Source: a virus
DNA length: 64,000 nucleotides
IMG/VR virus record: IMGVR_UViG_3300050138_000176
Span: 22,505 to 86,504 of that record
Direction: 5' to 3' (one strand)
The position numbers and the translations under genes are program-made. Position 1 is the stretch's first letter, and each line of letters opens with the position of its first letter. Positions 1 to 64,000 of the stretch are shown here, piece after piece. Below the pieces are notes generated by a model, which was given only the letters and a program-made list of their open reading frames with translations, was not told the origin of the DNA and searched no databases.

Positions 1-2
1 TG

Positions 3-350
3 ATCGTCGAGGACAACGCGGACGAGGCGTTCGTGCTGGCCGAGATGTTGAAAGGCTACCCGTGCGACGTGGAGACCGTCCGGGACGCCGGCTCCTTCTA
101 CCAGTTTATCGCTGACAACAGGAAGCCGATAGACCTCACCTTCCTGGACATCCGCCTCAACAACGCGGACGGCCTCGACCTGATTAAGACCGCCAACAAG
201 GCTGGCACCATACTTAAATTCATCGTGCTCACCGGCTATCCAAGTGAAGAAATGAGCCTGCGGGCGCGGGAGCTTGGAGCCGTGGCGGTGTTCATCAAAC
301 CGCCAACCACCGAGCAAATGGACGCGCTGTTCGGCCAAATCAGCAAATGA
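3..350 (+). CDS. Receiver-domain (CheY-like) protein, 5' partial
   Basis: The reading frame is open from base 3, so the gene starts upstream of the window; the ATG at 33 lies inside the domain. The translation has the receiver hallmarks: acidic residues in IVEDN, a phospho-acceptor Asp in LTFLDIR, a Thr in IVLTGY and a Lys in VFIKPP. It ends right after the receiver fold, with no output domain. It overlaps the next gene by ATGA and sits beside small membrane proteins and tail genes, an odd place for a signalling domain. Partner kinase and target are unknown. The domain call is confident; the role is not. Confidence 0.85.
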   Translation: MVEDNADEAFVLAEMLKGYPCDVETVRDAGSFYQFIADNRKPIDLTFLDIRLNNADGLDLIKTANKAGTILKFIVLTGYPSEEMSLRARELGAVAVFIKPPTTEQMDALFGQISK

Positions 351-667
351 ATATGGAAGACTATCAATACAAGAACATCGTCGAACAGCTTGCCGAGATT
401 AACGGACGCCTCAAGGTGGTCGAGGACGCGCTGCGCGGCGACCCGATGAAGGGCGTGGACGGCGTCATGGGCAACCAGCGCAAGATGCTGGTGGACTTGT
501 ACGGGACTCCAGAAACAAGGGTGAACGCCATCGTCACCAGGCTGTCCGCCGTCGAGGACAAGGACAACCGCCGCATGTGGTTCATCAGCGGCTGGGCCGC
601 CGGGGCCGGCGTTGTGGCATCGCTGGTATTTGGTGCGGTCAAAGCATTCTTCTTCAAGGAGAAATGA
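347..667 (+). CDS. Small protein with C-terminal membrane anchor (holin/XhlA-like?)
   Basis: 106 aa. The first 80 residues are charged and look coiled-coil forming; one hydrophobic segment (WFISGWAAGAGVVASLVFG, about residues 78-97) is followed by a basic tail. This layout resembles XhlA-type phage membrane proteins that act with holins, but no diagnostic motif is present. The start ATG at 347 overlaps the upstream stop; a second ATG at 353 is possible. It is the first of three consecutive small membrane-protein genes, so a lysis or host-envelope role is an inference from context. Confidence 0.7.
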   Translation: MNMEDYQYKNIVEQLAEINGRLKVVEDALRGDPMKGVDGVMGNQRKMLVDLYGTPETRVNAIVTRLSAVEDKDNRRMWFISGWAAGAGVVASLVFGAVKAFFFKEK

Positions 668-1134
668 ATACCAATTCCATCACCGAGCAGCCGGCAGGCG
701 TATTCCCGGCGACCTGGCTCGCGCTGGCTCCGTTCCTGCTCGTGCTGGCGCTGCTGGTCGCCGCCGTGTTCGTGCTGCCCATCATGCAGAAGCGGGTGCT
801 CGGCCTGGACCCGACATTCGTGAAGATGGTCGCCGGGACGTGCCTGGCCGCATTTATTTTTTCGCAGGCATGGTTTTCGCAAATGGATAGCTTCAAGTAT
901 GTGAACCCGTACGCGCTCTACTGGCTCAAGTACGGGTTCGGAATCGCGGCGGCCATGCTGTTGACATTGGACAAGTTCTTATCAAAAGACTACGCGGAGC
1001 ACGAGCAGAAGGCAAAGGACGCGGCCAGCCACAAGGTCACGGAGACCGAGACGGACATTCATTCAAAGTCGGTGCTGAGAGATCCACCACAACAACTGCC
1101 GGACACCACGGCGCAACCAAAAGACAAACCATGA
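664..1134 (+). CDS. Three-TM membrane protein
   Basis: 156 aa from the ATG at 664, which overlaps the upstream stop; in-frame codons upstream of this overlap the previous gene. Three hydrophobic segments are visible (about residues 15-40, 54-74 and 84-105), followed by a charged tail of about 50 residues rich in Asp, Glu, Lys and Thr. The family is not recognised. Its size, its topology and its place between two other small membrane proteins make it a holin or superinfection-membrane candidate, but the sequence alone does not prove that. Confidence 0.75.
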   Translation: MNTNSITEQPAGVFPATWLALAPFLLVLALLVAAVFVLPIMQKRVLGLDPTFVKMVAGTCLAAFIFSQAWFSQMDSFKYVNPYALYWLKYGFGIAAAMLLTLDKFLSKDYAEHEQKAKDAASHKVTETETDIHSKSVLRDPPQQLPDTTAQPKDKP

Positions 1135-1373
1135 AACTAATTGCAGACATATCAGTCGGAAGCGGCAGCGGCCTGATCCATTCGCTGCTCGCGGTGCTCA
1201 TTGTGGGCATCTGCATCGGAATCGTTTACGCCGTGGGTCGATGGTTCATTCTGAAGCTCACCCAGTCCGCGCTGGTGATGACCGTCTGGAACGGGTTCTT
1301 CATCCTGGTCGGCGCAATCATTGTCATAAATTTTTTGATGTCTCTCACCGGACATCCATTCATCCAGTGGTAA
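1131..1373 (+). CDS. Two-TM small membrane protein
   Basis: 80 aa, almost entirely hydrophobic, with two membrane segments (about residues 16-37 and 49-70) joined by a short loop containing R and K. It overlaps the previous gene by four bases. No family is recognised. With the two preceding genes it forms a compact membrane-protein cassette that ends at the promoter at 1377. Confidence 0.7.
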   Translation: MKLIADISVGSGSGLIHSLLAVLIVGICIGIVYAVGRWFILKLTQSALVMTVWNGFFILVGAIIVINFLMSLTGHPFIQW

Positions 1374-1376
1374 GGC

Positions 1377-1405
1377 TTGACCCATGGCGGCGGTCGCCGT
1401 AACCT
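1377..1405 (+). promoter_or_regulatory. Putative sigma70-type promoter
   Basis: TTGACC (1377-1382), a 17-base spacer and TAACCT (1400-1405). The start codon at 1417 lies 11 bases after the -10 box, so the transcript would have almost no leader. It follows the stop of the membrane-protein cassette and would drive the tail genes. Confidence 0.5.
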
Positions 1406-1416
1406 GACTGCCTATT

Positions 1417-2037
1417 ATGGATAATAAAACTACAAATCAACCAATCAAGATCAAGATGTCGGCGCTGCTCGACGGGCAGCGGTATCTCATGCAAGGCGGC
1501 CAGCAGGTGCTGTTCGTGCCATTCAACGAAGCCCTGCGCGCCCTGGCGAACGACCCGGTGCAGGAGTTCAAAACCAAGTACCGGGCCGGGCGGACGCTGG
1601 ACCAGTGCGAGCGGCTGCTCAAGGACTTCGCCAAGACACGGGACGCGCTGATCGAGCAGCACGGCGTCAAGCAGTCCGTGGTGTTCGGCAGGCGCAAGGC
1701 TGAACTGGAGGCCATGATCGACCCTGCCGGACCGGGAGTGACCATCAAGGCGGTTGACCCCATAGCCAATGAACTCAAGCAACTCACGCAGCACCTGGAG
1801 GCCATCGCCAAGAACCCGGCGCTGGACGCCTACACAATCGACCCGCAGGACGTGGAGGCCAACGCGGCGTTCCGCAAGGACATGGACGAGGCTGCTGCGT
1901 CTGAGATCGAGCTGACGCACCTGGCAGGCCCGTTGAAGCTGGTCGAGTCCAAGACCGTGAAAGGCGAGGAGGTCGCCTGCGCGCTGACCGGCGAGCAACT
2001 GGCGCTGCTGGCCGACCTGATCGAGCCGCCGCAGTAA
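1417..2037 (+). CDS. Hypothetical tail-region protein before tape measure
   Basis: 206 aa, soluble, mixed alpha/beta composition, no signal peptide. I do not recognise the family. It lies immediately upstream of the tape-measure-like gene, the position usually held by tail-assembly chaperones; no frameshifted second product is evident. The start ATG follows the promoter at 1377 with no obvious Shine-Dalgarno sequence, consistent with a near-leaderless mRNA. Confidence 0.75.
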   Translation: MDNKTTNQPIKIKMSALLDGQRYLMQGGQQVLFVPFNEALRALANDPVQEFKTKYRAGRTLDQCERLLKDFAKTRDALIEQHGVKQSVVFGRRKAELEAMIDPAGPGVTIKAVDPIANELKQLTQHLEAIAKNPALDAYTIDPQDVEANAAFRKDMDEAAASEIELTHLAGPLKLVESKTVKGEEVACALTGEQLALLADLIEPPQ

Positions 2038-2041
2038 CGCT

Positions 2042-4048
2042 ATGCCAGACCAGGAGTCACAATGGCGGATGGTGCTGAAGTTCGTGACCGAGGCCGCTGG
2101 CCTCAAGGACGCGACTCGTGGCCAGGCTGAACTGACGAAGCAGACCAACGCGCTGACCCAGGCCACCGAACGCTACAACGTGGTCGCGGCGAAGCAGCAG
2201 CGGATCAATAGCGACCTGGCGACAACCGCGTTCCAGAACAAGAAGGCTCCTGACCCGTTCAAGTTCACCGCGCAGGACGCAGCCGAAGGGCAGAAGCGTT
2301 ACGACGCGATGCTGAAGCGGGCCGAAGGTCGCAGGATGGTGTACGAGGGCCGGGCCGCGCAGCAGAAGCGCGTCGATCAGCTCTCGTGGCAGTCCAAAGA
2401 CTCCGACTTCCTGGACCCGTTCACGGCGAACGCCGGCAAGGCGGCGGCGGCCACGGAGAAGGTGGGCGCGGCGGCGGCGAAGGCCACCGGCCACGTCAGC
2501 GGCCTGTCGCGGGTCGTGAACCGGCTGGGGTCGGCGTTTGGTCTAAGCGGCATTGGTGGCGTTGCGATGGGAGGATTCGTGGCTGGTGCTTCGATTCTGG
2601 TTGGCATCCTGATAAAGATGGTTTCGGTGGCCAACGAGTTAGCCACGCAGATCAGGGACGTGCCGATTGGAAACTTGGTAAAGCAGTGGGAGAAAATAAA
2701 GGAGGATACCTACGAAGCTGGGCAGGCCACCGACGCCTACTTCCGTTCCTTGCAGCGCATTCTGGCGCGTCCCGAAACCGAGGCCAGTAAAGCCGCCGCC
2801 CGGCTTGCCATGATTAAGGAAGTCGCGGACTACGAGGAGAAGACCGCCGACCACTCACACCAGATGAACCTGTTGCGGATACAGGAGGCCGAATCGCAGA
2901 ACCTGATAAGTCACCAAGAAGCACTGCGGCGCAAGTTCCAAGAGGATGAAGCCTACGAGCTAAAGAAGCTGGCGCTCGAACTCAAGAGCCTGCAAACCGA
3001 ACTTGATTCCAAGAAGGAACTCCTCGAAGCGCAGACCGGCCAAGCGATGGATCTTGGCGATCAAATTAAAAAAGCGTCAGATACCGCTACAGCCGCCGGG
3101 GCGAAGGCGTCGTTGAAGCGCGCCACCTACGATCGTGACTTGAAGCACAAGGAGGCATTGGAGAAGCAGGTGGCTGACTACGACGCACAAATAGCCGACG
3201 CGACCGCGAGCATCAACGCCACCGACAAGTTTACGGGGGCGACCTACGGTTCTAAAGCGTCGCAGGCCGCGTCACTGCACCAATATGTCAAGTTGTGGGG
3301 AACGCACGGCGTTCCGGGAGCGCAAGACGTGCCGGGTCTGGAGGATAACAGGAGCAAGGCCAGCGACGAGCTAGGTGCATTCAGGAGCGGACTGGATAAG
3401 GAATTAAAAGCCGCCCAAGACGCTGAGAAAGCGGATACTCTGGCAAAGGAGGCCGCGCAGGAACTCAAGACACAGTTCGACGCGCTGACAACTTCCATTG
3501 CCGCGTTGCGGATAGAGATACCGAACTTAACCAACCTGACTGGACGCAAGGCTGCGGACATTACCGCTGAGGAGCGAGACGCGCATAGGAAAATGGTTCA
3601 GGAGCGGGTTGCCTCAGTGGCGGCTAAAGAAGCAGCGAAAGACATCGCGCCAGGTGGTGCTGGTTCGATACTTATGTGGGGAACTGACAAGGCGAAATGG
3701 GATAGAACCGCGCCTCAGAATCGCGGTGGAATGAACCCGCCACAGCCGTACTTCAACCCGTCCCTCGTGGACCCGGTTTCCGGTATGCCCTACCCTGCCG
3801 GTCAGAAGCTCAATCAGGATCAATGGAACGTGCGGCAGTACGGCAACCGGGCGCCTGGCGGTGCTGGCAACGACTACTCCCAGATTCCTGGTGAATTGCA
3901 GCCGTTGGCAGAGAGCATTAGTAAGGAAACCGCCAACCTGAATAAAGGGATTTTTACAGGATTCTCCAGCGTTCACGACGAGCTAATTGATATCAATCGC
4001 AAAATAGCCGAGTTCAACGAGCGCATGAAGGACATGCGGAATAACTGA
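2042..4048 (+). CDS. Tape-measure-like tail protein
   Basis: 668 aa. The sequence is dominated by Ala/Lys/Glu/Gln-rich coiled-coil stretches (residues 20-160 and about 250-520), with a Gly-rich hydrophobic segment at about residues 165-200 (SGIGGVAMGGFVAGAS onwards). This architecture is typical of phage tape-measure proteins, which set tail length and reach the host membrane. The C-terminal 110 residues are Pro/Gly/Asn-rich. At 668 aa it predicts a short to medium tail if the usual length relation holds. It is followed after 4 bases by another tail gene. Confidence 0.75.
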   Translation: MPDQESQWRMVLKFVTEAAGLKDATRGQAELTKQTNALTQATERYNVVAAKQQRINSDLATTAFQNKKAPDPFKFTAQDAAEGQKRYDAMLKRAEGRRMVYEGRAAQQKRVDQLSWQSKDSDFLDPFTANAGKAAAATEKVGAAAAKATGHVSGLSRVVNRLGSAFGLSGIGGVAMGGFVAGASILVGILIKMVSVANELATQIRDVPIGNLVKQWEKIKEDTYEAGQATDAYFRSLQRILARPETEASKAAARLAMIKEVADYEEKTADHSHQMNLLRIQEAESQNLISHQEALRRKFQEDEAYELKKLALELKSLQTELDSKKELLEAQTGQAMDLGDQIKKASDTATAAGAKASLKRATYDRDLKHKEALEKQVADYDAQIADATASINATDKFTGATYGSKASQAASLHQYVKLWGTHGVPGAQDVPGLEDNRSKASDELGAFRSGLDKELKAAQDAEKADTLAKEAAQELKTQFDALTTSIAALRIEIPNLTNLTGRKAADITAEERDAHRKMVQERVASVAAKEAAKDIAPGGAGSILMWGTDKAKWDRTAPQNRGGMNPPQPYFNPSLVDPVSGMPYPAGQKLNQDQWNVRQYGNRAPGGAGNDYSQIPGELQPLAESISKETANLNKGIFTGFSSVHDELIDINRKIAEFNERMKDMRNN

Positions 4049-4052
4049 CACC

Positions 4053-6173
4053 ATGCCCACCATCGGCACAAACCTCTGGACGCTGACCTACGACCCGACC
4101 GGCGCCAACGTGGAGCAGGCGCTGGCCGACTGGGGCATAACCGGCATGCGGATCGAGTACGTGTCGCAGGCGATGGACACCGTGGCGTTCCGGCTCGCCG
4201 GCTCCAATGTGGACGACCCTCTGGTGTTCGCGTTCCTGAAGGAGTGTGTCATCAAGAGCGGCCGCACCAGCACCGACGGCGTGGTGTTCAGCGGCGGCAG
4301 GTCCCGGTTCCGCGGCCTGGTGCTTGAGCCGAAGCGGGCAGCTCAGGGAGGCGACGAGTCCATGACCTACAAGCTCGGCGGCCCGTGGTGGTACTTCGAG
4401 AATCTGACCGCCGAGGTGGATTTCAAGATCATCACCGCCATCGCTCCAGGCGGCGCCATCACCTACGCGACCTTCCGCAGCACCCATTTCCTGCTGAATT
4501 GGAATGCGCAGAACCTGCGGCAGACCACCGGACAAATAATTGAGGAGATGGTGAAACTCAGCATCACCACCGGCGCGCCGATGCAGATTCTGCCGGACGA
4601 GACCCGCACTGTGATCAACCTGCCAGGAGAGAACGATGGAACGGCGCTGTGCAGCGCAGGGATACGAAGCGACCTCTACGTGCCGCTGGATGAGGTGAAC
4701 ACAATCTCGGTCGCGGAATGTATCCGTAAAATGTTCCGCTGGACTCCGGACTTGGTTTCATGGTTCGACTACACGACCGACCCATACCCGACGTTCCGCT
4801 GCTGCCGCCACACGGACATGGCGCAGGTTAACATCGACCTATTGGATGGTGGTGACGTGGCCGGAGTGTCCATCACCAGCGCCACGCTGACGCCGCGCTA
4901 CGACCTCCAGCGGCCGTTCGTGAAATTCATCTTCGAGACCACCAACGAGCTGAACGGTCAGAGCACATTCCTGCTCAGTTACCAGACCTACCCGCCCAGC
5001 CCGGACACCACCGGCATCGGCGCGTTCCGTGGCCTGGAGATGACGGTGGCGTTGCAGGGCGCCAACGTGCATACCACCGATGCCACATTGACAAGCCAGG
5101 TGCTGCCGGTTTTCGGTGTAAGTTCATCCGCCGACCTGGCCTACATCAAAGGCAAGTGCAACTGGTTTGCGGATAAGACTGTCGCAGCGCTCACCGTGAA
5201 CAGCGTCTCGTTCCAGCAGGCCGACCCGAACGCGGCTCCAGTGGCGTTCTCTCCCACTTACAATTACGAGATCGTGCAGGGCGGCATCACGCCGTGGATG
5301 AGCCAGGGCGGCGTCCCGGCCCTGTGGGATTCGCAGATAGCGATATTCAACGTGGACTACACGCTGTCGAACGGCGAGTTCACGAAGGGCCACAGCATCC
5401 AGGTGGAGATACGGACGACCAACCTGAACACGAACGGCATCCGCAAGAAGTTCACCGAGGTCAGCGGCACGCCGTTCTCCGAGGCCGTTCCTTCCAACCT
5501 GGCGCAGGAGTTCTACAACGCGGTCAACGTGCTCCAATGGGACGGCGAGCTGAAGTGCAAGCAGGACGAGGCGGACTGGCTCGACCTGGACGGCGCACCG
5601 GTCGGCATCGGGTGCGCGCTCAACATCGACGACAGCGCGCAGTTTGCCGGCATGGCCGCCACGATCCAGCAGGTGCGCGTGGATGTGGACACCGGCAAGA
5701 CTACGGTGAAGATCGGCCCGAACCGGATGCTGACGGTGAACGACATTGTGGACTTGATGCGGGTCGTGCGGCGGCGGCTGGTGCTGCTGCCTCTGTCCAC
5801 GATGACCGGCGGCACGCTCGGCGGCGGCACGTCGCTGGCCCTGGCGGACGCCTACCCGGCCGGCAAGGGGGCGGCGGGCGCCGGCTACAAGCCGGTGGCC
5901 GTGGCCTCGGACAACGGCGGCGCAACGAACAACTACGTGGCGATGAACACGAACCCGCTGGCGTCCGGTCCGGGAGCCGGGTCATGGGGTCTGCTAGTGC
6001 AGCAGGCTGGTGACAATCTTATCAATGTGAGTTACCCGGACGCCATCATAAACGGCGTCAAGCGGCCGGTTGCGCTGCGGCTCTACGACGTATGCACCTA
6101 CGACCCGGCCACTGGAGCGCCGACCGTGCAGCAATGCGTGCTGCTCGGCTCTGTGCCGTTCCCAAAGACGTGA
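4053..6173 (+). CDS. Tail / baseplate hub-like structural protein
   Basis: 706 aa, soluble, beta-rich (many Thr, Val and Gly residues), directly after the tape measure where distal-tail or hub proteins are normally encoded. Several internal stretches (for example NVDYTLSNGEF and VDTGKTTVKIGPNRML) look like a beta-sandwich followed by a hub-type domain, with a Gly/Ala-rich linker near residues 585-625. No enzymatic motif is seen. The function is assigned from gene order and composition, not from a recognised family. Confidence 0.65.
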   Translation: MPTIGTNLWTLTYDPTGANVEQALADWGITGMRIEYVSQAMDTVAFRLAGSNVDDPLVFAFLKECVIKSGRTSTDGVVFSGGRSRFRGLVLEPKRAAQGGDESMTYKLGGPWWYFENLTAEVDFKIITAIAPGGAITYATFRSTHFLLNWNAQNLRQTTGQIIEEMVKLSITTGAPMQILPDETRTVINLPGENDGTALCSAGIRSDLYVPLDEVNTISVAECIRKMFRWTPDLVSWFDYTTDPYPTFRCCRHTDMAQVNIDLLDGGDVAGVSITSATLTPRYDLQRPFVKFIFETTNELNGQSTFLLSYQTYPPSPDTTGIGAFRGLEMTVALQGANVHTTDATLTSQVLPVFGVSSSADLAYIKGKCNWFADKTVAALTVNSVSFQQADPNAAPVAFSPTYNYEIVQGGITPWMSQGGVPALWDSQIAIFNVDYTLSNGEFTKGHSIQVEIRTTNLNTNGIRKKFTEVSGTPFSEAVPSNLAQEFYNAVNVLQWDGELKCKQDEADWLDLDGAPVGIGCALNIDDSAQFAGMAATIQQVRVDVDTGKTTVKIGPNRMLTVNDIVDLMRVVRRRLVLLPLSTMTGGTLGGGTSLALADAYPAGKGAAGAGYKPVAVASDNGGATNNYVAMNTNPLASGPGAGSWGLLVQQAGDNLINVSYPDAIINGVKRPVALRLYDVCTYDPATGAPTVQQCVLLGSVPFPKT

Positions 6174-6427
6174 ACACCATAGCCAAACTCGTTATTCTGT
6201 TCTGCTGCTTTGCCGGACTGGTTCTGGTTGAGAAGTGGCGCGGCGACCGATTGCAGACAGACTGGGACTACAACCGACGCTCTTTGTGGTTCGAGTTCCA
6301 TCATGGCGGCGGGGAAACTATAATTGGCGCTGGTTGGGAAAAGCATTACCCAGTCAACGGTGGATATGATGACGGGTTTTGGAAGCCTTTCTACCTATGC
6401 GAATCTTGGCATACATCGTCGTATTGA
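6170..6427 (+). CDS. Small anchored protein
   Basis: 85 aa from the GTG at 6170, which overlaps the previous stop (GTGA). A single N-terminal hydrophobic segment (AKLVILFCCFAGLVLVE) could be a membrane anchor or an uncleaved signal; the rest is aromatic-rich and soluble. The longer ATG start at 6092 would overlap the upstream gene by 80 bases and is less likely. It overlaps the start of the next lipoprotein gene. Function is unknown; the envelope location is inferred. Confidence 0.55.
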   Translation: MNTIAKLVILFCCFAGLVLVEKWRGDRLQTDWDYNRRSLWFEFHHGGGETIIGAGWEKHYPVNGGYDDGFWKPFYLCESWHTSSY

Positions 6428-6780
6428 TTCCTATTTATCTGACCGGCTGCGCCACCGCTCCAGTCACGCCAGTTCTGCCTCCTGTCACCTCGTCGCCGGC
6501 GCGGCCACCGCTGCCGACCATGCCGCCGGGCATGACAGGACATGCGCAACCAGAGGCCGCTCCACAGTCCGTGCCAGTTCAACAGAAGGCGCATACAACC
6601 GTCGTCGCCGCCGACTGGCCGCCGGTGCCGGGCACCGGGTTCTTTCAGAGCTCGACCGACCTGGTTCATTGGACCACGTTCTACTCGTTCCAAGTGCCTG
6701 ACGGCGGCGGCACGGTGACGGCTACCAACCTGTCTCCGGCATCCGTCATGTTCTACCGGGTCGGGAGGTCGGTTCCGTGA
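6397..6780 (+). CDS. Phage lipoprotein with 'STDLVHW' C-terminal domain
   Basis: 128 aa from the ATG at 6397 (an in-frame ATG at 6379 would place six extra residues before the signal). The N-terminus is a lipoprotein signal with lipobox LTGC at residues 15-18. A Pro/Ala/Thr-rich linker follows, then a short beta domain with FFQSSTDLVHWTTF and FYRV. From memory, such STDLV.W...FYRV modules are common in secreted Verrucomicrobiota proteins, so this may be a host-derived fold. The protein is probably outer-membrane attached. Its place among tail genes suggests an exclusion or lysis role, but that is a guess. Confidence 0.65.
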   Translation: MRILAYIVVLIPIYLTGCATAPVTPVLPPVTSSPARPPLPTMPPGMTGHAQPEAAPQSVPVQQKAHTTVVAADWPPVPGTGFFQSSTDLVHWTTFYSFQVPDGGGTVTATNLSPASVMFYRVGRSVP

Positions 6781-8063
6781 GCGCGTCGGTAGCCTCGCTG
6801 TGCTGCTGCACGGACAACCTGCTGCCGGACTACATCAACGTGCAGGCCGTGGCCGGGTGCCAGTGCTTCGGGCCGCTGCCGTCGGTCCAGGACACGGTGA
6901 CAGTCGGCCTGATCACGTTTCCTGAGAACACCCATTCCATCGACCCAGGGCAGGCCACGCGCCGCTACCTGACCAAGACGATGTCGGTCGTCGGGGTGGT
7001 CGGCGTGTCATTGGAAGGCGGCAATGTGAACGGGAGCTATGATTGCACGATCACCGTGGACCGCGTGAACGGGACGGTGTCCATCGGCGAGAACTTCGGC
7101 ACGGACGCCTCGGCGGCGCTGACCATCCTTGGCCGTTTCCTATCTTTCGTCGCCACGATGGACGCGAGCGGCGGCCGCGGCAACGGCTACAGCTCCGCGC
7201 AGTTCACGCCGGAGACCATAACGGTGTCTGGCTACCACGACCCGTACGGCACGTTCTCCGGCACGCTGGCGGTCAGCGACGAGTACACGCATGAGATGCA
7301 GCAGCAGGACGTGACCAACCTGCTCGCGCTGGTGCCATGGACGCCGGAGCATCCACTGGCTCAAGCGATCCAGAAGTGGCTGTTCCGCTACTTCACGACC
7401 AACTACGCAATCGCGCCCGACCCGGCCATCGCGCTGCTGGTGCTGGAGGGCCAGTTGCACAAGGAGGACTTTGAGAACATCTACATCAGTTACGGACCGC
7501 AAACTGTGTCCGCCGACTTCCTCGACCAGTTCGGCGACATATCTTCCATCGGGCCGCAGTTCTTCAACCCGGTGTTCCCGACATTCCGAAACGGATCAGG
7601 CATCATCCCGGCACCGTTCTCCGCAGGAGGCGATGGAGGCATCTATATATTCGGCGTCGCCGGTCTGGTGTATGGAGTGTCAACACCGCAGTCGGGCGGA
7701 CTGATAACCAATACACAAAACCCGCCGCTGCGCACCGATGGAAGGTTCCTGTTCGGCGACTACTTCAGCCCGGCGACGCGAGGCAACAAGCTGCGGTTCA
7801 CGGACGCCGGGAGCGGCACGGCGGCGGACGGCGGCGTGACTGGCGCGTATCTGGTGTCGCAGAAGACCATGGTGCTGACCACCGGCCTCTACACGCAGTT
7901 CACTGCGTCGCAGGAGTTCGACTTCACGACCGGGCCTGCCGCGCCGGTGACGGCCGACAGTGCGGTGTCGGTTCCAGTGCCGACCGCGTATGAGGCCGTG
8001 CCGCTCCAGTACGTGAATCAGAGCGGTTGGATTAACGAGTTAATGTCCTTATTTAAACAATGA
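6777..8063 (+). CDS. Hypothetical tail structural protein
   Basis: 428 aa from a GTG that overlaps the previous stop. The N-terminus is cysteine-rich (LCCCTDNLL, GCQCFG). The body is beta-rich and Gly/Thr/Ser-rich without membrane segments, as in tail-tip or fibre-associated proteins. No catalytic motif is recognised. It lies between the hub-like gene and the conserved Cys-motif gene, so a virion role is the best guess. Confidence 0.65.
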   Translation: MSASVASLCCCTDNLLPDYINVQAVAGCQCFGPLPSVQDTVTVGLITFPENTHSIDPGQATRRYLTKTMSVVGVVGVSLEGGNVNGSYDCTITVDRVNGTVSIGENFGTDASAALTILGRFLSFVATMDASGGRGNGYSSAQFTPETITVSGYHDPYGTFSGTLAVSDEYTHEMQQQDVTNLLALVPWTPEHPLAQAIQKWLFRYFTTNYAIAPDPAIALLVLEGQLHKEDFENIYISYGPQTVSADFLDQFGDISSIGPQFFNPVFPTFRNGSGIIPAPFSAGGDGGIYIFGVAGLVYGVSTPQSGGLITNTQNPPLRTDGRFLFGDYFSPATRGNKLRFTDAGSGTAADGGVTGAYLVSQKTMVLTTGLYTQFTASQEFDFTTGPAAPVTADSAVSVPVPTAYEAVPLQYVNQSGWINELMSLFKQ

Positions 8064-8347
8064 AGCGCTTCACCGAGACCGAGTTCGCGCCGCCGACCGT
8101 TCCGGCCATGCTGCTGTCCTTCACGGCGGCCGTGGCGCGCTTCGTGGCCGCCGGGCTGCCGGTCGCCAGCGAGGCCCAGTTCCGGGAGCGGCTGGCCGTG
8201 TGCCAGGGCGACGGCGACAAGGCCCGGTGCAGGCACTGGAACGGCAGCCGGTGCCTGGCGTGCGGATGCATAAAGATAAAACTTCACTTGGCTACAGAAC
8301 GGTGTCCGCTTGGAAAGTGGTTGACACCCGACCTGAAACGCGGTTAA
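8060..8347 (+). CDS. Cys-rich 'CxxCGC...CPLGKW' phage protein
   Basis: 95 aa with six cysteines. The C-terminal half carries a compact motif: CRHWNGSRCLACGC, then KLHLATERCPLGKW. This arrangement recurs at the end of tail modules in many phages; its function is unknown to me, and metal or Fe-S binding is plausible. The first 40 residues are helical. It overlaps the previous gene by ATGA, and its last codons contain the promoter of the following gene. Confidence 0.7.
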   Translation: MKRFTETEFAPPTVPAMLLSFTAAVARFVAAGLPVASEAQFRERLAVCQGDGDKARCRHWNGSRCLACGCIKIKLHLATERCPLGKWLTPDLKRG

Positions 8348-8349
8348 AT
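8321..8349 (+). promoter_or_regulatory. Putative promoter, near-leaderless
   Basis: TTGACA (8321-8326), a 17-base spacer, TTAAAT (8344-8349). The ATG at 8356 is six bases after the -10 box, which places the expected transcription start on the start codon itself. The -35 box lies inside the preceding coding sequence. Confidence 0.6.
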
Positions 8350-8355
8350 TGCGCC

Positions 8356-8577
8356 ATGAATAATGATATTGGTAATGTATCAGTTTGGTTTAAACCCTCC
8401 TTTGGCATCCTCTCATTTCGTGACGGCTGGGATCACTACCTGTTGATTTGCGCCTGCTTGTTTAGCTTCTTCGGGTGCGGGCGTATCCTTTGGGAAGAAT
8501 ACCGATTTAACTTCCACCGCAAGAAGCGCGGCGGTAAGAAAGGCCAAAAGCCAGGTGAGCCACACAATCGTTCATAG
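8356..8577 (+). CDS. Single-TM protein, possibly leaderless
   Basis: 73 aa starting at the ATG at 8356, placed by the promoter at 8321. One hydrophobic segment (HYLLICACLFSFFGCGRILW) is followed by a strongly basic tail (RKKRGGKKGQK). No family is recognised. No Shine-Dalgarno sequence precedes the ATG, in keeping with a leaderless message. A terminator hairpin follows 25 bases after the stop, so this looks like a monocistronic unit. Confidence 0.6.
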   Translation: MNNDIGNVSVWFKPSFGILSFRDGWDHYLLICACLFSFFGCGRILWEEYRFNFHRKKRGGKKGQKPGEPHNRS

Positions 8578-8602
8578 CGGTTTCAGATGTTTCTGTTCAT
8601 TC

Positions 8603-8640
8603 GGGTGTTCGTGCTTGTTACACGAACACCCATTTTCTCA
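8603..8640 (+). terminator. Intrinsic terminator hairpin
   Basis: A perfect 11-bp stem, GGGTGTTCGTG (8603-8613) with CACGAACACCC (8621-8631), a 7-base loop and then ATTTTCT. It ends the transcript of the gene at 8356. Confidence 0.75.
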
Positions 8641-8856
8641 TAAAATATGACCCTTACTTTCAAAAAAACATCATTCCAAGTCCGGTGGCTGGCTTTTAAA
8701 ATGTCGCACAATTTCCGGGTGTTCTTTGCCAGACCGCTGGTGGTGCAATTCCCCGCCAAATGCGACTCTGAAATCAGAGCAATAATTGCCGAACTGGTTG
8801 GCCCGTCAAGCAGCATCCTTGGCGACGATCTGCTTCAAAAGCCTTGACGGTGGACT
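8641..8856. other. AT-rich intergenic stretch, no convincing gene
   Basis: Between the two terminators I see only weak open frames (66 aa on + from 8647 and 77 aa on -), neither with protein-like composition nor a ribosome-binding site. A small palindrome CTCTGAAATCAGAG lies at 8766-8779. It could hold a small RNA ending at the terminator at 8857, but no strong promoter is visible. Confidence 0.4.
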
Positions 8857-8895
8857 AGCGTTTACCATGCCACCGATGACGAAACGCTTTTTATT
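8857..8895 (+). terminator. Intrinsic terminator, 7-bp stem with T-run
   Basis: AGCGTTT (8857-8863) pairs with AAACGCT (8882-8888) across an 18-base loop, and TTTTATTT follows. It is weaker than the hairpin at 8603. Confidence 0.5.
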
Positions 8896-8923
8896 TCAAA
8901 CTGATACACCACCAATAAAATAC

Positions 8924-8952
8924 TTGAACCGCAGGCGGCTACCGGGTTACAG
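8924..8952 (+). promoter_or_regulatory. Putative promoter for exported-protein operon
   Basis: TTGAAC (8924-8929), a 17-base spacer and TTACAG (8947-8952), 25 bases before the ATG at 8978. The sequence ACGGTAAAG follows, resembling the ACGGTAAA(T) leader element seen at 11861, 34451 and 40141. Confidence 0.4.
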
Positions 8953-8977
8953 TCCCGGTGAACGGTAAAGACATCTT

Positions 8978-10291
8978 ATGAAATTCACGATCAACCTCCT
9001 TTTAATCCTTGTCATCATCATTGCACTCTCAGTCCGCGCCTGGTCGCAGGTGCCTGAGCACGCATCGATGCCGGGCACGAACAGCCCGGCCACCAACATT
9101 GTCGCCGCGCCCGTGACCGACACCGGGGCCGCCGTCACGGACGCCGCCGGGCCGCTCGCGCCGCTGATAAAATCAATGGAGCACAATGGCGGCTGGCAGA
9201 AGTCCGTGGCGCAATGGTTCATGTGGCTGTCCGGGATAATGGTTATCGCCCGCGTGTCCTTCAAGGGATTCGGCGTCAAGATGCAGGCCGCGTTGACCGC
9301 AAGGATTATCGGCGACATAAGCAGGCCCGGCAGCGACCATGACATCTACACGCAGAAGTCGCTGTCCGCACCGGCCTACCGTTGGACCGTGTTCTGGATC
9401 GACATGCTGCTGTCCATCAAGCTGCCGACGCTGGACACCTATCTGGACGCGCTGGCTTCCAAGTATCCGCTGACGCCACCTCCCGCCGCCGTGGCAACCG
9501 GAACGGTGCTGACTCCAGAAACCACGCGGACAGGATGGATGCGAGTTCCAGACGGCACGACGCTGGCTCCCGGCCCAGGCGGCACACTCGTCGCGCATCC
9601 TGCCGCCGATCCTATTCTACAAACGCAACCACAACCACCCATCCAAGCCAATCCCGCACCCATGAAAACCATTGTATCAATCGCCTGCATCGCCGCGCTG
9701 CTGCTAGGCGCGGCCGGCTGCAAGTCCGTCACCACCGTTCAATCCGTCACCACAACCAACGAGGTCGGCGGCGTGTTATCCACCAACGTCACGCTCACAA
9801 CCAATGTGACCAGCGAGTTCGACCTGGAAACCACGACCAACACCATCAACATCGCATTGCCGCCGCTGGTCACGCTGGCGCTGACATCTGAGCCGCAAGC
9901 CCGGCCATACGTTCAAGTCGCTGTGACCGTTCTGGATGGCGCGATCATCAATGGGACGCTGACGCCTGCACAGCTTGACCAGTTGCTCGCGATTGCCGGC
10001 GTCAAGACGCTGACACCACAGGCCCAGGCGGTGCTGAACGCGGCCTCGGCGCTCTACACGGCGGCATACTCCAAGGTGGTTGCGCAGAAGCTGGACGCCA
10101 CGGCGAACCTGCTGCCGGTGCTCCAGTCCATTGACGCCGCGCTGAAGGCCGGTCTGGCAATGGTGCCAGGGCCGACGACCATGCGCGGCATAGACAAGGC
10201 CACCGGCACCAGCTACGCGCTCACCGGCTCACTTGGCACGTTCGAGGTCGGAGGCGACCCGGCTGGCTTCTATCTTCCTGACGCCAAGTGA
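8978..10291 (+). CDS. Exported protein with internal in-frame lipoprotein signal
   Basis: 437 aa. The N-terminus is a Sec-type signal (residues 1-23, ending VRAWSQ); a hydrophobic stretch (WFMWLSGIMVIARV) lies near residue 85. After a Pro/Gln-rich linker, residue 229 is a Met (ATG at 9662) that opens a second, textbook lipoprotein signal with a LLLGAAGC lipobox. The downstream part is Thr/Asn-rich then helical. Either this is a fusion of a periplasmic protein and a lipoprotein, or the internal ATG makes a separate lipoprotein of about 210 aa. A spanin-like pairing is conceivable but unproven. Confidence 0.7.
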   Translation: MKFTINLLLILVIIIALSVRAWSQVPEHASMPGTNSPATNIVAAPVTDTGAAVTDAAGPLAPLIKSMEHNGGWQKSVAQWFMWLSGIMVIARVSFKGFGVKMQAALTARIIGDISRPGSDHDIYTQKSLSAPAYRWTVFWIDMLLSIKLPTLDTYLDALASKYPLTPPPAAVATGTVLTPETTRTGWMRVPDGTTLAPGPGGTLVAHPAADPILQTQPQPPIQANPAPMKTIVSIACIAALLLGAAGCKSVTTVQSVTTTNEVGGVLSTNVTLTTNVTSEFDLETTTNTINIALPPLVTLALTSEPQARPYVQVAVTVLDGAIINGTLTPAQLDQLLAIAGVKTLTPQAQAVLNAASALYTAAYSKVVAQKLDATANLLPVLQSIDAALKAGLAMVPGPTTMRGIDKATGTSYALTGSLGTFEVGGDPAGFYLPDAK

Positions 10292-10899
10292 GACGCCTGC
10301 TCGCCATCGCGCTGCTCGCCGCCTGCCTCCGGTCGCAGGCGCAGGTCAACTCCCTGCCGCCGGAGAACCCGCAGCCAGCATCGGTGGCTACCAACGCGCT
10401 CACGCTCGGTCTGTCATCCATCATCCCGACCAACGCGGTGAAGCTCGGCGGTGACGTGGTGCTGGCCGTCTCCGACTCCGTCCCGTACTTCATGGCTGGC
10501 ACGGAGCGGGTCGGCGTGGCCGCGCTCTACTCGAATCACAAGACCGGGTTCCTGGTGGATTTGATTCACCCGGTGGTCAGCGTGAATACGAACGGCCAGG
10601 TCAGCATCGGGTTCGCCGCCGCCTATCTTGATCACACGTTCTACGATGCCTCAGTCGGGCTGAACCTTGGCATGACTGCGCACGTCCCGGTGCTTGGCGC
10701 GGTCTATCTGTTCGGTGAGAGCGGCCCTGGCTTTCAATTCAAAGACAGCCACGCGGTCGCCCAGTCGTTCATTGGCGTCTCGAAATCCTTCACACTATTC
10801 CACAAGCTGCCGCTGTCCATCAAAGGCGGTCTTGGCAACATCTCCGACCGGCCCGGCCCGGCGTTCGTGCTCGGACTGGACGCGCAGATGAAATTCTAA
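10288..10899 (+). CDS. Exported barrel-like outer-membrane protein
   Basis: 203 aa with a clear signal peptide (MRRLLAIALLAACLRSQAQ). The mature part is built of alternating hydrophobic, Gly- and aromatic-rich strands and ends in ...GLDAQMKF; a terminal Phe is typical of outer-membrane beta-barrels. It overlaps the previous exported-protein gene by ATGA or GTGA. A role in altering the host surface (for example superinfection exclusion) is inferred from this and its neighbours. Confidence 0.65.
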   Translation: MRRLLAIALLAACLRSQAQVNSLPPENPQPASVATNALTLGLSSIIPTNAVKLGGDVVLAVSDSVPYFMAGTERVGVAALYSNHKTGFLVDLIHPVVSVNTNGQVSIGFAAAYLDHTFYDASVGLNLGMTAHVPVLGAVYLFGESGPGFQFKDSHAVAQSFIGVSKSFTLFHKLPLSIKGGLGNISDRPGPAFVLGLDAQMKF

Positions 10900-10906
10900 A
10901 TAAATT

Positions 10907-11245
10907 ATGTCACCGATTCAAATAGCGACAGTGTGCCACGAAGCCAATAGAGCCTACTGCACCTGGATAGGAGATGCCTCGCAGAAAACATGGCAGGAAG
11001 CGGAGCAATGGCAGCGCGACAGCGCGGTGCGCGGTGTTGAGTTCGCGCAGGCAAATCCAACAGCGCCTGCCAGTGCGCAGCACGACGCTTGGCTTGCAGA
11101 TAAGTTCAAAGACGGATGGAAATATGGACCGGTGAAGGACGCATCAATCAAACAACATCCTTGTTGCGTGCCTTACGACCAACTGCCGTCGGAACAGCGT
11201 GCGAAGGATGTGTTATTCAAAGCAATAGTGAACGCACTGACATGA
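10907..11245 (+). CDS. RyR-domain protein
   Basis: 112 aa covering one RyR repeat: W..A..WQRDSAVRGVEFA, then HDAWLADKFKDGWKYGPVKD, then HPCCVPYDQLP and a final KDVLFKAIVNAL. This small domain, named for ryanodine receptors, is frequent in phages and bacteria and is proposed to bind nucleotides or other ligands. It lies beside a DUF1353 gene, a pairing common in phage genomes. The actual function in phage is unknown. Confidence 0.85.
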   Translation: MSPIQIATVCHEANRAYCTWIGDASQKTWQEAEQWQRDSAVRGVEFAQANPTAPASAQHDAWLADKFKDGWKYGPVKDASIKQHPCCVPYDQLPSEQRAKDVLFKAIVNALT

Positions 11246-11742
11246 GTCCCGGCTTCCTCGAACCGATCCCGTTCTTCGCTCCCGACAAGGCGCACGGCTA
11301 CGACGGCCAGAACTGGCTGCTGGCTCCCAGGATGCCGCTGGTCTATGTGCGGCCTGACGGCACGATCCTGGTCATGGTGCCGGGCGCGGCCACCGACGGC
11401 CCGTCGATCCCGGATGCCGTGCGAAATATCTTGAAGCCGTATGGCAAGCTCTGGCTCTGTGGAGTAATTCATGATGGTATCTACCGATCCTGCGTCGTGC
11501 GGCTGGTCAACGGGGTGCTGGAGGTCGTGCTCTACAATCAGGCCGACGGCGACGCTTTGATCTACGAGGCGATGCGGCTGCACGGCGTCCCGGCTGCCGA
11601 GGAGTTGGTCGTCTATGGCGCGCTCCGCATGTTCGGCTCATTCGCCTGGTCCGGTGACCTGGCCGCCACGATCCCGCATATTGATACAAAAGACCTGTTG
11701 AACATCCTTCAAGTTCAGTTCGGGCTATCGGTGGCCGCGTGA
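11242..11742 (+). CDS. DUF1353 family protein
   Basis: 166 aa from the ATG at 11242, which overlaps the RyR stop. The core GAATDGPSIPDAVRNILKPYGKLWLCGVIHDGIYRS matches DUF1353 (T-D..S.P, the HD motif), a phage family of unknown activity often placed near lysis or late genes; the conserved His/Asp suggest a metal-dependent enzyme. The promoter cassette at 11743 begins directly after its stop. Confidence 0.85.
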   Translation: MSPGFLEPIPFFAPDKAHGYDGQNWLLAPRMPLVYVRPDGTILVMVPGAATDGPSIPDAVRNILKPYGKLWLCGVIHDGIYRSCVVRLVNGVLEVVLYNQADGDALIYEAMRLHGVPAAEELVVYGALRMFGSFAWSGDLAATIPHIDTKDLLNILQVQFGLSVAA

Positions 11743-11881
11743 AACCCTTGCAAACATTGAGCGGAATCGGTGATAAAATAGTTTAAAATATCCATTGACA
11801 TCCCGCCGCAATAGGATATCTTGGATACATAAGAAGGCGCTGGCAACGTGCCGGGGCCAAGACGGTAAATGACTACGACTA
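11743..11881 (+). repeat. Promoter/leader cassette, copy 1
   Basis: About 138 bp nearly identical to 40024-40160. Each copy begins right after a stop codon with AAACCCTTGCAAACATTGA, includes GATAAAATA, TTGACA (11795-11800), a 16-base spacer, TATCTT (11817-11822), the leader GGCGCTGGCAACGTGCC, and ends in GACGGTAAATGACTACGACT then ATG. The shared block upstream of -35 is probably a regulator site. Confidence 0.85.
11795..11822 (+). promoter_or_regulatory. Promoter in cassette copy 1
   Basis: TTGACA, 16 bases, TATCTT. The expected start is near 11829, giving a 40-base leader with a small GGCA/TGCC hairpin before the ATG at 11869. The same boxes are kept in the 40-kb copy although the spacer bases differ, which supports function. 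Confidence 0.75.
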
Positions 11882-12303
11882 TGAAAAATAAATATCGCTT
11901 CCGCAGCAGCACCCTGAGCCGCCACGCGGTTCCTTCACTGATCAAACACCTCTCCAAGATCGGTCTGCCTCGCTACGTGCGCGGCATCTACGCCGGGAAG
12001 AATCCGTGGTACTCAATCGCGATCCGTGGCGACAATGGCACCATCGTCCTGCGCGGCTGCTCGTGGGGCTACCACGGCGAAGGCCCGCACGCCACCGTCG
12101 CCGTCCTTCGCATGTTGGGAATCAACGAGCCGGAAGCCAAGCTGGTCGCCTTCAACACTCCGAACACCGACATGCCGCAGAGCGGGACGAAGCAGGCATT
12201 TCGGCTGACGCTGTGCTGCCCGGTCGGCGGTTGTAAAGTGGAGACTGATGAACAGAAAGAGTCACGCATCGCCGCCGCGTTCGGCATTAAGGAGGCTGCT
12301 TGA
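11869..12303 (+). CDS. Hypothetical early protein (MTTT start)
   Basis: 144 aa beginning MTTTMKNKY; a second ATG at 11881 is possible and would leave the ATGACTACGACT element as leader. The body is basic at the N-terminus and has a central WGYHGEGPHATVAVLRMLG segment; a late CCPVGGC may bind metal. No family is recognised. It is the first gene behind the duplicated promoter and probably expressed early and strongly. Confidence 0.7.
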   Translation: MTTTMKNKYRFRSSTLSRHAVPSLIKHLSKIGLPRYVRGIYAGKNPWYSIAIRGDNGTIVLRGCSWGYHGEGPHATVAVLRMLGINEPEAKLVAFNTPNTDMPQSGTKQAFRLTLCCPVGGCKVETDEQKESRIAAAFGIKEAA

Positions 12304-12539
12304 CCACCAAAGACGAGATCAAGGCCGGACTCCAGACCATCATGGCCGTCGCCGACTCCATCCGGGAGCTTGGCGAGGTGCCCAGCGGCACGCTCTACGC
12401 GGTGCTGATGGGCAAGCTGTCACTGGAGGGATTTAACAAGGTGCTCGGCATCCTCAAGAACGCCGGGCTGGTCACGGAGACCGAAGGCCACCTGCTGCGG
12501 TGGACCGGGCCGGCGAAGGAAGTGAAGGCGAATCCATGA
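12300..12539 (+). CDS. Small winged-helix-like protein
   Basis: 79 aa from a TTG that overlaps the upstream stop (TTGA). The pattern of helices and the segment GKLSLEGFNKVLGILKNAGLVTETEGHLLRWTG look like a winged helix-turn-helix with a C-terminal wing. It probably binds DNA; the target is unknown. It is coupled to the next gene by an ATGA overlap. Confidence 0.55.
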   Translation: MTTKDEIKAGLQTIMAVADSIRELGEVPSGTLYAVLMGKLSLEGFNKVLGILKNAGLVTETEGHLLRWTGPAKEVKANP

Positions 12540-12769
12540 GAGCGAAGGACGTCGCCAAGATGGTGCAAGTGGCGCTGGACAAGCAGGAGCAGGTTCTGTC
12601 CTCGCTCTGCACCTCGGACAATCCTCAGGTCAAGGCGACCGCCGCCGAGACCCTGGGCCGGTGCCGCGCCTACGCTGCGGTGCTGGAAGCGATCCGGGCG
12701 CCGAGGCCGCGGGCCGCATTCTCGCTATTTGTGGATGGCGGCAATGTGCTGCCGGAGGGATTGCAATGA
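12536..12769 (+). CDS. Hypothetical small helical protein
   Basis: 77 aa from the ATG at 12536 overlapping the previous stop. The N-terminal two thirds form a helical hairpin (VAKMVQVALDKQEQVLSSL, then KATAAETLGRCRAYAAVLEAI). No family is recognised. It is translationally coupled with its neighbours in the small early operon 11869-12984. Confidence 0.6.
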   Translation: MRAKDVAKMVQVALDKQEQVLSSLCTSDNPQVKATAAETLGRCRAYAAVLEAIRAPRPRAAFSLFVDGGNVLPEGLQ

Positions 12770-12984
12770 AAGCGAAACGCTTTGTGTCCGTAGAATCTTT
12801 CGGAGATGCATGGGTGGTTAAATATATCCTGCGGGCACCAGGGCAGCGTTACTGGGCCGCACAGTTTGACAAGCGGATGCGGTCGCGGGCGGAAGTGGAG
12901 AAGTGGGTTCAGAATAATCCGAAGCTGGAACTGGTCAGGCCGGGCGGTTTAATAAAATCAGTTGACACCGCCGCCGGTTCGTAA
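12766..12984 (+). CDS. Hypothetical small protein
   Basis: 72 aa from the ATG at 12766 overlapping the previous stop; alpha/beta pattern (RFVSVESFGDAWVVKYIL, then RSRAEVEKWVQNNPKLELV). The last seven codons contain the TTGACA box of the next promoter. No family is recognised. Confidence 0.6.
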   Translation: MKAKRFVSVESFGDAWVVKYILRAPGQRYWAAQFDKRMRSRAEVEKWVQNNPKLELVRPGGLIKSVDTAAGS

Positions 12985-12990
12985 TAATCT
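12962..12990 (+). promoter_or_regulatory. Promoter with GGTTCG spacer element
   Basis: TTGACA (12962-12967), an 8-base GC-rich block, GGTTCG, three bases and TAATCT (12985-12990). GGTTCG sits at the same spacer position in the promoters at 18732 and 51607. Expected start near 12997. Confidence 0.65.
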
Positions 12991-13003
12991 CCCGGACGTA
13001 AGC

Positions 13004-13059
13004 CTCTGGTGGCGGGAACAAAACCACCGGAGCAAAAAATGACAACGACTAAGAAATAG
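13004..13059 (+). promoter_or_regulatory. Leader hairpin over an SD plus MTTTKK mini-ORF
   Basis: CTCTGGTGG (13004-13012) pairs with CCACCGGAG (13024-13032; one G-U), hiding GGAG, the only Shine-Dalgarno-like sequence before the mini-ORF ATGACAACGACTAAGAAATAG-type frame at 13039-13059 (MTTTKK). The mini-ORF stops 14 bases before the next gene. It may be a regulatory leader peptide or a relic of the MTTT start element. Confidence 0.5.
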
Positions 13060-13073
13060 AATAGGAATCCAAT

Positions 13074-13733
13074 ATGGCAAAGAACCTGTATCATACTCAC
13101 CTCAAGGAAATGGGCAACCCGGTGCGCGTCACCGTGACCAGCGACCCGTTGAAATCCAAATATCCCAAGGAAGGCGTCCCGAACAAGTTCGTCGGCATGA
13201 AGATCGCCGGCGTGGACTACAGCTATACCTGCGAATCCGACCAGTGCGTCCAGGCGTTGACCGGCCTCAAAGGCAAAGAGGTCATGCTGTCCGTGGAAGG
13301 CAGCCGTGGCGACGCGACGATCACCGTGGTCGGGCAGCCGGGCACCAGCGTCGCCCAGCCGCAGCAACGGCAGCAGGCGCCGCCACAACACGACGAGCCG
13401 ATGTCCAGCAACCAGCGCAAGGTGGCCGGTCTGCCGCCGAGCCAGAACCAGCCTCCGCCGCAGGAGAAGGAGAATCCGGTCAACCGGGCGCGGCATCACA
13501 TCGCCAGGAACCGGAGCCTGAACGTGATCGGCCTCAAGGCGGCGCTGTCGCTGATCCATGAGGCCGAGGAGTGGCACCGGAAGACCTACCCGGCGGACCA
13601 GAACTGGTCAATGCACCCGCAGATGCAGGCCAGCGTGTACGCGTCCATGCTCTACGGGACCAGCGCCAGCGGGGTGACGGATGATCTGCCGTACGACCTG
13701 TCGTTCTCGCCGAAGGAAGGAGGTGCCAAGTGA
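13074..13733 (+). CDS. Hypothetical recombination-module protein
   Basis: 219 aa. An N-terminal beta-rich domain (residues 1-95, possibly OB-like) is joined by a Gln/Pro-rich linker (about 98-135) to a helical C-terminal domain (NRARHHIARNRSLNVIGLKAALSLIHEA). The layout recalls single-strand-DNA-binding accessory proteins encoded next to phage recombination genes, but no family motif is visible. It is the first complete gene after the promoter at 12962, three genes upstream of the SMC ATPase. Confidence 0.6.
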   Translation: MAKNLYHTHLKEMGNPVRVTVTSDPLKSKYPKEGVPNKFVGMKIAGVDYSYTCESDQCVQALTGLKGKEVMLSVEGSRGDATITVVGQPGTSVAQPQQRQQAPPQHDEPMSSNQRKVAGLPPSQNQPPPQEKENPVNRARHHIARNRSLNVIGLKAALSLIHEAEEWHRKTYPADQNWSMHPQMQASVYASMLYGTSASGVTDDLPYDLSFSPKEGGAK

Positions 13734-14065
13734 TTGACGATATTACCGATGGTGAATGGACGGCTGTAGCCAGCATCGGCCAGTTCATGGGATCGGATGG
13801 CCCAAGGTGGGAAATGGATGGTGCCAAGATCGCAGTGGTGTCCACTGACTGCCCGTACCACATAATTGCGGATTTCTCATGCAACCACACATGCCGACTG
13901 GATATGGAATGCGAAGCGAACGCCATGCTGTGCGCCGCCGCGCCGGACTTGCTGGCGGCCTGCATTGGGTTTGTAAACCATGTCGATGACAGACAGCAAG
14001 GAGTACCGCCATTTTACTATGAAATGAAAGCCGCCGTCGCCAAAGCCACAGGAGGTGCCAAATGA
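13730..14065 (+). CDS. Small 'AAPDLLAAC' phage protein
   Basis: 111 aa from a GTG overlapping the previous stop. It carries the short signature ANAMLCAAAPDLLAACIGFV found in numerous small phage proteins of unknown function. The N-terminal half is beta-rich with a Cys/His cluster (TDCPYHIIADFSCNHTC). It overlaps the SMC gene by ATGA, so co-expression with recombination is likely. Confidence 0.7.
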   Translation: MIDDITDGEWTAVASIGQFMGSDGPRWEMDGAKIAVVSTDCPYHIIADFSCNHTCRLDMECEANAMLCAAAPDLLAACIGFVNHVDDRQQGVPPFYYEMKAAVAKATGGAK

Positions 14066-16278
14066 AGTTATCCAACATTTCCGCCGTCGCGTTTAAAGGC
14101 CGCACATTCTCCTACCCGCTCACCGGCGTCACTCATTTCCATGGCAGGAACCGTGTCGGCAAGACCGCCGTGTTCGATGCCGCGGTGGTCGCGCTGTGCG
14201 GCAAGCTGCCGGGCGTCGGGGTCAACGGGAAGCAGTTGCACGAAGCGCTGGCGTCCGGGGATACAATGTCCGTGAAAGCAACCACGGCAGACGATGGCTG
14301 TATCGGTCGCGCATACATAGCCAAGACTGACAAGGAAGGCAATATCACCGTCAAGGCTTCCTGCGCCACGGTTCGGTTGCCCGAAGACTGGGTCGCGCCG
14401 ACCGTCATGTTCGCGCCGTCCGAGTTCCTGGAACTTAGCGACCGGGAGCGGACCAACTACCTGTTCCGGGTGCTGCCGCCGCCGCCGATGGACGAGTTCG
14501 GCCCGGTGGCGCTCAAGGCCAAACTCAAGAACTTCAAGGCGGAGCCGCACACCGAGGCGCACGAGCAGACCATAGATAAACTGTGTCAGCATATTGACGG
14601 AAGCTACAATGAATCACAAGGTGACGGCTTCCTGATGCAAGACTGGCTTTCAAGCCTATCAGGTGAAGTCCGCGAGAATGCCAACCTCGCCACGCAACAG
14701 GCGAAGCGGATGCAGGCCACGGCGGCCGGCGTCGTGGAGCTGAAGAAGGCCGGCGTGCCGCAAGGCCAGGCCGAAGGCGACAAGGCCAGGGCGCAGCGGG
14801 CGCTGGACGCCGCCAACGAGGCACGGACCAAGGTGGCCGAGCAGTGGCAGGCGGCGAACCGGGAACTGAAAGCGGCCACGGCGACCGCGCAGAGCTACGT
14901 GGCGCCGGATCCGGGAGCCAAAGCGCAGGCACATGAGGACGTGGCGAATTGGAAGACGGCGTTGGAACAGCCATTGCCTTTGGCGCTGGAGCCGGTGCCG
15001 GGACTGGCGGACGCGACACGGAAACTTGAGGACGCGCAGGCTGAAGTGATCCGGCTGGCGAAGGAAGCCGCCGAGTTCCACGATGACGCGCCGGGCGTAG
15101 AGTCCACATCACGGCGCACGTTTCAGCAGGCAACCGATGCGCTTTCCAAAGCAAACTACGAGGCGCAAGTGGCGCGGAATAATGTAGAAACCATCAAAGG
15201 CGACCGCGCCAAGTTTGACGCAGCTACCTGCTGCCCGACCTGCCGGGCCGACGGCACCGGATGGAAACAGCGCGTGTTGGACGAACTGGACGCCAAACTC
15301 AAAAGCCTGACGGCCATCATGGACGGCGCGCTGGTGGTCGTCACGAAGGCCAAGAAGTCGCACGAGGTAGCCGCCAACAAGCTGCAATGCGTTCTGGAGC
15401 GGTTAGGGAAAAAGGCGATCAACACATCCTCTACCGCCGCAGCCAAGCTCGCTGAAGCCAACGCGGTAACGTGTATCGAACGACTAAAGCAACAACGGCA
15501 GAACGAATTAGTGCTCTTACGGTCGCATCAGCAATCGGAGAGGGATAAATCCATCTCAAGGCTAAAGACAATCACCGATGCCGAGGCCAAGGCCGAACCG
15601 GCCCGGCTGGCCCGCGAGTCGCTGCCGCAGTTGCAGGCTACTCTGGCGGAGATCGAAGACAATGCGAAACCATTCTGCAAGGAACGAATCGCAGAACTCC
15701 AGACGGCGGTCACGGCGGCCGACACCGTGCTGCGCCAGTGCATCGCCGAGGCGGCGACCGCGAAACAGGTCAAGGCGGCCGGCGAAGCCTACGACAAGGC
15801 GCTGGCCGAGGCGACCGTGACCAAGCACCTGTCGGAGCTGCTCAACGAGACCTTGGCCGCGTGCGTTGAGAAGTCCGTGGCACCGCTGCTGGACGCCGCG
15901 AATGAATTATTTAAAGGCGTGTTGGACGATCCGTTGGTATGGTACGAAGGCGTGATCGGGATGCATGAAAAGGGCGGTCATTTTTATAGCTGGCGTACCT
16001 TCAGCGGATCCGAACGTGCGATTGCCTTCGCGGCCATCGGCTGCGCCCTGGCGGCGGCGTCCGGCTACCGGCTGGCTATCATCGACGAGTTGAGTCGTCT
16101 TGATGATACAACGAAGGCACGGCTGTTGGAGCGGCTGTGCGGGCTGGTGACGGTAGGCAAGCTCGACCAGGCGATAGTCGTGGACGTGCGGCCCGCGCCG
16201 GAGCTGGGCGGTTACTTCTCGACTAATCCAGCCACTCCAACCAATCCAATCTTCACCAGCATCGAGGTGCTGCCATGA
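14062..16278 (+). CDS. SMC/SbcC/Rad50-like ATPase
   Basis: 738 aa. Walker A HGRNRVGKTA is at about residues 28-37, a long Ala/Lys/Glu coiled-coil spans about 200-580, a zinc-hook-like CCPTC is at about 389-393, and the C-terminus has an ABC-type signature (FSGSERAIAFAAIGCAL) followed by Walker B (YRLAIIDELSRLD, about residue 670). This is the layout of Rad50/SbcC proteins that work with an Mre11/SbcD-type nuclease in end processing. No SbcD partner is visible nearby; the PD-(D/E)XK nuclease at 28459 is a possible substitute. Confidence 0.9.
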   Translation: MKLSNISAVAFKGRTFSYPLTGVTHFHGRNRVGKTAVFDAAVVALCGKLPGVGVNGKQLHEALASGDTMSVKATTADDGCIGRAYIAKTDKEGNITVKASCATVRLPEDWVAPTVMFAPSEFLELSDRERTNYLFRVLPPPPMDEFGPVALKAKLKNFKAEPHTEAHEQTIDKLCQHIDGSYNESQGDGFLMQDWLSSLSGEVRENANLATQQAKRMQATAAGVVELKKAGVPQGQAEGDKARAQRALDAANEARTKVAEQWQAANRELKAATATAQSYVAPDPGAKAQAHEDVANWKTALEQPLPLALEPVPGLADATRKLEDAQAEVIRLAKEAAEFHDDAPGVESTSRRTFQQATDALSKANYEAQVARNNVETIKGDRAKFDAATCCPTCRADGTGWKQRVLDELDAKLKSLTAIMDGALVVVTKAKKSHEVAANKLQCVLERLGKKAINTSSTAAAKLAEANAVTCIERLKQQRQNELVLLRSHQQSERDKSISRLKTITDAEAKAEPARLARESLPQLQATLAEIEDNAKPFCKERIAELQTAVTAADTVLRQCIAEAATAKQVKAAGEAYDKALAEATVTKHLSELLNETLAACVEKSVAPLLDAANELFKGVLDDPLVWYEGVIGMHEKGGHFYSWRTFSGSERAIAFAAIGCALAAASGYRLAIIDELSRLDDTTKARLLERLCGLVTVGKLDQAIVVDVRPAPELGGYFSTNPATPTNPIFTSIEVLP

Positions 16279-16475
16279 ACTGCCCGTTCTGTAGCAGGCG
16301 CATCGACGCGATGACCGGGTTCCAGGAAGCTGACAAGTTCCAAAAGCACCTCGGCAGGTGCCGGAAGAACCCGAACAACGTGACGCTCCGCGACGGCCAC
16401 CGGAGCGCGACGACACCGGTGCGGCACCAGACGCTCAAAGACGCACTGGAACTGCGGGCGGCGAGCAGACAATAA
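16275..16475 (+). CDS. Small zinc-finger protein
   Basis: 66 aa beginning MNCPFCSRR, with CPFC and a later HLGRC giving a CCHC or C2HC-type finger; the rest is basic. It overlaps the SMC gene by ATGA and probably binds nucleic acid. No family is recognised. Confidence 0.65.
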   Translation: MNCPFCSRRIDAMTGFQEADKFQKHLGRCRKNPNNVTLRDGHRSATTPVRHQTLKDALELRAASRQ

Positions 16476-16512
16476 CTTTCAACATCAACAACAAACCAAA
16501 AAGGATAAATAA

Positions 16513-17187
16513 ATGAAGCAGGAAACGAAACGTACCAAGCACGTATTCTCACCCGACGAAAAAGCCGACCTCAACGTCAAGTTCCGTCAGGCGTGGAAGC
16601 AAGTCACAGTGATAGAAGCGGAGTTCGACTCCGTGAAGTCCTCGTACAAGGCCCGGACCGCTGAAGCCGAGGCCGTGGCCGCAAACCTAGACGCGCTGCT
16701 GGACGCCGGGTTCCAGTTGCAGGAGACCGAGTGCGTGGTCGTCTATCGCCCGGACAAGCGCGAGAAGGACTACTACGCGGCCGCCAGCCTGGTTGATGGC
16801 GCGGTGCCGAAGGACGCAGTTCCGTTGCTCACCGAGAAGATGGATGATGCGGACATGCAGGCCGAGTTGTTCGAGGCCGAGGCGGCGTTTGAACTCAAAG
16901 ACACCATCGCGCTGTTCCAGCCGACGGACAAGGATGCCGGGGTGCTGGTGGTGGGAAGATTCAAGGATCGCTGGTACGGCGCCCTGCGGGCCAAGGTTGG
17001 AACGAAGGAGATTAAGGAACGGCTTGACGGGGAAGCCAAAGGCTTCAAGAAGCGGGCCGACTGCGTGTCGGCGAGCGGCAAGCGGTTCCTGGAGTTCGTG
17101 AAGGCCAACATCGGGAAGGACGCATCGAACGGCTTTGCCGCATTCATCGACTCCATGAATCAGGCCCACAAGGAACGCGAGGAGTGA
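16513..17187 (+). CDS. Hypothetical helical protein next to SMC
   Basis: 224 aa, highly charged and helical (Ala/Lys/Glu/Asp), preceded by the best Shine-Dalgarno of the area (AAAAGGATAAATAAATG). An internal beta section (VVVYRPDKREKDYY, then DAGVLVVGRFKDRWYGAL) separates two helical parts. No family is recognised; operon membership suggests a recombination or DNA-processing role. Confidence 0.65.
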   Translation: MKQETKRTKHVFSPDEKADLNVKFRQAWKQVTVIEAEFDSVKSSYKARTAEAEAVAANLDALLDAGFQLQETECVVVYRPDKREKDYYAAASLVDGAVPKDAVPLLTEKMDDADMQAELFEAEAAFELKDTIALFQPTDKDAGVLVVGRFKDRWYGALRAKVGTKEIKERLDGEAKGFKKRADCVSASGKRFLEFVKANIGKDASNGFAAFIDSMNQAHKEREE

Positions 17188-17630
17188 TGAAACCTATCAC
17201 GCAGGCAATTATTGGAGTAGGCGCGATGACCTTCAGCATGGTATTATTGATTGTTACCATCTTCAACCAACGCGACCAACTGGCCGTCGCACACGACCAG
17301 CTAACCCAAGTCTGGACCAACACGGTCAGCTACCGCACCGGCTACGCGGACGGCTGGGTCGCGCTCTACATCGACACGAGCACCATCGAGCAGTTCCAGC
17401 GCATGGAGGACGCGAAGTTCGACGGCAAGCACCTGGTTTCTGGTAAGGAACTGGACGACCTATGGGCCGCGCTGCGGCAGCAGGCCGCCGGGTCGCAGGC
17501 CAGGTGGGATGCGCTGTTGCCGGACGCCAAGACCAACTACCAACCGGTCGTGCTCGGCCCGTACTGGCGGCGGGAGGCCAGGCCGCCGACCGGGCCGCCG
17601 GCGGCGGTCACGGTGACGACGAACAAGTAA
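17187..17630 (+). CDS. Membrane-anchored hypothetical protein
   Basis: 147 aa from the ATG at 17187 (a GTG at 17184 is also possible). Residues 5-25 are a single hydrophobic segment, then a coiled coil and a soluble domain ending in a Pro/Arg-rich tail. It is unusual among cytoplasmic recombination genes; topology suggests an inner-membrane anchor. No family is recognised. Confidence 0.6.
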   Translation: MKPITQAIIGVGAMTFSMVLLIVTIFNQRDQLAVAHDQLTQVWTNTVSYRTGYADGWVALYIDTSTIEQFQRMEDAKFDGKHLVSGKELDDLWAALRQQAAGSQARWDALLPDAKTNYQPVVLGPYWRREARPPTGPPAAVTVTTNK

Positions 17631-17635
17631 TCATT

Positions 17636-17959
17636 ATGCACTATAAAAATGGACGGATAGTATCTGTAGGCGACTGGGTGGTTGGAATCAGCCACAACAG
17701 CGATAATAAAGTAGTGTGCGGCGTGGTGCTGGACATCAAAGGCAACTGCAACATCAAAATCCATCGGTGGCGCACCGAGCATTACACAGAGGAAGGCAAT
17801 CCGCGAACCGACCCGGTGGAAACCACGCGAGGCGTAAATGACTTTGGCGACTGCGCCAAGTTCATCCGAGTCGATGATGGTTTGAAGATGGTATCGGCTG
17901 TGGAGGGCCACGGCAAATGGGACGGGCCATACAATAGAATGGAATTATTCCAACACTAA
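17636..17959 (+). CDS. Hypothetical beta-rich protein
   Basis: 107 aa from the ATG at 17636. The first half (HYKNGRIVSVGDWVVGISHN, then VVCGVVLDIKGNCNIKIHRW) looks like a small SH3-like barrel; the rest holds a Thr/Arg-rich loop. The J-domain gene starts one base after its stop. No family is recognised. Confidence 0.65.
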   Translation: MHYKNGRIVSVGDWVVGISHNSDNKVVCGVVLDIKGNCNIKIHRWRTEHYTEEGNPRTDPVETTRGVNDFGDCAKFIRVDDGLKMVSAVEGHGKWDGPYNRMELFQH

Positions 17960-17960
17960 A

Positions 17961-18593
17961 GTGAACCACGACCTCTACTCAATCCTCGGCCTGCCACGCG
18001 ACGCCACAGATGCCGACATCAAGAAGCAGTATCGGCGGCTTGCTGTCCTATACCACCCGGACGCCGTTCCTCACGCCACAGATTATGAGAAGGAGGAATC
18101 CGCCGCCAAGTTCCGGGAGGTGCAGGAATCCTACGACACGCTCGGCGACCCGGAAGCCAGGGCGCGCTATGACAAGGACGGCACGACCGGCGACGGCAGC
18201 CGGCTCCAGAAGGAAGCCTTGTCGAACGTGTGCGGCCTGGTGCTGGCGGTCGCGGAGACCGGCGGCGAGGGCTGCGACATCGTGGCGGCGGTCCGGCAGC
18301 AGGTCGCCAACGCGAAGACCATGGCGTTGAACGCGGCGGACACCGCAAGGAAAAAGGCCGCGCTGTTCCGGCGGCAGGCGGCCAGGATCACGCGCAAGGC
18401 TGGCGGCGAGAACGTGCTGTCCACGGCCATTGAAAATCAGGCGGACAAGATGGACGCGGCGGCCAGGGACTTCGAGGCCAGCGTGGCGATGCAGGACGCC
18501 ATGATGGGGCTGCTGGCGGACTACGAGTGCGCGGCTTCAACGCAAAATAAATATGTTGCGATTGGCGGACTCACTTACACATGGACGCGATGA
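17961..18593 (+). CDS. J-domain (DnaJ-like) co-chaperone
   Basis: 210 aa from a GTG start. Residues 4-72 are a J domain with the invariant HPD at 32-34 (VLYHPDA) and the expected KKQYRRLA and ESYDTLGDPEARARYD helices. The C-terminal 130 residues are an Ala-rich helical region without Gly/Phe or zinc-finger parts, so this is a type III J-protein. It would recruit and stimulate host DnaK; phages use such partners in replication-complex or capsid remodelling. The target is unknown. Confidence 0.88.
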   Translation: MNHDLYSILGLPRDATDADIKKQYRRLAVLYHPDAVPHATDYEKEESAAKFREVQESYDTLGDPEARARYDKDGTTGDGSRLQKEALSNVCGLVLAVAETGGEGCDIVAAVRQQVANAKTMALNAADTARKKAALFRRQAARITRKAGGENVLSTAIENQADKMDAAARDFEASVAMQDAMMGLLADYECAASTQNKYVAIGGLTYTWTR

Positions 18594-18793
18594 CACCATG
18601 GCAGAAAATAAATCAGGTCTTTGAAGATGCCGAAAAGCTAAGGAAGCTGGAAGCGATATATATGGAGAGGGGTGATGTCACCTATGAACAGGCGCGGCAA
18701 TGGGCGCTTGAAAAGTGGAAAAATAAATCGGTTGACTCGGCGGCGGGTTCGGTGCAGGATAACAACATGACAACGACTATGACTAATAAATAA
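18590..18793 (+). CDS. Small helical protein ending in MTTTMTNK
   Basis: 67 aa from the ATG at 18590, overlapping the J-protein stop. The helical segment TYEQARQWALEKWKNK is protein-like. The last 20 codons run through the next promoter and end in the recurrent MTTT element, so the C-terminus may be shaped by that regulatory DNA. Confidence 0.5.
   Translation: MTPWQKINQVFEDAEKLRKLEAIYMERGDVTYEQARQWALEKWKNKSVDSAAGSVQDNNMTTTMTNK
18732..18760 (+). promoter_or_regulatory. Promoter with GGTTCG spacer element
   Basis: TTGACT (18732-18737), GC-rich block, GGTTCG, three bases, CAGGAT (18755-18760; weak -10). The expected start falls on the ATG of the ATGACAACGACT element at 18767. Confidence 0.45.
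18767..18793 (+). promoter_or_regulatory. MTTTMTNK mini-ORF / start element
   Basis: ATGACAACGACTATGACTAA-type element, in frame with the end of the previous gene, stopping two bases before the ATG at 18796. It is one of eight copies of the ATGAC(A/T)ACGACT element. Confidence 0.5.
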
Positions 18794-18795
18794 CA

Positions 18796-19377
18796 ATGAA
18801 AATCCAAATTACATTCAGCGAAGAAGTGTTAGGGACGGCGTCTCAGAACCCGGAAATACACAGGGAGTTTATCGCAAGCAAATCTCCAGACGCAGCAACG
18901 GTGGAAGATGAAGTGGCGGCAATTGGAGCGGATGCTGTCGCCGATAAAATGATGACCGTATTCCCGCGTGACGGTGGAAAGCCGTTTGTTTACGACTACC
19001 AAATCAAAGGCTTCTTCAAGGATGCCTGCGCATCTCTGGCGCGGGTACCCGGCACTCAAAGCAATAAACTAAAAGCGTATAAAAAGGTGATCGATGGAAC
19101 CATCTTTATCTTTCCACGAAAAATCCATTTCGGCGGTGAGGTTAAGCTTGGAAATTGCCAAAGACCTCTGCGGGCCGAAACAGCTCAGGGGCCGCGTGTC
19201 GCGCTGGCAAACAGCGAGACATTGCCATCTGGTGCGACATTGGAATGCGAGATACGGTGCCTAGATGAAGGCATGGAGAAAGTGGTTAAGGAATGGTTGA
19301 ACTACGGAGCGTTGCGAGGTCTGGGACAGTGGCGGAATTCAGGCAAAGGCAGGTTCTCATGGAAGTTAATGGAATAA
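18796..19377 (+). CDS. Phage protein with RAMP-like C-terminal signature
   Basis: 193 aa, alpha/beta. The C-terminus YGALRGLGQWRNSGKGRFSWKL and the middle GNCQRPLRAETAQGPRVALANSETLPSG belong, as I recall, to a conserved family of uncharacterised phage proteins. The Gly-rich GLGQWRNSGKGRF loop resembles the glycine-rich loops of RRM/RAMP-fold RNA-binding proteins. No catalytic site is evident. It has its own promoter (18732) and is followed by the repeat tract. Confidence 0.65.
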   Translation: MKIQITFSEEVLGTASQNPEIHREFIASKSPDAATVEDEVAAIGADAVADKMMTVFPRDGGKPFVYDYQIKGFFKDACASLARVPGTQSNKLKAYKKVIDGTIFIFPRKIHFGGEVKLGNCQRPLRAETAQGPRVALANSETLPSGATLECEIRCLDEGMEKVVKEWLNYGALRGLGQWRNSGKGRFSWKLME

Positions 19378-19668
19378 GCAACGGCGTGGCAACACCGAGC
19401 ACAGCAATGATTAGTACAGCAAAGGCTACGCAAGGCCGCTCACCGTATAGCAATGGCACTGCACGGCGGATCAAGGCGCAGTAAAGCATAGGCATGGCAA
19501 CGCCGGGAACAGCGACGGCAGGGCAGGGTGTTGCAGAGCGCGGCCACGGCAAGGCGAGGCAAGGTGCAATAACGCATAGCAAAGGCATTGCGAGGCGCTG
19601 CCGCGAGTAGCAAAGGCTTGGCTCAGTGAGTCAACGCCAAGCATAGCAAAGGCAAAGCATAATAAGAT
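19378..19668. repeat. Degenerate GC-pentamer repeat tract
   Basis: About 290 bp without a credible gene, built from short variants of AGCAA, AGGCA, GCATA and GGCGAGGC, with GC dinucleotides recurring at roughly five-base steps. It is not an exact tandem repeat. Both flanks are complete genes. It could be an origin, a packaging or recombination site, or a structural spacer. Confidence 0.7.
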
Positions 19669-21399
19669 ATGACATCCGAAACCAAACTCGATCAGTGGCA
19701 GGAAGCAGCGGCGGCCAGCACCAGCGACATAATCTACGTGTGCGCCTGTCCTGGAAGTGGGAAAACTGCAACCACCGTAGAGCGTGTGCGAAGGATGCTG
19801 GCGCGTGGTGTCGCACCGGAAACCATCTGCTGCGTTACGTTCACTTGTGCGGGTGCTCTCGAAATGCAGAAGCGGCTCGGTGTCCGGCTCGGTCACTGCG
19901 GCACGCTTCACTCCCTCGCGCTCAAAATGCTGACCAAGCACCACAAACTTGCCGGGCTGCCGGCCCGCGTCACCGTTACCGACGAGCAGGAGGCGGCGGC
20001 GTCGCTGGCCGAGATCGTGACCATGCTGCGCTTTGATGGAAAGATTAGCGACAAGAAGCTGGCTGAGGCGGTCAAGTCGCAGCGGCACGCGATGGCGTTC
20101 GCCGGTGCCATCGAATCCTCGTCGCTGACCAAGGAAGGCGTGGTCGCCAAGGAATTCTTCCGACGGCAGCAGGAGGCTGGAGAATTGGACTACGACTCGG
20201 TGCTGGTCTATTTCCTGCGGCTGCTCAAGACTGGAGTGGAGCCGTGGCCGTTCAAGCACCTGCTCGTGGATGAGGCTCAGGACAACGCGGCGATTGACTG
20301 GGATATCTATGACCTGATGCCGGTCAAGACACGGTGGGCGGTGGGTGACATCGACCAATCCATCTATTCCTTCCGTGGAGCCAAGCCAGTAAGATTCCTG
20401 TCAAGAATAGGCGAGGCACAAAACAGCATCGCGTTCGGTCAAGCATTCCAACTGCCTACAAACTACAGATCGGGACGCGCCATCGTGACCGCCTCGCAAC
20501 GCCTCATTGCGCACAACACGGCCCGCGTTGCAATGACCGCGCAGCCGCGACCGGACGCCGGTGACGGCATGGTGCAGAGCAAGGAGTTCAATGCGCCGGT
20601 CGATGAACTATCGTGGGTCGCCAACGAGTTGTCCAAGCTGGCACCCGGCGACACGGCGGCGGTTCTGTGGCGCACGAATCGTCTCGCTGACCAGTGCCGA
20701 CAGCACTTCCAGAGCCTCGGCGTCAAGCTGGCGCAGCCGCTGGCGAGGGAGCCGAAGGAGGCCAGGGCGGCGCGGGCCGTTCTTAATTTCCTAGCCTCGC
20801 CTTGGAGTGATACGGCGGCGTTGCGGGCCGCGAAGGCGGTCGGACTGGACGCTTCAACGGTGCATTCGCAGTGCGACTTCCAAGGCCAGTCACCGTGCGT
20901 TCTGCTCAACGGCGGCATGGGTGCTTTTGACCGTGACGACGGAAACCCGGTCGCGTTTACAGTGGACGAATTCAAGGAGGCGCTCCGTGCCGTCCAAGTC
21001 CTGTCTGCTACCGGCACCGACGGCATCCGCGACGCGCTGCACAAGCTCGCGGCCTCGCTGCCGGAGCCGTTCACGCTCACCGACCTGATCTCGGCAGCGA
21101 ACAGCCGCGACGAGCCGGTCGCGGAGCAGGAAGGGATAATAATTTCTACCGCGCATTCTGCAAAAGGACGGGAATGGGATATTGTGATAATTTGTGGCAT
21201 GGAACAGGAAACATGGCCTGGCCGCAACGCCGCAGAAGATTTGGAAAGCGAACGGCGCTTGGCGTACGTGGCCACGACAAGGGCACGGAGCAGATTGGTT
21301 GTTACATGGTGCAAGCAGCGTCCCGCACCTGGACGCGCTTGGTTGATGCAGGATATGACACCGTCGCAATTTATTTCAGAACTTGGCTTGACCAAGTAA
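19669..21399 (+). CDS. UvrD/Rep-like SF1 helicase
   Basis: 576 aa, with the superfamily 1A motifs in order: Q-like DQWQEAA, motif I CACPGSGKT (about 22-30), Ia TFTCAGALEMQKR, II LLVDEAQD (about 198-205), III WAVGDIDQSIYSFRGA, IV TNYRSG, V ISTAHSAKGREWD and VI RRLAYVATTRAR. All key residues are present, so an active 3'-5' DNA helicase is expected. It is shorter than host UvrD (about 720 aa), as is usual for phage versions. Confidence 0.92.
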   Translation: MTSETKLDQWQEAAAASTSDIIYVCACPGSGKTATTVERVRRMLARGVAPETICCVTFTCAGALEMQKRLGVRLGHCGTLHSLALKMLTKHHKLAGLPARVTVTDEQEAAASLAEIVTMLRFDGKISDKKLAEAVKSQRHAMAFAGAIESSSLTKEGVVAKEFFRRQQEAGELDYDSVLVYFLRLLKTGVEPWPFKHLLVDEAQDNAAIDWDIYDLMPVKTRWAVGDIDQSIYSFRGAKPVRFLSRIGEAQNSIAFGQAFQLPTNYRSGRAIVTASQRLIAHNTARVAMTAQPRPDAGDGMVQSKEFNAPVDELSWVANELSKLAPGDTAAVLWRTNRLADQCRQHFQSLGVKLAQPLAREPKEARAARAVLNFLASPWSDTAALRAAKAVGLDASTVHSQCDFQGQSPCVLLNGGMGAFDRDDGNPVAFTVDEFKEALRAVQVLSATGTDGIRDALHKLAASLPEPFTLTDLISAANSRDEPVAEQEGIIISTAHSAKGREWDIVIICGMEQETWPGRNAAEDLESERRLAYVATTRARSRLVVTWCKQRPAPGRAWLMQDMTPSQFISELGLTK

Positions 21400-21461
21400 C
21401 GCTTATGGGTTTTACTTATTGCCAGCGGATTAAGTCCCGTTTATGCAAACAAAACATCTTT

Positions 21462-21524
21462 GCTCCCGACGCCTTTTGGCGGCGACTCCCCGTCAGCCGC
21501 GGCTTAACTCTTGGCGGCGGGAGC
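21462..21524 (+). ncRNA. Structured leader upstream of HNH-like gene
   Basis: GCTCCCGACGCC (21462-21473) pairs with GGCGGCGGGAGC (21513-21524) with one A-G mismatch. Inside it, 21479-21486 pair with 21492-21500 (one bulged A, loop TCCCC). The GGGAG in the 3' arm is a possible Shine-Dalgarno for the ATG at 21537. Confidence 0.45.
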
Positions 21525-21536
21525 TTTAGGATTAGC

Positions 21537-22046
21537 ATGGAAAACATTAACATAACCATTCAAAGACCACTCAATGCCAGAACCAAAAGCCATCCATTGT
21601 TCCAGACATATAAGAGTTGGAGGTCTATGCGAGACCGGTGTAACAATCCACGCATACCAGACTGGAAGCGTTATGGCGCAAGGGGGATTAAGGTTTGTGA
21701 GCATTGGTCTGTATTTCAAAACTTCCTAAACGACATGGGGATCAGGCCGGATGACACTTCCATCGACCGTATAAATAATGACGGAAACTACGAACCAGGA
21801 AACTGCCGGTGGGCATCAAGACAGGAGCAGGGAAATAATCGGCGAACCAACCGAATTGTGGAATACGGTGGGAAAAGGCTAACCATTTCTCAGTGGGCTG
21901 AATTAATTAAGATAGACTATGAGGCCCTGAGATATAGGCTAGACGCCGGCTGGTCAATTAAGGAAGCTTTGGAAACCCCATCCAGAAACGAGAGAACGAC
22001 CGATATTCACACGGTCATGGAACGCGAGCCGCAACTAGACTTATGA
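21537..22046 (+). CDS. HNH/homing-endonuclease-like protein
   Basis: 169 aa from the ATG at 21537; the longer open frame upstream reads through the helicase and is not real. Residues 17-90 match the common phage pattern HPLFQTYKSWRSMRDRCNNP...YGARGIKVCEHW..F..F..DMGIRP...SIDRINNDGNY.P.NCRWA, usually grouped with HNH or AP2-type mobile nucleases. A helix-turn-helix follows (LTISQWAELIKIDYEALRYRL). It is probably a free-standing mobile element rather than part of replication. The G+C content is lower than in neighbouring genes. Confidence 0.7.
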   Translation: MENINITIQRPLNARTKSHPLFQTYKSWRSMRDRCNNPRIPDWKRYGARGIKVCEHWSVFQNFLNDMGIRPDDTSIDRINNDGNYEPGNCRWASRQEQGNNRRTNRIVEYGGKRLTISQWAELIKIDYEALRYRLDAGWSIKEALETPSRNERTTDIHTVMEREPQLDL

Positions 22047-22210
22047 CCACTTTCCCCGCCGCGTCAGACCAATCCGAAGGCAGCGCAGTCATAATATGCC
22101 AGCCGGCTACAACCGGTCTCGCATTGAGTATCTGTGCGAATGTTCTTATTATTACGGGTCGGCCACGGGCCGCGAGCCGGCACCAGCGCGGCGGGGATTC
22201 TAATTTATGA
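22043..22210 (+). CDS. Possible small protein with ATGA junctions
   Basis: 55 aa (MTTFPAASDQSEGSAVIICQ...), overlapping by ATGA at both ends with the preceding and following genes, the usual junction in this genome. A competing frame (ATG at 22096, 35 aa) also exists. No family is recognised. Confidence 0.35.
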   Translation: MTTFPAASDQSEGSAVIICQPATTGLALSICANVLIITGRPRAASRHQRGGDSNL

Positions 22211-22635
22211 AAATCATAACCAAACACAGCGGCGCGGACTGGCTGCGGCTGCAAGGCATCAAGAACATCTCGCCGCTTGGCGAACAAGTAGCGGATCTGG
22301 TCGGCCACCTATTCAAAGGCATCTACCATATCAGCGACGAGGCGATGAAAGCGAACTGGGACAACCCGCAACACGTCAAGATATCAATAGCCTGCGAACT
22401 GGCGACCTGGGACTACAACAACCTGACCGAACTCGTGGTTCTGGCGCACGACGCCTGCCTCCGCGTCTCGGTGCGCCCGTACGGGCCGCGCAACCTGCTG
22501 CTCCTGTTTCACCAGCGGCAGCGGGAAGGCGGGTTCAGCGAGCGTCACCCGACGCTGGAGTCCCACGCGGCCATGCTGCGGGAGCACTACACGGTTGAAC
22601 CTGCCGAAGTCACCACTTTACCATTAAAGGAGTAA
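22207..22635 (+). CDS. Hypothetical protein
   Basis: 142 aa, soluble alpha/beta (ISIACELATWDYNNLTELVVLAHDACLRVSV). It ends just before a strong AAAGGAG ribosome-binding site for the next gene. I do not recognise a family. Confidence 0.65.
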   Translation: MKIITKHSGADWLRLQGIKNISPLGEQVADLVGHLFKGIYHISDEAMKANWDNPQHVKISIACELATWDYNNLTELVVLAHDACLRVSVRPYGPRNLLLLFHQRQREGGFSERHPTLESHAAMLREHYTVEPAEVTTLPLKE

Positions 22636-22638
22636 AAC

Positions 22639-23511
22639 ATGCCCAAGTCACCCAAGCCAAAGACCCGTCGCCGCGCCACAGTAGCCGCCGTTGCGCCGCC
22701 ACAGCCCGTTCCTGCGCGTAACCGCCGCAAGCCGCGTGTTGACGCCGCCCTGAACCGGGACGCGGTAGCCGAGGCTTGGCTGCTGGCCACACAGGAGGCC
22801 CACCCGATGCCAGTTTTCACGGCGTCACACCGCCAGCTAATTCGTGACGGCACCAAGACCCAGACTCGGCGTGTGGCAAGGCCGCAGCCGCCGCGCCACA
22901 ACCCGGAGCCGCCGCTGTTGCCGGAGCTGGCTACCTTGTGGCCGCCGCAACGGAGCGGACTGGCCTGTCCGTACGGGCGCAAGACCGGGCTGCATTACCT
23001 GCGGGAGCCATTGAAGAAGGTGGTCATCACGGACAAGTTCGGCAAGCGGCGGTCGGTTGCGGCCTACAGCGACGACGGCGAACTGGTGCTGGCTGGCGGG
23101 ATCGCCACGGTCAAGTGGACATGGAAGAACAAGTCGTTGCCAGCTATGTTCATGCCACGCTATGCCGCGAGAGTTTTTTGCACAGTAACCGGTCGCCGTG
23201 GCGAGTGGCTGCATGAAATAACCGATAAAGATGCAAAGGCAGAAGGCGTGCCACAAGGAGGCTACATAACGCACACATACGCGAACTACGAAGATATTCA
23301 GGAACAGCAGCCGGACGGCAGCATCCTGGTGACGCGTCGGGTTCTGCCGCCCAAACCGTTCAGTTACCGTGACAGCTACGCTACAATCTGGAACTCCATC
23401 AACGCGAAGCCACGCGGCAAGCGGCCAGGGTGGCCGTGGCAGGCGAATCCGTTTGTTTGGGTAATATCATGGACACTGGCGCGGCCACCGGCTACCGTAA
23501 CCAAGCCATGA
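22639..23511 (+). CDS. ASCH/PUA-like phage protein
   Basis: 290 aa. After a basic, Pro-rich N-terminal 55 residues comes the phage ASCH-type pattern: MPVFTASHRQLIRDGTKTQTRR, CPYGRKTGLHYLREPL, SLPAMFMPRYAARVF, WLHEITDKDAKAEGVPQG, YRDSYATIWNSIN and NPFVWVISW. Proteins of this family are widespread in phages, often near replication genes; the fold binds RNA or modified nucleotides in related proteins. The basic extension is unusual. An AAAGGAG site four bases before the ATG fixes the start. Confidence 0.8.
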   Translation: MPKSPKPKTRRRATVAAVAPPQPVPARNRRKPRVDAALNRDAVAEAWLLATQEAHPMPVFTASHRQLIRDGTKTQTRRVARPQPPRHNPEPPLLPELATLWPPQRSGLACPYGRKTGLHYLREPLKKVVITDKFGKRRSVAAYSDDGELVLAGGIATVKWTWKNKSLPAMFMPRYAARVFCTVTGRRGEWLHEITDKDAKAEGVPQGGYITHTYANYEDIQEQQPDGSILVTRRVLPPKPFSYRDSYATIWNSINAKPRGKRPGWPWQANPFVWVISWTLARPPATVTKP

Positions 23512-23531
23512 GGAGAAAAATAAGAAATGGT

Positions 23532-23560
23532 TTGACGCGGTGTGTCTTATTCGCTAATGT
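23532..23560 (+). promoter_or_regulatory. Putative promoter of HNH gene
   Basis: TTGACG (23532-23537), 17 bases, TAATGT (23555-23560); ATG at 23570. A private, near-leaderless promoter fits a mobile endonuclease gene. Confidence 0.5.
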
Positions 23561-23569
23561 AAGTCGTAA

Positions 23570-24034
23570 ATGAACAACGAACACCCAAACGGAAACAAAC
23601 TTTTAGGAATGACCTTTGATAGATTGAAGGTTATTAAACGGATAGGAACAACCAAAGATCACCATGTGCTTTGGGAATGCCTTTGCAGATGCGGAACAAT
23701 TACCACGGCAGGAACAAACTCACTAAAGTCCAAACGAAAAAGATCATGCGGCTGTCTAAGATCGGAAGCGGCCAAGCGCCGAATAAAGAAAGATGGAGTC
23801 TGGAACGATGGCAAGAGTTACGCCATTCAAAACGGGGCCAGGTGCTACAAGACCAAACATGCGTGGTCAAAAGCGGTTATCCGACACTATGGCAATAAAT
23901 GTCAACTATGTGGATGGAATAAGGCTCGTTGTGATACGCATCATAAACACCCAAAAGCAAAAGGTGGACTCCACACGATAGCGAACGGTATGGTTTTGTG
24001 TCCTAATTGCCATAGAGTGGAGGAAGCAAAATGA
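23570..24034 (+). CDS. HNH endonuclease
   Basis: 154 aa. The C-terminus is a clear HNH: CQLCGWNKARCDTHHKHPKAKGG then NGMVLCPNCHR, with two CxxC zinc pairs around the active-site HH and N/H. The N-terminus (LLGMTFDRLKVIKRIGTTKDHHVLWECLCRCG then RSCGCL) is the zinc-containing module found in free-standing homing endonucleases of phages. A+T-rich codon use and its own promoter mark it as an inserted mobile gene. It overlaps the start of the C5 methylase by ATGA. Confidence 0.9.
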   Translation: MNNEHPNGNKLLGMTFDRLKVIKRIGTTKDHHVLWECLCRCGTITTAGTNSLKSKRKRSCGCLRSEAAKRRIKKDGVWNDGKSYAIQNGARCYKTKHAWSKAVIRHYGNKCQLCGWNKARCDTHHKHPKAKGGLHTIANGMVLCPNCHRVEEAK

Positions 24035-25569
24035 GGTTTCTATCTTTGTTCAGCGGCATAGAAGCAGCGAGTGTAGCCTTCCTGCCGCTCGGTTGGGAAT
24101 GCGTGGCCGTAGCAGAAATTGAAAAGTTTCCGTGCGCCGTGCTCAAGCACCATTATCCAGGAGTTAAGAACTTGGGCGATGTTACAAAGATAACCAAGGA
24201 ACAAATCGAAGCACTGGGGCACATTGACGTGTGCATCTTTGGTTTTCCATGCACAGACTTATCGGTGGCCGGTCAACGAAAAGGATTAAAACATGCAGAT
24301 GGAACTCTTACAAGAAGCGGACTGTTCTTCCCGGCGGCACGAATCGCGGACTGGAGCCGGGCCAGATGGACAGTCGCAGAAAATGTCCCTGGCCTGTTCA
24401 GCATCGATGAAGGACGCGCCTTTGCTACAGTGGTTGGAGAGCTGGCTGGGAACCGCGTTGACGTTCCAAGAGACGGCTGGCGAAATTCCGGTTGTGTGCT
24501 TGGGCCAAAAGGACTTATCGAGTTCACCGTCCTGGACGCGCAATTTTTTGGCCTTGCGCAGCGCCGGCAGCGTGTGTTCATTGTCAGAGATACTGGAAAC
24601 TGGGCTGATAGACCGCCGCTTTTATTTGAGTCCAAAAGCCTGCTCTGGAATTATCCGCCGCGCCGGTCGCCGGGGCAAGGAGCTGTCGGCGGCGTTGCGC
24701 CGAGCATTGGAGCAAGTGGCCGGGGCACAGCCAGGGCCGGGGAGTCCAGAGGACAAGACTGCGTGATCCCCATCAACATGCAGGCTGCCGCGAAGAACGG
24801 CGCCAAGTCGCCGAACGCGCTCGTTGTCGGGCAGCCTGGCGACCCGGCGCACACGGTGAACGCGAGTGACCAACATGCGGTCGCGGTGCCGGAAGCTAAT
24901 GTTGTCGCGCACTCGCTGACCGGTGAAGGCTTCGATGCCAGTGAGGACGGCACAGGTCGCGGCACGCCGCTAATACCGGAGATTGCTGGCACCATGATGT
25001 CGTGCAATGACAGCGGCGGATTTAGTAACAGCGCGGATCATGCGGCGGCAGGCTACATGGTGCCGGAACTGTCGCCGTCACTGCCCGCTGGCGGCAACAA
25101 AACAGGCGGCGACCGGCCACCAGGAACCGACGTGGACACATCCACCTCATTGATACCAGAAATAGTCAGTCAAGCCATGTCAGCCAAGTGGAGCAAGGGG
25201 AGCAGCGGGCCGGCCGGCGACGAGGTCTGCAACCTGGTGCCGGTTTCCGGTGACGCGCCAGTTCAAGTGCAATGGGCCAGCGGCGGCGGCAAGACGGAGA
25301 ATCCAACCATGCAGGCGTTGCGGTCTGGCGCGGAACACAGTTACCAATTTTTAAGAACGGGGATGGCGGTAAGAAGATTATTGCCGGTGGAATGTGAGCG
25401 CCTGATGGGCTTCCCTGACAGATATACAGAGATACCTTGGAACGGTAAACCAGCATCGGAGTGTCCTGACGGAAATCGATATAAAAGTTTGGGTAACAGC
25501 ATGGCGGTCCCAATTATTTCGTGGCTGGGGCAGCGAATCCAAATGGTGATTAACCTGCCTAAAAAATGA
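24031..25569 (+). CDS. dcm: C5-cytosine DNA methyltransferase
   Basis: 512 aa. Motif I FSGIEAAS (N-terminus), motif IV GFPCTDLSVAGQRKG with catalytic Cys74, motif VI AENVPG, motif VIII AQRRQRVF, and motifs IX-X near the C-terminus (RRLLPVECERLMGFPDRY, YKSLGNSMAVPI). Between VIII and IX is a long insert (about residues 215-440) rich in Gly, Ala, Asn and Ser, with AHSLTGEGFDASEDGTGRGTPLIP-type text (typical of phage C5 enzymes) in the target-recognition region. It methylates cytosine in an unknown motif, probably to shield phage DNA from restriction. No cognate nuclease adjoins it. Confidence 0.92.
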   Translation: MRFLSLFSGIEAASVAFLPLGWECVAVAEIEKFPCAVLKHHYPGVKNLGDVTKITKEQIEALGHIDVCIFGFPCTDLSVAGQRKGLKHADGTLTRSGLFFPAARIADWSRARWTVAENVPGLFSIDEGRAFATVVGELAGNRVDVPRDGWRNSGCVLGPKGLIEFTVLDAQFFGLAQRRQRVFIVRDTGNWADRPPLLFESKSLLWNYPPRRSPGQGAVGGVAPSIGASGRGTARAGESRGQDCVIPINMQAAAKNGAKSPNALVVGQPGDPAHTVNASDQHAVAVPEANVVAHSLTGEGFDASEDGTGRGTPLIPEIAGTMMSCNDSGGFSNSADHAAAGYMVPELSPSLPAGGNKTGGDRPPGTDVDTSTSLIPEIVSQAMSAKWSKGSSGPAGDEVCNLVPVSGDAPVQVQWASGGGKTENPTMQALRSGAEHSYQFLRTGMAVRRLLPVECERLMGFPDRYTEIPWNGKPASECPDGNRYKSLGNSMAVPIISWLGQRIQMVINLPKK

Positions 25570-25595
25570 AACCGCCTCCCATCACTGGAAGGCGG
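25561..25595 (-). terminator. Terminator of the minus-strand operon
   Basis: CCGCCT (25572-25577) pairs with AGGCGG (25590-25595). Read on the minus strand, the stem is followed by TTTCATTTTTT, a good intrinsic terminator for the genes at 25617-26459; on the + strand no T-run follows. Confidence 0.65.
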
Positions 25596-25616
25596 CGTGC
25601 TGAACCGGGGCAGGTG

Positions 25617-25937
25617 CTAGGCAGCAGGAGCCGCCGGCGTGTTGGCCGTCACGGCGGCAGCCAATGCTGCGTCGCTGGCGTCCAGCTTGGCCGTCAGGGC
25701 CGCGAGGGCCACCGGGTCGGTGCCAGCGGCTTTAATGGCCGCAGACAGACCTTGGATCAGCGTGATCGCGGATTCTTCCACGGTGGTTGCGTTCGCGACC
25801 GATGCGGTCAATGCGTCGAGTTCTTGGGACATGATGATTTCCTTTCTTTCCAGACGGCACAAGATGGATATAATCTCCCGGTGCCGCTGCTCCTGCCGCG
25901 CCTCGCTGGCGCGGAGGAATTGTTCAATGTCGTTCAC
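25617..25937 (-). CDS. Small coiled-coil phage protein, minus strand
   Basis: 106 aa. The C-terminal part, from MSQELDALTASVANATTVEESAITLIQGL to an Ala-rich ...AAAVTANTPAAP tail, is a very common small phage/prophage protein of unknown function; the ESAI.LI.GL core is diagnostic. The first 35 residues (FLRASEARQEQRHREIISILCRLERKE) form a coiled coil. A shorter start at 25832 (MSQEL...) is possible and has a good AAAGGAAA site. It is the second gene of the only minus-strand operon in this part of the genome. Confidence 0.7.
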   Translation of the reverse strand: MNDIEQFLRASEARQEQRHREIISILCRLERKEIIMSQELDALTASVANATTVEESAITLIQGLSAAIKAAGTDPVALAALTAKLDASDAALAAAVTANTPAAPAA

Positions 25938-25997
25938 GAAGCGAATTTAAAGGTGCCGCCGTCGCAGGTCAAGCCCGGACGGCGGCGCCGTGATGGA

Positions 25998-26459
25998 TTA
26001 GGCTTCAAGCCGGCGGAGTTCCGCCTTGTCTTCCTTGTTGGTCAGCTTGGCCTGTGCAACCGCGTCGGCTTCATTGGCCTTCGTCTTGGCTTCAGGCGAC
26101 AGCGCGGCGTAGGCGCCGGGCTGGCGGCTCGCGTCGTAGCGTTCGGCCACGGTGCGGGTGTCGGCCACCGGGCGGTTGCCGTACGCGCCGAGCGTCGTGT
26201 TGACCCGCTTGCCGTGCTCATCGAAGTCCAGGTCATGCGGCGTGTTGGCGGTGAGCGCCGAGGCGACACGCGACTTGGAGGCGCGAAGGCTGGTGAACAG
26301 GTCGTTCAGGTCCGCCTGCGTGGCCGGGTCGATGCGGCCGGACACGATGTTGTCCACTTCATTCTTGACCGCCGCGATGTAGGAGTCCACGGAGGCGCCG
26401 AGGTCGCGTTTGCACGAGGCGTCGGCCAGGATTTGATTTACCGTCTTTGGGGTGTTCAT
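25998..26459 (-). CDS. Hypothetical helical protein, minus strand
   Basis: 153 aa from MNTPKTVNQ at 26459; ATGs at 26474 and 26513 extend it by 5 or 18 residues. Composition is hydrophilic and helical, with an Asn/Thr loop (VNTTLGAYGNRPVADTRT). No family is recognised. It is transcribed divergently from the frameshifted methylase gene and upstream of the coiled-coil gene on the same strand. Confidence 0.65.
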   Translation of the reverse strand: MNTPKTVNQILADASCKRDLGASVDSYIAAVKNEVDNIVSGRIDPATQADLNDLFTSLRASKSRVASALTANTPHDLDFDEHGKRVNTTLGAYGNRPVADTRTVAERYDASRQPGAYAALSPEAKTKANEADAVAQAKLTNKEDKAELRRLEA

Positions 26460-26589
26460 TGCTTTATCTTTCATTTGTTTGTTTTGCCTCCCGGCACAAC
26501 GACACGGCGTCATGCAGGGTCGGGCAGTGACTTTACAATGGATAACTTACCGTGTTCGGCGCAGTCGCGCTATAAGGTGAAAGCCTAAC
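26460..26589. promoter_or_regulatory. Divergent intergenic region
   Basis: 130 bp between divergent genes. On + a TATAAG (26571-26576) lies 13 bases before the methylase ATG but with a poor -35. On - TTGTAA-17-GCATGA is a weak candidate. ACAACGACAC on the + strand resembles the ACAACGACTA start element. No clear operator palindrome was seen. Confidence 0.35.
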
Positions 26590-26946
26590 ATGAAGCCCTA
26601 CTACGATGACGGCAAAGGAATCCAGATTTACAATGGCGACTGCCGGGATATCCTGCCGCATGTGACCGGGGATTGCTTCCTGACTGACCCGTTCTACGGC
26701 GTAAACGAGTCTGGTGGAAACGCCAACAGAGGCAAGGCCATGTATGCAGGAAACCATTTCCAAGACACGCCAGAGGAAGTGCAAACGATTGTAATTCCAG
26801 TGATAAAGCTGCTGGACTCACGCGGCATTCCCGGAGCGGTGACGCCTGGCAACAGATGTTTAACGCTATACCCCCCCCTCGTGATGTTGGATGTTTCTTC
26901 CAACCATCTGCGGTCGGTGTCGGGCCATGGGGATTTGTCACCGTGA
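26590..26946 (+). CDS. Amino-DNA methyltransferase, N-terminal part (frameshifted)
   Basis: 118 aa. It begins MKPYYDDGKGIQIYNGDCRDILP, the N-terminus of beta-class N4/N6 methylases, with motif IV as TDPFYG (DPPY variant). Codons through TPGNRCLTLYPP are protein-like; then the frame leaves the gene at a run of eight C (26871-26878). One extra C would continue as PPRDVGCFFQPSAVGVGPWGF in the following fragment. The last 25 residues of this frame are therefore probably spurious. The enzyme is inactive unless frameshifting or phase variation restores it. Confidence 0.75.
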   Translation: MKPYYDDGKGIQIYNGDCRDILPHVTGDCFLTDPFYGVNESGGNANRGKAMYAGNHFQDTPEEVQTIVIPVIKLLDSRGIPGAVTPGNRCLTLYPPLVMLDVSSNHLRSVSGHGDLSP

Positions 26947-27245
26947 ACACAATCCTTTTCTACGGCAAGGAACCGCGTGCTGGCAAAGGAAGCAAGCCAA
27001 CCGGCATCATGGTCACAGAGACCGCGCCTCGCGTCGGCCACCCGTGCGCCAAGCCGCCGATGGCTTGGAACTGGCTTCTGGATCGCGTATCGCTTGTCGG
27101 GTGGACTGTGATCGACCCGTTCCTCGGCAGCGGCAGCACGGCGCGGTCGTGCAAAGACCTTGGAAGAAAATGTATAGGAATTGAAATCGAGGAATCCTAT
27201 TGTGAAATAGCTGCGTACCGCCTCCAGCAGGAGGTCTTGCTGTGA
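26856..27245 (+). CDS. Amino-DNA methyltransferase, C-terminal part (frameshifted)
   Basis: 129 aa; the nominal ATG at 26856 overlaps the first fragment. From IPPPRDVGCFF onward it continues the methylase: ILFYGKEP, then CAKPPMAWNWLLDRVS and motif I-like VIDPFLGSGSTARSCKDLGRKCIGIEIEESYCEIA. Together with the upstream fragment it makes one enzyme of about 218 aa, close in size to the intact paralogue at 44931 (212 aa), with which it shares both ends. It overlaps the helicase gene by GTGA. Confidence 0.75.
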   Translation: MFNAIPPPRDVGCFFQPSAVGVGPWGFVTVNTILFYGKEPRAGKGSKPTGIMVTETAPRVGHPCAKPPMAWNWLLDRVSLVGWTVIDPFLGSGSTARSCKDLGRKCIGIEIEESYCEIAAYRLQQEVLL

Positions 27246-28462
27246 CCTCCGCCGCGCCGCTGCTTCCGCCGCCAGTCACCGGCTACGTGCTCCGCGACTA
27301 CCAGCGGCGGGCCTCGGACGCCGGTGTCAGGCACCTGGAATCAGGCACGGAAGGCGGCGGCATCTTGGTTGAACCAACCGGTTGCGGCAAAAGTTTAATT
27401 ATCGCCGACATGGTAGCCAAGTTGCAGGAACCGACCATCGTGTTCCAGCCGAGCGCGGAGATACTGGAGCAGAACGTCGCCAAGTTCCAAAGCTACGGCT
27501 ACAGCCCGACCATCTACTCAGCATCGGCAGGCCGCAAGGAACTGGGCGAGGTTACATTCGCAACCATCGGCAGCGTGTTCAAGAAGCCGGAACTTTTCAG
27601 CCACATTAAAAATGTTATCGTTGACGAGTGCCACCTGACCGATGCCAAAAACGACACCGGCATGTTCACCACGTTCCTGAACTCGATGCCTGGCACCCGG
27701 CTGCTGGGCCTCACCGCGACCCCGTACCGGCTCGCCACAGATGGCTACGGCGGCGCACAACTCAAGTTCCTGACCCGGACACGGCCAAGGATATTTGACA
27801 CCGTGGTTGACGTAACGCAGAACGGAGACCTGTTCCGGGCCGGGCACCTGGCGCGGATCGAGTACAAGGAAGTGGCGACCGGGTTTGATGCCGGACAACT
27901 GCGGCTGAACTCGACCGGGGCCGACTACACCGATGAATCCGTTCAGCGGCATTTCAAGACCCTTCATTTCAGCGACAAGATCGTGCGCTGCGTGACCCGG
28001 CTGCACGAGCTAGGAAGGAAAGGCACTGTGGTGTTCACCCGGTTTGTCGAGGAAGCAACTTATGTGGCGTCCAAGATACCGGGCGCGGCGGTCGTGAGTT
28101 CCGGGACCAAGCGGCAGGAACGGCGGCGGATACTGGAGGCATTTAAGGCGGGAAAGATTACTGTTTTGGCAAATGTTGGAATCGTTTCAATAGGCTTCGA
28201 CTATCCGGCACTGGCTAACGTGGTGCTGGCCGCCCCTACGATGTCCCTGGCCGCCTACTATCAGCGTGTCGGGCGCGTCGTGCGGCCGCACCCGGACAAG
28301 GACTGCGCTTTCGTCGTGGACATGGTTGGATTGGTGAAACGGTTCGGCAAAGTAGAGGACTTGGTCGTCGAGGACGGCGGTAACGGCAAGTGGCACGTCC
28401 GCACCGGAAAGCGGCACCTGACGAATGTGTACTTTGACAAGCAGGAATGGAGGCCGCAATGA
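27242..28462 (+). CDS. DEAD/DEAH-box SF2 helicase
   Basis: 406 aa from a GTG start. Motifs: LRDYQRRASDAG (Q-like), Walker A VEPTGCGKS (about 41-49), motif II VDECH, motif III TATPYR, IV GTVVFTRFVEEA, V ANVGIVSIGFDYP and VI QRVGRVVRPH. The second RecA-like domain is complete, so this is an active SF2 enzyme of the phage type found beside DnaB-type replication genes. It overlaps the PD-(D/E)XK nuclease gene by ATGA, which suggests joint action in end processing. Confidence 0.92.
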   Translation: MTSAAPLLPPPVTGYVLRDYQRRASDAGVRHLESGTEGGGILVEPTGCGKSLIIADMVAKLQEPTIVFQPSAEILEQNVAKFQSYGYSPTIYSASAGRKELGEVTFATIGSVFKKPELFSHIKNVIVDECHLTDAKNDTGMFTTFLNSMPGTRLLGLTATPYRLATDGYGGAQLKFLTRTRPRIFDTVVDVTQNGDLFRAGHLARIEYKEVATGFDAGQLRLNSTGADYTDESVQRHFKTLHFSDKIVRCVTRLHELGRKGTVVFTRFVEEATYVASKIPGAAVVSSGTKRQERRRILEAFKAGKITVLANVGIVSIGFDYPALANVVLAAPTMSLAAYYQRVGRVVRPHPDKDCAFVVDMVGLVKRFGKVEDLVVEDGGNGKWHVRTGKRHLTNVYFDKQEWRPQ

Positions 28463-29154
28463 AGCGCACTGTCACGCTCCACGAAGCCACGCACATCTAC
28501 ACGGACGACCTCGGTCGCCGCTACCAGAGCGTCGGCTCCCTGGTCAAGAGGTTTGTGCCGCCGTTCGACCCGGATGGAACCATCGTGGAACGGTACGCGG
28601 CCAAGCACGGGCGCACCGTGGCGTCCGTGGCTGCTGACTGGAAGGAGGAAGGCCGTGTTGCCAATGCGTTCGGCCACTGCGTCCATCGAGCCATCCAGAT
28701 GTGGGCGCAGACCGGGATCGAGAACGGTCAGGCGACCGCAGAAGTTCAATCGCTGGTCAAGGTGCTGCCGCACAAATGGACATATTTCTCCGAACGAATC
28801 CTATTCAACGAGAACGCTCTGCTCGCCGGCACCGCCGACCTGCTGGACTGGGACGCCGGCCGCCGCACCGTGGACATCTTCGACTTCAAAACGAACAAGA
28901 AGCTCGTGAAGATCAACGACTGGGATCGTTACCTGCTGCCGCCGCTCGACCAGATGCCGGATAACAACTGGTCGCACTATTGCCTCCAGCTCAATCTCTA
29001 CCGCTGGCTCCTGGAGCGGCGCGGCGTCACCGTGCCGAGCATGACCCTGCTGTGGCTGAACCGGGCCACAAGCCGCTGGGAACCGCACCTGGTGCCGCGA
29101 CTGGAGCCGGAGACCGAGATGATGATTGCAACGCTGCGTAAAAATAATGCTTGA
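28459..29154 (+). CDS. PD-(D/E)XK nuclease (RecB/Cas4-like)
   Basis: 231 aa from the ATG at 28459. Key residues are present: H in FGHCVHRAI, E in SERILF, D in GTADLLDW, the D.K pair in DIFDFKTNKK and QLNLYRW (QxxxY). These define the RecB-type PD-(D/E)XK fold used by phage exonucleases. Coupled with the SF2 helicase upstream it could provide the end-resection activity for the SMC/SSB recombination set. Confidence 0.85.
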   Translation: MKRTVTLHEATHIYTDDLGRRYQSVGSLVKRFVPPFDPDGTIVERYAAKHGRTVASVAADWKEEGRVANAFGHCVHRAIQMWAQTGIENGQATAEVQSLVKVLPHKWTYFSERILFNENALLAGTADLLDWDAGRRTVDIFDFKTNKKLVKINDWDRYLLPPLDQMPDNNWSHYCLQLNLYRWLLERRGVTVPSMTLLWLNRATSRWEPHLVPRLEPETEMMIATLRKNNA

Positions 29155-29179
29155 ACCGGCGGCCGGCAGCCGGTAGCTT
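29151..29179 (+). promoter_or_regulatory. Putative promoter of structured leader
   Basis: TTGAAC (29151-29156), 17 bases, TAGCTT (29174-29179). It overlaps the nuclease stop codon and would start transcription near 29186, at the beginning of the structured region. Confidence 0.5.
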
Positions 29180-29185
29180 GGCGGC

Positions 29186-29372
29186 GTGGCTGATGCCATA
29201 GCCGAATGGAAAGCGGCTTGTCGAATTGTAAATTGTATGTTAAATTGTAACAATGACGCCCGTGCGGGCGGCTCGGAACTGGTCGGCAGAGTCGGCGCTT
29301 ACATACCGCTTACTTTCCTTTCCAACTCCGGGACCGAGCCTCTCGCACGGGCGTTTTTATTAAGGAGATAGA
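29186..29372 (+). ncRNA. Structured leader with long-range stem and T-run
   Basis: About 187 bases between the nuclease and GIY-YIG genes. Local hairpins: AGCCG/CGGCT near 29201-29219 and an AT-rich ATTGT/ACAAT hairpin near 29225-29254. A long-range stem pairs 29257-29266 (CGCCCGTGCG) with 29344-29353 and 29270-29276 with 29334-29340, and then TTTTT (29354-29358). This looks like an attenuator or regulatory RNA. A 61-aa frame from a GTG at 29186 covers the same bases and cannot be excluded. Confidence 0.5.
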
Positions 29373-29927
29373 ATGATAAATAAAAACATCATGGAAATTG
29401 CCAAATCACCAGTATGTTCAATTCTTATTGCAACCATGCATGATAACGGATGGTCATTAACCGACACACTCGACGCCTTGCAACATTGCCACAATAACGT
29501 GGACGAATGTGCTATCGCTGCGTTCCAATTAAACGAGAATAAGCCAGGTCTGTGGCGCGGTCTTCATTTTCCATTATTCGTGCAAAAGCATATATCCATT
29601 CCAGAAGTGGTCGCGCAGGCAGTAAGACAAGACACAAAATATCTTACCATTGAACCAACTGCTAAAACGGCCAAACCCAGCCGTGAAGGGTTCATCTACC
29701 TCATGGCAAACTACCGCAATGGATACACTAAAATTGGCTGGTCGCTAAACCCAGTTGTGCGCGAAGCTACACTGCAAGCGGAGGACCCAGACATGATTCT
29801 ATTTCGCCAGTGGCGAGGCACAAAGGAGGATGAAAGAGACTTGCATGGATATTTTGGTGATAAACATAAACGAGGAGAATGGTTCTCTCTCGATTTTAAT
29901 GACTTACAACGATTGGAGGCCGCATGA
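29373..29927 (+). CDS. GIY-YIG (T5orf172/MUG113-like) protein
   Basis: 184 aa. The C-terminal 85 residues carry the T5orf172-type GIY-YIG pattern: GFIYLMANYRNGYTKIGWSLNPVVREATL, then DERDLHGYF...RGEWFSL. The N-terminal 90 residues are a helical domain of unknown role. It uses more A+T than neighbours and follows the structured leader, with AAGGAGATAG as ribosome-binding site. Likely a mobile or DNA-interacting nuclease; the target is unknown. Confidence 0.75.
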   Translation: MINKNIMEIAKSPVCSILIATMHDNGWSLTDTLDALQHCHNNVDECAIAAFQLNENKPGLWRGLHFPLFVQKHISIPEVVAQAVRQDTKYLTIEPTAKTAKPSREGFIYLMANYRNGYTKIGWSLNPVVREATLQAEDPDMILFRQWRGTKEDERDLHGYFGDKHKRGEWFSLDFNDLQRLEAA

Positions 29928-30721
29928 GCGAGCAAACCATCTACGTCCAGAAGGAAAAGACAGACCCGTTCGCCAGGGTTCCGAAGGAGATGCTGGACTG
30001 CAAAGAGATATCTTGGAAGGCGAAAGGCATCTTGAGCTACCTCCTAAGCAAGCCGAAAGACTGGAAGCTGCGCGTGTCGGATATCTGCAACCACGGGCCG
30101 GAAGGGTCAGCCGCCGTGCGGGCCGCGCTGGCGGAATTGCGCTCCATCGGCTACGCTGACCTGGAGCGAAAGCTAGAAAAAGGCAAGGTGGTGGAGTGGG
30201 TCTGGAAAGTGTGTGACAGCCCTATTTTCATTGATGAGCAGCCAGATGGTGATTTCCCACATCTGGCTAATTCAGATGTGGCTGAACCAGATCTGGAAAA
30301 TCGCGACCATACTAAGACTAATAATACTAAGAAAGAGGTTACAAAGAAAGAAGGGAGCTGCGCTGCGCCTCCAGAGGTTGAGTATTGGAATGGAAAAGGT
30401 GTGCTGCCAAAGATTATCAAATGGGATGGATCGCGCTTCAAGAAGTTGCTATCCAGACGCAAGGATTCATTCTTCATGGAGAATTGGCAGGCCGCGATTG
30501 ATAGAATATGCCAATCGAAATTTTGCCTTGGACAAGTTAAGAGCGATAGGGATTGGGTGGCAGATTTTGATTGGTTCCTTAAATATGAATCATTCGTGAA
30601 AATTATGGAAGGCAGGTATGATGATAAGAAATCAAAACTCGACAACCATGGCCTCAATCTCGACTGGGGAAAGCCGATGCGCGACCCGGACCCGGCAGAG
30701 CGCAAGGAGGAATCGCAATGA
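29924..30721 (+). CDS. Replication protein with N-terminal winged helix
   Basis: 265 aa. The N-terminal 90 residues (FARVPKEMLDCKEISWKAKGILSYLLSKPKDWKLRVSDICNHGPEG...) are the winged helix of phage replication-initiator proteins; a polar linker and a C-terminal domain with WDGSRFKKLL, WVADFDWFLKYESFVKIMEGRY follow. The latter resembles the part of DnaD/O-like proteins that contacts a helicase loader. The next gene is a DnaC-like loader, joined by an ATGA overlap, so this is probably the origin-binding or primosome protein. Confidence 0.8.
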   Translation: MSEQTIYVQKEKTDPFARVPKEMLDCKEISWKAKGILSYLLSKPKDWKLRVSDICNHGPEGSAAVRAALAELRSIGYADLERKLEKGKVVEWVWKVCDSPIFIDEQPDGDFPHLANSDVAEPDLENRDHTKTNNTKKEVTKKEGSCAAPPEVEYWNGKGVLPKIIKWDGSRFKKLLSRRKDSFFMENWQAAIDRICQSKFCLGQVKSDRDWVADFDWFLKYESFVKIMEGRYDDKKSKLDNHGLNLDWGKPMRDPDPAERKEESQ

Positions 30722-31389
30722 GTTCCGAGGTCTGCAAGGTATGCCAGTTCCGCTTCGAGGCGCCGGAGCCAGTGGAGTTCGCCGGGCGCAAGTTCGGGAT
30801 GACAACCTGCCCGTCATGCCGGCAGGCGTCAATCGATGAGACGGCGGCCAAGGATGCCGCAGTCAAGCGGCAGCGGGCGGTGGAGGCGTGGGGCCGGCAA
30901 TGCCCTGCCCTGTTCCAGGCAACCGACCCGGCGCGGCTCAATCAGAAGATGCTGGCGAAAGTCATGGCGTGGCAGTTCGGTCCGAAAGGATTGCTGGTGT
31001 CCGGGCCGAGTGACCGTGGCAAGACGCGGGCCATGTTCCTGCTGCTGCGGCGGCTGGCCGTGGACGAGTTGCGCGATGTCGTGGTGTTTCACGACAATGA
31101 GTTCGCACACCAGTGCGCCAGGGCGTTCGGCGACCAGACCGGCGAGGCGTGGGTGGAGAAGATATGCAAGGCGTCGGTGGTGTTCTTTGACGACATTGGG
31201 AAGTTCAAGCTGACCGAGCGCGTGGAGTCCGAGCTGTTCGGGATCGTGGCGTCGCGCACGGCGTGGATGCGACCGACGCTGTGGACGACGAATTTCAAAG
31301 GCGAGGAGCTTGCTTCCAAGCTGTCGCCGGATCGCGGTGTGCCGCTGGTGCGAAGGCTCAAGGAATTCTGCGAAGGAATAGAAGTATGA
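30718..31389 (+). CDS. DnaC-like helicase loader ATPase
   Basis: 223 aa. An N-terminal zinc site (CKVC ... CPSC, residues 5-39) is followed by an AAA+ domain with Walker A GPSDRGKTRA (about 97-106), Walker B VVFFDDIGK, and sensor LWTTNFKG. This is the phage DnaC/DnaI arrangement; it should load the DnaB helicase encoded at 32956 with help from the upstream replication protein. Walker A has D where an aromatic or G is common. Confidence 0.88.
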   Translation: MSSEVCKVCQFRFEAPEPVEFAGRKFGMTTCPSCRQASIDETAAKDAAVKRQRAVEAWGRQCPALFQATDPARLNQKMLAKVMAWQFGPKGLLVSGPSDRGKTRAMFLLLRRLAVDELRDVVVFHDNEFAHQCARAFGDQTGEAWVEKICKASVVFFDDIGKFKLTERVESELFGIVASRTAWMRPTLWTTNFKGEELASKLSPDRGVPLVRRLKEFCEGIEV

Positions 31390-31931
31390 GCTGCCAGCCC
31401 ATCCACCTGGTCGCCAAGCCGCAGGTCGGCTCGTTCTACCTGGTGCCGTGCTACCTGCGCGCTGACCACGGCATCAATGCGTGGTGGCCGGTCGCCGGGC
31501 CGAGGCATGAGGATGCGGATATTGGATTCCGTGAGGAGCACTACCATCTCGACGCGAGGTTCATGTCTTCGGCAATGTGGGAGGCGATGTCAGTCCATAG
31601 TGAACCTGTGATAAATGGGGAGCGATTCCGATTGTCACGAGTGACGATCAATGTGACGCCGGACATGATACAGCACCGCTGCATGAGGATGAACCGGCAG
31701 ATGCCGGACTTCCCGGCAAGAATGACCGATGGTAAAATATCAGGTATCTGCACCACTCTGGAAAAGCAGTTCACCGACGTGCGCATGAAGTGCATGACCT
31801 GTCCGCACCGTGGCATGCCGCTGACCGGGCTGCCGGTACGCCCTGACGGCACCGTGGTCTGCAACGGGCACGGCCTCAAGTGGCACCTGGCTACCGGCGT
31901 CATGGTGTCGCGCAAGGGGGACAGGGAGTGA
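31386..31931 (+). CDS. Rieske-like [2Fe-2S] motif protein
   Basis: 181 aa from the ATG at 31386. Near the C-terminus it has C139-P-H141-R-G, 17 residues, then C159-N-G-H162-G-L-K-W: the CxH...CxxH ligand set of Rieske iron-sulfur domains, with the usual following Gly. The first 130 residues contain WWPVAGPRHEDADIGF and HLDARF and are not a known oxygenase. Whether it binds a cluster or zinc is unknown. It sits between the helicase loader and a methylase, overlapping both, so a role in replication or DNA modification is suggested. Confidence 0.7.
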   Translation: MSCQPIHLVAKPQVGSFYLVPCYLRADHGINAWWPVAGPRHEDADIGFREEHYHLDARFMSSAMWEAMSVHSEPVINGERFRLSRVTINVTPDMIQHRCMRMNRQMPDFPARMTDGKISGICTTLEKQFTDVRMKCMTCPHRGMPLTGLPVRPDGTVVCNGHGLKWHLATGVMVSRKGDRE

Positions 31932-32959
31932 GCGTCGAAATTATCCAAGGCGACTGCCGCGAGACGCTGAAGCTGCTGCCTGAATGCTCGGTGCAGTGTT
32001 GCGTGACGTCGCCGCCGTATTTTGGTTTGCGTCGATATCTAAAGCCTGGACACCCGGATGCTGTGAAGGAGATAGGACAGGAGGCTACGCCGGAACTTTA
32101 CGTGGCCGCGCTGGTGGACGTGTTCCGGGAAGTGCGGCGGGTGCTGAAGGATGATGGCACGCTCTGGCTTAACATCGGAGATTCTTATGCCGCCGGTAAG
32201 ACTGGAAGAAGCGATGATGGAAGCGGTGATCCAACGAGCACTCTTGGACCGAAACGGGACGGCAATCCTGGCAATAGCGGGATGGGTCCGGTATCGCAAC
32301 GTAAAGCACCGCCGGGCTACAAACCGAAAGACCTGATCGGCATCCCGTGGCTGGTCGCCTTCGCGCTGCGGGCAGACGGCTGGTGGCTGCGGCAGGACAT
32401 CATTTGGGCCAAGCCGAATCCGATGCCGGAGAGCGTGACCGACCGTTGCACCAAGGCGCATGAATATATTTTCCTGCTCACAAAATCGCCAACATACTTT
32501 TACGATGCTGCCGCCATCTGTGAGCCTAGCAGTGGGTGGAATGGTTCATCGTTTACAGATGACAGAGATGTAAAAACAAAGCGCGGACTTGGATTAGGAC
32601 CAAGAAACATAGATGGCAATATGAGTGCCAACGGCGTCGGAAGAACAACTGAAGGTTTAAATCTAAAAACCGCAGAGGAAAAAACAGGACCAACTCGCAA
32701 CAAGCGCAGCGTCTGGACCGTCGCGACAAATCCATACTCCGAAGCGCACTTCGCCACGTTCCCGCCTGACTTGATCAAGCCGTGCGTGCTGGCCGGCAGC
32801 AGGCCCGGCGACACGGTAGGCGACCCGTTCGGTGGAAGCGGCACCACGGCGCTCGTCGCGACCGAGCTGGGGCGTAACGCGGTCATCTGCGAGCTGAACG
32901 AGGAATACATACCGATGGCTAAAGACAGAACCAACGTGACCGGAGGACTCGCGTTGTGA
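31928..32959 (+). CDS. Amino-type DNA methyltransferase (SPPY)
   Basis: 343 aa from a GTG overlapping the previous stop. It begins VEIIQGDCRETLKLLPECSVQCCVTSPPYFGLR (motif IV SPPY, residues about 26-30), continues with VLKDDGTLWLNIGD, QDIIWAKPNPMPESV..RCTKAHEYIFLLTK, and ends with motif I GDTVGDPFGGSGTTALVATELGR. The SPPY form and order fit the beta class, N4-cytosine or N6-adenine. No restriction partner is nearby. GTGA links join it to Rieske-like and DnaB genes. Confidence 0.92.
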   Translation: MSVEIIQGDCRETLKLLPECSVQCCVTSPPYFGLRRYLKPGHPDAVKEIGQEATPELYVAALVDVFREVRRVLKDDGTLWLNIGDSYAAGKTGRSDDGSGDPTSTLGPKRDGNPGNSGMGPVSQRKAPPGYKPKDLIGIPWLVAFALRADGWWLRQDIIWAKPNPMPESVTDRCTKAHEYIFLLTKSPTYFYDAAAICEPSSGWNGSSFTDDRDVKTKRGLGLGPRNIDGNMSANGVGRTTEGLNLKTAEEKTGPTRNKRSVWTVATNPYSEAHFATFPPDLIKPCVLAGSRPGDTVGDPFGGSGTTALVATELGRNAVICELNEEYIPMAKDRTNVTGGLAL

Positions 32960-34416
32960 GCGACCGGATGCCGTGGGAGCCGCAGCCTCCCGCACCGCCG
33001 CCGCGACCGGCAGCAGCACCGGCCACGAACGGCCACGCGGACCTGAAGCAGGAACGGCGGCAGCGCGCCGGGTTCAGCGACGCCACGGAGAAGGTTGATA
33101 AACTTCCGCCGCACAGTCCTGAGAGCGAGCAGGGCGTGCTCGGCTGCATCCTATTGTCACCACAATCCTGCGTCGCGGAAGCCGTGGCCGGCGGACTGAC
33201 ACCGGACTCGTTTTATGATCTGAGACACCAGACCGTGTTCGATACCATCGTCAAGATGACCGACGACCGGGAGGCCGTGGACATCATCACGCTGTCACAG
33301 AAGTTAAAGGATAATCAAAGACTGGCCGAGGTTGGCGGTGTGGCCTACCTGAACTCGCTGCCGGACACCGTGCCGAGCGCGGCCAACCTGAGCTATTACC
33401 TGGACATTGTGCTGGAGAAGGAGGTCCTTCGCAGGATAGTCCACACATGCACCGAGGCGGCAGTTCGCGTCCGGGACCATGAAGGCGAGGTTGATAATTT
33501 ACTGGACGAAGTGGAGCGCGACATCCTGGCGATCCGCCGCAGCGCAGCCATCCCGGACACCAAGTCGCTGATCAGGAGCTCGCTCGACCGGATAGAGCTG
33601 ATGCACGAGCAACGCGGCACAGTAGGAGGAATCGCAACAGGATTCACCGACGTGGACAAGCTGACCGACGGCCTGCACGGCAGTGAGATGATCGTTCTGG
33701 CCGGCGAGACCAAGGGCGGCAAGACCTCATTCGCCCTGAACGTGGTGGATCACGCGGCGGTCGCGCTGGCGCTGCCGGTTGGGATATTCAGCCTGGAGAT
33801 GTCCGCCGAATCTCTCGTCACCCGGATGCTGTTCACCCGGTCAAGGATCAACGCGAGAAGCGTCCGCGACCAGGGCATGACTGAGCGCGACTTCCCGGCG
33901 CTGACCTCGGCGGCGGCCCGGCTGAACGCGGCCAAGCTGTTCATCGACGACACCGGCGGCCTCACGGTGAGCCAGCTCCGGGCAAGGGCGCGGCGCTGGG
34001 TCCAGCAGCACGGCGTCAAGCTGCTGGTCGTGGACTACCTGCAACTGTTGTCCGCTCCCGAGGTGTCGAAGCGCGGCAGCCGGGAGCAGGAGGTCGCGGC
34101 GATCAGCAAAGGATTGAAAGGTATGGCGAAGGAGCTTGGCGTCCCGGTGCTCGTGCTGATCCAGTTGAACGCGCTCGGCAAGGCCAGGGAATCGCTCGCC
34201 ATCGAACAGGATCTGGACGCCTTGTGGGTGCTCAAGCGGCAGGAGGATGATGAAAAGAAGAACGTGAACCGCGAGGCATGGCAGGTGAACCTTGAGGTTG
34301 AGCTGTGCCGCAACGGGCCGACCGGCTACGCTCCGCTCACGTTCCTGGCCGGGATAACCAAGTTCGAGAGCTGTGCTAAAGTGAGCGACGACGAACCGCC
34401 GCAAGAATCACGTTGA
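32956..34416 (+). CDS. dnaB: Replicative DNA helicase DnaB
   Basis: 486 aa from a GTG. After a Pro/Ala-rich tail (1-45) it has the N-terminal DnaB domain (SPESEQGVLGCILL ... YLNSLPDTVPSAANL) and the RecA-like domain with Walker A LAGETKGGKTSFAL (about 248-261), the FSLEMSAESL motif, LLVVDYLQLL (Walker B), the KGLKGMAKELGVPVLVLIQLN motif and an Arg-finger region. It is the core replisome helicase, with loader and initiator two to three genes upstream. Confidence 0.95.
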   Translation: MSDRMPWEPQPPAPPPRPAAAPATNGHADLKQERRQRAGFSDATEKVDKLPPHSPESEQGVLGCILLSPQSCVAEAVAGGLTPDSFYDLRHQTVFDTIVKMTDDREAVDIITLSQKLKDNQRLAEVGGVAYLNSLPDTVPSAANLSYYLDIVLEKEVLRRIVHTCTEAAVRVRDHEGEVDNLLDEVERDILAIRRSAAIPDTKSLIRSSLDRIELMHEQRGTVGGIATGFTDVDKLTDGLHGSEMIVLAGETKGGKTSFALNVVDHAAVALALPVGIFSLEMSAESLVTRMLFTRSRINARSVRDQGMTERDFPALTSAAARLNAAKLFIDDTGGLTVSQLRARARRWVQQHGVKLLVVDYLQLLSAPEVSKRGSREQEVAAISKGLKGMAKELGVPVLVLIQLNALGKARESLAIEQDLDALWVLKRQEDDEKKNVNREAWQVNLEVELCRNGPTGYAPLTFLAGITKFESCAKVSDDEPPQESR

Positions 34417-34441
34417 CAACCGGCCAGTAACCGGCTATTCA
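34413..34441 (+). promoter_or_regulatory. Promoter upstream of SSB
   Basis: TTGACA (34413-34418), 17 bases, TATTCA (34436-34441), beginning inside the dnaB stop. It is followed by the ACGGTAAAAACGACAACGAC element ending at the ssb start codon. Confidence 0.6.
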
Positions 34442-34450
34442 TTTTGACAG

Positions 34451-34474
34451 ACGGTAAAAACGACAACGACTATG
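34451..34474 (+). promoter_or_regulatory. ACGACAACGACTATG start element
   Basis: Copy of the recurrent element (ACGGTAAA then ACNACGACTATG), here without its own ATG; the final ATG is the SSB start. No Shine-Dalgarno sequence is visible, so the element may itself aid initiation. Confidence 0.55.
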
Positions 34475-34924
34475 AACTGGAATAAAGTAGAACTGGCCGG
34501 GCACACAACGCGGGACATTGAACTGCGATACCTGCCGAAAGGCACCTGCGTCGGCGACTTCTCGCTGGCGGTCAACCGCAGGTGGAAGGATGACTCTGGC
34601 GAGCAAAAAGAGGAGGTATCCTTTATCAACTGCGTGGCCTTCGGCAAGACCGCCGAGACGCTGGCGCAGTATGTGAAGAAGGGACACCCGCTATTCATTG
34701 CGGGCCGTCTCCGTCAGGAAACGTGGCAGGACAAGACCACCGGCCAGAACCGGCAGGCGATCAAAGTAATCGTCGGCGAGTTTCAATTCTTGGCGAAGGC
34801 AACCGGCAACGGCACTGCCGCGCCCCGCGCCACGGCTCCCGCCGCAGGCCAGGGCGCCGAGGAGCCGCAGCCGGACGCGGATGCCGGCGGCTACCAGCCG
34901 GGAGATGACGGCGTACCTTTTTGA
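34472..34924 (+). CDS. ssb: Single-stranded DNA-binding protein
   Basis: 150 aa. The OB fold spans residues 1-108 (NWNKVELAGHTTRDIELRYLP, then FINCVAFGKTAETLAQYVKKGHPLFIAGRL). A Gly/Ala/Pro-rich linker ends in the acidic tip DDGVPF, the host-type protein-interaction tail. It probably coats DNA during replication and recombination and recruits partners through the tip. It has its own promoter and start element. Confidence 0.95.
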   Translation: MNWNKVELAGHTTRDIELRYLPKGTCVGDFSLAVNRRWKDDSGEQKEEVSFINCVAFGKTAETLAQYVKKGHPLFIAGRLRQETWQDKTTGQNRQAIKVIVGEFQFLAKATGNGTAAPRATAPAAGQGAEEPQPDADAGGYQPGDDGVPF

Positions 34925-34925
34925 T

Positions 34926-36032
34926 ATGGCTATCAAGACTAAGATTTCCTGGGCCGACTCGACGATCAACTGGTGGAGCGGTTGCACCATGGTCTCGCTG
35001 CCGGCCACCGGCCTCAAGGAGTCCGGCTGTCTCCATTGCTATGCCAAGGAGCGCGACGACCGGCAGATGCAGGAGCCGGTGAGCCACTGGGGCAAGGGAG
35101 CGAAGCGGCTCAAGCACACCGGCGCGGTGAAGCAGGCGCTGGCGCTGAACCGGAAGCCGTGGATCTGCGACCATTGCGGAAATGCCTTTAGCGGAGTTGG
35201 TGATCCGGTTCTTGCTGGCGGAAACCATTGCTGCGGAAGTGAAAAAGGAGTCAAGCCGTCCGCGCACCGCCGCCGCATCTTCTCACTCAGCCTCGGTGAC
35301 ATCTTTGACCTGGAAGTGCCGATTGAATGGCTGGCCGAGGCTCTGGATACGATCCGGCAGTGTGACCAGTGCATCTGGATTCTCTGTACCAAGAGGCTGG
35401 AACTGTTCTTTGAGCGCACCGGCGCGGCCATGGATTATGATTTTAACCACGGCAAGCGCACGCTCTGCGGCTGGCTGCGCGACTGGCGCAACGCAACTTT
35501 GATTCCAAAGAACATCATCCTTCTAACATCGGTCGAGAACCAGGAAGCCGCCGACCTGCGCATCCCGCAACTGCTGCGGATACCGGCGGCGTGCCACGGG
35601 TTGAGCGTGGAACCCATGTTAGGCCCAGTCCACTTGACGCCATATATCGGCGGCGAGACTCACCAGTGCCAGTGCAAGGGCCGAAAAGGTGTAAACAGCC
35701 TTGGATTCCACGAGACGGAATACACGCTCCAGAGCAGCGGGCGCGACTGGTTCTGTGTCCATTGCAATACCAAGGCGGTGACACGACCTGCCTGTCGATG
35801 GATAATTCTAGGCGGAGAGAGCGGGCCGTCTGCCAGGCCGTGTGATCCACGATGGATTAAGGACTGCTTGAAGCAGGGACTGGACGCTGGCATCTCCGTG
35901 TTCGTGAAGCAGCTCGGAAGCAATTCGCTTGTGAAGCACAATGACGAACAAACTATCCGCGACAAGAAAGGCGGCGACCCTGCGGAGTGGCCTGAATCGC
36001 TACGGATACAGCAATGGCCGAAAGGATTTTAA
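34926..36032 (+). CDS. DUF5131 / Gp37-Gp68 radical-SAM-like protein
   Basis: 368 aa from the ATG at 34926, one base after the ssb stop. The N-terminus KISWADSTINWWSGC...SGCLHCYAKE is the phage Gp37/Gp68 (DUF5131) signature; later ILCTKR, LLTSVENQEAADLRIPQLLRIP, GLSVEPMLGP and WIILGGESGPSARPCDPRW complete the family. Members are predicted radical-SAM-like or TIM-barrel proteins of unknown substrate. Two extra zinc-ribbon inserts are visible (CDHCG...CCGS and CQCKG...CVHC). Confidence 0.85.
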   Translation: MAIKTKISWADSTINWWSGCTMVSLPATGLKESGCLHCYAKERDDRQMQEPVSHWGKGAKRLKHTGAVKQALALNRKPWICDHCGNAFSGVGDPVLAGGNHCCGSEKGVKPSAHRRRIFSLSLGDIFDLEVPIEWLAEALDTIRQCDQCIWILCTKRLELFFERTGAAMDYDFNHGKRTLCGWLRDWRNATLIPKNIILLTSVENQEAADLRIPQLLRIPAACHGLSVEPMLGPVHLTPYIGGETHQCQCKGRKGVNSLGFHETEYTLQSSGRDWFCVHCNTKAVTRPACRWIILGGESGPSARPCDPRWIKDCLKQGLDAGISVFVKQLGSNSLVKHNDEQTIRDKKGGDPAEWPESLRIQQWPKGF

Positions 36033-36035
36033 TAA

Positions 36036-36716
36036 ATGAACACACAGGAAACATCAACGTCCTACGCGCCGGACTTCGTAAAGACCTTCATCCAGCTGGT
36101 CGCGGCTTTGTGCGCCAAGCCAAAAGACCTCCGGGTGGAAGTCATTGACGGACATGTTCTGATTGTGAACATCAACCCGCACGCATCCGACTTTGGGTCG
36201 TTGTGCGGCAAGAGGGGGTCAACCATCCGGGCGTTGAAAGTCGTTGGCGGCATGATGGCCGACCGGAAAAGCATCCAAGCAACCTTTGCCCTGAATGAAG
36301 GCGGCGGCGGCTGGGACAACCGCAGGCAAACGATAGTCAAACCAGATTCAAAGGAATGGACATCGGAAGACCTGGACATGCTGGCCAGCCTGGTCTGCAA
36401 GGAGCTGTTCGACGGCCCGGTGCAGGTGGAATGGAGAAGATTTGGCCCGTCCGATGTGAAAATGACTCTTATCGCTGACGTGCCGCCGTCAAGCATTCTG
36501 GAAGACGCGATAAACAAATACGTGACGGTGCGCGTGGACCTGGACGGCATGGAGGATGAATCCGACCTGGCAGAAAAGAATGAAGCGGTTTCCAACCCTA
36601 AACGGTGGTTTGAGAAGCAGATTGGCCGCGTGTTCCATGTCGCCGGCAAGCAGCAGGGTGTCAGGATTGCATTTGAGTTGCGGGACATCAATGAGAGGAG
36701 GAGTCCATTACAATGA
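36036..36716 (+). CDS. KH-domain RNA-binding-like protein
   Basis: 226 aa. Residues 15-75 resemble a KhpA-type KH domain: TFIQLVAALCAKPKDLRVEVIDGHVLIVNINP, then the GKRG loop (58-61) and STIRALKVVGG. The C-terminal 150 residues are unassigned, with a region rich in acidic residues (DLDGMEDESDLAEK). KH domains bind single-stranded RNA or DNA; a phage KhpA-like protein is unusual. It overlaps the ASCH gene by ATGA. Confidence 0.6.
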   Translation: MNTQETSTSYAPDFVKTFIQLVAALCAKPKDLRVEVIDGHVLIVNINPHASDFGSLCGKRGSTIRALKVVGGMMADRKSIQATFALNEGGGGWDNRRQTIVKPDSKEWTSEDLDMLASLVCKELFDGPVQVEWRRFGPSDVKMTLIADVPPSSILEDAINKYVTVRVDLDGMEDESDLAEKNEAVSNPKRWFEKQIGRVFHVAGKQQGVRIAFELRDINERRSPLQ

Positions 36717-37195
36717 AGGCATTGTCTCTCTGGCAACCATGGTCCACATTTATGGCGGACGGTAAAAAACTTATCGAAACCCGCGGATGGGAGACTTCCT
36801 ACCGTGGAGAACTCGTCATCTGCTCCGCGAAACGGAAACCGTCACTTGCCGAGTGCGGCGACCAGGCCACGTACGATGCCGCGCTCAAGCTGCCGTTCGG
36901 ATTCGCGCTGTGCGTTGTTGACCTTTACGATATAGTGCCAACCAGGAACTTCATCAATGGAGCGCACCGCGCCCTGCTGCCGCTGCGGGTGCTCACGCCA
37001 CAAGAAGCAGAACTTGGCGACTACACGCCAGGCCGGTTCGGATGGATGACAAGGAGGCTGTTCAAGTTCCAGAAGCCGGTGCCGGTCGTCGGCAGGCAAT
37101 CACTGTTTGACCTGTCACCGGACGAGGAGCGTCTGGTGCGGGAGCAGTGCGGATATATTGTCACCACATCGAAAGCGCAGGAGGAATTGCTATGA
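36713..37195 (+). CDS. ASCH-domain protein
   Basis: 160 aa. The N-terminus MKALSLWQPWSTFMADGKKLIETRGWETSYRGELVICSAKR is the ASCH consensus (LSLkqPwa..i..G.K..E.R.w). ASCH domains bind RNA or act on modified nucleosides in characterised members. It is preceded by the KH-domain gene and followed by a SWIM-type gene, hinting at an RNA-related cluster. Confidence 0.88.
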   Translation: MKALSLWQPWSTFMADGKKLIETRGWETSYRGELVICSAKRKPSLAECGDQATYDAALKLPFGFALCVVDLYDIVPTRNFINGAHRALLPLRVLTPQEAELGDYTPGRFGWMTRRLFKFQKPVPVVGRQSLFDLSPDEERLVREQCGYIVTTSKAQEELL

Positions 37196-37599
37196 GCCTC
37201 CGCGTCACCCGGCTGCCGGGCCACGCCACCATGTTCTCGGTGGAAGGCGAGTCGTTCGGCTGCTCCCGGACCAGCTACTGTGATTATGTCAATAGCAGCC
37301 AGACACCAACCATCGCCGGTCGCAACTGTCCGAAGTGCGGCCTGGGCGTGCTGGAGCGAAGGAATCATCAAGTTGATTTGGCGATTAATCAATGCGGATG
37401 TGAGGACTTTAAAACACGAAAGTCAATAGCGCAGAGCCTTTTGACGGATGAAGAAATCGCATCCATGACTCAAGATAAAAAAGATACTACAATCAGATGC
37501 AAACATCTGCGCGCCGCCCGCGCCTTCCTGTGCGGTGACGGCGACGCGCTGGACGCCCTGCTCCAGGCCGTGCCGCAGCAACGGGAGGACGGGCCGTAA
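37192..37599 (+). CDS. SWIM-type zinc-finger protein
   Basis: 135 aa from the ATG at 37192, overlapping the previous stop. It has a CPKCG knuckle near residue 45 and then CGCEDFKTRK...TIRCKHLRAARAFL, the CxC...CxH pattern of SWIM zinc fingers, which bind DNA or proteins. The function in phage is unknown. Confidence 0.7.
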   Translation: MSLRVTRLPGHATMFSVEGESFGCSRTSYCDYVNSSQTPTIAGRNCPKCGLGVLERRNHQVDLAINQCGCEDFKTRKSIAQSLLTDEEIASMTQDKKDTTIRCKHLRAARAFLCGDGDALDALLQAVPQQREDGP

Positions 37600-38108
37600 T
37601 GAGTATCACACGCGAAACCATTTTCAGCCCCGATAAACTTTACAGATACACGTTGTGGCGCGAGTTCGGCGGCGAGCTACTATGGGAAGGCGTCAACCAC
37701 CAGAAGCAAGGCTTCGTTCAATGGATCGGGCTTAATCCTTCCGTCGCAGACGACGTGGTTAATGATAACACCATTCGCCGCTGCATGGCCTTCACCAAGA
37801 AGTTCGGCTACGGGGCCATGTGCATGACCAACCTGTTCGCGTGGCGGGCCACCGACCCGGCGGACATGAGGCGGCAGAAAGACCCGGTCGGCCCGGACAA
37901 TAATATGTGGCTTGTATCCTTGGCTGGTGAGGCGTCGCTAATCATTTGCGCCTGGGGCAACCACGGCGCGCACATGGGCCGGGCGCAATTCGTGCTCAAC
38001 ATCCTAAAGAACGGTCCGCCACTCTATCGGCTCGGCGAACCGAACGCCGACGGCAGCCCCAGGCACCCGCTCTACCTGAAGGAGACGTTGACACCAGCAC
38101 CGCTATGA
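37599..38108 (+). CDS. DUF1643 family protein
   Basis: 169 aa. It matches DUF1643: FVQWIGLNPSVADDVVNDNTIRRCMAFTKKFGYGAMCMTNLFAWRATDP...  then LIICAWGNHG and LYRLGEPNADGSPRHPLYL. The family is common in phages and plasmids; its activity is unknown. It overlaps both neighbours by one to four bases. Confidence 0.88.
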   Translation: MSITRETIFSPDKLYRYTLWREFGGELLWEGVNHQKQGFVQWIGLNPSVADDVVNDNTIRRCMAFTKKFGYGAMCMTNLFAWRATDPADMRRQKDPVGPDNNMWLVSLAGEASLIICAWGNHGAHMGRAQFVLNILKNGPPLYRLGEPNADGSPRHPLYLKETLTPAPL

Positions 38109-38338
38109 TTTATCAGGCAACAGGCTTCCGTTACTGGTGGCGGCGTTACCTCGGCTGGTTCCCGGTCCAATGGTGCATGGTGTGCGGGCGTCCGTACTGG
38201 GGAGGCTGGCCGTGGCCGTTCCGGTGGCCGGCAGCGTGGCACTGGATGCCGTGGTGGAAAGATTACTGCTCGCAACAGTGCTGTGATATTGATGAACTGG
38301 AAATTGATTCGGACAACCTTAAACTGGAATATAAATGA
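38105..38338 (+). CDS. Trp/Cys-rich small protein
   Basis: 77 aa from the ATG at 38105. Remarkably rich in Trp (about a dozen) with CMVC and CSQQCC pairs that could hold zinc. The last 20 residues are acidic. No family is recognised; it might be a small anti-host factor. Confidence 0.55.
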   Translation: MIYQATGFRYWWRRYLGWFPVQWCMVCGRPYWGGWPWPFRWPAAWHWMPWWKDYCSQQCCDIDELEIDSDNLKLEYK

Positions 38339-38607
38339 TACCACTCACCATTAAAATCTGCGACAAGACACAGAAGGAGCCAGCGTTCCCGGAGCAGGCC
38401 AAGAAGTGGAAAGGTGAACTGACCGACCTCCATGCTTCCGTGCTGGAGGCTGGAACAGTCCAAGGCAATACCACGATCTACCTGAGCGGAAGAACCAAGG
38501 ACGGCGGCTGGTATGGTATGCAACTCACGGCAAACCTGCTGCGGACGCTGGTGGCGACCATAGACGGCGCGGAGGCCCGGTGGCGTGTGGAGTCGAGAAG
38601 GAATTAA
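38335..38607 (+). CDS. Hypothetical protein
   Basis: 90 aa, alpha/beta with a central GTVQGNTTIYLSGRTKDGGWYGMQLTANL-like beta-alpha unit (shown in part). Overlaps its upstream neighbour and ends directly at the next ATG. No family is recognised. Confidence 0.6.
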   Translation: MIPLTIKICDKTQKEPAFPEQAKKWKGELTDLHASVLEAGTVQGNTTIYLSGRTKDGGWYGMQLTANLLRTLVATIDGAEARWRVESRRN

Positions 38608-39198
38608 ATGTCACTCCACGGCTACAAACGCAAGACTGCCGCCGCGATATGGGTCAAGGCATTTCCCGACCAGGTCTCTCCGCCGCTGGCTCGTGCCGCG
38701 AACCAGGCGGCAGGCAGGCGCGTATTCAAAACGGATGGCAATCGTCCGGCATGGCACAAGGCGCTGCCGAAATACATGGCGAAGCAGATGGGTAGAGATC
38801 TCGACGCTGCGGTTAAAAACACAATAGCGCACGCAATTAAGAACTGGCCGAAGCCGATCCGCCGCCGTGCCAGACGGCACCAGGCCACGGACGCCGAGTA
38901 CCGGCGCGAGGCGGCGGCGTTTGTGGCGGCGGCAGTGGTGCGTGGCGAGACATGTCCGGTCGTGATCACGATACCAGCTCTGCGGAATGGAATGAAATAT
39001 GGGCATCCTATTTCGGCGCGTCTGAACGAGATACACCACACCAGAGGCAGGGCAGGGAGCCTGCTGCGCGATCAGCGTTTTTGGTTAGCTGTCAGTAAAC
39101 AGGGTCATCGATTTATCCATTCAAACATTGAGGAGTCACGGCGGCGCGGCTGGATCTGCGCTGCCGGACTCTGGAACACACCACCAAAGGAAACATGA
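38608..39198 (+). CDS. HNH-like phage nuclease
   Basis: 196 aa. After a basic N-terminus, residues 115-190 follow the phage HNH-like pattern: ARLNEIHHTRGRAGSLL, then FWLAVSKQGHRFIHSNIEESRRRGWI. The HH, the later GH..IH and N fit a degenerate HNH active site as in Gp-type and NinG-like proteins. The zinc CxxC pairs of classical HNH enzymes are missing. DNA cleavage is plausible but unproven. Confidence 0.6.
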   Translation: MSLHGYKRKTAAAIWVKAFPDQVSPPLARAANQAAGRRVFKTDGNRPAWHKALPKYMAKQMGRDLDAAVKNTIAHAIKNWPKPIRRRARRHQATDAEYRREAAAFVAAAVVRGETCPVVITIPALRNGMKYGHPISARLNEIHHTRGRAGSLLRDQRFWLAVSKQGHRFIHSNIEESRRRGWICAAGLWNTPPKET

Positions 39199-39545
39199 AC
39201 GACCTATTGAAAACATTGATCGAAAAACTATCACCAGAAGGCGCGGAACGAGTGGCTCTAATCATGGCGGATCGGCTCGGCGGCAACATGCAAATCGCGC
39301 TGCCGCGACTGGAGGCCATGACTGCCACGCTCTGCTCCACCGACGACAGCGCGGGCCAAGCCTGCAAGGAAGCCTGCGACCGGCTGCTGGCCGCCATTGC
39401 TGGCGCATCCAAGTGGAGCGGAGTGCCGACGCCTGAAGAAACCTACGGAAGTAATATCGGCTGGGCTACCGGCGACGCCATTAAAACGATTCACGCGCTC
39501 ACCGCCAAGTTAATCGACATCGCCGCTCCGAAAGTGCAATTCTAA
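39195..39545 (+). CDS. Hypothetical protein
   Basis: 116 aa, mostly helical (LLKTLIEKLSPEGAERVALIMADRL, then ACKEACDRLLAAIAGA). Overlaps the HNH-like gene by ATGA. No family is recognised. Confidence 0.6.
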   Translation: MNDLLKTLIEKLSPEGAERVALIMADRLGGNMQIALPRLEAMTATLCSTDDSAGQACKEACDRLLAAIAGASKWSGVPTPEETYGSNIGWATGDAIKTIHALTAKLIDIAAPKVQF

Positions 39546-39546
39546 C

Positions 39547-40023
39547 ATGACCAAGCTGGACACCATGCGGCGGGAGCTGCGCGAGCGTGTCGAGCGTGCG
39601 CTGCGCGGCGAGTCCTCGCTGCCGGTCAAGCGCCAGTTGCCGCCGCTGGTCACGGCGGCCAGCGTGCTCGCGGAAATCGGCGACAGGAAACGGTTGCGCC
39701 AGTCCAGCAAGCCGCTCTGCAACAAGCTGGAGGCATCGTGGGGCGAGCACCTGAAGCGGACGCTGCCGCCGGAATCGCTTCCGACGTTGCGGCCACAGGC
39801 GATCCAGTTTCGCCTGTGTAACGGTTCTCAGTATCGACCAGACTGGACTGCGCTGGTGGCCGGGAAGCCGATTGCTTGGGAGTGTAAAGGCGGATCGAAA
39901 ATGCACGGAGCGTCAAAGGGGGTCCAAACTGTGAAGCTGGCGGCGTCGCTGTGGCCGGAGTGGACATGGATTTTCGTGTGGCGGGAGCGCGGTGAATGGT
40001 TCACGCAGGCCGTGTTATCATAA
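39547..40023 (+). CDS. Predicted PD-(D/E)XK-type endonuclease
   Basis: 158 aa. The C-terminal half QYRPDWTALVAGKPIAWECKGG carries the PD...ExK nuclease core, followed by KLAASLWPEWTWIFVWRE, as in VRR-NUC or DUF1064-like phage endonucleases that cut branched DNA. The N-terminal part is basic and helical. Its stop codon is the first base of the second promoter cassette. Confidence 0.7.
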   Translation: MTKLDTMRRELRERVERALRGESSLPVKRQLPPLVTAASVLAEIGDRKRLRQSSKPLCNKLEASWGEHLKRTLPPESLPTLRPQAIQFRLCNGSQYRPDWTALVAGKPIAWECKGGSKMHGASKGVQTVKLAASLWPEWTWIFVWRERGEWFTQAVLS

Positions 40024-40160
40024 AACCCTTGCAAACATTGAACGTAATCGGTGATAAAATACTTTAAGATATCCGTTGACATCATTCCCGTAAATGGTAT
40101 CTTGTCTCCATAAAGGCGCTGGCAACGTGCCGGGGCCAAGACGGTAAATGACTACGACTA
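40024..40160 (+). repeat. Promoter/leader cassette, copy 2
   Basis: Near-identical to 11743-11881 apart from the spacer, about a dozen substitutions and a 2-base gap. It keeps AAACCCTTGCAAACATTGA, GATAAAATA, both promoter boxes, GGCGCTGGCAACGTGCC and GACGGTAAATGACTACGACT. Confidence 0.85.
40076..40103 (+). promoter_or_regulatory. Promoter in cassette copy 2
   Basis: TTGACA (40076-40081), 16 bases, TATCTT (40098-40103). Leader of about 38 bases to the ATG at 40148. Confidence 0.75.
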
Positions 40161-40570
40161 TGACAACGAAACAAATCGACAAGCAGTTTCTGAAACTCAT
40201 GCGGCCAGACATCGATGCCGCGCTCAAGGCGGTCGCCGAAAAGTACGGTGTCCAAATCGCGACAGGCAACGCTTCGTTCTCAGCCAACGAAGCCACCTAC
40301 AAACTCAAGGTCAATGTGATCGGCGAAGGCGGCAAGGTGCTGACGCAGGAAGTGGAACGGCTGGCGCAGTACGGCGAGATGATCGGCCTGCCCGGCGTCA
40401 AGCATGGCGACAAGTTCACCCACAAGGGAAGCGGCTACACGATCTACGGACTCAAAGCCGATATTTCTGGCAAGCATCCGGTAATTGTCGATGGTGCTGC
40501 CGGTCGCCGGTACGCGTTCCCTGTATCCATTATTCAAACCGCCTTAAACACCCAACATAAACCGGCATGA
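40148..40570 (+). CDS. Conserved phage protein (MTTT start)
   Basis: 140 aa starting MTTTMTTKQIDK. The body (AALKAVAEKYGVQIATGNASFSANEATYKLKVNV, in part) and the closing FTHKGSGYTIYGLKAD..GRRYAFPV fit a small-phage-protein family of unknown function. The first 12 bases after ATG repeat the start element twice (ATGACTACGACT, ATGACAACGAA). It is driven by the second promoter cassette. Confidence 0.75.
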   Translation: MTTTMTTKQIDKQFLKLMRPDIDAALKAVAEKYGVQIATGNASFSANEATYKLKVNVIGEGGKVLTQEVERLAQYGEMIGLPGVKHGDKFTHKGSGYTIYGLKADISGKHPVIVDGAAGRRYAFPVSIIQTALNTQHKPA

Positions 40571-40881
40571 CCACCACCCAAAAGCTACAGTGCCGCACCC
40601 TGCTGCGGGCCACCGAGCACATCATAGGAAATGACCGGTACGAAGCCTGTATGGAGGGTGAGTTTGAAAGCGGCAAGTTCAGCAGCCACGGGCCGCAGGC
40701 CAACGCCAAGGAAGTCCGGTCCATGCTGGACACGGTCGGCGTCACGGCGGCGGAAGCCGTGGCCATGCTCACCGAGATTGACCTGAGCCACCGGATACTG
40801 CCGGAGTGCGGGCCGGGCCGCTACCGGGACGCCGCGTGCTGGATCGAACAGGCGCTGACGCCGGAACTGGAGGCTGCATGA
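40567..40881 (+). CDS. Hypothetical helical protein
   Basis: 104 aa, beginning MTTTQKLQ, again the Thr-run start. Helical with a short CGPGRYRDAACW motif. Overlaps its neighbours by ATGA at both ends. No family is recognised. Confidence 0.6.
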   Translation: MTTTQKLQCRTLLRATEHIIGNDRYEACMEGEFESGKFSSHGPQANAKEVRSMLDTVGVTAAEAVAMLTEIDLSHRILPECGPGRYRDAACWIEQALTPELEAA

Positions 40882-41111
40882 ACCCAATAATTTCGGCAGG
40901 CCATAAAGGCCGGCGAGCCACCGCGCCGGAATACAAGACCGGCGATGCACGGGCCGTCCTGCCGACTCGGTCGTCACAGGTTCAATCGCCGGGCGGTGGC
41001 GCAATTCAAATGACCGAACAGGAGAAGGCAGAATTGAACGCTGCCTTCGAGCGGGCGCTGAACCCGAAGCGGATCGTGACGCGGGACTACGGGCTTAATA
41101 ATAATACTTGA
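40878..41111 (+). CDS. Hypothetical small protein
   Basis: 77 aa from the ATG at 40878. A basic N-terminal half and a helical C-terminal half (EQEKAELNAAFERALNPKRIV). The last codons overlap the -35 box of the tnpB promoter. No family is recognised. Confidence 0.5.
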   Translation: MNPIISAGHKGRRATAPEYKTGDARAVLPTRSSQVQSPGGGAIQMTEQEKAELNAAFERALNPKRIVTRDYGLNNNT

Positions 41112-41136
41112 TGTTCTAAACAAATCAGCTATTTTA
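41108..41136 (+). promoter_or_regulatory. Putative tnpB promoter
   Basis: TTGATG (41108-41113), 17 bases, ATTTTA (41131-41136); ATG at 41143 only six bases on. The surrounding 30 bp are A+T-rich, unlike the phage average, and may be the left end of the element. Confidence 0.4.
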
Positions 41137-41142
41137 TTTAAA

Positions 41143-42321
41143 ATGTTACGCGCATATAAATATCGCCTATATCCAAATGTTGAACAAAAGGTGTTATTAT
41201 CTAAACACTTTGGCTGCGTGCGATGGGTTTGGAATTGGGCACTGGCGGAGCGCACAAAGGTTTATGAGGCAACCAAGAAAATGGTATCCAAATACGAGCT
41301 ATGCAAGCGGTTGCCGGTAATGAAGAAGCAGGAGGCGACTGAGTGGCTTGGTGAAGTAAACGCGCAAAGTTTGCAGGGGGCGCTTCATAATCTGGACGAG
41401 GCTTACACCAAATTCTTCAGGGAAAAGAAAGGATTTCCAAAATTCAAATCCAAGCATAACTACCAGAGTTTCCAATGCCCGCAAGGAAGCGATGTAGATT
41501 TCAAGGCTGGTAGCATAAGCATTGTAAAATTACCAAGCATCAGGGCCAAGACCAGCCGTGAATTCAAAGGAAAAATAAAAACAGTCAGCATCAGCATGAC
41601 GCCAACCGGGAAGTATTTTGCCAGCGTATTGGTGGACGATGGCAAGCCGGAGCCGGAGCAAAAGAAACGGATCAATTCATCTAAGACTGTTGGTGTGGAT
41701 GTTGGAATCACCCACTTTGCCACACTGTCAACCGGGGAGAAAGTGGAGAACCCGAAGTACCTGACAAGGGCGTTGCGGAAGCTCCGCCGTGCGCAACGCA
41801 GGCAGGCTCGACGGGTTAAGGGTAGCAAGAATCGGCAGAAGGCACGGCATCAAGTCGCTCTAATCCATGAGCGTGTAACCAACCGTCGCAATGATTTTCA
41901 GCACAAGTTATCAACACGTCTTATCCGCGAGAACCAAGCGGTCTGTTTAGAGACGTTGAACATTGCTGGAATGCAGAAGAATACACGACGGGCACGGGCC
42001 ATAAGCGATGCGGCATGGGGTCAGTTCGTGACCATGCTCGAGTACAAGGCCCGGTGGCAAGGAAAGACCGTGCTGCGGATCGGGCAATTTGAGCCGTCCA
42101 GCAAGTTGTGTTCATGCGGTGTTATCAATCAGGAACTAAAGTTGTCCGACCGCACTTGGAAGTGCGGCAGTTGTGGGATAAAACACGACCGCGACATCCT
42201 TGCCGCGAACAACATCAAGCGGATGGCCTTGCATCCGGGGAACTTTTTAGCGCAGGGTATGCGCGAATTTACGCCTGTGGAGACTGGCAGTAGCCGGTCG
42301 TTGAAGCAGGAATTGGCATGA
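41143..42321 (+). CDS. tnpB: IS200/IS605-family OrfB (TnpB) RNA-guided nuclease
   Basis: 392 aa, full length for TnpB. N-terminus MLRAYKYRLYPNVEQKVLLSKHFGCVRWVWNWAL is typical. RuvC residues are intact: D in VGVDVGITHFAT (about 186), E in VCLETLNIAG (about 270) and D in HDRDILAANNI (about 350), with a zinc ribbon CSCG...CGSCG between. TnpB enzymes cut DNA guided by an RNA made from the 3' end of the gene and the flank. No TnpA lies beside it, so movement would need a partner in trans. Confidence 0.93.
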   Translation: MLRAYKYRLYPNVEQKVLLSKHFGCVRWVWNWALAERTKVYEATKKMVSKYELCKRLPVMKKQEATEWLGEVNAQSLQGALHNLDEAYTKFFREKKGFPKFKSKHNYQSFQCPQGSDVDFKAGSISIVKLPSIRAKTSREFKGKIKTVSISMTPTGKYFASVLVDDGKPEPEQKKRINSSKTVGVDVGITHFATLSTGEKVENPKYLTRALRKLRRAQRRQARRVKGSKNRQKARHQVALIHERVTNRRNDFQHKLSTRLIRENQAVCLETLNIAGMQKNTRRARAISDAAWGQFVTMLEYKARWQGKTVLRIGQFEPSSKLCSCGVINQELKLSDRTWKCGSCGIKHDRDILAANNIKRMALHPGNFLAQGMREFTPVETGSSRSLKQELA

Positions 42322-42327
42322 GGCCAA
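42313..42327 (+). other. Candidate right-end hairpin of TnpB element
   Basis: TTGGC ATGAG GCCAA forms a 5-bp hairpin spanning the tnpB stop codon. IS605 elements end in subterminal hairpins, and the TnpB guide RNA scaffold derives from this area. The exact boundary cannot be fixed here. Confidence 0.3.
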
Positions 42328-42425
42328 ATACCAAGGCGTCTGGTGGCTGCTACTTCCAACGCAGGCCAGACATGAAACGGAAACCGCGCAGCGACGGCGA
42401 CGACTTTAACATCCAACTCTGGTAA
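42318..42425 (+). CDS. Possible 35-aa basic protein
   Basis: MRPNTKASGGCYFQRRPDMK..., overlapping the tnpB stop by ATGA and ending five bases before the next ATG. Highly basic; no family. It may lie in element-end DNA rather than be a gene. Confidence 0.3.
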   Translation: MRPNTKASGGCYFQRRPDMKRKPRSDGDDFNIQLW

Positions 42426-42429
42426 CGCT

Positions 42430-42576
42430 ATGAAACCCATCAAACTAACCGACCCAGTTCCCGGCGACCGCGCCCGGCTCCGTGGCGTCCTGCGGCTGGT
42501 CCTGGCGACTGCCGCCGTGCTGTCCCTGGCCCTGCTCTGGTCGCTGGTATGGGCCGCCACGAGGAGCGTCCGATGA
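42430..42576 (+). CDS. Small single-TM protein
   Basis: 48 aa (MKPIKLTDPVPGDRARLRG, then a hydrophobic helix LVLATAAVLSLALLWSLVWAA). Overlaps the next gene by ATGA. Too short for automated calling but has a clear membrane segment flanked by Arg. Function unknown. Confidence 0.55.
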   Translation: MKPIKLTDPVPGDRARLRGVLRLVLATAAVLSLALLWSLVWAATRSVR

Positions 42577-43568
42577 AAGTGCCGCTATTGGAGGCTGCGC
42601 ACGACAAGCTGTCAAAGCACATGCCGACCGCACTCGCTGCGTTCGGTCCGCGCCGCTACGTGCCGCCGAACGGCTACACGAACCCGCGCTACTACGCGGC
42701 GATGCAGTGCGCGATCAACCAAGCGAGAAAGGAAGGATTCAAGGACAAGGCGATGGTGAACTACGCGGCGGTCGGCTATCGACTTGCCGAGTTTGGAGTG
42801 CCGACCTACTTCGTGAAGCACGGGTTCGCCGCCGCGATACTGGCGACAGATCCGCCGCATGGCATGACCGTGGCCGACGTGGTCTGGCCTATGCCAGCGA
42901 TCCTGTTCGTTCTGCCGGACAGCTTGGCATGCGCGTTCTTCGGCAGGCCGGTTCCGTTCATCGCACTGTCCATGCTTCAACAGGGCGACCAGCGGCCACC
43001 CACCTGCCTCGCTGCCGAGCGGCTGCCGACGCTTATGGTGAAAGGTGACGGCGCGGTGCTGCACGGTGTCCAGATATTCAACGGCGGCCCGGTGGACTAC
43101 ACGATGGCCTGCTCCCGGCCAAGGCTGCTCACGGAACTGTGCAAGGATGATAAGATACATATTCCGGCAGAGGAAGGCTCGTTGCTGGCCGAGGCCAACA
43201 AGCCGGAGAACCAGATACCACGCGACGAAGATGTGGGAACGATTAACCGGATGACCACGCTGGCGTTCGGCCTCGTGCTCGCCATGATGGCGCGACCGGA
43301 ACTGGCGGACCCAGACCAAGGCGTCGAGCGGTCGGCCAAAGTTAGGAACGGAGTCACCGTGCAGGACGCGCTCTGGCACCCGAACTTTGTCGGTCGCAAT
43401 TACAAGGTCCACCGGAGCGAACCCCAGGGCGGCTCGCACCTGTCGCCGAAGATGCACTGGCGGCGCGGCCACTACAGGCACCAGCACCACGGCAAAGGTA
43501 ACGAATTGGTGAAGCTGGTGCTGATAGACGCCGTGCTGGTCAACGCGGAAACGGAGGCCGCGTCGTGA
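42573..43568 (+). CDS. Conserved hypothetical protein with HWRRGHYRHQ motif
   Basis: 331 aa from the ATG at 42573. The C-terminus ALWHPNFVGRNYKVHR..., HLSPKMHWRRGHYRHQHHGKG and LVLIDAVLVNAE matches a motif (HWRRGHwR) that I recall at the C-termini of numerous phage and plasmid proteins of unknown role. The first 200 residues are hydrophobic/aromatic but have no clear TM segment. A metal-binding His cluster at the C-terminus is likely. Confidence 0.65.
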   Translation: MKVPLLEAAHDKLSKHMPTALAAFGPRRYVPPNGYTNPRYYAAMQCAINQARKEGFKDKAMVNYAAVGYRLAEFGVPTYFVKHGFAAAILATDPPHGMTVADVVWPMPAILFVLPDSLACAFFGRPVPFIALSMLQQGDQRPPTCLAAERLPTLMVKGDGAVLHGVQIFNGGPVDYTMACSRPRLLTELCKDDKIHIPAEEGSLLAEANKPENQIPRDEDVGTINRMTTLAFGLVLAMMARPELADPDQGVERSAKVRNGVTVQDALWHPNFVGRNYKVHRSEPQGGSHLSPKMHWRRGHYRHQHHGKGNELVKLVLIDAVLVNAETEAAS

Positions 43569-43963
43569 CCGCCACCGAACCGAAGCTGGACGTGGACAAG
43601 CATCTCATGGAGAAATCCATCGCGCAGCTTCTGTTCAAGGCTGGACCGTGCCGCGCCGTGGCCGTAGCCATTGCCAAAGCATTTCTGGACTCGCCGGGAG
43701 ATTCCGTTTGGAGTGATGAAGTTCAGTTACCGGAACTGGCGGCAGATGACAAGAATGTGATCGGCACCGCATGGAAGAACTTGGCGCGGCTCGGACTGGT
43801 TCAGCGGCAGGAGGGTGTCGGCGACCATAGACGCAGTACCCGGGAGGCCAGCCGCGGGAGAACTGTGTGGCGCTACAGGATAATGGACGCCGCATCGTTG
43901 CGCACGTTCCTTGCCCGCAACGGCGGCAGCAACGGCGTCCAGTCGCAGCCGGAACTATTATGA
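43565..43963 (+). CDS. Winged-helix-like protein
   Basis: 132 aa from a GTG overlapping the previous stop. Residues 15-105 look like a winged helix: helical ...LLFKAGPCRAVAVAIAKAFL, then VIGTAWKNLARLGLVQR and a basic wing ...RTVWRYRI. Probably DNA-binding; similar winged modules recur at 53745 and 56025. Confidence 0.6.
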   Translation: MTATEPKLDVDKHLMEKSIAQLLFKAGPCRAVAVAIAKAFLDSPGDSVWSDEVQLPELAADDKNVIGTAWKNLARLGLVQRQEGVGDHRRSTREASRGRTVWRYRIMDAASLRTFLARNGGSNGVQSQPELL

Positions 43964-44223
43964 AATGGACTGCTAAAAAACCAGATAGAAACGGATGGTG
44001 GTGGATGAGAACGGTTTGCGGATCAATAGCAACGGACAGGCCGGTCGAAGTAATGCAAATGAGATACACGGTTGAACGCGCCGGCAGGTTCTTTTACCGA
44101 AACTACCCGTATCTTTCCATCTATTACAACGAACAGTGGAGAGACATAAAAACCGTTGGCAATGATGCAAGGACGCGCTGGTCAGACGCCCCAATTCGAG
44201 CACCGCTCAAAGAAAGCGATTAA
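43960..44223 (+). CDS. Hypothetical aromatic-rich protein
   Basis: 87 aa from the ATG at 43960. Starts MKWTAKKPDRNGWWWMR, a pattern seen in small phage proteins that carry a beta-strand WWW repeat. No family name is known to me. Promoter DNA follows six bases after the stop. Confidence 0.6.
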   Translation: MKWTAKKPDRNGWWWMRTVCGSIATDRPVEVMQMRYTVERAGRFFYRNYPYLSIYYNEQWRDIKTVGNDARTRWSDAPIRAPLKESD

Positions 44224-44228
44224 AGATG

Positions 44229-44257
44229 TTGACATCCGGCATCCACCGGCCAATATA
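44229..44257 (+). promoter_or_regulatory. Promoter upstream of the Lys/Ala-rich gene
   Basis: TTGACA (44229-44234), 17 bases, AATATA (44252-44257). The MTTTNNR mini-ORF starts 11 bases later. Confidence 0.6.
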
Positions 44258-44268
44258 TCACCAGTTAA

Positions 44269-44292
44269 ATGACAACGACTAATAACAGATAA
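44269..44292 (+). promoter_or_regulatory. MTTTNNR mini-ORF / start element
   Basis: ATGACAACGACTAATAACAG then a stop: the third stand-alone copy of the element. The next gene starts 87 bases downstream. Confidence 0.5.
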
Positions 44293-44306
44293 CAAAAACA
44301 CCTTCC

Positions 44307-44331
44307 CTCCGTGCCCGGTCGCCGCACGGAG
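44307..44331 (+). promoter_or_regulatory. Leader hairpin
   Basis: CTCCGTGC (44307-44314) pairs perfectly with GCACGGAG (44324-44331), loop of nine. A second CTCCGT-type hairpin follows the gene at 44893. Confidence 0.55.
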
Positions 44332-44379
44332 CGGACACGGTAACAGGCGGCCACAAACAACAACACAAAGATAACAAGT

Positions 44380-44877
44380 ATGGCAAAAATCAAAAAGACA
44401 ACGGCAGGCAAACCAAAAGCCCGTGGCGGCCTCGCGGCGGCAGCGGCGGCGCGGCTGGCATCTGGTGACGGCAGCGTCACGGAAGGCAAGGCGCAGATCA
44501 AGGCCCGAAAAAAGGCGGAGAAGGCCCAGGCCAAAGCCGACAAAAAGACGGCAAAAGCTGCTGCCAAGGCCGCGAAGTCCAACGGCAGCAACGGTGACAA
44601 GCCGCCCGGTGAAGGTCGCATGAACAAAATCATGGGGCATTCCGTGTGTTCCATCCTGCATCTGCTCGGTAAAAAGAAGGTGTCAACGGCGCGTTCGACC
44701 GCCATTCTCGCGGCCAACGGTATCACCGGTATGCCGCCGAAAAGCCTGTATGTCCACCTCAACCTCGGCAAGAACGGCGTCCGTGCGGCGGCGGCATTGA
44801 CGGATGAACAATACGAAGAACTGCTGGCAAGTGCGCCGGAACCGGTGACGGAATCGCCCGTCGCTAAAGCGGCTTAA
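44380..44877 (+). CDS. Lys/Ala-rich nucleoid-like protein
   Basis: 165 aa. Residues 1-75 are almost only Lys, Ala, Gly and Arg (KKAEKAQAKADKKTAKAAAK), like the tails of histone-H1-type DNA-compacting proteins. Residues 80-150 form a small domain (MNKIMGHSVCSILHLLGKKKVSTARSTAILAANGI, in part). It has its own promoter, leader element and flanking hairpins, suggesting tight control. A DNA-binding or genome-organising role is inferred. Confidence 0.65.
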   Translation: MAKIKKTTAGKPKARGGLAAAAAARLASGDGSVTEGKAQIKARKKAEKAQAKADKKTAKAAAKAAKSNGSNGDKPPGEGRMNKIMGHSVCSILHLLGKKKVSTARSTAILAANGITGMPPKSLYVHLNLGKNGVRAAAALTDEQYEELLASAPEPVTESPVAKAA

Positions 44878-44892
44878 TCACGCGACCGCACG

Positions 44893-44923
44893 CTCCGTCG
44901 CGCACTAAGGCTGCGCGACGGAG
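44893..44923 (+). promoter_or_regulatory. 12-bp hairpin overlapping the methylase SD
   Basis: CTCCGTCGCGCA (44893-44904) pairs perfectly with TGCGCGACGGAG (44912-44923), loop of seven. The 3' arm holds the GGAG that precedes the ATG at 44931. No T-run follows, so a translational lock fits better than a terminator. Confidence 0.6.
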
Positions 44924-44930
44924 AGACGCC

Positions 44931-45569
44931 ATGAAGTATTACTATGACGACGGCAAAGGCATCCGCATCATCCTTGGTGATTGCCGGGAATTGCTGCCGC
45001 AATTGGACAAGGTTGATCTATGCTTGGTCGATCCGCCGTACGGGGCCGCAATGACTGGCGGAACTTGGGGAAAGAAAATGGATTCGACATACAAAAAATG
45101 GGATGCCATTCCGTTTGATGACACGGACATCCTGAGATCGGCGGCGGCAACCTGCATAATATGGGGCGGAAACTATTTCAGTCTGCCGCCGTCAAGGGGC
45201 TGGCTTATATGGAGGAAGCCTTACATGCCGACGATGGCAGACGCAGAAATGGCGTGGACAAACATAGATATGAACACGCGGGTCTTTGAGTCCATCCGGG
45301 CTGATGGAGGAAAGCAGTTTCATCCAACGGCCAAACCGCTCAAGTTGATGACGTGGTGCCTGACATTTACGCCCGATGCCAGAACAGTTATTGATCCGCT
45401 GATGGGCGGCGGCACCACGCTGCGGGCCTGCAAAGACTTGGGGCTTTCCTGCACTGGAATCGACATCAACGAATCTTATTGTGAGGCGGCGGCGCGGCGT
45501 CTGGAGCAGGAGTGCCTGACGCTGTCACCGGTACAAACGGAAACAAACATCGAACTATTTGCAACATGA
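44931..45569 (+). CDS. Amino-type DNA methyltransferase (DPPY)
   Basis: 212 aa. Starts MKYYYDDGKGIRIILGDCRELLP; motif IV VDPPYGA is at about 33-39, and motif I-like VIDPLMGGGTTLRACKDLGLSC near residue 160. The FHPTAKPLKLMTWCL segment is typical of N4/N6 beta-class enzymes. It is a paralogue of the broken enzyme at 26590-27245 with the same ends. Its ribosome-binding site is inside the hairpin at 44893. Confidence 0.92.
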   Translation: MKYYYDDGKGIRIILGDCRELLPQLDKVDLCLVDPPYGAAMTGGTWGKKMDSTYKKWDAIPFDDTDILRSAAATCIIWGGNYFSLPPSRGWLIWRKPYMPTMADAEMAWTNIDMNTRVFESIRADGGKQFHPTAKPLKLMTWCLTFTPDARTVIDPLMGGGTTLRACKDLGLSCTGIDINESYCEAAARRLEQECLTLSPVQTETNIELFAT

Positions 45570-45781
45570 AAACAATGTCAATCGGCGACCACCAGGTGAA
45601 CGAACTCCCCAGCGGCGACGTGGAGATTGTAATAACCGAGCGCGGCAAGGTTCTGGACGGCAGCGGGAACCCAATGGGCCGGTGCGGTGCGCCGGCAATC
45701 TCAACTACCATTACGATCCCAAAGCGTGACCGGCAGCGGCTCGCCGACCTGCTGCTGGGCCAGGAGGAGCTGCCGCTGTGA
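45566..45781 (+). CDS. Hypothetical small protein
   Basis: 71 aa from the ATG at 45566; beta-rich (EVVITERGKVLDG-like) with a closing helix (RDRQRLADLLLGQEEL). Sandwiched with four-base overlaps between two methylase genes. No family is recognised. Confidence 0.6.
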   Translation: MKTMSIGDHQVNELPSGDVEIVITERGKVLDGSGNPMGRCGAPAISTTITIPKRDRQRLADLLLGQEELPL

Positions 45782-46380
45782 CTGGAACGCTCCATCAAAG
45801 TCAGTTGCTGCCACAGGATAACAAATTCCATGTCGGCAACAGCTCTGATGGCAAGCACTACTGGCTGACACCGGAGAAGTTGTACTCCGATCTTGATGCA
45901 GAGTTTCATTTCAACTTTGACCCGTGCCCGCACCCGGTTCCGAAAGGCTTTGACGGCCTGACGTGCGAGTGGGGAACCAGCAACTACGTGAATCCTCCAT
46001 TCGGATCCATTATGCACAACGGCAAAAAGAAAGGCCCGACCGCATGGATGCGAAAGGCCATTGAACAACAGGGCAAAGGAAGGTTATCGGTCGTCGTTTA
46101 CCCGGTGGACAAATGGGTGCTGATGATGCTGGCTGCAACCGGGGCACCGAACATTCGCAATCTTGGCGACGTGAAATGGTGCGCTACTGAGGACGGTTCG
46201 GAAGGCAAAGGCACGGGACGCCACATTGCCGCGTTCATTTTATATCCAAAAATAGTCGTTGAAAAGATAACGGAAACTGGTATCGTTGAAACAGTAAGCG
46301 GCGGCACACCTCTGCCGCAGCGGCACACCTCTGCCGCAGCGGTAAACGACTACGACTATGAACGACAACCAGAACTTTAA
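45778..46380 (+). CDS. Phage N6-adenine methyltransferase (Dam, PF05869-like)
   Basis: 200 aa from a GTG. The sequence YWLTPEKLYSDLDAEFHFNFDPCPHP, then WGTSNYVNPPFGS (catalytic NPPF), GPTAWMRKAIE and VVVYPVDKW is the phage Dam family. It should methylate adenine, in the family classically GATC. The C-terminal 25 codons run through two tandem repeats and the start element of the next gene. It is separate from the other amino methylases and unrelated to their fold order. Confidence 0.9.
   Translation: MTGTLHQSQLLPQDNKFHVGNSSDGKHYWLTPEKLYSDLDAEFHFNFDPCPHPVPKGFDGLTCEWGTSNYVNPPFGSIMHNGKKKGPTAWMRKAIEQQGKGRLSVVVYPVDKWVLMMLAATGAPNIRNLGDVKWCATEDGSEGKGTGRHIAAFILYPKIVVEKITETGIVETVSGGTPLPQRHTSAAAVNDYDYERQPEL
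46302..46339 (+). repeat. Two tandem 19-bp hairpin repeats
   Basis: CGGCACACCTCTGCCGCAG occurs twice in tandem (46302-46320, 46321-46339); each copy can fold as CGGCA/TGCCG. They lie at the end of the Dam gene, just before GGTAAACGACTACGACTATG at the next gene's start, so they may be an operator or RNA control. Confidence 0.65.
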
Positions 46381-46669
46381 AGTCACCGACCGCCTCCGCG
46401 CCCGCGACATGGCCGCGTACCGGCTGCTGTGCTCCGAGGTCGCCGCCGCTCAATATGATGGCAAGCCACACGCGCATCTCACCAAGAGCCTGATAGAAAT
46501 AAATGACAGATACGGCGGTAAACCGCCGCAACCGCTCCCGGCACCGCCACTGGCCCAGTGGCCCGGCGCCGGGTGGCGGGAGCTGGCGCAGGAGCGGGCG
46601 GAGGCGGGTGACGAGTTCGTTTGGGACACCGTGAAGCAGGCGTACCGTGGCCGCAGGAAGATAGCATGA
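46358..46669 (+). CDS. Hypothetical protein
   Basis: 103 aa beginning directly at the ACGACTACGACTATG element. Helical, with a Pro-rich middle (GGKPPQPLPAPPLAQWPG) and a WRELAQERAEAGDEFVWD helix. No family is recognised. Confidence 0.6.
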   Translation: MNDNQNFKVTDRLRARDMAAYRLLCSEVAAAQYDGKPHAHLTKSLIEINDRYGGKPPQPLPAPPLAQWPGAGWRELAQERAEAGDEFVWDTVKQAYRGRRKIA

Positions 46670-46719
46670 ATCTAACTTGCCCAAAATGCAACCGTGTCCT
46701 GCCGCCGATGCGCTGCTGA
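46666..46719 (+). CDS. Possible 17-aa zinc-knuckle peptide
   Basis: MNLTCPKCNRVLPPMRC: ATGA overlap with the previous gene, and a CPKC pair plus a terminal C. It is either a micro-protein or the remnant of a longer zinc-ribbon gene cut by a stop. Confidence 0.3.
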   Translation: MNLTCPKCNRVLPPMRC

Positions 46720-46753
46720 TTCTTGACTACGCAATCACTATAACCCCAATACC

Positions 46754-47071
46754 ATGAAACTCACACTAATCCTCCTAACCTGCCTCGCGCTTTCGGGGTG
46801 TTCAAAACAGCCAAAACAAGTGCAGCGTATTTATCAAACAAACTACGTGAAATCACAAATTGTTTTTTACACAGGAAGTCCACCGCCTAAACTTTATCAG
46901 GTGGTCAGCAATGGAGACGCCTACGCCTTGCTAAAGCCAGACGGCACACTCACAGACCAAGACGAGACGAAAGATAAATTGATCGAACGCATGGAGTATC
47001 TGAACTGCTCCACAATTCCGGGCTACTGGACAAACAAATGGACAATCTGCGAACCACCCACAAACCACTGA
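46754..47071 (+). CDS. Phage lipoprotein
   Basis: 105 aa with signal MKLTLILLTCLALSGC (lipobox LSGC, Cys at 16). The mature part is polar and ends ...CSTIPGYWTNKWTICEPPTNH with two more Cys. TTGACT at 46723 may be its -35. A+T-rich relative to the flanks, like the next gene; probably an envelope-located moron (for example superinfection immunity). Confidence 0.75.
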   Translation: MKLTLILLTCLALSGCSKQPKQVQRIYQTNYVKSQIVFYTGSPPPKLYQVVSNGDAYALLKPDGTLTDQDETKDKLIERMEYLNCSTIPGYWTNKWTICEPPTNH

Positions 47072-47074
47072 TAT

Positions 47075-47911
47075 ATGAGCACTTTTAAAAGTATAAATGA
47101 GATTCAAGAGATGATTGACGGCGGACAACTTCGAGGAATAGACCAACAACTGTTAAATCACATTAAACAACTCACCGTCGATGTCGAGAAGTTGAAGGAG
47201 GCGAAAGGAATGTTCCCACCCGAAAGCGAACAAGCCATCAAATGGAACGCTTGGATGCTCGATTTAATCGCAAGAGGCAAAACAGTCGCGTCAAAGGTTT
47301 CCAACGAACATGCCCAAGTCATTCTTGACCTTGTTCGTGAACTGGACAACGAGCGTTGTGTGATGACTCACAAGGCTAATCTTTTCGCGGTTAAACATGA
47401 CAGCAAACAGCTACGCGACCAGTTGCAGAGGTTGCATGATGAAACACACGCCTATCTCGGAATAGACCGTTTCAGAATTGAGCAGAATCCAGTTCGTAAA
47501 CAACTCCACTCTTCTCGCAACCTACTGGCGGGAGTGGAGAAGGGGGAGGCTAACTCCGTGCCGCTGAACAAACTAGCAGATTATTATGCAATGGAAGCCC
47601 AACTCCAAGCTTCCAAACATTTGAGCGAGAGCAGGAGAAAAATATTGAACCATTTGCATACTTATTTACAGACAGAACTACCAGTCTGGCTCTCATCAGA
47701 GCTACTGCACCAAGTATATGTTCTTGCACAAGAATCTACCCCTCAACCACCAGATGCAGAGAGTTCACTGTCCAATTCTTTGCAAGACCGCGTGGCGAAG
47801 GCTTTGGTGTTGTTGAATTCACACTGTGACCACCACTCTGGCGACTGTCCTTGTGGAGCGTGTGCAAGCAAAACTATCCTCTCCGGCGACGAGAAAGAAG
47901 GTGTGGTGTGA
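47075..47911 (+). CDS. Hypothetical coiled-coil protein with Cys/His tail
   Basis: 278 aa, largely helical and coiled-coil, ending in SHCDHHSGDCPCGACAS, a probable zinc site. The G+C content is clearly lower than in the phage core. It follows the lipoprotein after three bases; the two likely arrived together. No family is recognised. Confidence 0.6.
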   Translation: MSTFKSINEIQEMIDGGQLRGIDQQLLNHIKQLTVDVEKLKEAKGMFPPESEQAIKWNAWMLDLIARGKTVASKVSNEHAQVILDLVRELDNERCVMTHKANLFAVKHDSKQLRDQLQRLHDETHAYLGIDRFRIEQNPVRKQLHSSRNLLAGVEKGEANSVPLNKLADYYAMEAQLQASKHLSESRRKILNHLHTYLQTELPVWLSSELLHQVYVLAQESTPQPPDAESSLSNSLQDRVAKALVLLNSHCDHHSGDCPCGACASKTILSGDEKEGVV

Positions 47912-47951
47912 GTGATGATTTATTCTGCGCGATTTGCCGCCGGAAAATCAT

Positions 47952-47980
47952 TTGACATCTACTCCGTGATAACCTACCTT
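47952..47980 (+). promoter_or_regulatory. Putative promoter
   Basis: TTGACA (47952-47957), 17 bases, TACCTT (47975-47980); ATG at 47991 ten bases later. Confidence 0.55.
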
Positions 47981-47990
47981 CCATCCAGTT

Positions 47991-48173
47991 ATGACAGCGA
48001 CTACGAAACAGGAGCCAGCAACCAACCGGTGCCAGCAACGGCCACCGGAACGCACGGTCATCATCCAGTGGCAGGACGCGGTGCGACTGCCGCTGTTCCG
48101 GGCGCAACTGGAGGCCGCAAGAAACGAAGTCAAGCCAGGGTGCGAACCGTTCACCTCACGCCTGATCAAGTGA
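47991..48173 (+). CDS. Hypothetical small protein (MTATT start)
   Basis: 60 aa from the ATG behind the promoter. Its first codons ATGACAGCGACTACG are a variant of the start element. The remainder is basic. A longer open frame (from 47912) in another phase overlaps it but is less protein-like there. It overlaps the next gene by GTGA. Confidence 0.55.
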   Translation: MTATTKQEPATNRCQQRPPERTVIIQWQDAVRLPLFRAQLEAARNEVKPGCEPFTSRLIK

Positions 48174-48484
48174 ACGGGCAGCAAGATGGCATGGCGTTCG
48201 CGGAGCCGAAGGTGCCGAGCCTGACCAATCCGCAGTCCGCCGGCAACGAACTGTGGCGCAAGAAGCCAGAGAAGGAAGTTCCGCACGGACTGCCGCCGGA
48301 TCAGGCCGCGTGGCTGCCGGTGGCCCGCAAGGTAAACACGGTAGGCTACAAGGACATGGAAGACTGCCTGCGCCAGAGTCTGATAATCGGCCTCCGTAGC
48401 ATCGATCACCACGAGTGTCGCCGGGCTGTGGCGCGGCTGACACCGGCGCCGAAGAAGGTAAAGAAGGAGGAGGAATCAGAATGA
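48170..48484 (+). CDS. Hypothetical protein
   Basis: 104 aa from the GTG at 48170 (or the ATG at 48191). Contains GLPPDQAAWLPVARKVNTVGYKDMEDCLRQSLIIGLRSIDHHECRRA (given in part), a helical domain. It ends in a KKVKKEEE tail. No family is recognised. Confidence 0.55.
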   Translation: MNGQQDGMAFAEPKVPSLTNPQSAGNELWRKKPEKEVPHGLPPDQAAWLPVARKVNTVGYKDMEDCLRQSLIIGLRSIDHHECRRAVARLTPAPKKVKKEEESE

Positions 48485-48723
48485 GCGCCCGCCACGCCGG
48501 ATACACGGTCGGCTACTTCTTCCACGGCACGGAGCCGGCCACCATGCCGCCGAAGCCGCTCCCGTACCGGTTCCCGGCCACGCCGCCGCTCGGCGAGATG
48601 AGCCTGAAAGACCTTGTGGAATCAAATAACTGGTTCCTGAAAGAATGGCACGGCGGCAACCCGGCGCTGTGCCGGCGCCTGGCCGCGAGCCGGGCGGAAT
48701 TGAGACGGAGGAATCGCCTGTGA
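48481..48723 (+). CDS. Hypothetical small protein
   Basis: 80 aa from the ATG at 48481. Basic, Pro-rich first half, then a helical LVESNNWFLKEWHGGNP. Overlaps the sigma-factor gene by GTGA. No family is recognised. Confidence 0.55.
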   Translation: MSARHAGYTVGYFFHGTEPATMPPKPLPYRFPATPPLGEMSLKDLVESNNWFLKEWHGGNPALCRRLAASRAELRRRNRL

Positions 48724-49658
48724 AGAACCCGCACCGCAACAGTGACGCCGAAGTTGACCGGCTGGTGAACGATAACATGCTGCTGGCACATTTCTTTCAT
48801 CAGAAGCACCGGGCCGTCCACTGGGACGACGCGCAACTGTTGTCCGCGTGCATGGACGGGCTGCTACAGGCCGCACAGGAATGGGACCCGGCCAACGGCG
48901 TGCCGTTCGGCAGCTTCGCCGGCCTGCGGATCAAGTGGAAGACCCTGCGACTAATAGCCAACAACACGAGGCGATCCGTGAAACGCGGCACGGGCTGCGG
49001 CATGGTTCATCTGCATCTGGAATCGCCGGTTGGCGAAAACGATAAGACCGTCGCCGACTTCATCGCGGATACCAGGCCCGGCCCGGACACCCTTGCAATA
49101 CAGGAATGTGAAAAGGATAAGGCTTACGCTCTCCTCGCCGCGCTGCCGGAACGGATGCGGGGCATCGTCGCCATGCGGTTCGGGCTGTCCGGCCACGACC
49201 CGATGACGCTGGACGAGGTCGGCGCGGAACTGGGCCTGACGCGGGAGCGGGTTCGCCAGTTGCAGGCCCAGGCGCTGGACTGGATGCGGACCGGCCGCAA
49301 GCACACCAAGCACACCAAGCAGCAGGTCGGGCACAGCGGCAGCAACCAGCAGCGGCTGATACCCGGCGGCAGAAGCGACCAGGCCATCAAGAAACGGCGG
49401 CATCACAAGGCGGCCCGCTACAGCCGCAGCCACCAGGTCAAGGCGCGTAAAGCCGAAGTGAAACAACTCCTGCTCAAAGGATTCAGCACGGCAAAGATAG
49501 CCGGCCAGATCCGCACCAGCAGCGCGACCATAGCCGCCGTGCGCAAGGAACTCATTGATCAAGGCACCATAACCACAATCAAGTGCGGCTGCGGGCAGCC
49601 GGTTGGCCACCGGGGCCGCTGCCGGCACCTGCGGCAGGCATGGAGGAACGCGGCGTGA
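48720..49658 (+). CDS. Phage sigma-70-family factor with C-terminal HTH/zinc extension
   Basis: 312 aa from a GTG. Region 2 is seen at about 40-85 (AQLLSACMDGLLQAAQEWDP...GSFAGLRIKWKTLRLI) and region 4 at about 140-190 (ALPERMRGIVAMRFGL...MTLDEVGAELGLTRERVRQLQAQAL). A basic linker, a second helix-turn-helix (KGFSTAKIAGQIRTSSATIAAVRKEL) and a CGCGQPVGHRGRC zinc knuckle follow. It likely redirects host RNA polymerase to phage promoters. The extension is not part of standard sigma factors. Confidence 0.85.
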   Translation: MKNPHRNSDAEVDRLVNDNMLLAHFFHQKHRAVHWDDAQLLSACMDGLLQAAQEWDPANGVPFGSFAGLRIKWKTLRLIANNTRRSVKRGTGCGMVHLHLESPVGENDKTVADFIADTRPGPDTLAIQECEKDKAYALLAALPERMRGIVAMRFGLSGHDPMTLDEVGAELGLTRERVRQLQAQALDWMRTGRKHTKHTKQQVGHSGSNQQRLIPGGRSDQAIKKRRHHKAARYSRSHQVKARKAEVKQLLLKGFSTAKIAGQIRTSSATIAAVRKELIDQGTITTIKCGCGQPVGHRGRCRHLRQAWRNAA

Positions 49659-49783
49659 AGCAAGATATGATAAATATAATAAAAAGCATTCAAACAACCC
49701 CACAGGCATGTGTGGCGGCGGTGGTAAGCATCTGCATTGCTGCCGTAGTGATATATTACCTATCAAAAGTATTAGGAGAATGA
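49655..49783 (+). CDS. Small single-TM protein
   Basis: 42 aa from the GTG at 49655 overlapping the sigma stop. A hydrophobic helix (ACVAAVVSICIAAVVIYYL) follows an amphipathic start. No family is recognised. Confidence 0.45.
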   Translation: MKQDMINIIKSIQTTPQACVAAVVSICIAAVVIYYLSKVLGE

Positions 49784-49968
49784 CACAACCTATGGCAATG
49801 GGACTATCCAAAGCACAGATGTATCCGCCACCGTTCGCCGATCCCGGCCAGCGCGAGTGGCTGAAGCAGGCGATCAAGAAACGGAAGCAGGAACGGCGCG
49901 GCCACCGCCACACGGACGCCGTGGCCACGAACGGCTGCAAGGTGACGACGGATACAATCAAACCATGA
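49780..49968 (+). CDS. Hypothetical basic protein
   Basis: 62 aa from the ATG at 49780, preceded by TTAGGAGA. Pattern MTQPMAMGLSKAQMYPPPFADP...WLKQAIKKRKQERRGHRH: a basic helix. No family is recognised. Confidence 0.55.
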   Translation: MTQPMAMGLSKAQMYPPPFADPGQREWLKQAIKKRKQERRGHRHTDAVATNGCKVTTDTIKP

Positions 49969-50240
49969 AGACGATCTGGAAATACCCGCTGCAATGCACC
50001 GACCACCAGGAGGTGATGATGCCAGAAGGATCCAAGATACTTTGCGTCCAGACACAGGCCGGAAGACCGTGCTTGTGGGCGCTGGTTGACGCCGACCCGC
50101 TCACAACCAAGCATCGTCGAAGGATACTTGTATCCGGAACCGGCCACCACCTGCCGGAACCGTTCCATGGCCACTACATCGGCACGTTTCAGCTTGAAGG
50201 CGACGGCGCACTGGTATTCCATGTATTCGATATAATATAA
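49965..50240 (+). CDS. Conserved phage protein (DUF7352-like)
   Basis: 91 aa from the ATG at 49965. MKTIWKYPLQCTDHQEVMMPEGSKILCVQTQ, then CLWALVD and ISGTGH-like LVSGTGHHLPE...HYIGTFQLEGDGALVFHVFD match a widespread small phage family of unknown function. Confidence 0.8.
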   Translation: MKTIWKYPLQCTDHQEVMMPEGSKILCVQTQAGRPCLWALVDADPLTTKHRRRILVSGTGHHLPEPFHGHYIGTFQLEGDGALVFHVFDII

Positions 50241-50428
50241 TGAACGCTCACAAAGATAACCCGCCACGCCGCTGCTGCTGGTGCTCGCAACCGCTGCCCG
50301 CCACCGTGACCGGCCACTGGTGCTCGGATGCCTGCAACATGATGGCCGCCTTGTGCGCCGAAGCCCTGGCCCAGGAATGGCCCGAAACAAACAGGCTTGA
50401 CCTGCCGCCGCGGCTGGGCGTAACGTAA
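50240..50428 (+). CDS. Small zinc-binding protein
   Basis: 62 aa with CCWC and CSDAC, a treble-clef-like CxxC...CxxxC site. One-base overlap with its neighbour. No family is recognised. Confidence 0.6.
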   Translation: MNAHKDNPPRRCCWCSQPLPATVTGHWCSDACNMMAALCAEALAQEWPETNRLDLPPRLGVT

Positions 50429-50435
50429 CATCCTT

Positions 50436-50846
50436 ATGACGACCGCTTCCACCACCGATACCTGGTTCGCATGGCACCCCGTGAGATTAGGCGCACACGG
50501 CACAGGCCGCATCGTGTGGCTGCGCCGGGTCTGGAGGAACAGATGCCTGGGCGTGACAATCTACCAAGATAACGAACCAAAGCCGGAGCCGGAAAATCAA
50601 CGCGTCCAAATGGCACCGTATCCATACAATGGATGCGGGATGACAATGGTTGAATATAAAGAAATGAACAGGCGTATTGCCGAACAAGAAGCGGAGCAGG
50701 CCCAGATAGAAATGCGCGACAAGTTCGCACTGGCCGCGCTCGCCGAAGGCCCGGACGCCATGTCACCAGCCGACGCGGCGCAAGTGGCAGCAACCGCCTA
50801 CTCAATCGCCGACGCCATGCTGCTGGAACGGGAACGGCGGCTGTGA
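50436..50846 (+). CDS. Hypothetical phage protein
   Basis: 136 aa. N-terminus TDTWFAWHPVRLGAHGTGRIVWLRRVWRNR (in part) is common among phage small proteins; a helical, Ala/Glu-rich C-terminal half follows. Function unknown. Confidence 0.65.
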   Translation: MTTASTTDTWFAWHPVRLGAHGTGRIVWLRRVWRNRCLGVTIYQDNEPKPEPENQRVQMAPYPYNGCGMTMVEYKEMNRRIAEQEAEQAQIEMRDKFALAALAEGPDAMSPADAAQVAATAYSIADAMLLERERRL

Positions 50847-50888
50847 CTCAGGCTACTGTACAGGTTGATTAGTAAAATTAGCAAAGGA

Positions 50889-51365
50889 ATGGCCATCTAC
50901 AAAACAACCGGCACCGGAAAGCGCAACTGGAAGGCTGTCGCACTCGCCTCCCTGGCGCGGATACCGAACGTGTCCGAAGCCTGCCGCCGGGCCAAGGTGG
51001 TTCGCCAGACCTACGAGAATCACTACGCCAAGGACGCCGAGTTCCGCGACAAATGCGAGACCGCGATACAGGCAGGAATCGAGAAGCTGGAAAAGAGCGC
51101 TTTCAAGCGGGCCAACGAAGGCACCAAGTACGGCGTCTGGAAGACCGACAAGGACGGCAACCCGATCAAGGTGGAGACGCGGCGCGAGTTTTCGGACGGC
51201 CTCGCGATGTTCTTCCTGAAGGCGTACAAGCCAGGGCGGTTCAAGGACACCGTGGAGCACACCGGCCCGGACGGCGGCCCGATGTCGCTGTTGATCGTGC
51301 AGTCACCAATCGACCCGGCGTCCGTGACCGGGCCGCCGCCAAAGAAGAAAGAGGAAGGAAAGTGA
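50889..51365 (+). CDS. terS: Small terminase-like HTH protein
   Basis: 158 aa from the ATG at 50889 (a TTG at 50865 is possible). An N-terminal helix-turn-helix (ALASLARIPNVSEACRRAKVVRQTYENH), a helical middle (FRDKCETAIQAGIEKLEKSAFKRA) and FFLKAYKPGRFKD match small terminase subunits that recognise the packaging site. A basic C-terminal tail follows. The large subunit lies 2.9 kb downstream, so assignment is supported by neighbourhood, not adjacency. Confidence 0.65.
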   Translation: MAIYKTTGTGKRNWKAVALASLARIPNVSEACRRAKVVRQTYENHYAKDAEFRDKCETAIQAGIEKLEKSAFKRANEGTKYGVWKTDKDGNPIKVETRREFSDGLAMFFLKAYKPGRFKDTVEHTGPDGGPMSLLIVQSPIDPASVTGPPPKKKEEGK

Positions 51366-51366
51366 T

Positions 51367-51600
51367 ATGCATCCGTGCAACACAGTAACGACTGATGAGA
51401 TGACCAAGGCTCTAAAGAAGGCCGGGTGGAAGCGTAGCCACGGAAACATATTCACAGCACCGACCGGACTCTGTTACCGTGGCCCGGCACTTGCCTACTC
51501 AGTATTCAAAGGTGCTACATGGCCGCCTCCGAGGATATGCCGGGCCTGTGAATGTGAAGTAAAAAACAACGGATGTGGATGCAATCCTCCAGACGCATAA
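51367..51600 (+). CDS. Hypothetical Cys-rich phage protein
   Basis: 77 aa. FTAPTGLCYRGPALAYSVFKG is recurrent in small phage proteins; a C-terminal CRACECEV...CGCNPP may bind metal. The TTGACA of the next promoter starts seven bases after the stop. Confidence 0.65.
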   Translation: MHPCNTVTTDEMTKALKKAGWKRSHGNIFTAPTGLCYRGPALAYSVFKGATWPPPRICRACECEVKNNGCGCNPPDA

Positions 51601-51606
51601 TTCAGT

Positions 51607-51635
51607 TTGACACCCGCGCCGGTTCGCGCCATATT
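51607..51635 (+). promoter_or_regulatory. Promoter of the pseudoknot leader
   Basis: TTGACA (51607-51612), GC-rich block, GGTTCG, three bases, CATATT (51630-51635). The expected start (about 51642) coincides with the first base of stem A of the leader RNA. Confidence 0.65.
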
Positions 51636-51641
51636 GACGGC

Positions 51642-51748
51642 GTGAATCAGTGCAGAAATCTTAAACCAACCGAGCGGCTTGCAGGTCTTACCACTTGCGC
51701 TGATTCACACCAGGGCTGCTCGGTTGCTTTGAGGCTTCAAAGGATAAT
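51642..51748 (+). ncRNA. Structured leader: interleaved 12-bp stems plus SD hairpin
   Basis: Stem A pairs 51642-51653 with 51697-51708; stem B pairs 51667-51678 with 51715-51726; each is 12 bp with one G-U. The order A5'-B5'-A3'-B3' makes a pseudoknot or two mutually exclusive hairpins. Directly after stem B, CTTTGA/TCAAAG (51727-51742) overlaps the AAAGGA ribosome-binding site (51739-51744) of the gene at 51749. This is a strong candidate translational control RNA of unknown class. Confidence 0.75.
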
Positions 51749-52546
51749 ATGATTAGTGAACACGCAGCGATAGAAAAGTTAAACGGAGATGAGTCGGCGG
51801 AATTGCTTAAGTGCAAGAAAACGGTGTCATCTGGCTTGCAGGTGTTTTACAAAGTCGGTGATGCTTTAATGTCTATCCTGAACAGTAGGCTCTACCGAGA
51901 AACGCATACATCATTCATTGAATTTTGCAAAGATGAATGGGGCATGTCCGGCAGCCGGGCGCGGCAGCTTTGTGACGCGGCAAAAGTGGTTAAAAATATT
52001 ACAGGACTTGATGTACAAACACTTAACGTGTCAACAACTGTTGACACTCCAAGTTCTGAGGCAGTCACAAGGCCACTAACATCACTGACTGAAGAACAGC
52101 AAAAAAAGGCGTGGAACGAGGCGAAGAAAGCTGCCGCAAAAGAGGGTCGTAAAGCTAACAGCAAGGACACAAAAAAGGCTGCTGATACCTTGGTGCCACC
52201 AAAGCCCAAGCCTCAGCCGCCGCAAAATAAACAACGCGCCCGCGGCGGTCTTGCATCAAACGCAATGAATTCCGAGGCCACCGCCGCGCCGACCGCGTCA
52301 TACGATGCCTACACTTCCTCGCTAACGAAGCCGTCACCGCAACCCGCGCCCGTAACCGCGCCGCTGCCGAACCCGGTGCTGACGCCGGAAACCGCGCCTG
52401 TGGAAACGGGACCGCGCAAACCTGCTGACATCGTGCGGGCCTGCTACGCCCGGCACAAGGCGGCATGGAACCAGGTTCCGCCGCCAGCGCCTTCCGTTAT
52501 CATTGAAACCATAATCAAGGAACTGGAGGCATCGAGTGGCCTTTGA
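51749..52546 (+). CDS. DUF3102-like DNA-binding protein
   Basis: 265 aa. Residues 1-95 contain a helical DNA-binding domain with LYRETHTSFIEFCKDEWGMSGSRARQLCDAAKV, seen in phage and plasmid proteins of the DUF3102 kind. The C-terminal two thirds are a Lys/Ala then Pro-rich low-complexity linker and a short helical end (ADIVRACYARHKAAWNQV). It is controlled by the structured leader, so autoregulation is possible. Confidence 0.65.
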   Translation: MISEHAAIEKLNGDESAELLKCKKTVSSGLQVFYKVGDALMSILNSRLYRETHTSFIEFCKDEWGMSGSRARQLCDAAKVVKNITGLDVQTLNVSTTVDTPSSEAVTRPLTSLTEEQQKKAWNEAKKAAAKEGRKANSKDTKKAADTLVPPKPKPQPPQNKQRARGGLASNAMNSEATAAPTASYDAYTSSLTKPSPQPAPVTAPLPNPVLTPETAPVETGPRKPADIVRACYARHKAAWNQVPPPAPSVIIETIIKELEASSGL

Positions 52547-52775
52547 ACTTGAAACCACGCGGTTCCCGGACGGCGGCGGTCGCATCGTGCATCGGTTGCG
52601 GCGACCGGCCCGGCAGCGGTGCGCGTATTGCCAGATGGATAGCACGAAGCTCTGCGACCATGTGCTTCCCGGCGGCAAGACATGCGACAAGCCGATGTGC
52701 CTGATACACACGGCGGCAGGAGCGCAGCCGGGCACCGACCTGTGCCGGGAACATAGGAAGGAGCCGGTCAAGTGA
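52536..52775 (+). CDS. Small zinc-binding phage protein
   Basis: 79 aa from a GTG overlapping the previous gene by 11 bases. CAYC...LCDH, CDKPMCLIHT and LCREH form two zinc sites (C/H-rich), typical of a small phage family with CDxPMCxxH. Function unknown. Confidence 0.7.
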   Translation: MAFELETTRFPDGGGRIVHRLRRPARQRCAYCQMDSTKLCDHVLPGGKTCDKPMCLIHTAAGAQPGTDLCREHRKEPVK

Positions 52776-52939
52776 AATATCGTAATCTTCAGAAGTCTTA
52801 CCGGGCATCAATCAACTGCCACTGCGCGGTTATTCGGCGCGGCAACAAGTCGCGTCGTCGTTACAATTATTGGATGCGTGTCTATAATCGGTGGCAGAGT
52901 AAATCAACCACTACAGAATTACTGGAGGCCGCAACATGA
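52772..52939 (+). CDS. Small basic protein
   Basis: 55 aa from a GTG (MKYRNLQKSYRASINCHCAV...), overlapping both neighbours by four bases (GTGA, ATGA). Rich in Arg, Tyr and Ser. No family is recognised; the junctions make it likely real. Confidence 0.5.
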   Translation: MKYRNLQKSYRASINCHCAVIRRGNKSRRRYNYWMRVYNRWQSKSTTTELLEAAT

Positions 52940-53142
52940 GCGCGACCAGCGTCCGCCTCTGGTTCGTGCGGGAGACCGCTGCGGCCCGGCTCTACAGCAG
53001 AGTGCCGCTCAGGCCGCCGCTCGCACCCGATGTAGCAGATCAAGTATGGATACCGCGCTCCATTGTGGAGCACACCAGCAAGGATGGCGACCAGCACACG
53101 GTCACGCTGCCGGACTGGTTCATTCGCAAGGAATCTTTATGA
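52936..53142 (+). CDS. Hypothetical phage protein
   Basis: 68 aa. VRLWFVRETAAARLYSRVP...QVWIPRSIVEHTSK, then HTVTLPDWFI, a pattern I recall from a widespread small phage family of unknown function. Confidence 0.65.
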   Translation: MSATSVRLWFVRETAAARLYSRVPLRPPLAPDVADQVWIPRSIVEHTSKDGDQHTVTLPDWFIRKESL

Positions 53143-53405
53143 TCGAATCCAACGACTATACCCAGCCCAGCGAGGCCGCCGCACTGGTCGCTGAGGCGCT
53201 GAAGCAGGAGCCGGTCCTGCTGCTGGCGGCCGGCAACGAGCCGGTGCTGAACCAGGAGATCAAACATTGGCAGGTGCGGCTCGTCTGGTCGGCGCGGATC
53301 GACGAGCATGGAAACCAGGTCTGGTTGCAGCCGCAGCTCGGCTACCGGGCGCTGTGCGGCCATGAAAACTTCAAGGCGTTCGGCCAGGAGTTCTGTTTGA
53401 ATTGA
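53139..53405 (+). CDS. Hypothetical protein
   Basis: 88 aa from the ATG at 53139. N-terminal helix (SEAAALVAEALKQEP), then beta strands. Overlaps the previous gene by ATGA. No family is recognised. Confidence 0.55.
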   Translation: MIESNDYTQPSEAAALVAEALKQEPVLLLAAGNEPVLNQEIKHWQVRLVWSARIDEHGNQVWLQPQLGYRALCGHENFKAFGQEFCLN

Positions 53406-53409
53406 TTTT

Positions 53410-53748
53410 ATGACATCTCAAGAAGCAAAACTACATTCGGAACGAGTGATACACTACACAGCTTTGGAAGCCTCGCTCAACAAGGCATACGATGCGCTTA
53501 AAGCCTTGTCGAACGATGGTTGGAAGGAAACAGGCCCGTGTGGTCAGGGGCCGTTTACCGGCAACACCCGTGAGTCCCGGCAAGTTATTTCCATGAGCAT
53601 TAAATTCTCAGCAACTCGTGGAGGGGCCGAGCCAGTCAGCCAAGAACTTGAAAACCTAAACATTGAAGCGTGGGACTTTGGAAAGGCCGTTGAATCCATG
53701 TTGAGGAAAAGAATCGAAATAATCAGCAAAGAGATGGACTCGGTATGA
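53410..53748 (+). CDS. Hypothetical protein
   Basis: 112 aa, two helical ends around a Gly-rich loop (GPCGQGPFTGNTRES). Somewhat A+T-richer than neighbours. Overlaps the next gene by ATGA. No family is recognised. Confidence 0.55.
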   Translation: MTSQEAKLHSERVIHYTALEASLNKAYDALKALSNDGWKETGPCGQGPFTGNTRESRQVISMSIKFSATRGGAEPVSQELENLNIEAWDFGKAVESMLRKRIEIISKEMDSV

Positions 53749-54260
53749 CCGACATCCAACCAATCCCATTCGAGCAATTCTACCCAACAAGCCACGCGGT
53801 GCGCGACCGCGGTCGGGAGCTGCCGGAGCCGTTCGACACCAGGACAGTGATGCAGGTGTTTGGCGGAATTGAAAAGATGGACGCGACCAACATGCTGAGT
53901 TCCTGGCTGCGGATGGAATGGGCGGTGCGCACGAGCCGTGGCTGGTACCGGCGCGGCCCGCGCTACGGCGCCAGCGCCAGAACCTACTCCTGCCGGCCAT
54001 CATCATCGGCCAAGTTCGTGAATGACCCGGCGAACCAGCCGAAGGTTGATTTCCAGAACAACGAAGCCACGCTGCCGGACTCCCTGGCCGGCATCGCGCT
54101 GCTCACATCGCTCATTGAACCATTCACCAGGCTGGATGTCGCTGCGCGACTGGACGGCGACCGCAACCAGCGCGCCGAACAGTGGTTGGCGGCATGGCAC
54201 CGGCATGGATGGATTGAACGTGCCGGGTTCGGCAGCTACCGGAGAAAGGTAGGAATTTAA
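53745..54260 (+). CDS. Double winged-helix-like protein upstream of TerL
   Basis: 171 aa with two similar modules: PFDTRTVMQVFGG...NMLSSWLRMEWAVRTSRGWYRRG (about 27-70) and PFTRLDVAARLDGDRNQRAEQWLAAWHRHGWIERAGFGSYRRK (part shown; about 123-169). Each looks like a winged helix ending in a G-Y-R-R wing. The same module occurs twice more in the gene at 56025. It abuts terL, so a packaging-site role is possible. Confidence 0.6.
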   Translation: MTDIQPIPFEQFYPTSHAVRDRGRELPEPFDTRTVMQVFGGIEKMDATNMLSSWLRMEWAVRTSRGWYRRGPRYGASARTYSCRPSSSAKFVNDPANQPKVDFQNNEATLPDSLAGIALLTSLIEPFTRLDVAARLDGDRNQRAEQWLAAWHRHGWIERAGFGSYRRKVGI

Positions 54261-55753
54261 TGGGCTACAAGAAAAAGCAACCAGCCGCCGCAACCCGCGT
54301 CCTGACGCTGCCCAGGTTCAGGGGTGGGCCGCTCGCTCTGCTCACCAACCATGATCACGAGGTAATTTGCAGCGGCGGCTCGGACATTGGCAAGAGCTGG
54401 GCGGTCTGCACCAAGGCGTTCATGCTCTGCAACGACCAGCACCGGCCTGGCGTCCATGGCGTGCTCGCAAGAAAATTATTCAATTCAATTCACAACAGTG
54501 GTGCCAGGACGTTCAATACGATAACTGCCGGCATGGGAATTAAACGGCTCGGCGGTGACAAGTTCACCGACAAGTGGATCTTTCCATCAGGCTCAGAATT
54601 GGTGTGCATCGGACTTGATACTCCTGAAAAACTTCTTTCGTCCGAGTGGGACTTCATCGCCGTGATCCAGTCCGAGCAGCTCACCGAGTCCGACTGGGAA
54701 CTGGCCGCCAGCCGCGTGACCGGCCGTGGCGCCGTCGTGGCCTACCCGCAGATATTCGGCGACTGCAACCCAGGCGGCAGCCGCCACTGGATCAGGGACC
54801 GGGCCAAGAAGATTGATCCCAAGACCGGCAGGCCGACGCTGACGCTGCTTCCGAGCACCCACAAGGACAACCCGGCTCTGTATGACGACGCGGGCGCGAT
54901 CACCGAGGAAGGCAAGCAGCGTATCGGCAAGCTGGAGTCCACGCTGTCCGGCGTCCGGCGGCAGCGGTTGCTTGAAGGCATCTGGGCAACGGCGGAAGGC
55001 GCGGTGTTTGACACGTTCAACGCGACCATCACCGGGCAGCCGAGCGACCACGTCCAGGCCAAGGACCCGCGACAGGTCAAGCGCTGGTTCCTGTGCCAGG
55101 ACGAAGGCTACACGAACCCGGCGGCCATCGCGCTGTGCGGAGACGACGCGGATGGCAGGCGGCATGTTTACCGGGAATGGTACGAGCGCGGCAAGATCGA
55201 GTCGGACGCCGTGGCGGTCGCCGCACTCTGGTTCAAGCGCCCGCTGCTGGCCGCCAGTGGCGCGGACGAGGCCGCGCTGAAGGCTGACATAGCGGCGGCG
55301 CATCCGGCGACCGACCAGCCGCAGAGCTGCGAACTGGACGCCGTGGACGACGCTGCCGCATCGCTTATCGCCGCGCTACGTTCGGCAGGCGTCAACGCAA
55401 AAGGCGGCAAGGGCCGCATCATGGATGGTGTTCAACTGATACGCGACCGGCTCAAGGTGCAAGGTGACGGCAGGCCGCGATTGACCATGGACCCGTCCTG
55501 CGTCAATCTCATCAACGAATTTGAATCCCACATAATGAAGCCGCAGAAAGGTGGATTGGATAAAGACGAGCCGCTGGATTGTGATAACCACGCCATCGCA
55601 GCCGCACGCTATTTAGAGGATGTGCTGGCCGTGCCCACCGGCGCGATCACCAGCGCCACGGTGTCGGGTCTGGTGACCGGGCAGCCGTCGCTGGCGGGAA
55701 CCAGCGGCGGGCCGCGTTCGTGGCCGGGAAGCAGGCCGTGGCCGGGAAGGTGA
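54260..55753 (+). CDS. terL: Terminase large subunit
   Basis: 497 aa. ATPase: Walker A CSGGSDIGKS (37-46), adenine-motif-like ARKLFNSI, FPSGSELVCIGLDTPEKLLSSEWDFIAVIQSEQ as the Walker B region (the usual acidic pair is reduced to SE). Nuclease domain: first Asp in LCQDEGYTNPAAIALC, later LDAVDDAAASL and DCDNHAIAAARY. It powers DNA packaging and cuts genome ends. The C-terminal tail is Gly/Ser/Pro/Arg-rich. Confidence 0.88.
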   Translation: MGYKKKQPAAATRVLTLPRFRGGPLALLTNHDHEVICSGGSDIGKSWAVCTKAFMLCNDQHRPGVHGVLARKLFNSIHNSGARTFNTITAGMGIKRLGGDKFTDKWIFPSGSELVCIGLDTPEKLLSSEWDFIAVIQSEQLTESDWELAASRVTGRGAVVAYPQIFGDCNPGGSRHWIRDRAKKIDPKTGRPTLTLLPSTHKDNPALYDDAGAITEEGKQRIGKLESTLSGVRRQRLLEGIWATAEGAVFDTFNATITGQPSDHVQAKDPRQVKRWFLCQDEGYTNPAAIALCGDDADGRRHVYREWYERGKIESDAVAVAALWFKRPLLAASGADEAALKADIAAAHPATDQPQSCELDAVDDAAASLIAALRSAGVNAKGGKGRIMDGVQLIRDRLKVQGDGRPRLTMDPSCVNLINEFESHIMKPQKGGLDKDEPLDCDNHAIAAARYLEDVLAVPTGAITSATVSGLVTGQPSLAGTSGGPRSWPGSRPWPGR

Positions 55754-55757
55754 CAAC

Positions 55758-56012
55758 ATGGAAGGCTTTACTATCAATCTTAATTCACCGAAAGCACGCG
55801 AGGCGCAGCGCAAGGAGCGGGTGCGTAAATTTATCTATCATTTCAAGCATGGGCATCCAACCATTGTATCAACGGAACGCTACAAGGACGCGGACACCGG
55901 CCTTACGATTTTGAAGATGAAAATGAGCGACGGAACTTTTAGCATTCAGTGCGACGAACCAATGATGACTTGCCACAATAGCTTGAACATATTGGCGGGA
56001 CTGGCAAAGTGA
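55758..56012 (+). CDS. Hypothetical small protein
   Basis: 84 aa. Lys/Arg-rich helix (SPKAREAQRKERVRKFIYHF) then beta strands (GLTILKMKMSDGTFSI). Between terL and the winged-helix gene. No family is recognised. Confidence 0.55.
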   Translation: MEGFTINLNSPKAREAQRKERVRKFIYHFKHGHPTIVSTERYKDADTGLTILKMKMSDGTFSIQCDEPMMTCHNSLNILAGLAK

Positions 56013-56024
56013 AAGGAATCTACT

Positions 56025-57077
56025 ATGGACAGAATTGTGGAACTACTGAAACGGGAACGGGATCGGCTTATGGTGGAGCATGAGGCCAGGATGACGCTGC
56101 TCGGCGAGCTGATTGAGAAGGCGCAGGCGGACGCCGTGCTGCGCGGAACTGCGGAGCCGCTCGCAGAAACGCGAATGGAAGAACCATGGCCGGCATCTTC
56201 CGCCGAAACCGTCGCCAACGCCGGTGGCCACAAGGGAGGCTCGAAGCCATGTGGACATTTATGGTTCCCGAACGCCGACACTGGAACCAGTGTCTGCGTC
56301 CAGTGCGGTGACAAGGCGAATACCAGAGATATTGAAGGACCATTTACCGGAGTCGCTCCAATGCCACATGAGCATGGTTATAAAGCCAACAGAGAACCAA
56401 AGCAGCCAGCCACAGAAACCGGCAGCCGGAAGCCGAGCGGTGAATTGGGACGCCGGATACTGGCGGCGTTGCCGGAGGAGTTCGGCAGCGACGAACTCTC
56501 CAAAGCAGGAGCCAGAGAGTCGAACGACTACAAGAACCTGATCCAGGGCTGGCTGCGGTTGAGCTGGATCGAGCACGTCAGCCGTGGCCGTTACCGCCGA
56601 CTGCCGATGCTGTCCAACTCCAGGCCGCAGGTCGTGGATGTAATTGATCGCGGGAAACTGAACCAAGAAATCAGTGAAAGCATATCCAATGCAGCCGTAG
56701 CAATTTTCAAGGATGCTGTTGCGCTCAAGGACACCACCACGCTGCCGCAACCGGATGGCAAGCCAGCGCCGGCGGTGATGATACCGTCAACCATCTCCGT
56801 GCCACGCGACCCGGACGTGAAGCTGGCCGTCCAGCAACCGGCGACACAGATACAGGTGCCCCGCGACGCGACGGCGGCCACCGCGCTGTCGCTGGAAGCG
56901 GTTGGAATTGGAAAGGCGTTAACCGAGCCGTTCACCGCACAGGACTTGGCAGTGCGGATACAAGGAGCCGACACGAATCCCAGGGCGCACTCGTGGCTGG
57001 CACAGTGGCTCAGGAAAGGCTGGATCAGCAACTGCGGCAAGGGACTGTACCGGCGGGAAGCGAGGTTTGGCGTATGA
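56025..57077 (+). CDS. Winged-helix protein paralogous to 53745 gene
   Basis: 350 aa. Coiled-coil start (residues 1-40), a CGHLW...CVQCG zinc knuckle near 80-100, then two winged modules: EFGSDELSKAGARESNDYKNLIQGWLRLSWIEHVSRGRYRR (part) and PFTAQDLAVRIQGADTNPRAHSWLAQWLRKGWISNCGKGLYRR (part). These share spacing and the terminal Y-R-R with the protein at 53745. Probably DNA-binding; flanking terL suggests a packaging or late-regulation role. Confidence 0.6.
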   Translation: MDRIVELLKRERDRLMVEHEARMTLLGELIEKAQADAVLRGTAEPLAETRMEEPWPASSAETVANAGGHKGGSKPCGHLWFPNADTGTSVCVQCGDKANTRDIEGPFTGVAPMPHEHGYKANREPKQPATETGSRKPSGELGRRILAALPEEFGSDELSKAGARESNDYKNLIQGWLRLSWIEHVSRGRYRRLPMLSNSRPQVVDVIDRGKLNQEISESISNAAVAIFKDAVALKDTTTLPQPDGKPAPAVMIPSTISVPRDPDVKLAVQQPATQIQVPRDATAATALSLEAVGIGKALTEPFTAQDLAVRIQGADTNPRAHSWLAQWLRKGWISNCGKGLYRREARFGV

Positions 57078-57208
57078 ACGCAGTTGAATTAGAAGCATTG
57101 ATACGTGGCGCATGGCGCGGTGACAAGGCGGCACAGCAAAAGTTATACGATTTCATGTGCGACACTGATCCTCAAATTCCAATTCTCAAAGCGGCCGCTG
57201 AAATATGA
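57074..57208 (+). CDS. Small helical protein
   Basis: 44 aa from the ATG at 57074 (MNAVELEALIRGAWRGDKAA...), overlapping both neighbours by four bases. No family is recognised. Confidence 0.45.
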   Translation: MNAVELEALIRGAWRGDKAAQQKLYDFMCDTDPQIPILKAAAEI

Positions 57209-57369
57209 AAGAATCGACAAAGATAGTCATTACAATCGCGGCAGTCTGCTTAATTATAGCATCACCGTTCTACACAGCTATATTAAACCTGCCAGTCTGG
57301 AGCATGTTAATAACAGCAGGAATACCGCTCGCAATTATGATGATGGTAGATGATAAAGATACCAAATGA
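57205..57369 (+). CDS. Small two-TM protein
   Basis: 54 aa (MKESTKIVITIAAVCLIIAS...), two hydrophobic segments split by a Pro-containing turn and a charged tail (DDKDTK). ATGA overlaps at both ends support it. Size and topology would suit a holin, but no family is recognised. Confidence 0.5.
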   Translation: MKESTKIVITIAAVCLIIASPFYTAILNLPVWSMLITAGIPLAIMMMVDDKDTK

Positions 57370-57707
57370 ACGAACCAACATCCAACGGCACCTGTGACCC
57401 GCGCTGCGACGGCTGCCGTCACTGGAAGCGGCTTGGCGCAGGCGAACGCTACGGTTACTGCCGCCGTTACCCGCCGCAACTGATGTCAGCGAACGGCCAC
57501 ACAGACTTCCCGCGCACGCACGACGACACGGCCTGCGGCGAGCACGCGCCGCTGCCGCCGGGCGCCGAGCCTGCCGTCAAGGAGAAGAAGGCCGCGCCGG
57601 TGCCCGCATACATGCAGCCCAGGGCCGTCACGCTGCCGGTCACTGAGAACCCGCCAGCACCCGCGCACCGGCCACCGCCGCCTGCCGCGCCGCAGAAAAG
57701 GAGATAA
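57366..57707 (+). CDS. Cys-motif phage protein
   Basis: 113 aa. N-terminus CDPRCDGCRHWKRLG...YGYCRRYPPQ then DTACGEH gives four or five Cys plus His, as in small Fe-S or zinc phage proteins of the CxxC..W..YCRR.P type. The C-terminal 50 residues are Pro/Ala-rich. Confidence 0.7.
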   Translation: MNEPTSNGTCDPRCDGCRHWKRLGAGERYGYCRRYPPQLMSANGHTDFPRTHDDTACGEHAPLPPGAEPAVKEKKAAPVPAYMQPRAVTLPVTENPPAPAHRPPPPAAPQKRR

Positions 57708-57713
57708 AAAACT

Positions 57714-57986
57714 ATGACAGAAGATAAATTAAGGGAAATAAACCGCATATCAAGCGAACTTGCCAGGGCAGCATGGAGGCTTAAAATGGCAAACGGATTT
57801 AAGCCTGGCACTGACGGAACTGGAAGGCCGACGGGATATGAAGCGTTGCATGTACTTGTTGATGACGAAAACACGGCAGAAATCACAAGGTTACAAACTG
57901 TAGCTTGTGATGCCATATCAGCCGATGTGAGGCCGAAACTAGAGGCTGAGATTGATCGGCTGCGGAAGGAGTTTGACGCGCTGTGA
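57714..57986 (+). CDS. Hypothetical helical protein
   Basis: 90 aa. Two helical ends around GFKPGTDGTGRPTGYEALHV. Overlaps the next gene by GTGA. No family is recognised. Confidence 0.55.
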   Translation: MTEDKLREINRISSELARAAWRLKMANGFKPGTDGTGRPTGYEALHVLVDDENTAEITRLQTVACDAISADVRPKLEAEIDRLRKEFDAL

Positions 57987-58267
57987 CCATCTATTCGCTT
58001 CCTGCGTGGCTGTCCGTCACGCTTGTCCTGTTCGCCATAATGGTGGTCCCTGTCACCATCGGAATATGCGAAGGCTGCCGCCAAGTTCGCCGCCGCCGCC
58101 GAAACCCAGTAACACTCGACCCGCCATGGCCCGGCAACGGCACAGCCGAACTGCTCTACTGCGCGATACTGGAGGCCGCGCTGGATGCCAGGGACGAGAC
58201 CGGCGCGACCCGGCAGCAGGTGCTACTGGCGCTGGAGGCCGTGGCAAAGGAGATTGAATCTAGTTAG
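57983..58267 (+). CDS. Single-TM protein
   Basis: 94 aa from a GTG. One hydrophobic segment (WLSVTLVLFAIMVVPVTIGI) then RRRRR and a helical C-terminus. No family is recognised. Confidence 0.55.
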   Translation: MTIYSLPAWLSVTLVLFAIMVVPVTIGICEGCRQVRRRRRNPVTLDPPWPGNGTAELLYCAILEAALDARDETGATRQQVLLALEAVAKEIESS

Positions 58268-58313
58268 GGTAATACCGTATAAGGATGTTTTAAGTTTCTG
58301 GTATGATGGAGGC

Positions 58314-58478
58314 ATGGAAATACCAGAACCTGACCAACTCGAATCGCAACTGGAAGCGCACGAGCAGCGCCTGATGCAGCGGCGCGCCTACGAAATGTCC
58401 GCGCAGGAGATCAGCGACCAGGAGCAGCGCAACGCGAACGCGCAGGCCGATTACCTCCTCCAGCACTTGGACGACTAG
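58314..58478 (+). CDS. Small acidic helical protein
   Basis: 54 aa from the ATG at 58314 (MEIPEPDQLESQLEAHEQ...), a single amphipathic helix, Gln/Glu-rich. An extended -10 (TGGTATGAT, about 58299-58307) lies just upstream. It ends tail-to-tail with the minus-strand gene. Confidence 0.5.
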   Translation: MEIPEPDQLESQLEAHEQRLMQRRAYEMSAQEISDQEQRNANAQADYLLQHLDD

Positions 58479-58663
58479 CGGCCGCACCGCGCCGCCGCAC
58501 GCAGAGCCAGGACGCGCAACGCCTCCTCGTCAAGCAAGCGGCGAACCGTGTGGCTCAACTCACGCTCGCTAAATGCGCGGCGCCAGAGCAGCTTTTGTGA
58601 CCGGGAGCACCAGACGGTGATGCTCTCATTCTTCTTCTCCCATTCTTTATCCATGTCAGGCAT
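58475..58663 (-). CDS. RHH-like small regulator, minus strand
   Basis: 62 aa. ESITVWCSRSQKLLWRRAFSERELSHTVRRLLDEEALRVL (part) has the beta-strand then two-helix layout of ribbon-helix-helix regulators. On the minus strand TATAAC (58673-58678) lies 9 bases before its ATG. It faces the portal gene across an 84-bp divergent region and could repress the head operon. The alternative start at 58654 drops three residues. Confidence 0.55.
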   Translation of the reverse strand: MPDMDKEWEKKNESITVWCSRSQKLLWRRAFSERELSHTVRRLLDEEALRVLALRAAARCGR

Positions 58664-58728
58664 GACACGGATGTTATAACGACCTTACCAGAACAAAAAG
58701 CAAATTCTGCTATGACTTGAAAAGCCAT

Positions 58729-58746
58729 CGCCGTTAAAACTCGGCG
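58729..58746 (+). promoter_or_regulatory. Palindrome just before the portal start
   Basis: CGCCG TTAAAACT CGGCG, immediately before the ATG at 58748; a possible operator for the divergent regulator or an RNA hairpin at the start codon. Confidence 0.4.
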
Positions 58747-58747
58747 C

Positions 58748-61066
58748 ATGGTGACAGCAACAGCGCCGACACGCACGACCCGCTGGGGAATCCAGCAGGC
58801 CGTCGCCGCCGCGTTCCAGCGCCCGCACTTCGGCGCCCGTGAGATAATTAAAACCACACCTTCCCGGACACTGGCGGCCGCCAAGTCCAGCAAGAACCTC
58901 ACCCAGCCCGCGCCGGACCTGCTGCCGTCGCTGGCCGGAGTTCTCCGCAAGGAAACCATCGGCAACTGGCTGATGCCGTACATGTCCTACATGACGCCGC
59001 AGTTCATCGAGACCACGATCCGCGGCGGCGTGGCCGGGAACCTGAACGCGATGTGGCAGTTGTTCGACCTGATGATTGACACGGACAGCGAGATCCAGTC
59101 CTGCATCAATGAACTGGTCGAGGGCGTGATGTGTAAGACCATGCTGGTCGAAGCGTGGCACGAGGAGGACGAGGAGGAGACGCCGAAAGCCGCCGAGAAA
59201 CGTGCGCTGGTGGTCGCCGCGATGGCCGGCATGAGGCCGGATCCGTTCAGCAACGAGAACGACTTCGCCGGCACGGTCAAGGATTTGCTGTTCGCCCGTT
59301 ACCACGGCCAGGTTGTGCTGGAAATGGACTGGTACGACACGTACGGCAGCGGCAAGCTGTGGCAGCGCGACGTGCCCGGTGTCGGCACCGCGACCCTTCC
59401 TCGCTCAACCTACTGGGTTCACCCGAACTGCTACGGCTGGACGCCAAGCGGCCGTCTCGCGCTCTACACGCCGAAAGGCGGCATGACGGCGAAGGACTTG
59501 ACCAACCTGGCGCGTAAGATGAAGGAGACCGGCCTGGGCTACGGCGCGGTCGCCACGGTGCCGGACTATACGAACCCGCCGAACGCCTTCACCGAATTTC
59601 CGCCGGACAAGTTCATCGTCGGGATTGACAAGGCCAAGACCGGGTCCGCGCTGGCCGCATCCTCGCTCCGGTGCCTGGCCTGGTGGTGGCTGGCGAAGAA
59701 CTTCTGCGGCGATTACCTGCTCAAGAACGCGGAAATGTTCGGGGTGCCGTTCCGCAAGGCGTCGTACGCGCCCGGTGTCAGCGACGCACAGAAGCGGGAG
59801 GTGGCGCAGATGCTCCAGTCGGTTGGCAGCCAGGGCTGGGCCTTGGTTCCAGAAGGCGTCCTGATGGAATTTGAGCGTGCGATGGCAACCGGCGCGCAGT
59901 CGCCGCACGCGTTCCTCTACAACCTGGCGAACTCCAACATCCGCAAGGTGATACTGGGCCAGACCATGACCGGCGGCGCGAACGATTCCATGGGCAAAGG
60001 CGGCGGCAAGGCGTTCGGCGACGTGGAACTGGAGAAGACCACGGACCGGATCACTGCTGCCACTCATTACATTGAGGCCGTGTTTAACAGCCAGGTGATA
60101 CCGGCGATCCTGCGGCAGAATTACAATGAGGATTCCGAATGTCCCAAGTTGCATCTGGTGGACGACGAGGACGCCGGGCTGCCGGCCGCGCAGACCCTGC
60201 AAGTGCTTTCGACTTTGATGGATGTGCCGGACTCGTTCCTGCATCGCAAGTTCAAGATACCGAAAGTGCGTACCGGAGAAGGTGTTGCCGGTGTGGATTC
60301 TGGAACCCTTGGTGCTCAAGCCAAAGCGGAGCAGGCCCAACAACAGCAGGAAATGGACGCGCAACAGGAACAGGCGCAGATGATGGCCGACGCGCAGGCC
60401 CAGCAGGCACAGGACCCGCAGCAGGCACAGGCGGCGCGGAGCCGGGTGCAGGCTGAGTTCCGGGAGATCAGCGCGATCCGCGACCTGAACGAACGCGGTG
60501 TCAGGTTGAAGGCGTGGTTGCATAAAAACTCGCCACGGACACCGTTGCAGGCGGCTGGTTCCTCTGCATCCAAGTTCGGCTGCTTGATGGCGATGGTGCC
60601 AGCGGCGGACGCCGAACAGTTCGCGTCTATTGAGGCAAAGATAGAACCCGGCACACTGGCTGATGAAGGCGTAGAGGATGAAAAACACGTCACGATTTTT
60701 TACGGATTCAACCAAGACTTCGACCCGGCGCGCATGGCACCGCTGCTGTCGATGCTGGGGCCGATCAAGTTCACGCTCGGCAAGCTGACCCGGTTCGAGT
60801 GCCAGGACTACGACGTGCTGAAGTTCGATGTGGAGTCGCCGCAACTGGAAAAGCTGAATGCCGCGCTCGGAGCAGCCTTCGCGCCAGACGTGACGCCGAG
60901 TGAGCATGACTACCACCCGCATCTCACAATTTGTTATTGTAAGAAAGGCAGCAACGTCGCTGCTGACGGCTCGTCGCTGGCCGGGAAATCTTTCACCGTC
61001 AAGAGCCTGCTCTATTCGCTGCCGCAGAAGCAGGGCCGCGTAACCCTCAACCTCGTCAAGAAATGA
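58748..61066 (+). CDS. Mu gp29-like portal fused to 2H phosphoesterase domain
   Basis: 772 aa. Residues 1-520 are a DUF935-type portal (LFARYHGQVVLEMDW, CLAWWWLAKNFCGDYLLKNAEMFGVPFR, LNLANS-like YNLANSNIRKVILGQTMTGG). A Gln/Ala-rich coiled linker (about 520-580) leads to a C-terminal domain with H647-V-T-I-F-Y and H725-L-T-I-C-Y, the two HxT motifs of 2H phosphoesterases, spaced 78 residues apart. That fold cleaves 2',3'-cyclic or cyclic-oligonucleotide bonds in RNA-processing and anti-CBASS enzymes. The fusion is unusual; activity is unproven. Confidence 0.8.
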   Translation: MVTATAPTRTTRWGIQQAVAAAFQRPHFGAREIIKTTPSRTLAAAKSSKNLTQPAPDLLPSLAGVLRKETIGNWLMPYMSYMTPQFIETTIRGGVAGNLNAMWQLFDLMIDTDSEIQSCINELVEGVMCKTMLVEAWHEEDEEETPKAAEKRALVVAAMAGMRPDPFSNENDFAGTVKDLLFARYHGQVVLEMDWYDTYGSGKLWQRDVPGVGTATLPRSTYWVHPNCYGWTPSGRLALYTPKGGMTAKDLTNLARKMKETGLGYGAVATVPDYTNPPNAFTEFPPDKFIVGIDKAKTGSALAASSLRCLAWWWLAKNFCGDYLLKNAEMFGVPFRKASYAPGVSDAQKREVAQMLQSVGSQGWALVPEGVLMEFERAMATGAQSPHAFLYNLANSNIRKVILGQTMTGGANDSMGKGGGKAFGDVELEKTTDRITAATHYIEAVFNSQVIPAILRQNYNEDSECPKLHLVDDEDAGLPAAQTLQVLSTLMDVPDSFLHRKFKIPKVRTGEGVAGVDSGTLGAQAKAEQAQQQQEMDAQQEQAQMMADAQAQQAQDPQQAQAARSRVQAEFREISAIRDLNERGVRLKAWLHKNSPRTPLQAAGSSASKFGCLMAMVPAADAEQFASIEAKIEPGTLADEGVEDEKHVTIFYGFNQDFDPARMAPLLSMLGPIKFTLGKLTRFECQDYDVLKFDVESPQLEKLNAALGAAFAPDVTPSEHDYHPHLTICYCKKGSNVAADGSSLAGKSFTVKSLLYSLPQKQGRVTLNLVKK

Positions 61067-63294
61067 AAATGATATCACCCTACGAACTGTCCGCCACGGA
61101 AGCCGGTCACGCCACAGCCACGGCCAACGAGCATAAGACATCAATTCTCCATTCAAAGGCCGCCGCCGCGCACCGGGCCGCCGAGGTCCAGGCGTACGCG
61201 ATGGGCATGAGGGACGAGCTGGCCGCGCACCGGGTAGCGGTCACAGGGCACCTGGAGGCAGCGCGGCAGTGCGATGCCGGGACTCCGGTAGCGGTCGCCG
61301 GAACGGAAGCGGCGGCAGGCGCGATTGAGGCGGGCACGAGCGAGGGGGTGACGAAGGCGTGGATTGCCAGGCATGGTGCAAAGTCATGGAACGCAAAGGC
61401 AGCCACAACGGCAGCCGGTCACGCTGACGATAAGGCGTTCGGCAGCGGCACGCCGGAAGACCACACGGCAGCCTACAAGGCCCATGATTCGGCTGCCGAG
61501 GCGCACGGCATGGCGGCTAAAGACCGCCGCGAGGCTGGGGCGAATCATATCGCAGACTGGCACTCCAAGATGGAGGATGAGCACGCCGGACTTTCAAAGT
61601 CTCACGCCAACATGGCCGAAGCTGCCGGTAACAGCGGCAGGCCGTCCACCTACCACAAAGGCAATAGTGACCGCCGCGAGATGGTCCACGACGCGCACGC
61701 CGACCTGGTCTCCAAAGGCATGACGCCGACGCACAAGGAAGTCGCGCAGCACATCCACGACAATCATGGCGTCAAGATGGGAGAGGATGAAGTGGCGCAC
61801 CATCTCAAGTCGCACCTGCACGCCGCCGCCGCGACCCGCGTATCCTCCGCGCTGGAAGCCGCCGCCAGTTCCGGCGGCTGGTCGCTGAACGATATCAACT
61901 CAAGAATCAACGAGGCGATGCGGGGTGTCGCGTCACTGTGCCAGGTGCCGGAAGCCGGGGCCGCACCCTGCAATGTTCCATGTGGAACAAGTCCCTGGGT
62001 CTGTGACGTGAAGTGCCCGGCGCACGAGGCCGGTGAAACGTGGAACGCCATTGTGCAAGGCTGTGATGGATTACTTTACGAAGTCGGCTTCACGCTGGGC
62101 GCGGACGGCAGCGTCGCGGTGGCCGGCGAACCGAAGCGGGTCGAGCGCACCACCGACTACGATTATGTCTTCAATGAGCCAGTGGAGGTGGGGGCGGCAG
62201 AGGCGGCGCGGGCACCGGCTGCCGGCCTGGAGGCGGCGGGAACCAGCGAAGGAGTGCAAAAGGCTTGGCTGTCTCGCAAGGCCAACGCCACCGTAAAAAC
62301 AGGACTGGCTTCGGACGCAAGCAGAACCGCCAGAATAACACCTTCAGCTGACAACCATCGTGCCGCAGGGGATGCGCATATCGCAGCCGCATTCGCGCAC
62401 AAAGACCTGGCTCACTTTGCCAGTTCAAACGGTGATGCTGCAACGGGTGACTTCCACGAAGCGCAGGCCAAAGTTCACAAACAAAAGGCAATAGCCCACT
62501 TCGATAAAGCGTTCGACATGGGCGTGTCCGCCTCACGAGCCGATTCCACCGGCCTGGAGGCGGCGGGCACGAGCGAGGGGGCAGCCAAAGCCTGGGAAAC
62601 AAGGCACGGCCATTCCATACCAGACATCACAAGTGACACCTACACGAAGGCTGAGAAGGTGCCGAAATGGAACGTGCCAGTCAGCCCATTACGTGACCGC
62701 GATGTCGGCGGCAAGCAACTCAAGCAACGGCTGCCGCATTACAGCAAGGCAGACCACGAGGACGCGGCCCGCGCACACATGAAAGCGGCGCATGATTCTG
62801 GTGAGGAGTGGGGCAAGACACAGGAGGCCGCGCATCAAAAGACTTTCGGAAAGAAGCCGGAGTTCGGCGATTACAAGGTGTCAGGTGTCGGACGCGAGGA
62901 ATACAGCGCGGAGCACAAGGATAAACTTCAATCGCTCGCCCGCGCTCAAGGCCAGCACACATCCGCCGCACACGCGCACTGGAAATCCGCAGGACACCAC
63001 GGAGTCACCACCGAGGAGTTGAAAGAAAAACTATCCGCCTCACGCGCCACAGAAACAGACCATCTTGAAGCAGGCCGCAGCGAGGACGCGGCCCGCAACG
63101 CCTACCAGTCCGCCGCCGCTGAAGCCGAGCAGGCGACCGGCGCGGTGGCCGCAGCGCACCGCAAGGCGCATCACAAACATTCGATAGCGAGAGAACACGC
63201 CAATTCAATAGGCGACACGGCGGCCGCGATGGCGCACAACGAAAAGGCCAAGCGCCACCTTGAGAAATTGGATCTCTTCAACCAGACCACGTAA
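61063..63294 (+). CDS. Large Ala/His-rich head protein with AGTSEG repeats
   Basis: 743 aa overlapping the portal gene by ATGA. Very rich in Ala, His, Lys and Glu, with long helices. The motif (E)A(A)GTSEG..KAW..R appears three times, at about residues 87-104, 387-404 and 502-519, each starting a new segment. A central domain with CNVPCGTSPWVCDVKCP stands out. It probably is a minor head or scaffold-type protein; the repeats may mark processing or docking sites. Confidence 0.6.
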   Translation: MKMISPYELSATEAGHATATANEHKTSILHSKAAAAHRAAEVQAYAMGMRDELAAHRVAVTGHLEAARQCDAGTPVAVAGTEAAAGAIEAGTSEGVTKAWIARHGAKSWNAKAATTAAGHADDKAFGSGTPEDHTAAYKAHDSAAEAHGMAAKDRREAGANHIADWHSKMEDEHAGLSKSHANMAEAAGNSGRPSTYHKGNSDRREMVHDAHADLVSKGMTPTHKEVAQHIHDNHGVKMGEDEVAHHLKSHLHAAAATRVSSALEAAASSGGWSLNDINSRINEAMRGVASLCQVPEAGAAPCNVPCGTSPWVCDVKCPAHEAGETWNAIVQGCDGLLYEVGFTLGADGSVAVAGEPKRVERTTDYDYVFNEPVEVGAAEAARAPAAGLEAAGTSEGVQKAWLSRKANATVKTGLASDASRTARITPSADNHRAAGDAHIAAAFAHKDLAHFASSNGDAATGDFHEAQAKVHKQKAIAHFDKAFDMGVSASRADSTGLEAAGTSEGAAKAWETRHGHSIPDITSDTYTKAEKVPKWNVPVSPLRDRDVGGKQLKQRLPHYSKADHEDAARAHMKAAHDSGEEWGKTQEAAHQKTFGKKPEFGDYKVSGVGREEYSAEHKDKLQSLARAQGQHTSAAHAHWKSAGHHGVTTEELKEKLSASRATETDHLEAGRSEDAARNAYQSAAAEAEQATGAVAAAHRKAHHKHSIAREHANSIGDTAAAMAHNEKAKRHLEKLDLFNQTT

Positions 63295-63306
63295 CCGAAT
63301 CAAGAT

Positions 63307-63714
63307 ATGAACATAACCTTCAATCAAACCGTCACGTCGCCCGTTGGCACCGTGGCGATACCGACGGTGTCCGCAGCCGGTGACGAAATCTACGAGGCCG
63401 TGCTGGCAATCGCACCCGCCGCCAGCAACGCGCAGAAGAACATCTCCATTGTGCAGGCCACGATGCAGTTCCTGTTGCTGCTGTTCACGGCGAACGTGGC
63501 GCCGGGAGCCACGAAGCAGATGACGCTCAAGACCAATTCCAGCGGCAGCCCGCAGGAGACGATCACGCTCACCGACGGCATCCCGGTCGTCTATTACGCG
63601 GGCGGTCCGTACGCGAACCCGTTCGCCGGCAACGTGACCACGGTGTTCGCGACCGACACGACGACCAATGCGGTCGGCGGCACGCTGACCGTGAAGGCGT
63701 TGAACAACCAATAA
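63307..63714 (+). CDS. Hypothetical head/decoration-like protein
   Basis: 135 aa, all-beta composition (Thr, Val, Asn, Ala), no signal peptide. Placed between the head protein and a protease-like gene. A decoration or capsid-stabilising role is possible; no family is recognised. Confidence 0.55.
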   Translation: MNITFNQTVTSPVGTVAIPTVSAAGDEIYEAVLAIAPAASNAQKNISIVQATMQFLLLLFTANVAPGATKQMTLKTNSSGSPQETITLTDGIPVVYYAGGPYANPFAGNVTTVFATDTTTNAVGGTLTVKALNNQ

Positions 63715-63718
63715 TGAT

Positions 63719-64000
63719 ATGCCAAAACCAATCCAGTTAGATTGCCGTGCCAGTGGCCGCGAGGCGCAGGGCCGCAGCCCGATCCTGGCGCTGGAGGAAG
63801 GCGTGCTGATGGTCATGCCGGGCGGCATCCATACGATCACGCCGTCACAAGGCGGCAGGCCGGTCACGGTCACGGTCGCCGTGGACGCGAACTCCGCAAC
63901 TCAGCTTGAGAAGCAGCGCAAGGTTCTCACGGCGAAGGGTGCCAAGCCTTTCTTCTCAGTCATGCACCGGACCGAGGTGGCCGCGTTCTGGCCGAGCCGT
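63719..64000 (+). CDS. Prohead-protease-like protein, 3' partial
   Basis: At least 94 aa, open to the end of the window. MPKPIQLDCRASGREAQG then AKPFFSVMHRTEVAAFWPSR resembles the N-terminal half of Mu I-type phage proteases ('KPFF..H...A..WP'). Position after portal and head protein fits. The catalytic Ser region lies beyond the window, so the call is tentative. Confidence 0.5.
   Translation, partial: MPKPIQLDCRASGREAQGRSPILALEEGVLMVMPGGIHTITPSQGGRPVTVTVAVDANSATQLEKQRKVLTAKGAKPFFSVMHRTEVAAFWPSR

Follow-up and report, generated by a model that had tools for sequence, protein, structure and literature searches.

An interleaved-stem leader ahead of a phage gene as a candidate C4-like self-complementary regulatory RNA

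Results

The leader locus and its gene

The window, as the whole analysed stretch of 64,000 nucleotides is called here, comprised bases 22505-86504 of an IMG/VR virus record of 86.5 kb. The leader sat in a 148-nt gap between a 77-aa ORF (51367-51600) and a 265-aa ORF, and the locus lay between the genes of the small (50865-51365) and large (54260-55753) terminase subunits (Table 1). The TTGACA and CATATT boxes that a preliminary description had placed before stem A were found at the same positions on direct reading. They scored 10 of 12 consensus matches, with 0.7 such sites expected by chance in the 1.8 kb scanned, and the match taken by itself pointed only weakly to a promoter. The start of TTGACA was 35 nt from the start of stem A, a distance identical to that in another viral locus described below (L005), and the 5' end of the RNA probably falls on the first base of stem A, 51642. 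The possibility of a coupled leader peptide, read from GTG at 51642 to a stop overlapping the gene start, was rejected, as the frame had no Shine-Dalgarno (SD) sequence and no similar peptide was found (best E 8).

The 265-aa protein had no match in Pfam or PHROG. Its first ~130 residues matched hypothetical proteins of plasmids from cyanobacteria, Streptomyces and others (best 39% identity, E 9e-18), and an alignment-based search located the same N-terminal domain, distantly related, in seven viral contigs. A single-sequence search found no relatives in viral_contigs or genome_contigs, and no credible relative was present in the phage records. Some of the homologues lay near partition genes, and one was inside an ORF annotated as a cytosine methyltransferase. 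The predicted structure was all-helical, with a mean pLDDT of 86 in the best of five models and 69-73 in the other four. Comparison with solved structures gave no significant match; the weak matches included the SopB DNA-binding domain. Given an all-helical prediction with no significant structural match, a role in DNA binding can be proposed only tentatively. The stems described below were looked for in the leaders of the protein's homologues and were absent, which indicated that the leader is not carried along with the protein family.

Table 1. Positions of the leader features and the downstream gene in the window
Feature	Positions	Strand	Description
Putative sigma-70-like promoter	51607-51635	+	TTGACA 51607-51612, 17-nt spacer, CATATT 51630-51635; match to consensus
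Stem A, 5' arm	51642-51654	+	Expected RNA 5' end; pairs with 51696-51708
B extension, 5' arm	51655-51665	+	Pairs with 51728-51738, with one mismatch and G-U pairs
Stem B, 5' arm	51667-51679	+	Antisense segment inside the A loop; P 0.0005 against shuffled loop and tail
Small hairpin UGCAGGU/ACUUGCG	51680-51699	+	Forms in the B state; 3' arm overlaps A'
Stem A, 3' arm (A')	51696-51708	+	Direct reading
Stem B, 3' arm (B')	51714-51726	+	Target segment
Hairpin C, CTTTGA-GGCT-TCAAAG	51727-51742	+	5' half (51728-51738) doubles as target of the B extension
Shine-Dalgarno AAAGGA	51739-51744	+	Read from the sequence
265-aa ORF	51749-52546	+	N-terminal helical domain; DNA binding putative

Interleaved stems and predicted folding of the leader

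The leader contained two long stems in the order A-B-A'-B', with B located within the loop of A. The core of stem A (GTGAATCAGTGC / GCGCTGATTCAC) held a single G-U pair and was extended inward by an A-U pair (51654-51696), giving 13 bp in all; a G-U pair followed (51655-51695), and the stem could also be extended outward to 51639/51711 with one mismatch. The core of stem B (CAACCGAGCGGC / GCTGCTCGGTTG), likewise with a single G-U pair, reached 13 bp with the inward pair 51679-51714 and was extended outward via GAAATCTTAAA / TTTGAGGCTTC to 51655/51738 with two mismatches. Hairpin C covered four of the six SD bases (51739-51742). The preliminary description had reported the two interleaved stems at 12 bp with one G-U each, and a third hairpin over most of AAAGGA; its coordinates proved exact, and both stems turned out one pair longer. 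Its view that two such stems would hardly arise by chance was also borne out, as an interleaved 12+12 bp pair with at most one G-U in each stem occurred once in the window and once in total in 82 dinucleotide-shuffled windows, the shuffle tests taking local composition as given.

Folding of the two strands was compared with shuffled sequences, and z was -3.3 for the + strand and -1.4 for the - strand. Only the + strand folded clearly beyond the shuffles, which assigns the structure to the sense RNA. The best pseudoknot-free fold consisted of the extended stem B and the small hairpin (51680-86/51693-99), with A and C missing and the SD free. When the RNA was folded at increasing length, A appeared first (complete at 51708) and B replaced it from about 51728. 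The energies with A or B enforced were -36.1 and -41.5 kcal/mol, respectively (131 nt), and the mean openness of the SD was 0.55 with B' free versus 0.91 with the B' region occupied. Stems A and B compete unless a pseudoknot forms, and the sequence holds either two rival states or a pseudoknot. Both of these had been offered as options in the preliminary description and each was compatible with the sequence. The minimum-energy nested structure was not A plus C but the extended B, and by the energies an open SD goes with B and not with A. The stem order allows an H-type pseudoknot, but the linker between A' and B' is tight (5-6 nt, and 2-3 nt in L005). A linker too tight for a comfortable full pseudoknot with stems of 11-13 bp leans, on geometric grounds, toward strand exchange or pairing in trans.

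Leaders of similar geometry in viral loci

The leader sequence gave nothing beyond chance when it was compared with phages, E. coli genomes and plasmids, and a structure-like pattern of the leader found no relative in viral contigs. No relatives of the terminase small subunit were found, and no match was obtained in Rfam, the riboswitch models included. With no homologue of the window leader, there was no covariation of its own. Possible trans targets elsewhere in the same phage were limited to matches of 13-16 bp, about the chance level by an estimate made without shuffling.

Compact interleaved stems were sought in 1.15 Mb of sequence made up of the window and viral kin gathered via terminase relatives. 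Interleaved pairs with a total of at least 24 bp were found 11 times, a figure that includes a few overlapping counts from one tandem repeat. The expected number was 0.48, and none of 77 shuffled sets gave more than 3. Several had the same plan, in which a promoter is followed by A at +1, the loop of A contains B, B' lies by the SD and an ORF stands 100-130 nt downstream, and the plan with both promoter and SD was seen in L005, L049, L065, L101, L010, L126 (two leaders) and L099. In L005, TTGACA started 35 nt before an A of 11 bp, B was 11-12 bp, an endonuclease VII-type gene had a possible start 108 nt from A, and a segment before the start codon was also able to pair with A'. In L101, TTGAC started 36 nt before A, and B complemented both B' and the SD region AAGGTAAGGAA. 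In L049, which came from the nearest terminase kin, the gene was of the replication-initiation type. In L065, TATAAT ended 5 nt ahead of A; L065 and L010 had the stem-A sequence TGTCTAGGG in common, with a compensatory A-U/G-C change further in. The genes behind the similar leaders were unrelated and included those of HNH, LAGLIDADG, pentapeptide-repeat and replication proteins. These cases were picked by this geometry and alone are therefore not an independent test. Matches that looked coding (e.g. L106, L107 and L118) and the tandem-repeat matches L113 and L017 were set aside.

Two loci were noted separately. In L099 (300-430, + strand), a further leader with interleaved stems (TGATACCAGCCAT; CACGCTTCG) preceded a 363-aa ORF that has an SD. 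In L017 at 6040-6205, and also in L021, a cluster of about ten repeats of the AAGTGCGTCT type in both orientations preceded an ORF and resembled a binding-site array more than a leader.

A leader subfamily retrieved by stem A alone

The pattern TGTCTAGGG-N53-83-CCCTAGACAAGAA, which covers stem A alone and is blind to B, retrieved eight stretches of viral sequence and two contigs from bacterial MAGs. The subfamily members were L010, L065, L126, L127, L128, L131, L133 and L134, of which the last six were new distinct leaders, L127 and L128 being close kin. In each new leader, A was preceded at 5-6 nt by a -10-like box (TACAAT in L126 and L128, TAAAAT in L127, TATAAT in L131 and L133, TATACT in L134). 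In each, a segment of the loop complemented the leader's own stretch beside or over the SD across 10-21 bp (each P <=0.016 against shuffled loop and tail), and the target contained the SD in L127, L128 and L134. Across 12 leaders including that of P1, six of which had been picked by geometry, the pairing of each loop with its own tail averaged 14.25 bp (10-21) versus 6.97 bp for mixed pairs, and only 4 of the 132 mixed combinations reached 10 bp. Although the sequences of B varied, their complementarity persisted; this is support for the plan as such but not for the particular letters of the window. An Rfam search with the TGTCTAGGG loci gave no family, the C4 model included.

The genes behind the TGTCTAGGG leaders were of the HNH, LAGLIDADG, endonuclease VII-like, HTH and LPD29 types. 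AAGAA after stem A was conserved in the subfamily, and in several members a further helix, E/E', was interleaved with the others as A-E-B-A'-E'-B'. The window leader resembled them in the -10 box 5-6 nt ahead of A, the antisense segment in the loop, the target beside the SD and the similar lengths; it lacked the conserved stem A with AAGAA, and no helix E/E' was seen. By the stem-A sequence (TGTCTAGGG / CCCTAGACAAGAA) it was not a member, its own stem A being GTGAATCAGTGCA with the pattern absent, but its plan agreed with theirs, a putative promoter being followed by A at +1, with B inside the A loop and B' by the SD.

On its - strand, L126 carried one interleaved-stem leader from 320 and another from 3994, each with its own stem-A sequence. 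The first preceded an endonuclease VII-like ORF, and the second, which also carried a helix E/E' (TTTGTCC/GGACAAA), preceded a 409-aa ORF that appeared by eye to be ParB-like at its start. In a Saccharibacteria MAG (L133, 3782-3905), a TGTCTAGGG leader stood before a LAGLIDADG endonuclease gene, and in a Bacillota MAG (L134, 2541-2668, - strand) another stood before an HNH endonuclease gene. The TGTCTAGGG leader, found in two bacterial phyla, may travel with homing endonucleases. No member beyond the known one was found among 380 genomes of the phylum of L133.

Comparison with C4 and other leader structures

The C4 antisense RNA is known from the immunity regions of P1/P7, related phages and prophages. 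C4 pairs near the ribosome-binding site (RBS) and thereby blocks antirepressor synthesis (PMC12197685). In P1, c4 occupied 48343-48419, with the annotated targets a2 and b2 directly downstream, ahead of icd. When it was read in the same way as the window leader, a 17-bp stem A (G-U counted) was seen at the 5' end with an A-A' span of 74 nt, and the b' segment in the loop paired over 12-14 bp with b2 over the SD. The window leader had the same layout of a 5' hairpin (67 nt, with ~77 nt in C4) with a long closing stem, an antisense segment in the loop (13-bp B/B') and a target directly downstream by the SD of the next gene, in the same A-B-A'-B' order, and its stem A began 107 nt from the start codon compared with 127 nt in P1.

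Several differences from C4 (RF01695) were also found. In P1 the promoters are located at least about 120 nt upstream, and C4 is processed out of a longer transcript; the promoter candidate of the window, in contrast, immediately precedes A. The target of P1 includes the SD, whereas that of the window (51714-51738) stops before it, and pairing of B is predicted to leave the SD open, unlike in C4, which was counted against a C4-like reading. The downstream gene is not icd/ant, and the leader does not lie in an antirepressor operon (icd/ant, KilA-N). The C4 covariance model gave no match at E up to 10 in the leader region or the whole phage record, and membership of the C4 family, which the layout had prompted, was rejected on this model. 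By analogy, the window leader would work like C4 and is not of the C4 family. The preliminary description had recognized no known class; this calls for amendment, as the order and spacing match those of the P1 C4 region, although the covariance model places the leader outside the C4 family.

RNA structure preceding phage endonuclease genes is known to limit translation (PMC2988022). The RBS-sequestering hairpins of T4-type homing endonuclease genes (I-TevI, segB and Aeh1 mobE) are similar to the window leader in being such structures before a phage gene, but they are simple and local, without interleaved long stems or a promoter at the first stem, and the window gene is not an endonuclease.

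Discussion

We consider it somewhat better than an even chance that the leader is a C4-like self-complementary regulatory RNA, in which pairing of the loop segment with its target controls ribosome access to the 265-aa gene. Transcription would begin at stem A, and the first 67 nt would fold at once into the A/A' hairpin, whose loop would display the antisense segment 51655-51679 (B and its extension). The target would be the next ~25 nt of the same mRNA, ending directly before the SD. Pairing may take place in cis, through a pseudoknot or strand exchange in a single molecule, or in trans, with the 5' hairpin RNA being released and then binding the mRNA in the manner of C4. Where the target contains the SD (L127, L128, L134 and P1), pairing should repress translation. 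In the window and most of the other leaders, 0-10 nt separate the end of the target from the SD. Pairing could there either block initiation by crowding the ribosome or help it by melting a closing hairpin; for the window, folding predicts that pairing frees the SD from hairpin C. Pairing of the loop segment with the region before the SD most likely sets the translation rate of the gene.

A purely cis two-state switch with no separate antisense RNA is the strongest rival, though considerably less probable. Early in transcription A would let C close the SD, and later B would dissolve A and C and open it, the outcome being chosen by the speed of transcription, the ribosome or a bound factor. The stepwise move from A to B, the more open SD with B' occupied and the ability of the segment before the L005 start codon to pair with A' are consistent with such a switch. 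The predicted change, however, runs downhill without a signal, and since B covers the SD in L127, L128 and L134, the sign of the effect would vary between members.

It is improbable that the stems are a DNA-level site, such as a packaging site or an operator, or a product of chance. Packaging sites can lie between the genes of the small and large terminase subunits, where the leader is located, and the leader has no homologue on which this could be tested. However, folding beyond chance was confined to the + strand, similar leaders with differing yet complementary B segments preceded many genes, and the chance rate was about 1 in 82 windows.

Autoregulation, in which the encoded protein would bind the folded leader and repress its own translation, is more improbable still. 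It has a precedent in T4 gp32, since the 5' leader of gene 32 contains a pseudoknot upstream of the RBS (PMC3014915); the window leader also lies directly ahead of its gene and may form a pseudoknot. The gp32 leader differs in being bound by the encoded single-strand DNA-binding protein. The window protein, all-helical in the model and weakly similar to the SopB DNA-binding domain, looks like a nucleic-acid-binding protein. Against this, the same plan stood before HNH, LAGLIDADG, pentapeptide-repeat and replication genes, and the protein's homologues had no such leader.

A ligand-sensing pseudoknot riboswitch is very improbable: the leader can form a pseudoknot and ends at the SD, but it had no Rfam match, the related leaders showed no visible conserved unpaired core apart from what one subfamily has in common, stem A and AAGAA, the stems, at 11-21 bp, are unusually long, and the downstream genes share no common pathway. 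Of the proposals made in the preliminary description, the structured regulatory leader was supported by the strand-specific folding and the recurrence of the plan, and the metabolite riboswitch had no support in view of the Rfam result and the varied genes.

About a dozen further loci of phages and bacteria showed the C4-like layout with unrelated sequence, and a search of open-licence papers found no description of such a leader class. We tentatively suggest, at a little less than even confidence, a widespread undescribed class of leaders of phages and mobile elements, the window leader included, in which the mRNA of each gene would begin with an antisense hairpin private to that gene. In such a class the sequence would be free and only the self-complementarity and the plan would be kept, and one phage could carry several, as with the two of L126. 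The class would control homing endonucleases, ParB-like, HTH and other proteins, and might, like C4, act to silence an incoming copy's gene. If the plan recurs in many phages, with unrelated sequence and ahead of genes for homing endonucleases and DNA-binding proteins, self-antisense leaders would be a general control device of phages, and they would bear on the mechanisms that keep mobile endonucleases quiet. Since only complementarity would be conserved, annotation based on sequence or on Rfam would miss such leaders. A simple search rule follows: a promoter, a stem at +1 and a loop complementary to the SD region.

Two other genes of the window were also noted. A stand-alone TnpB-like transposase gene (phrog_506, E 1e-127) was located at 41143-42321. 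The C-terminal part (~residues 640-738) of the portal protein (58748-61066) matched a PHROG annotated as RNA ligase; by eye, this part appeared to be a 2H-phosphoesterase-like domain, which would be an unusual fusion.
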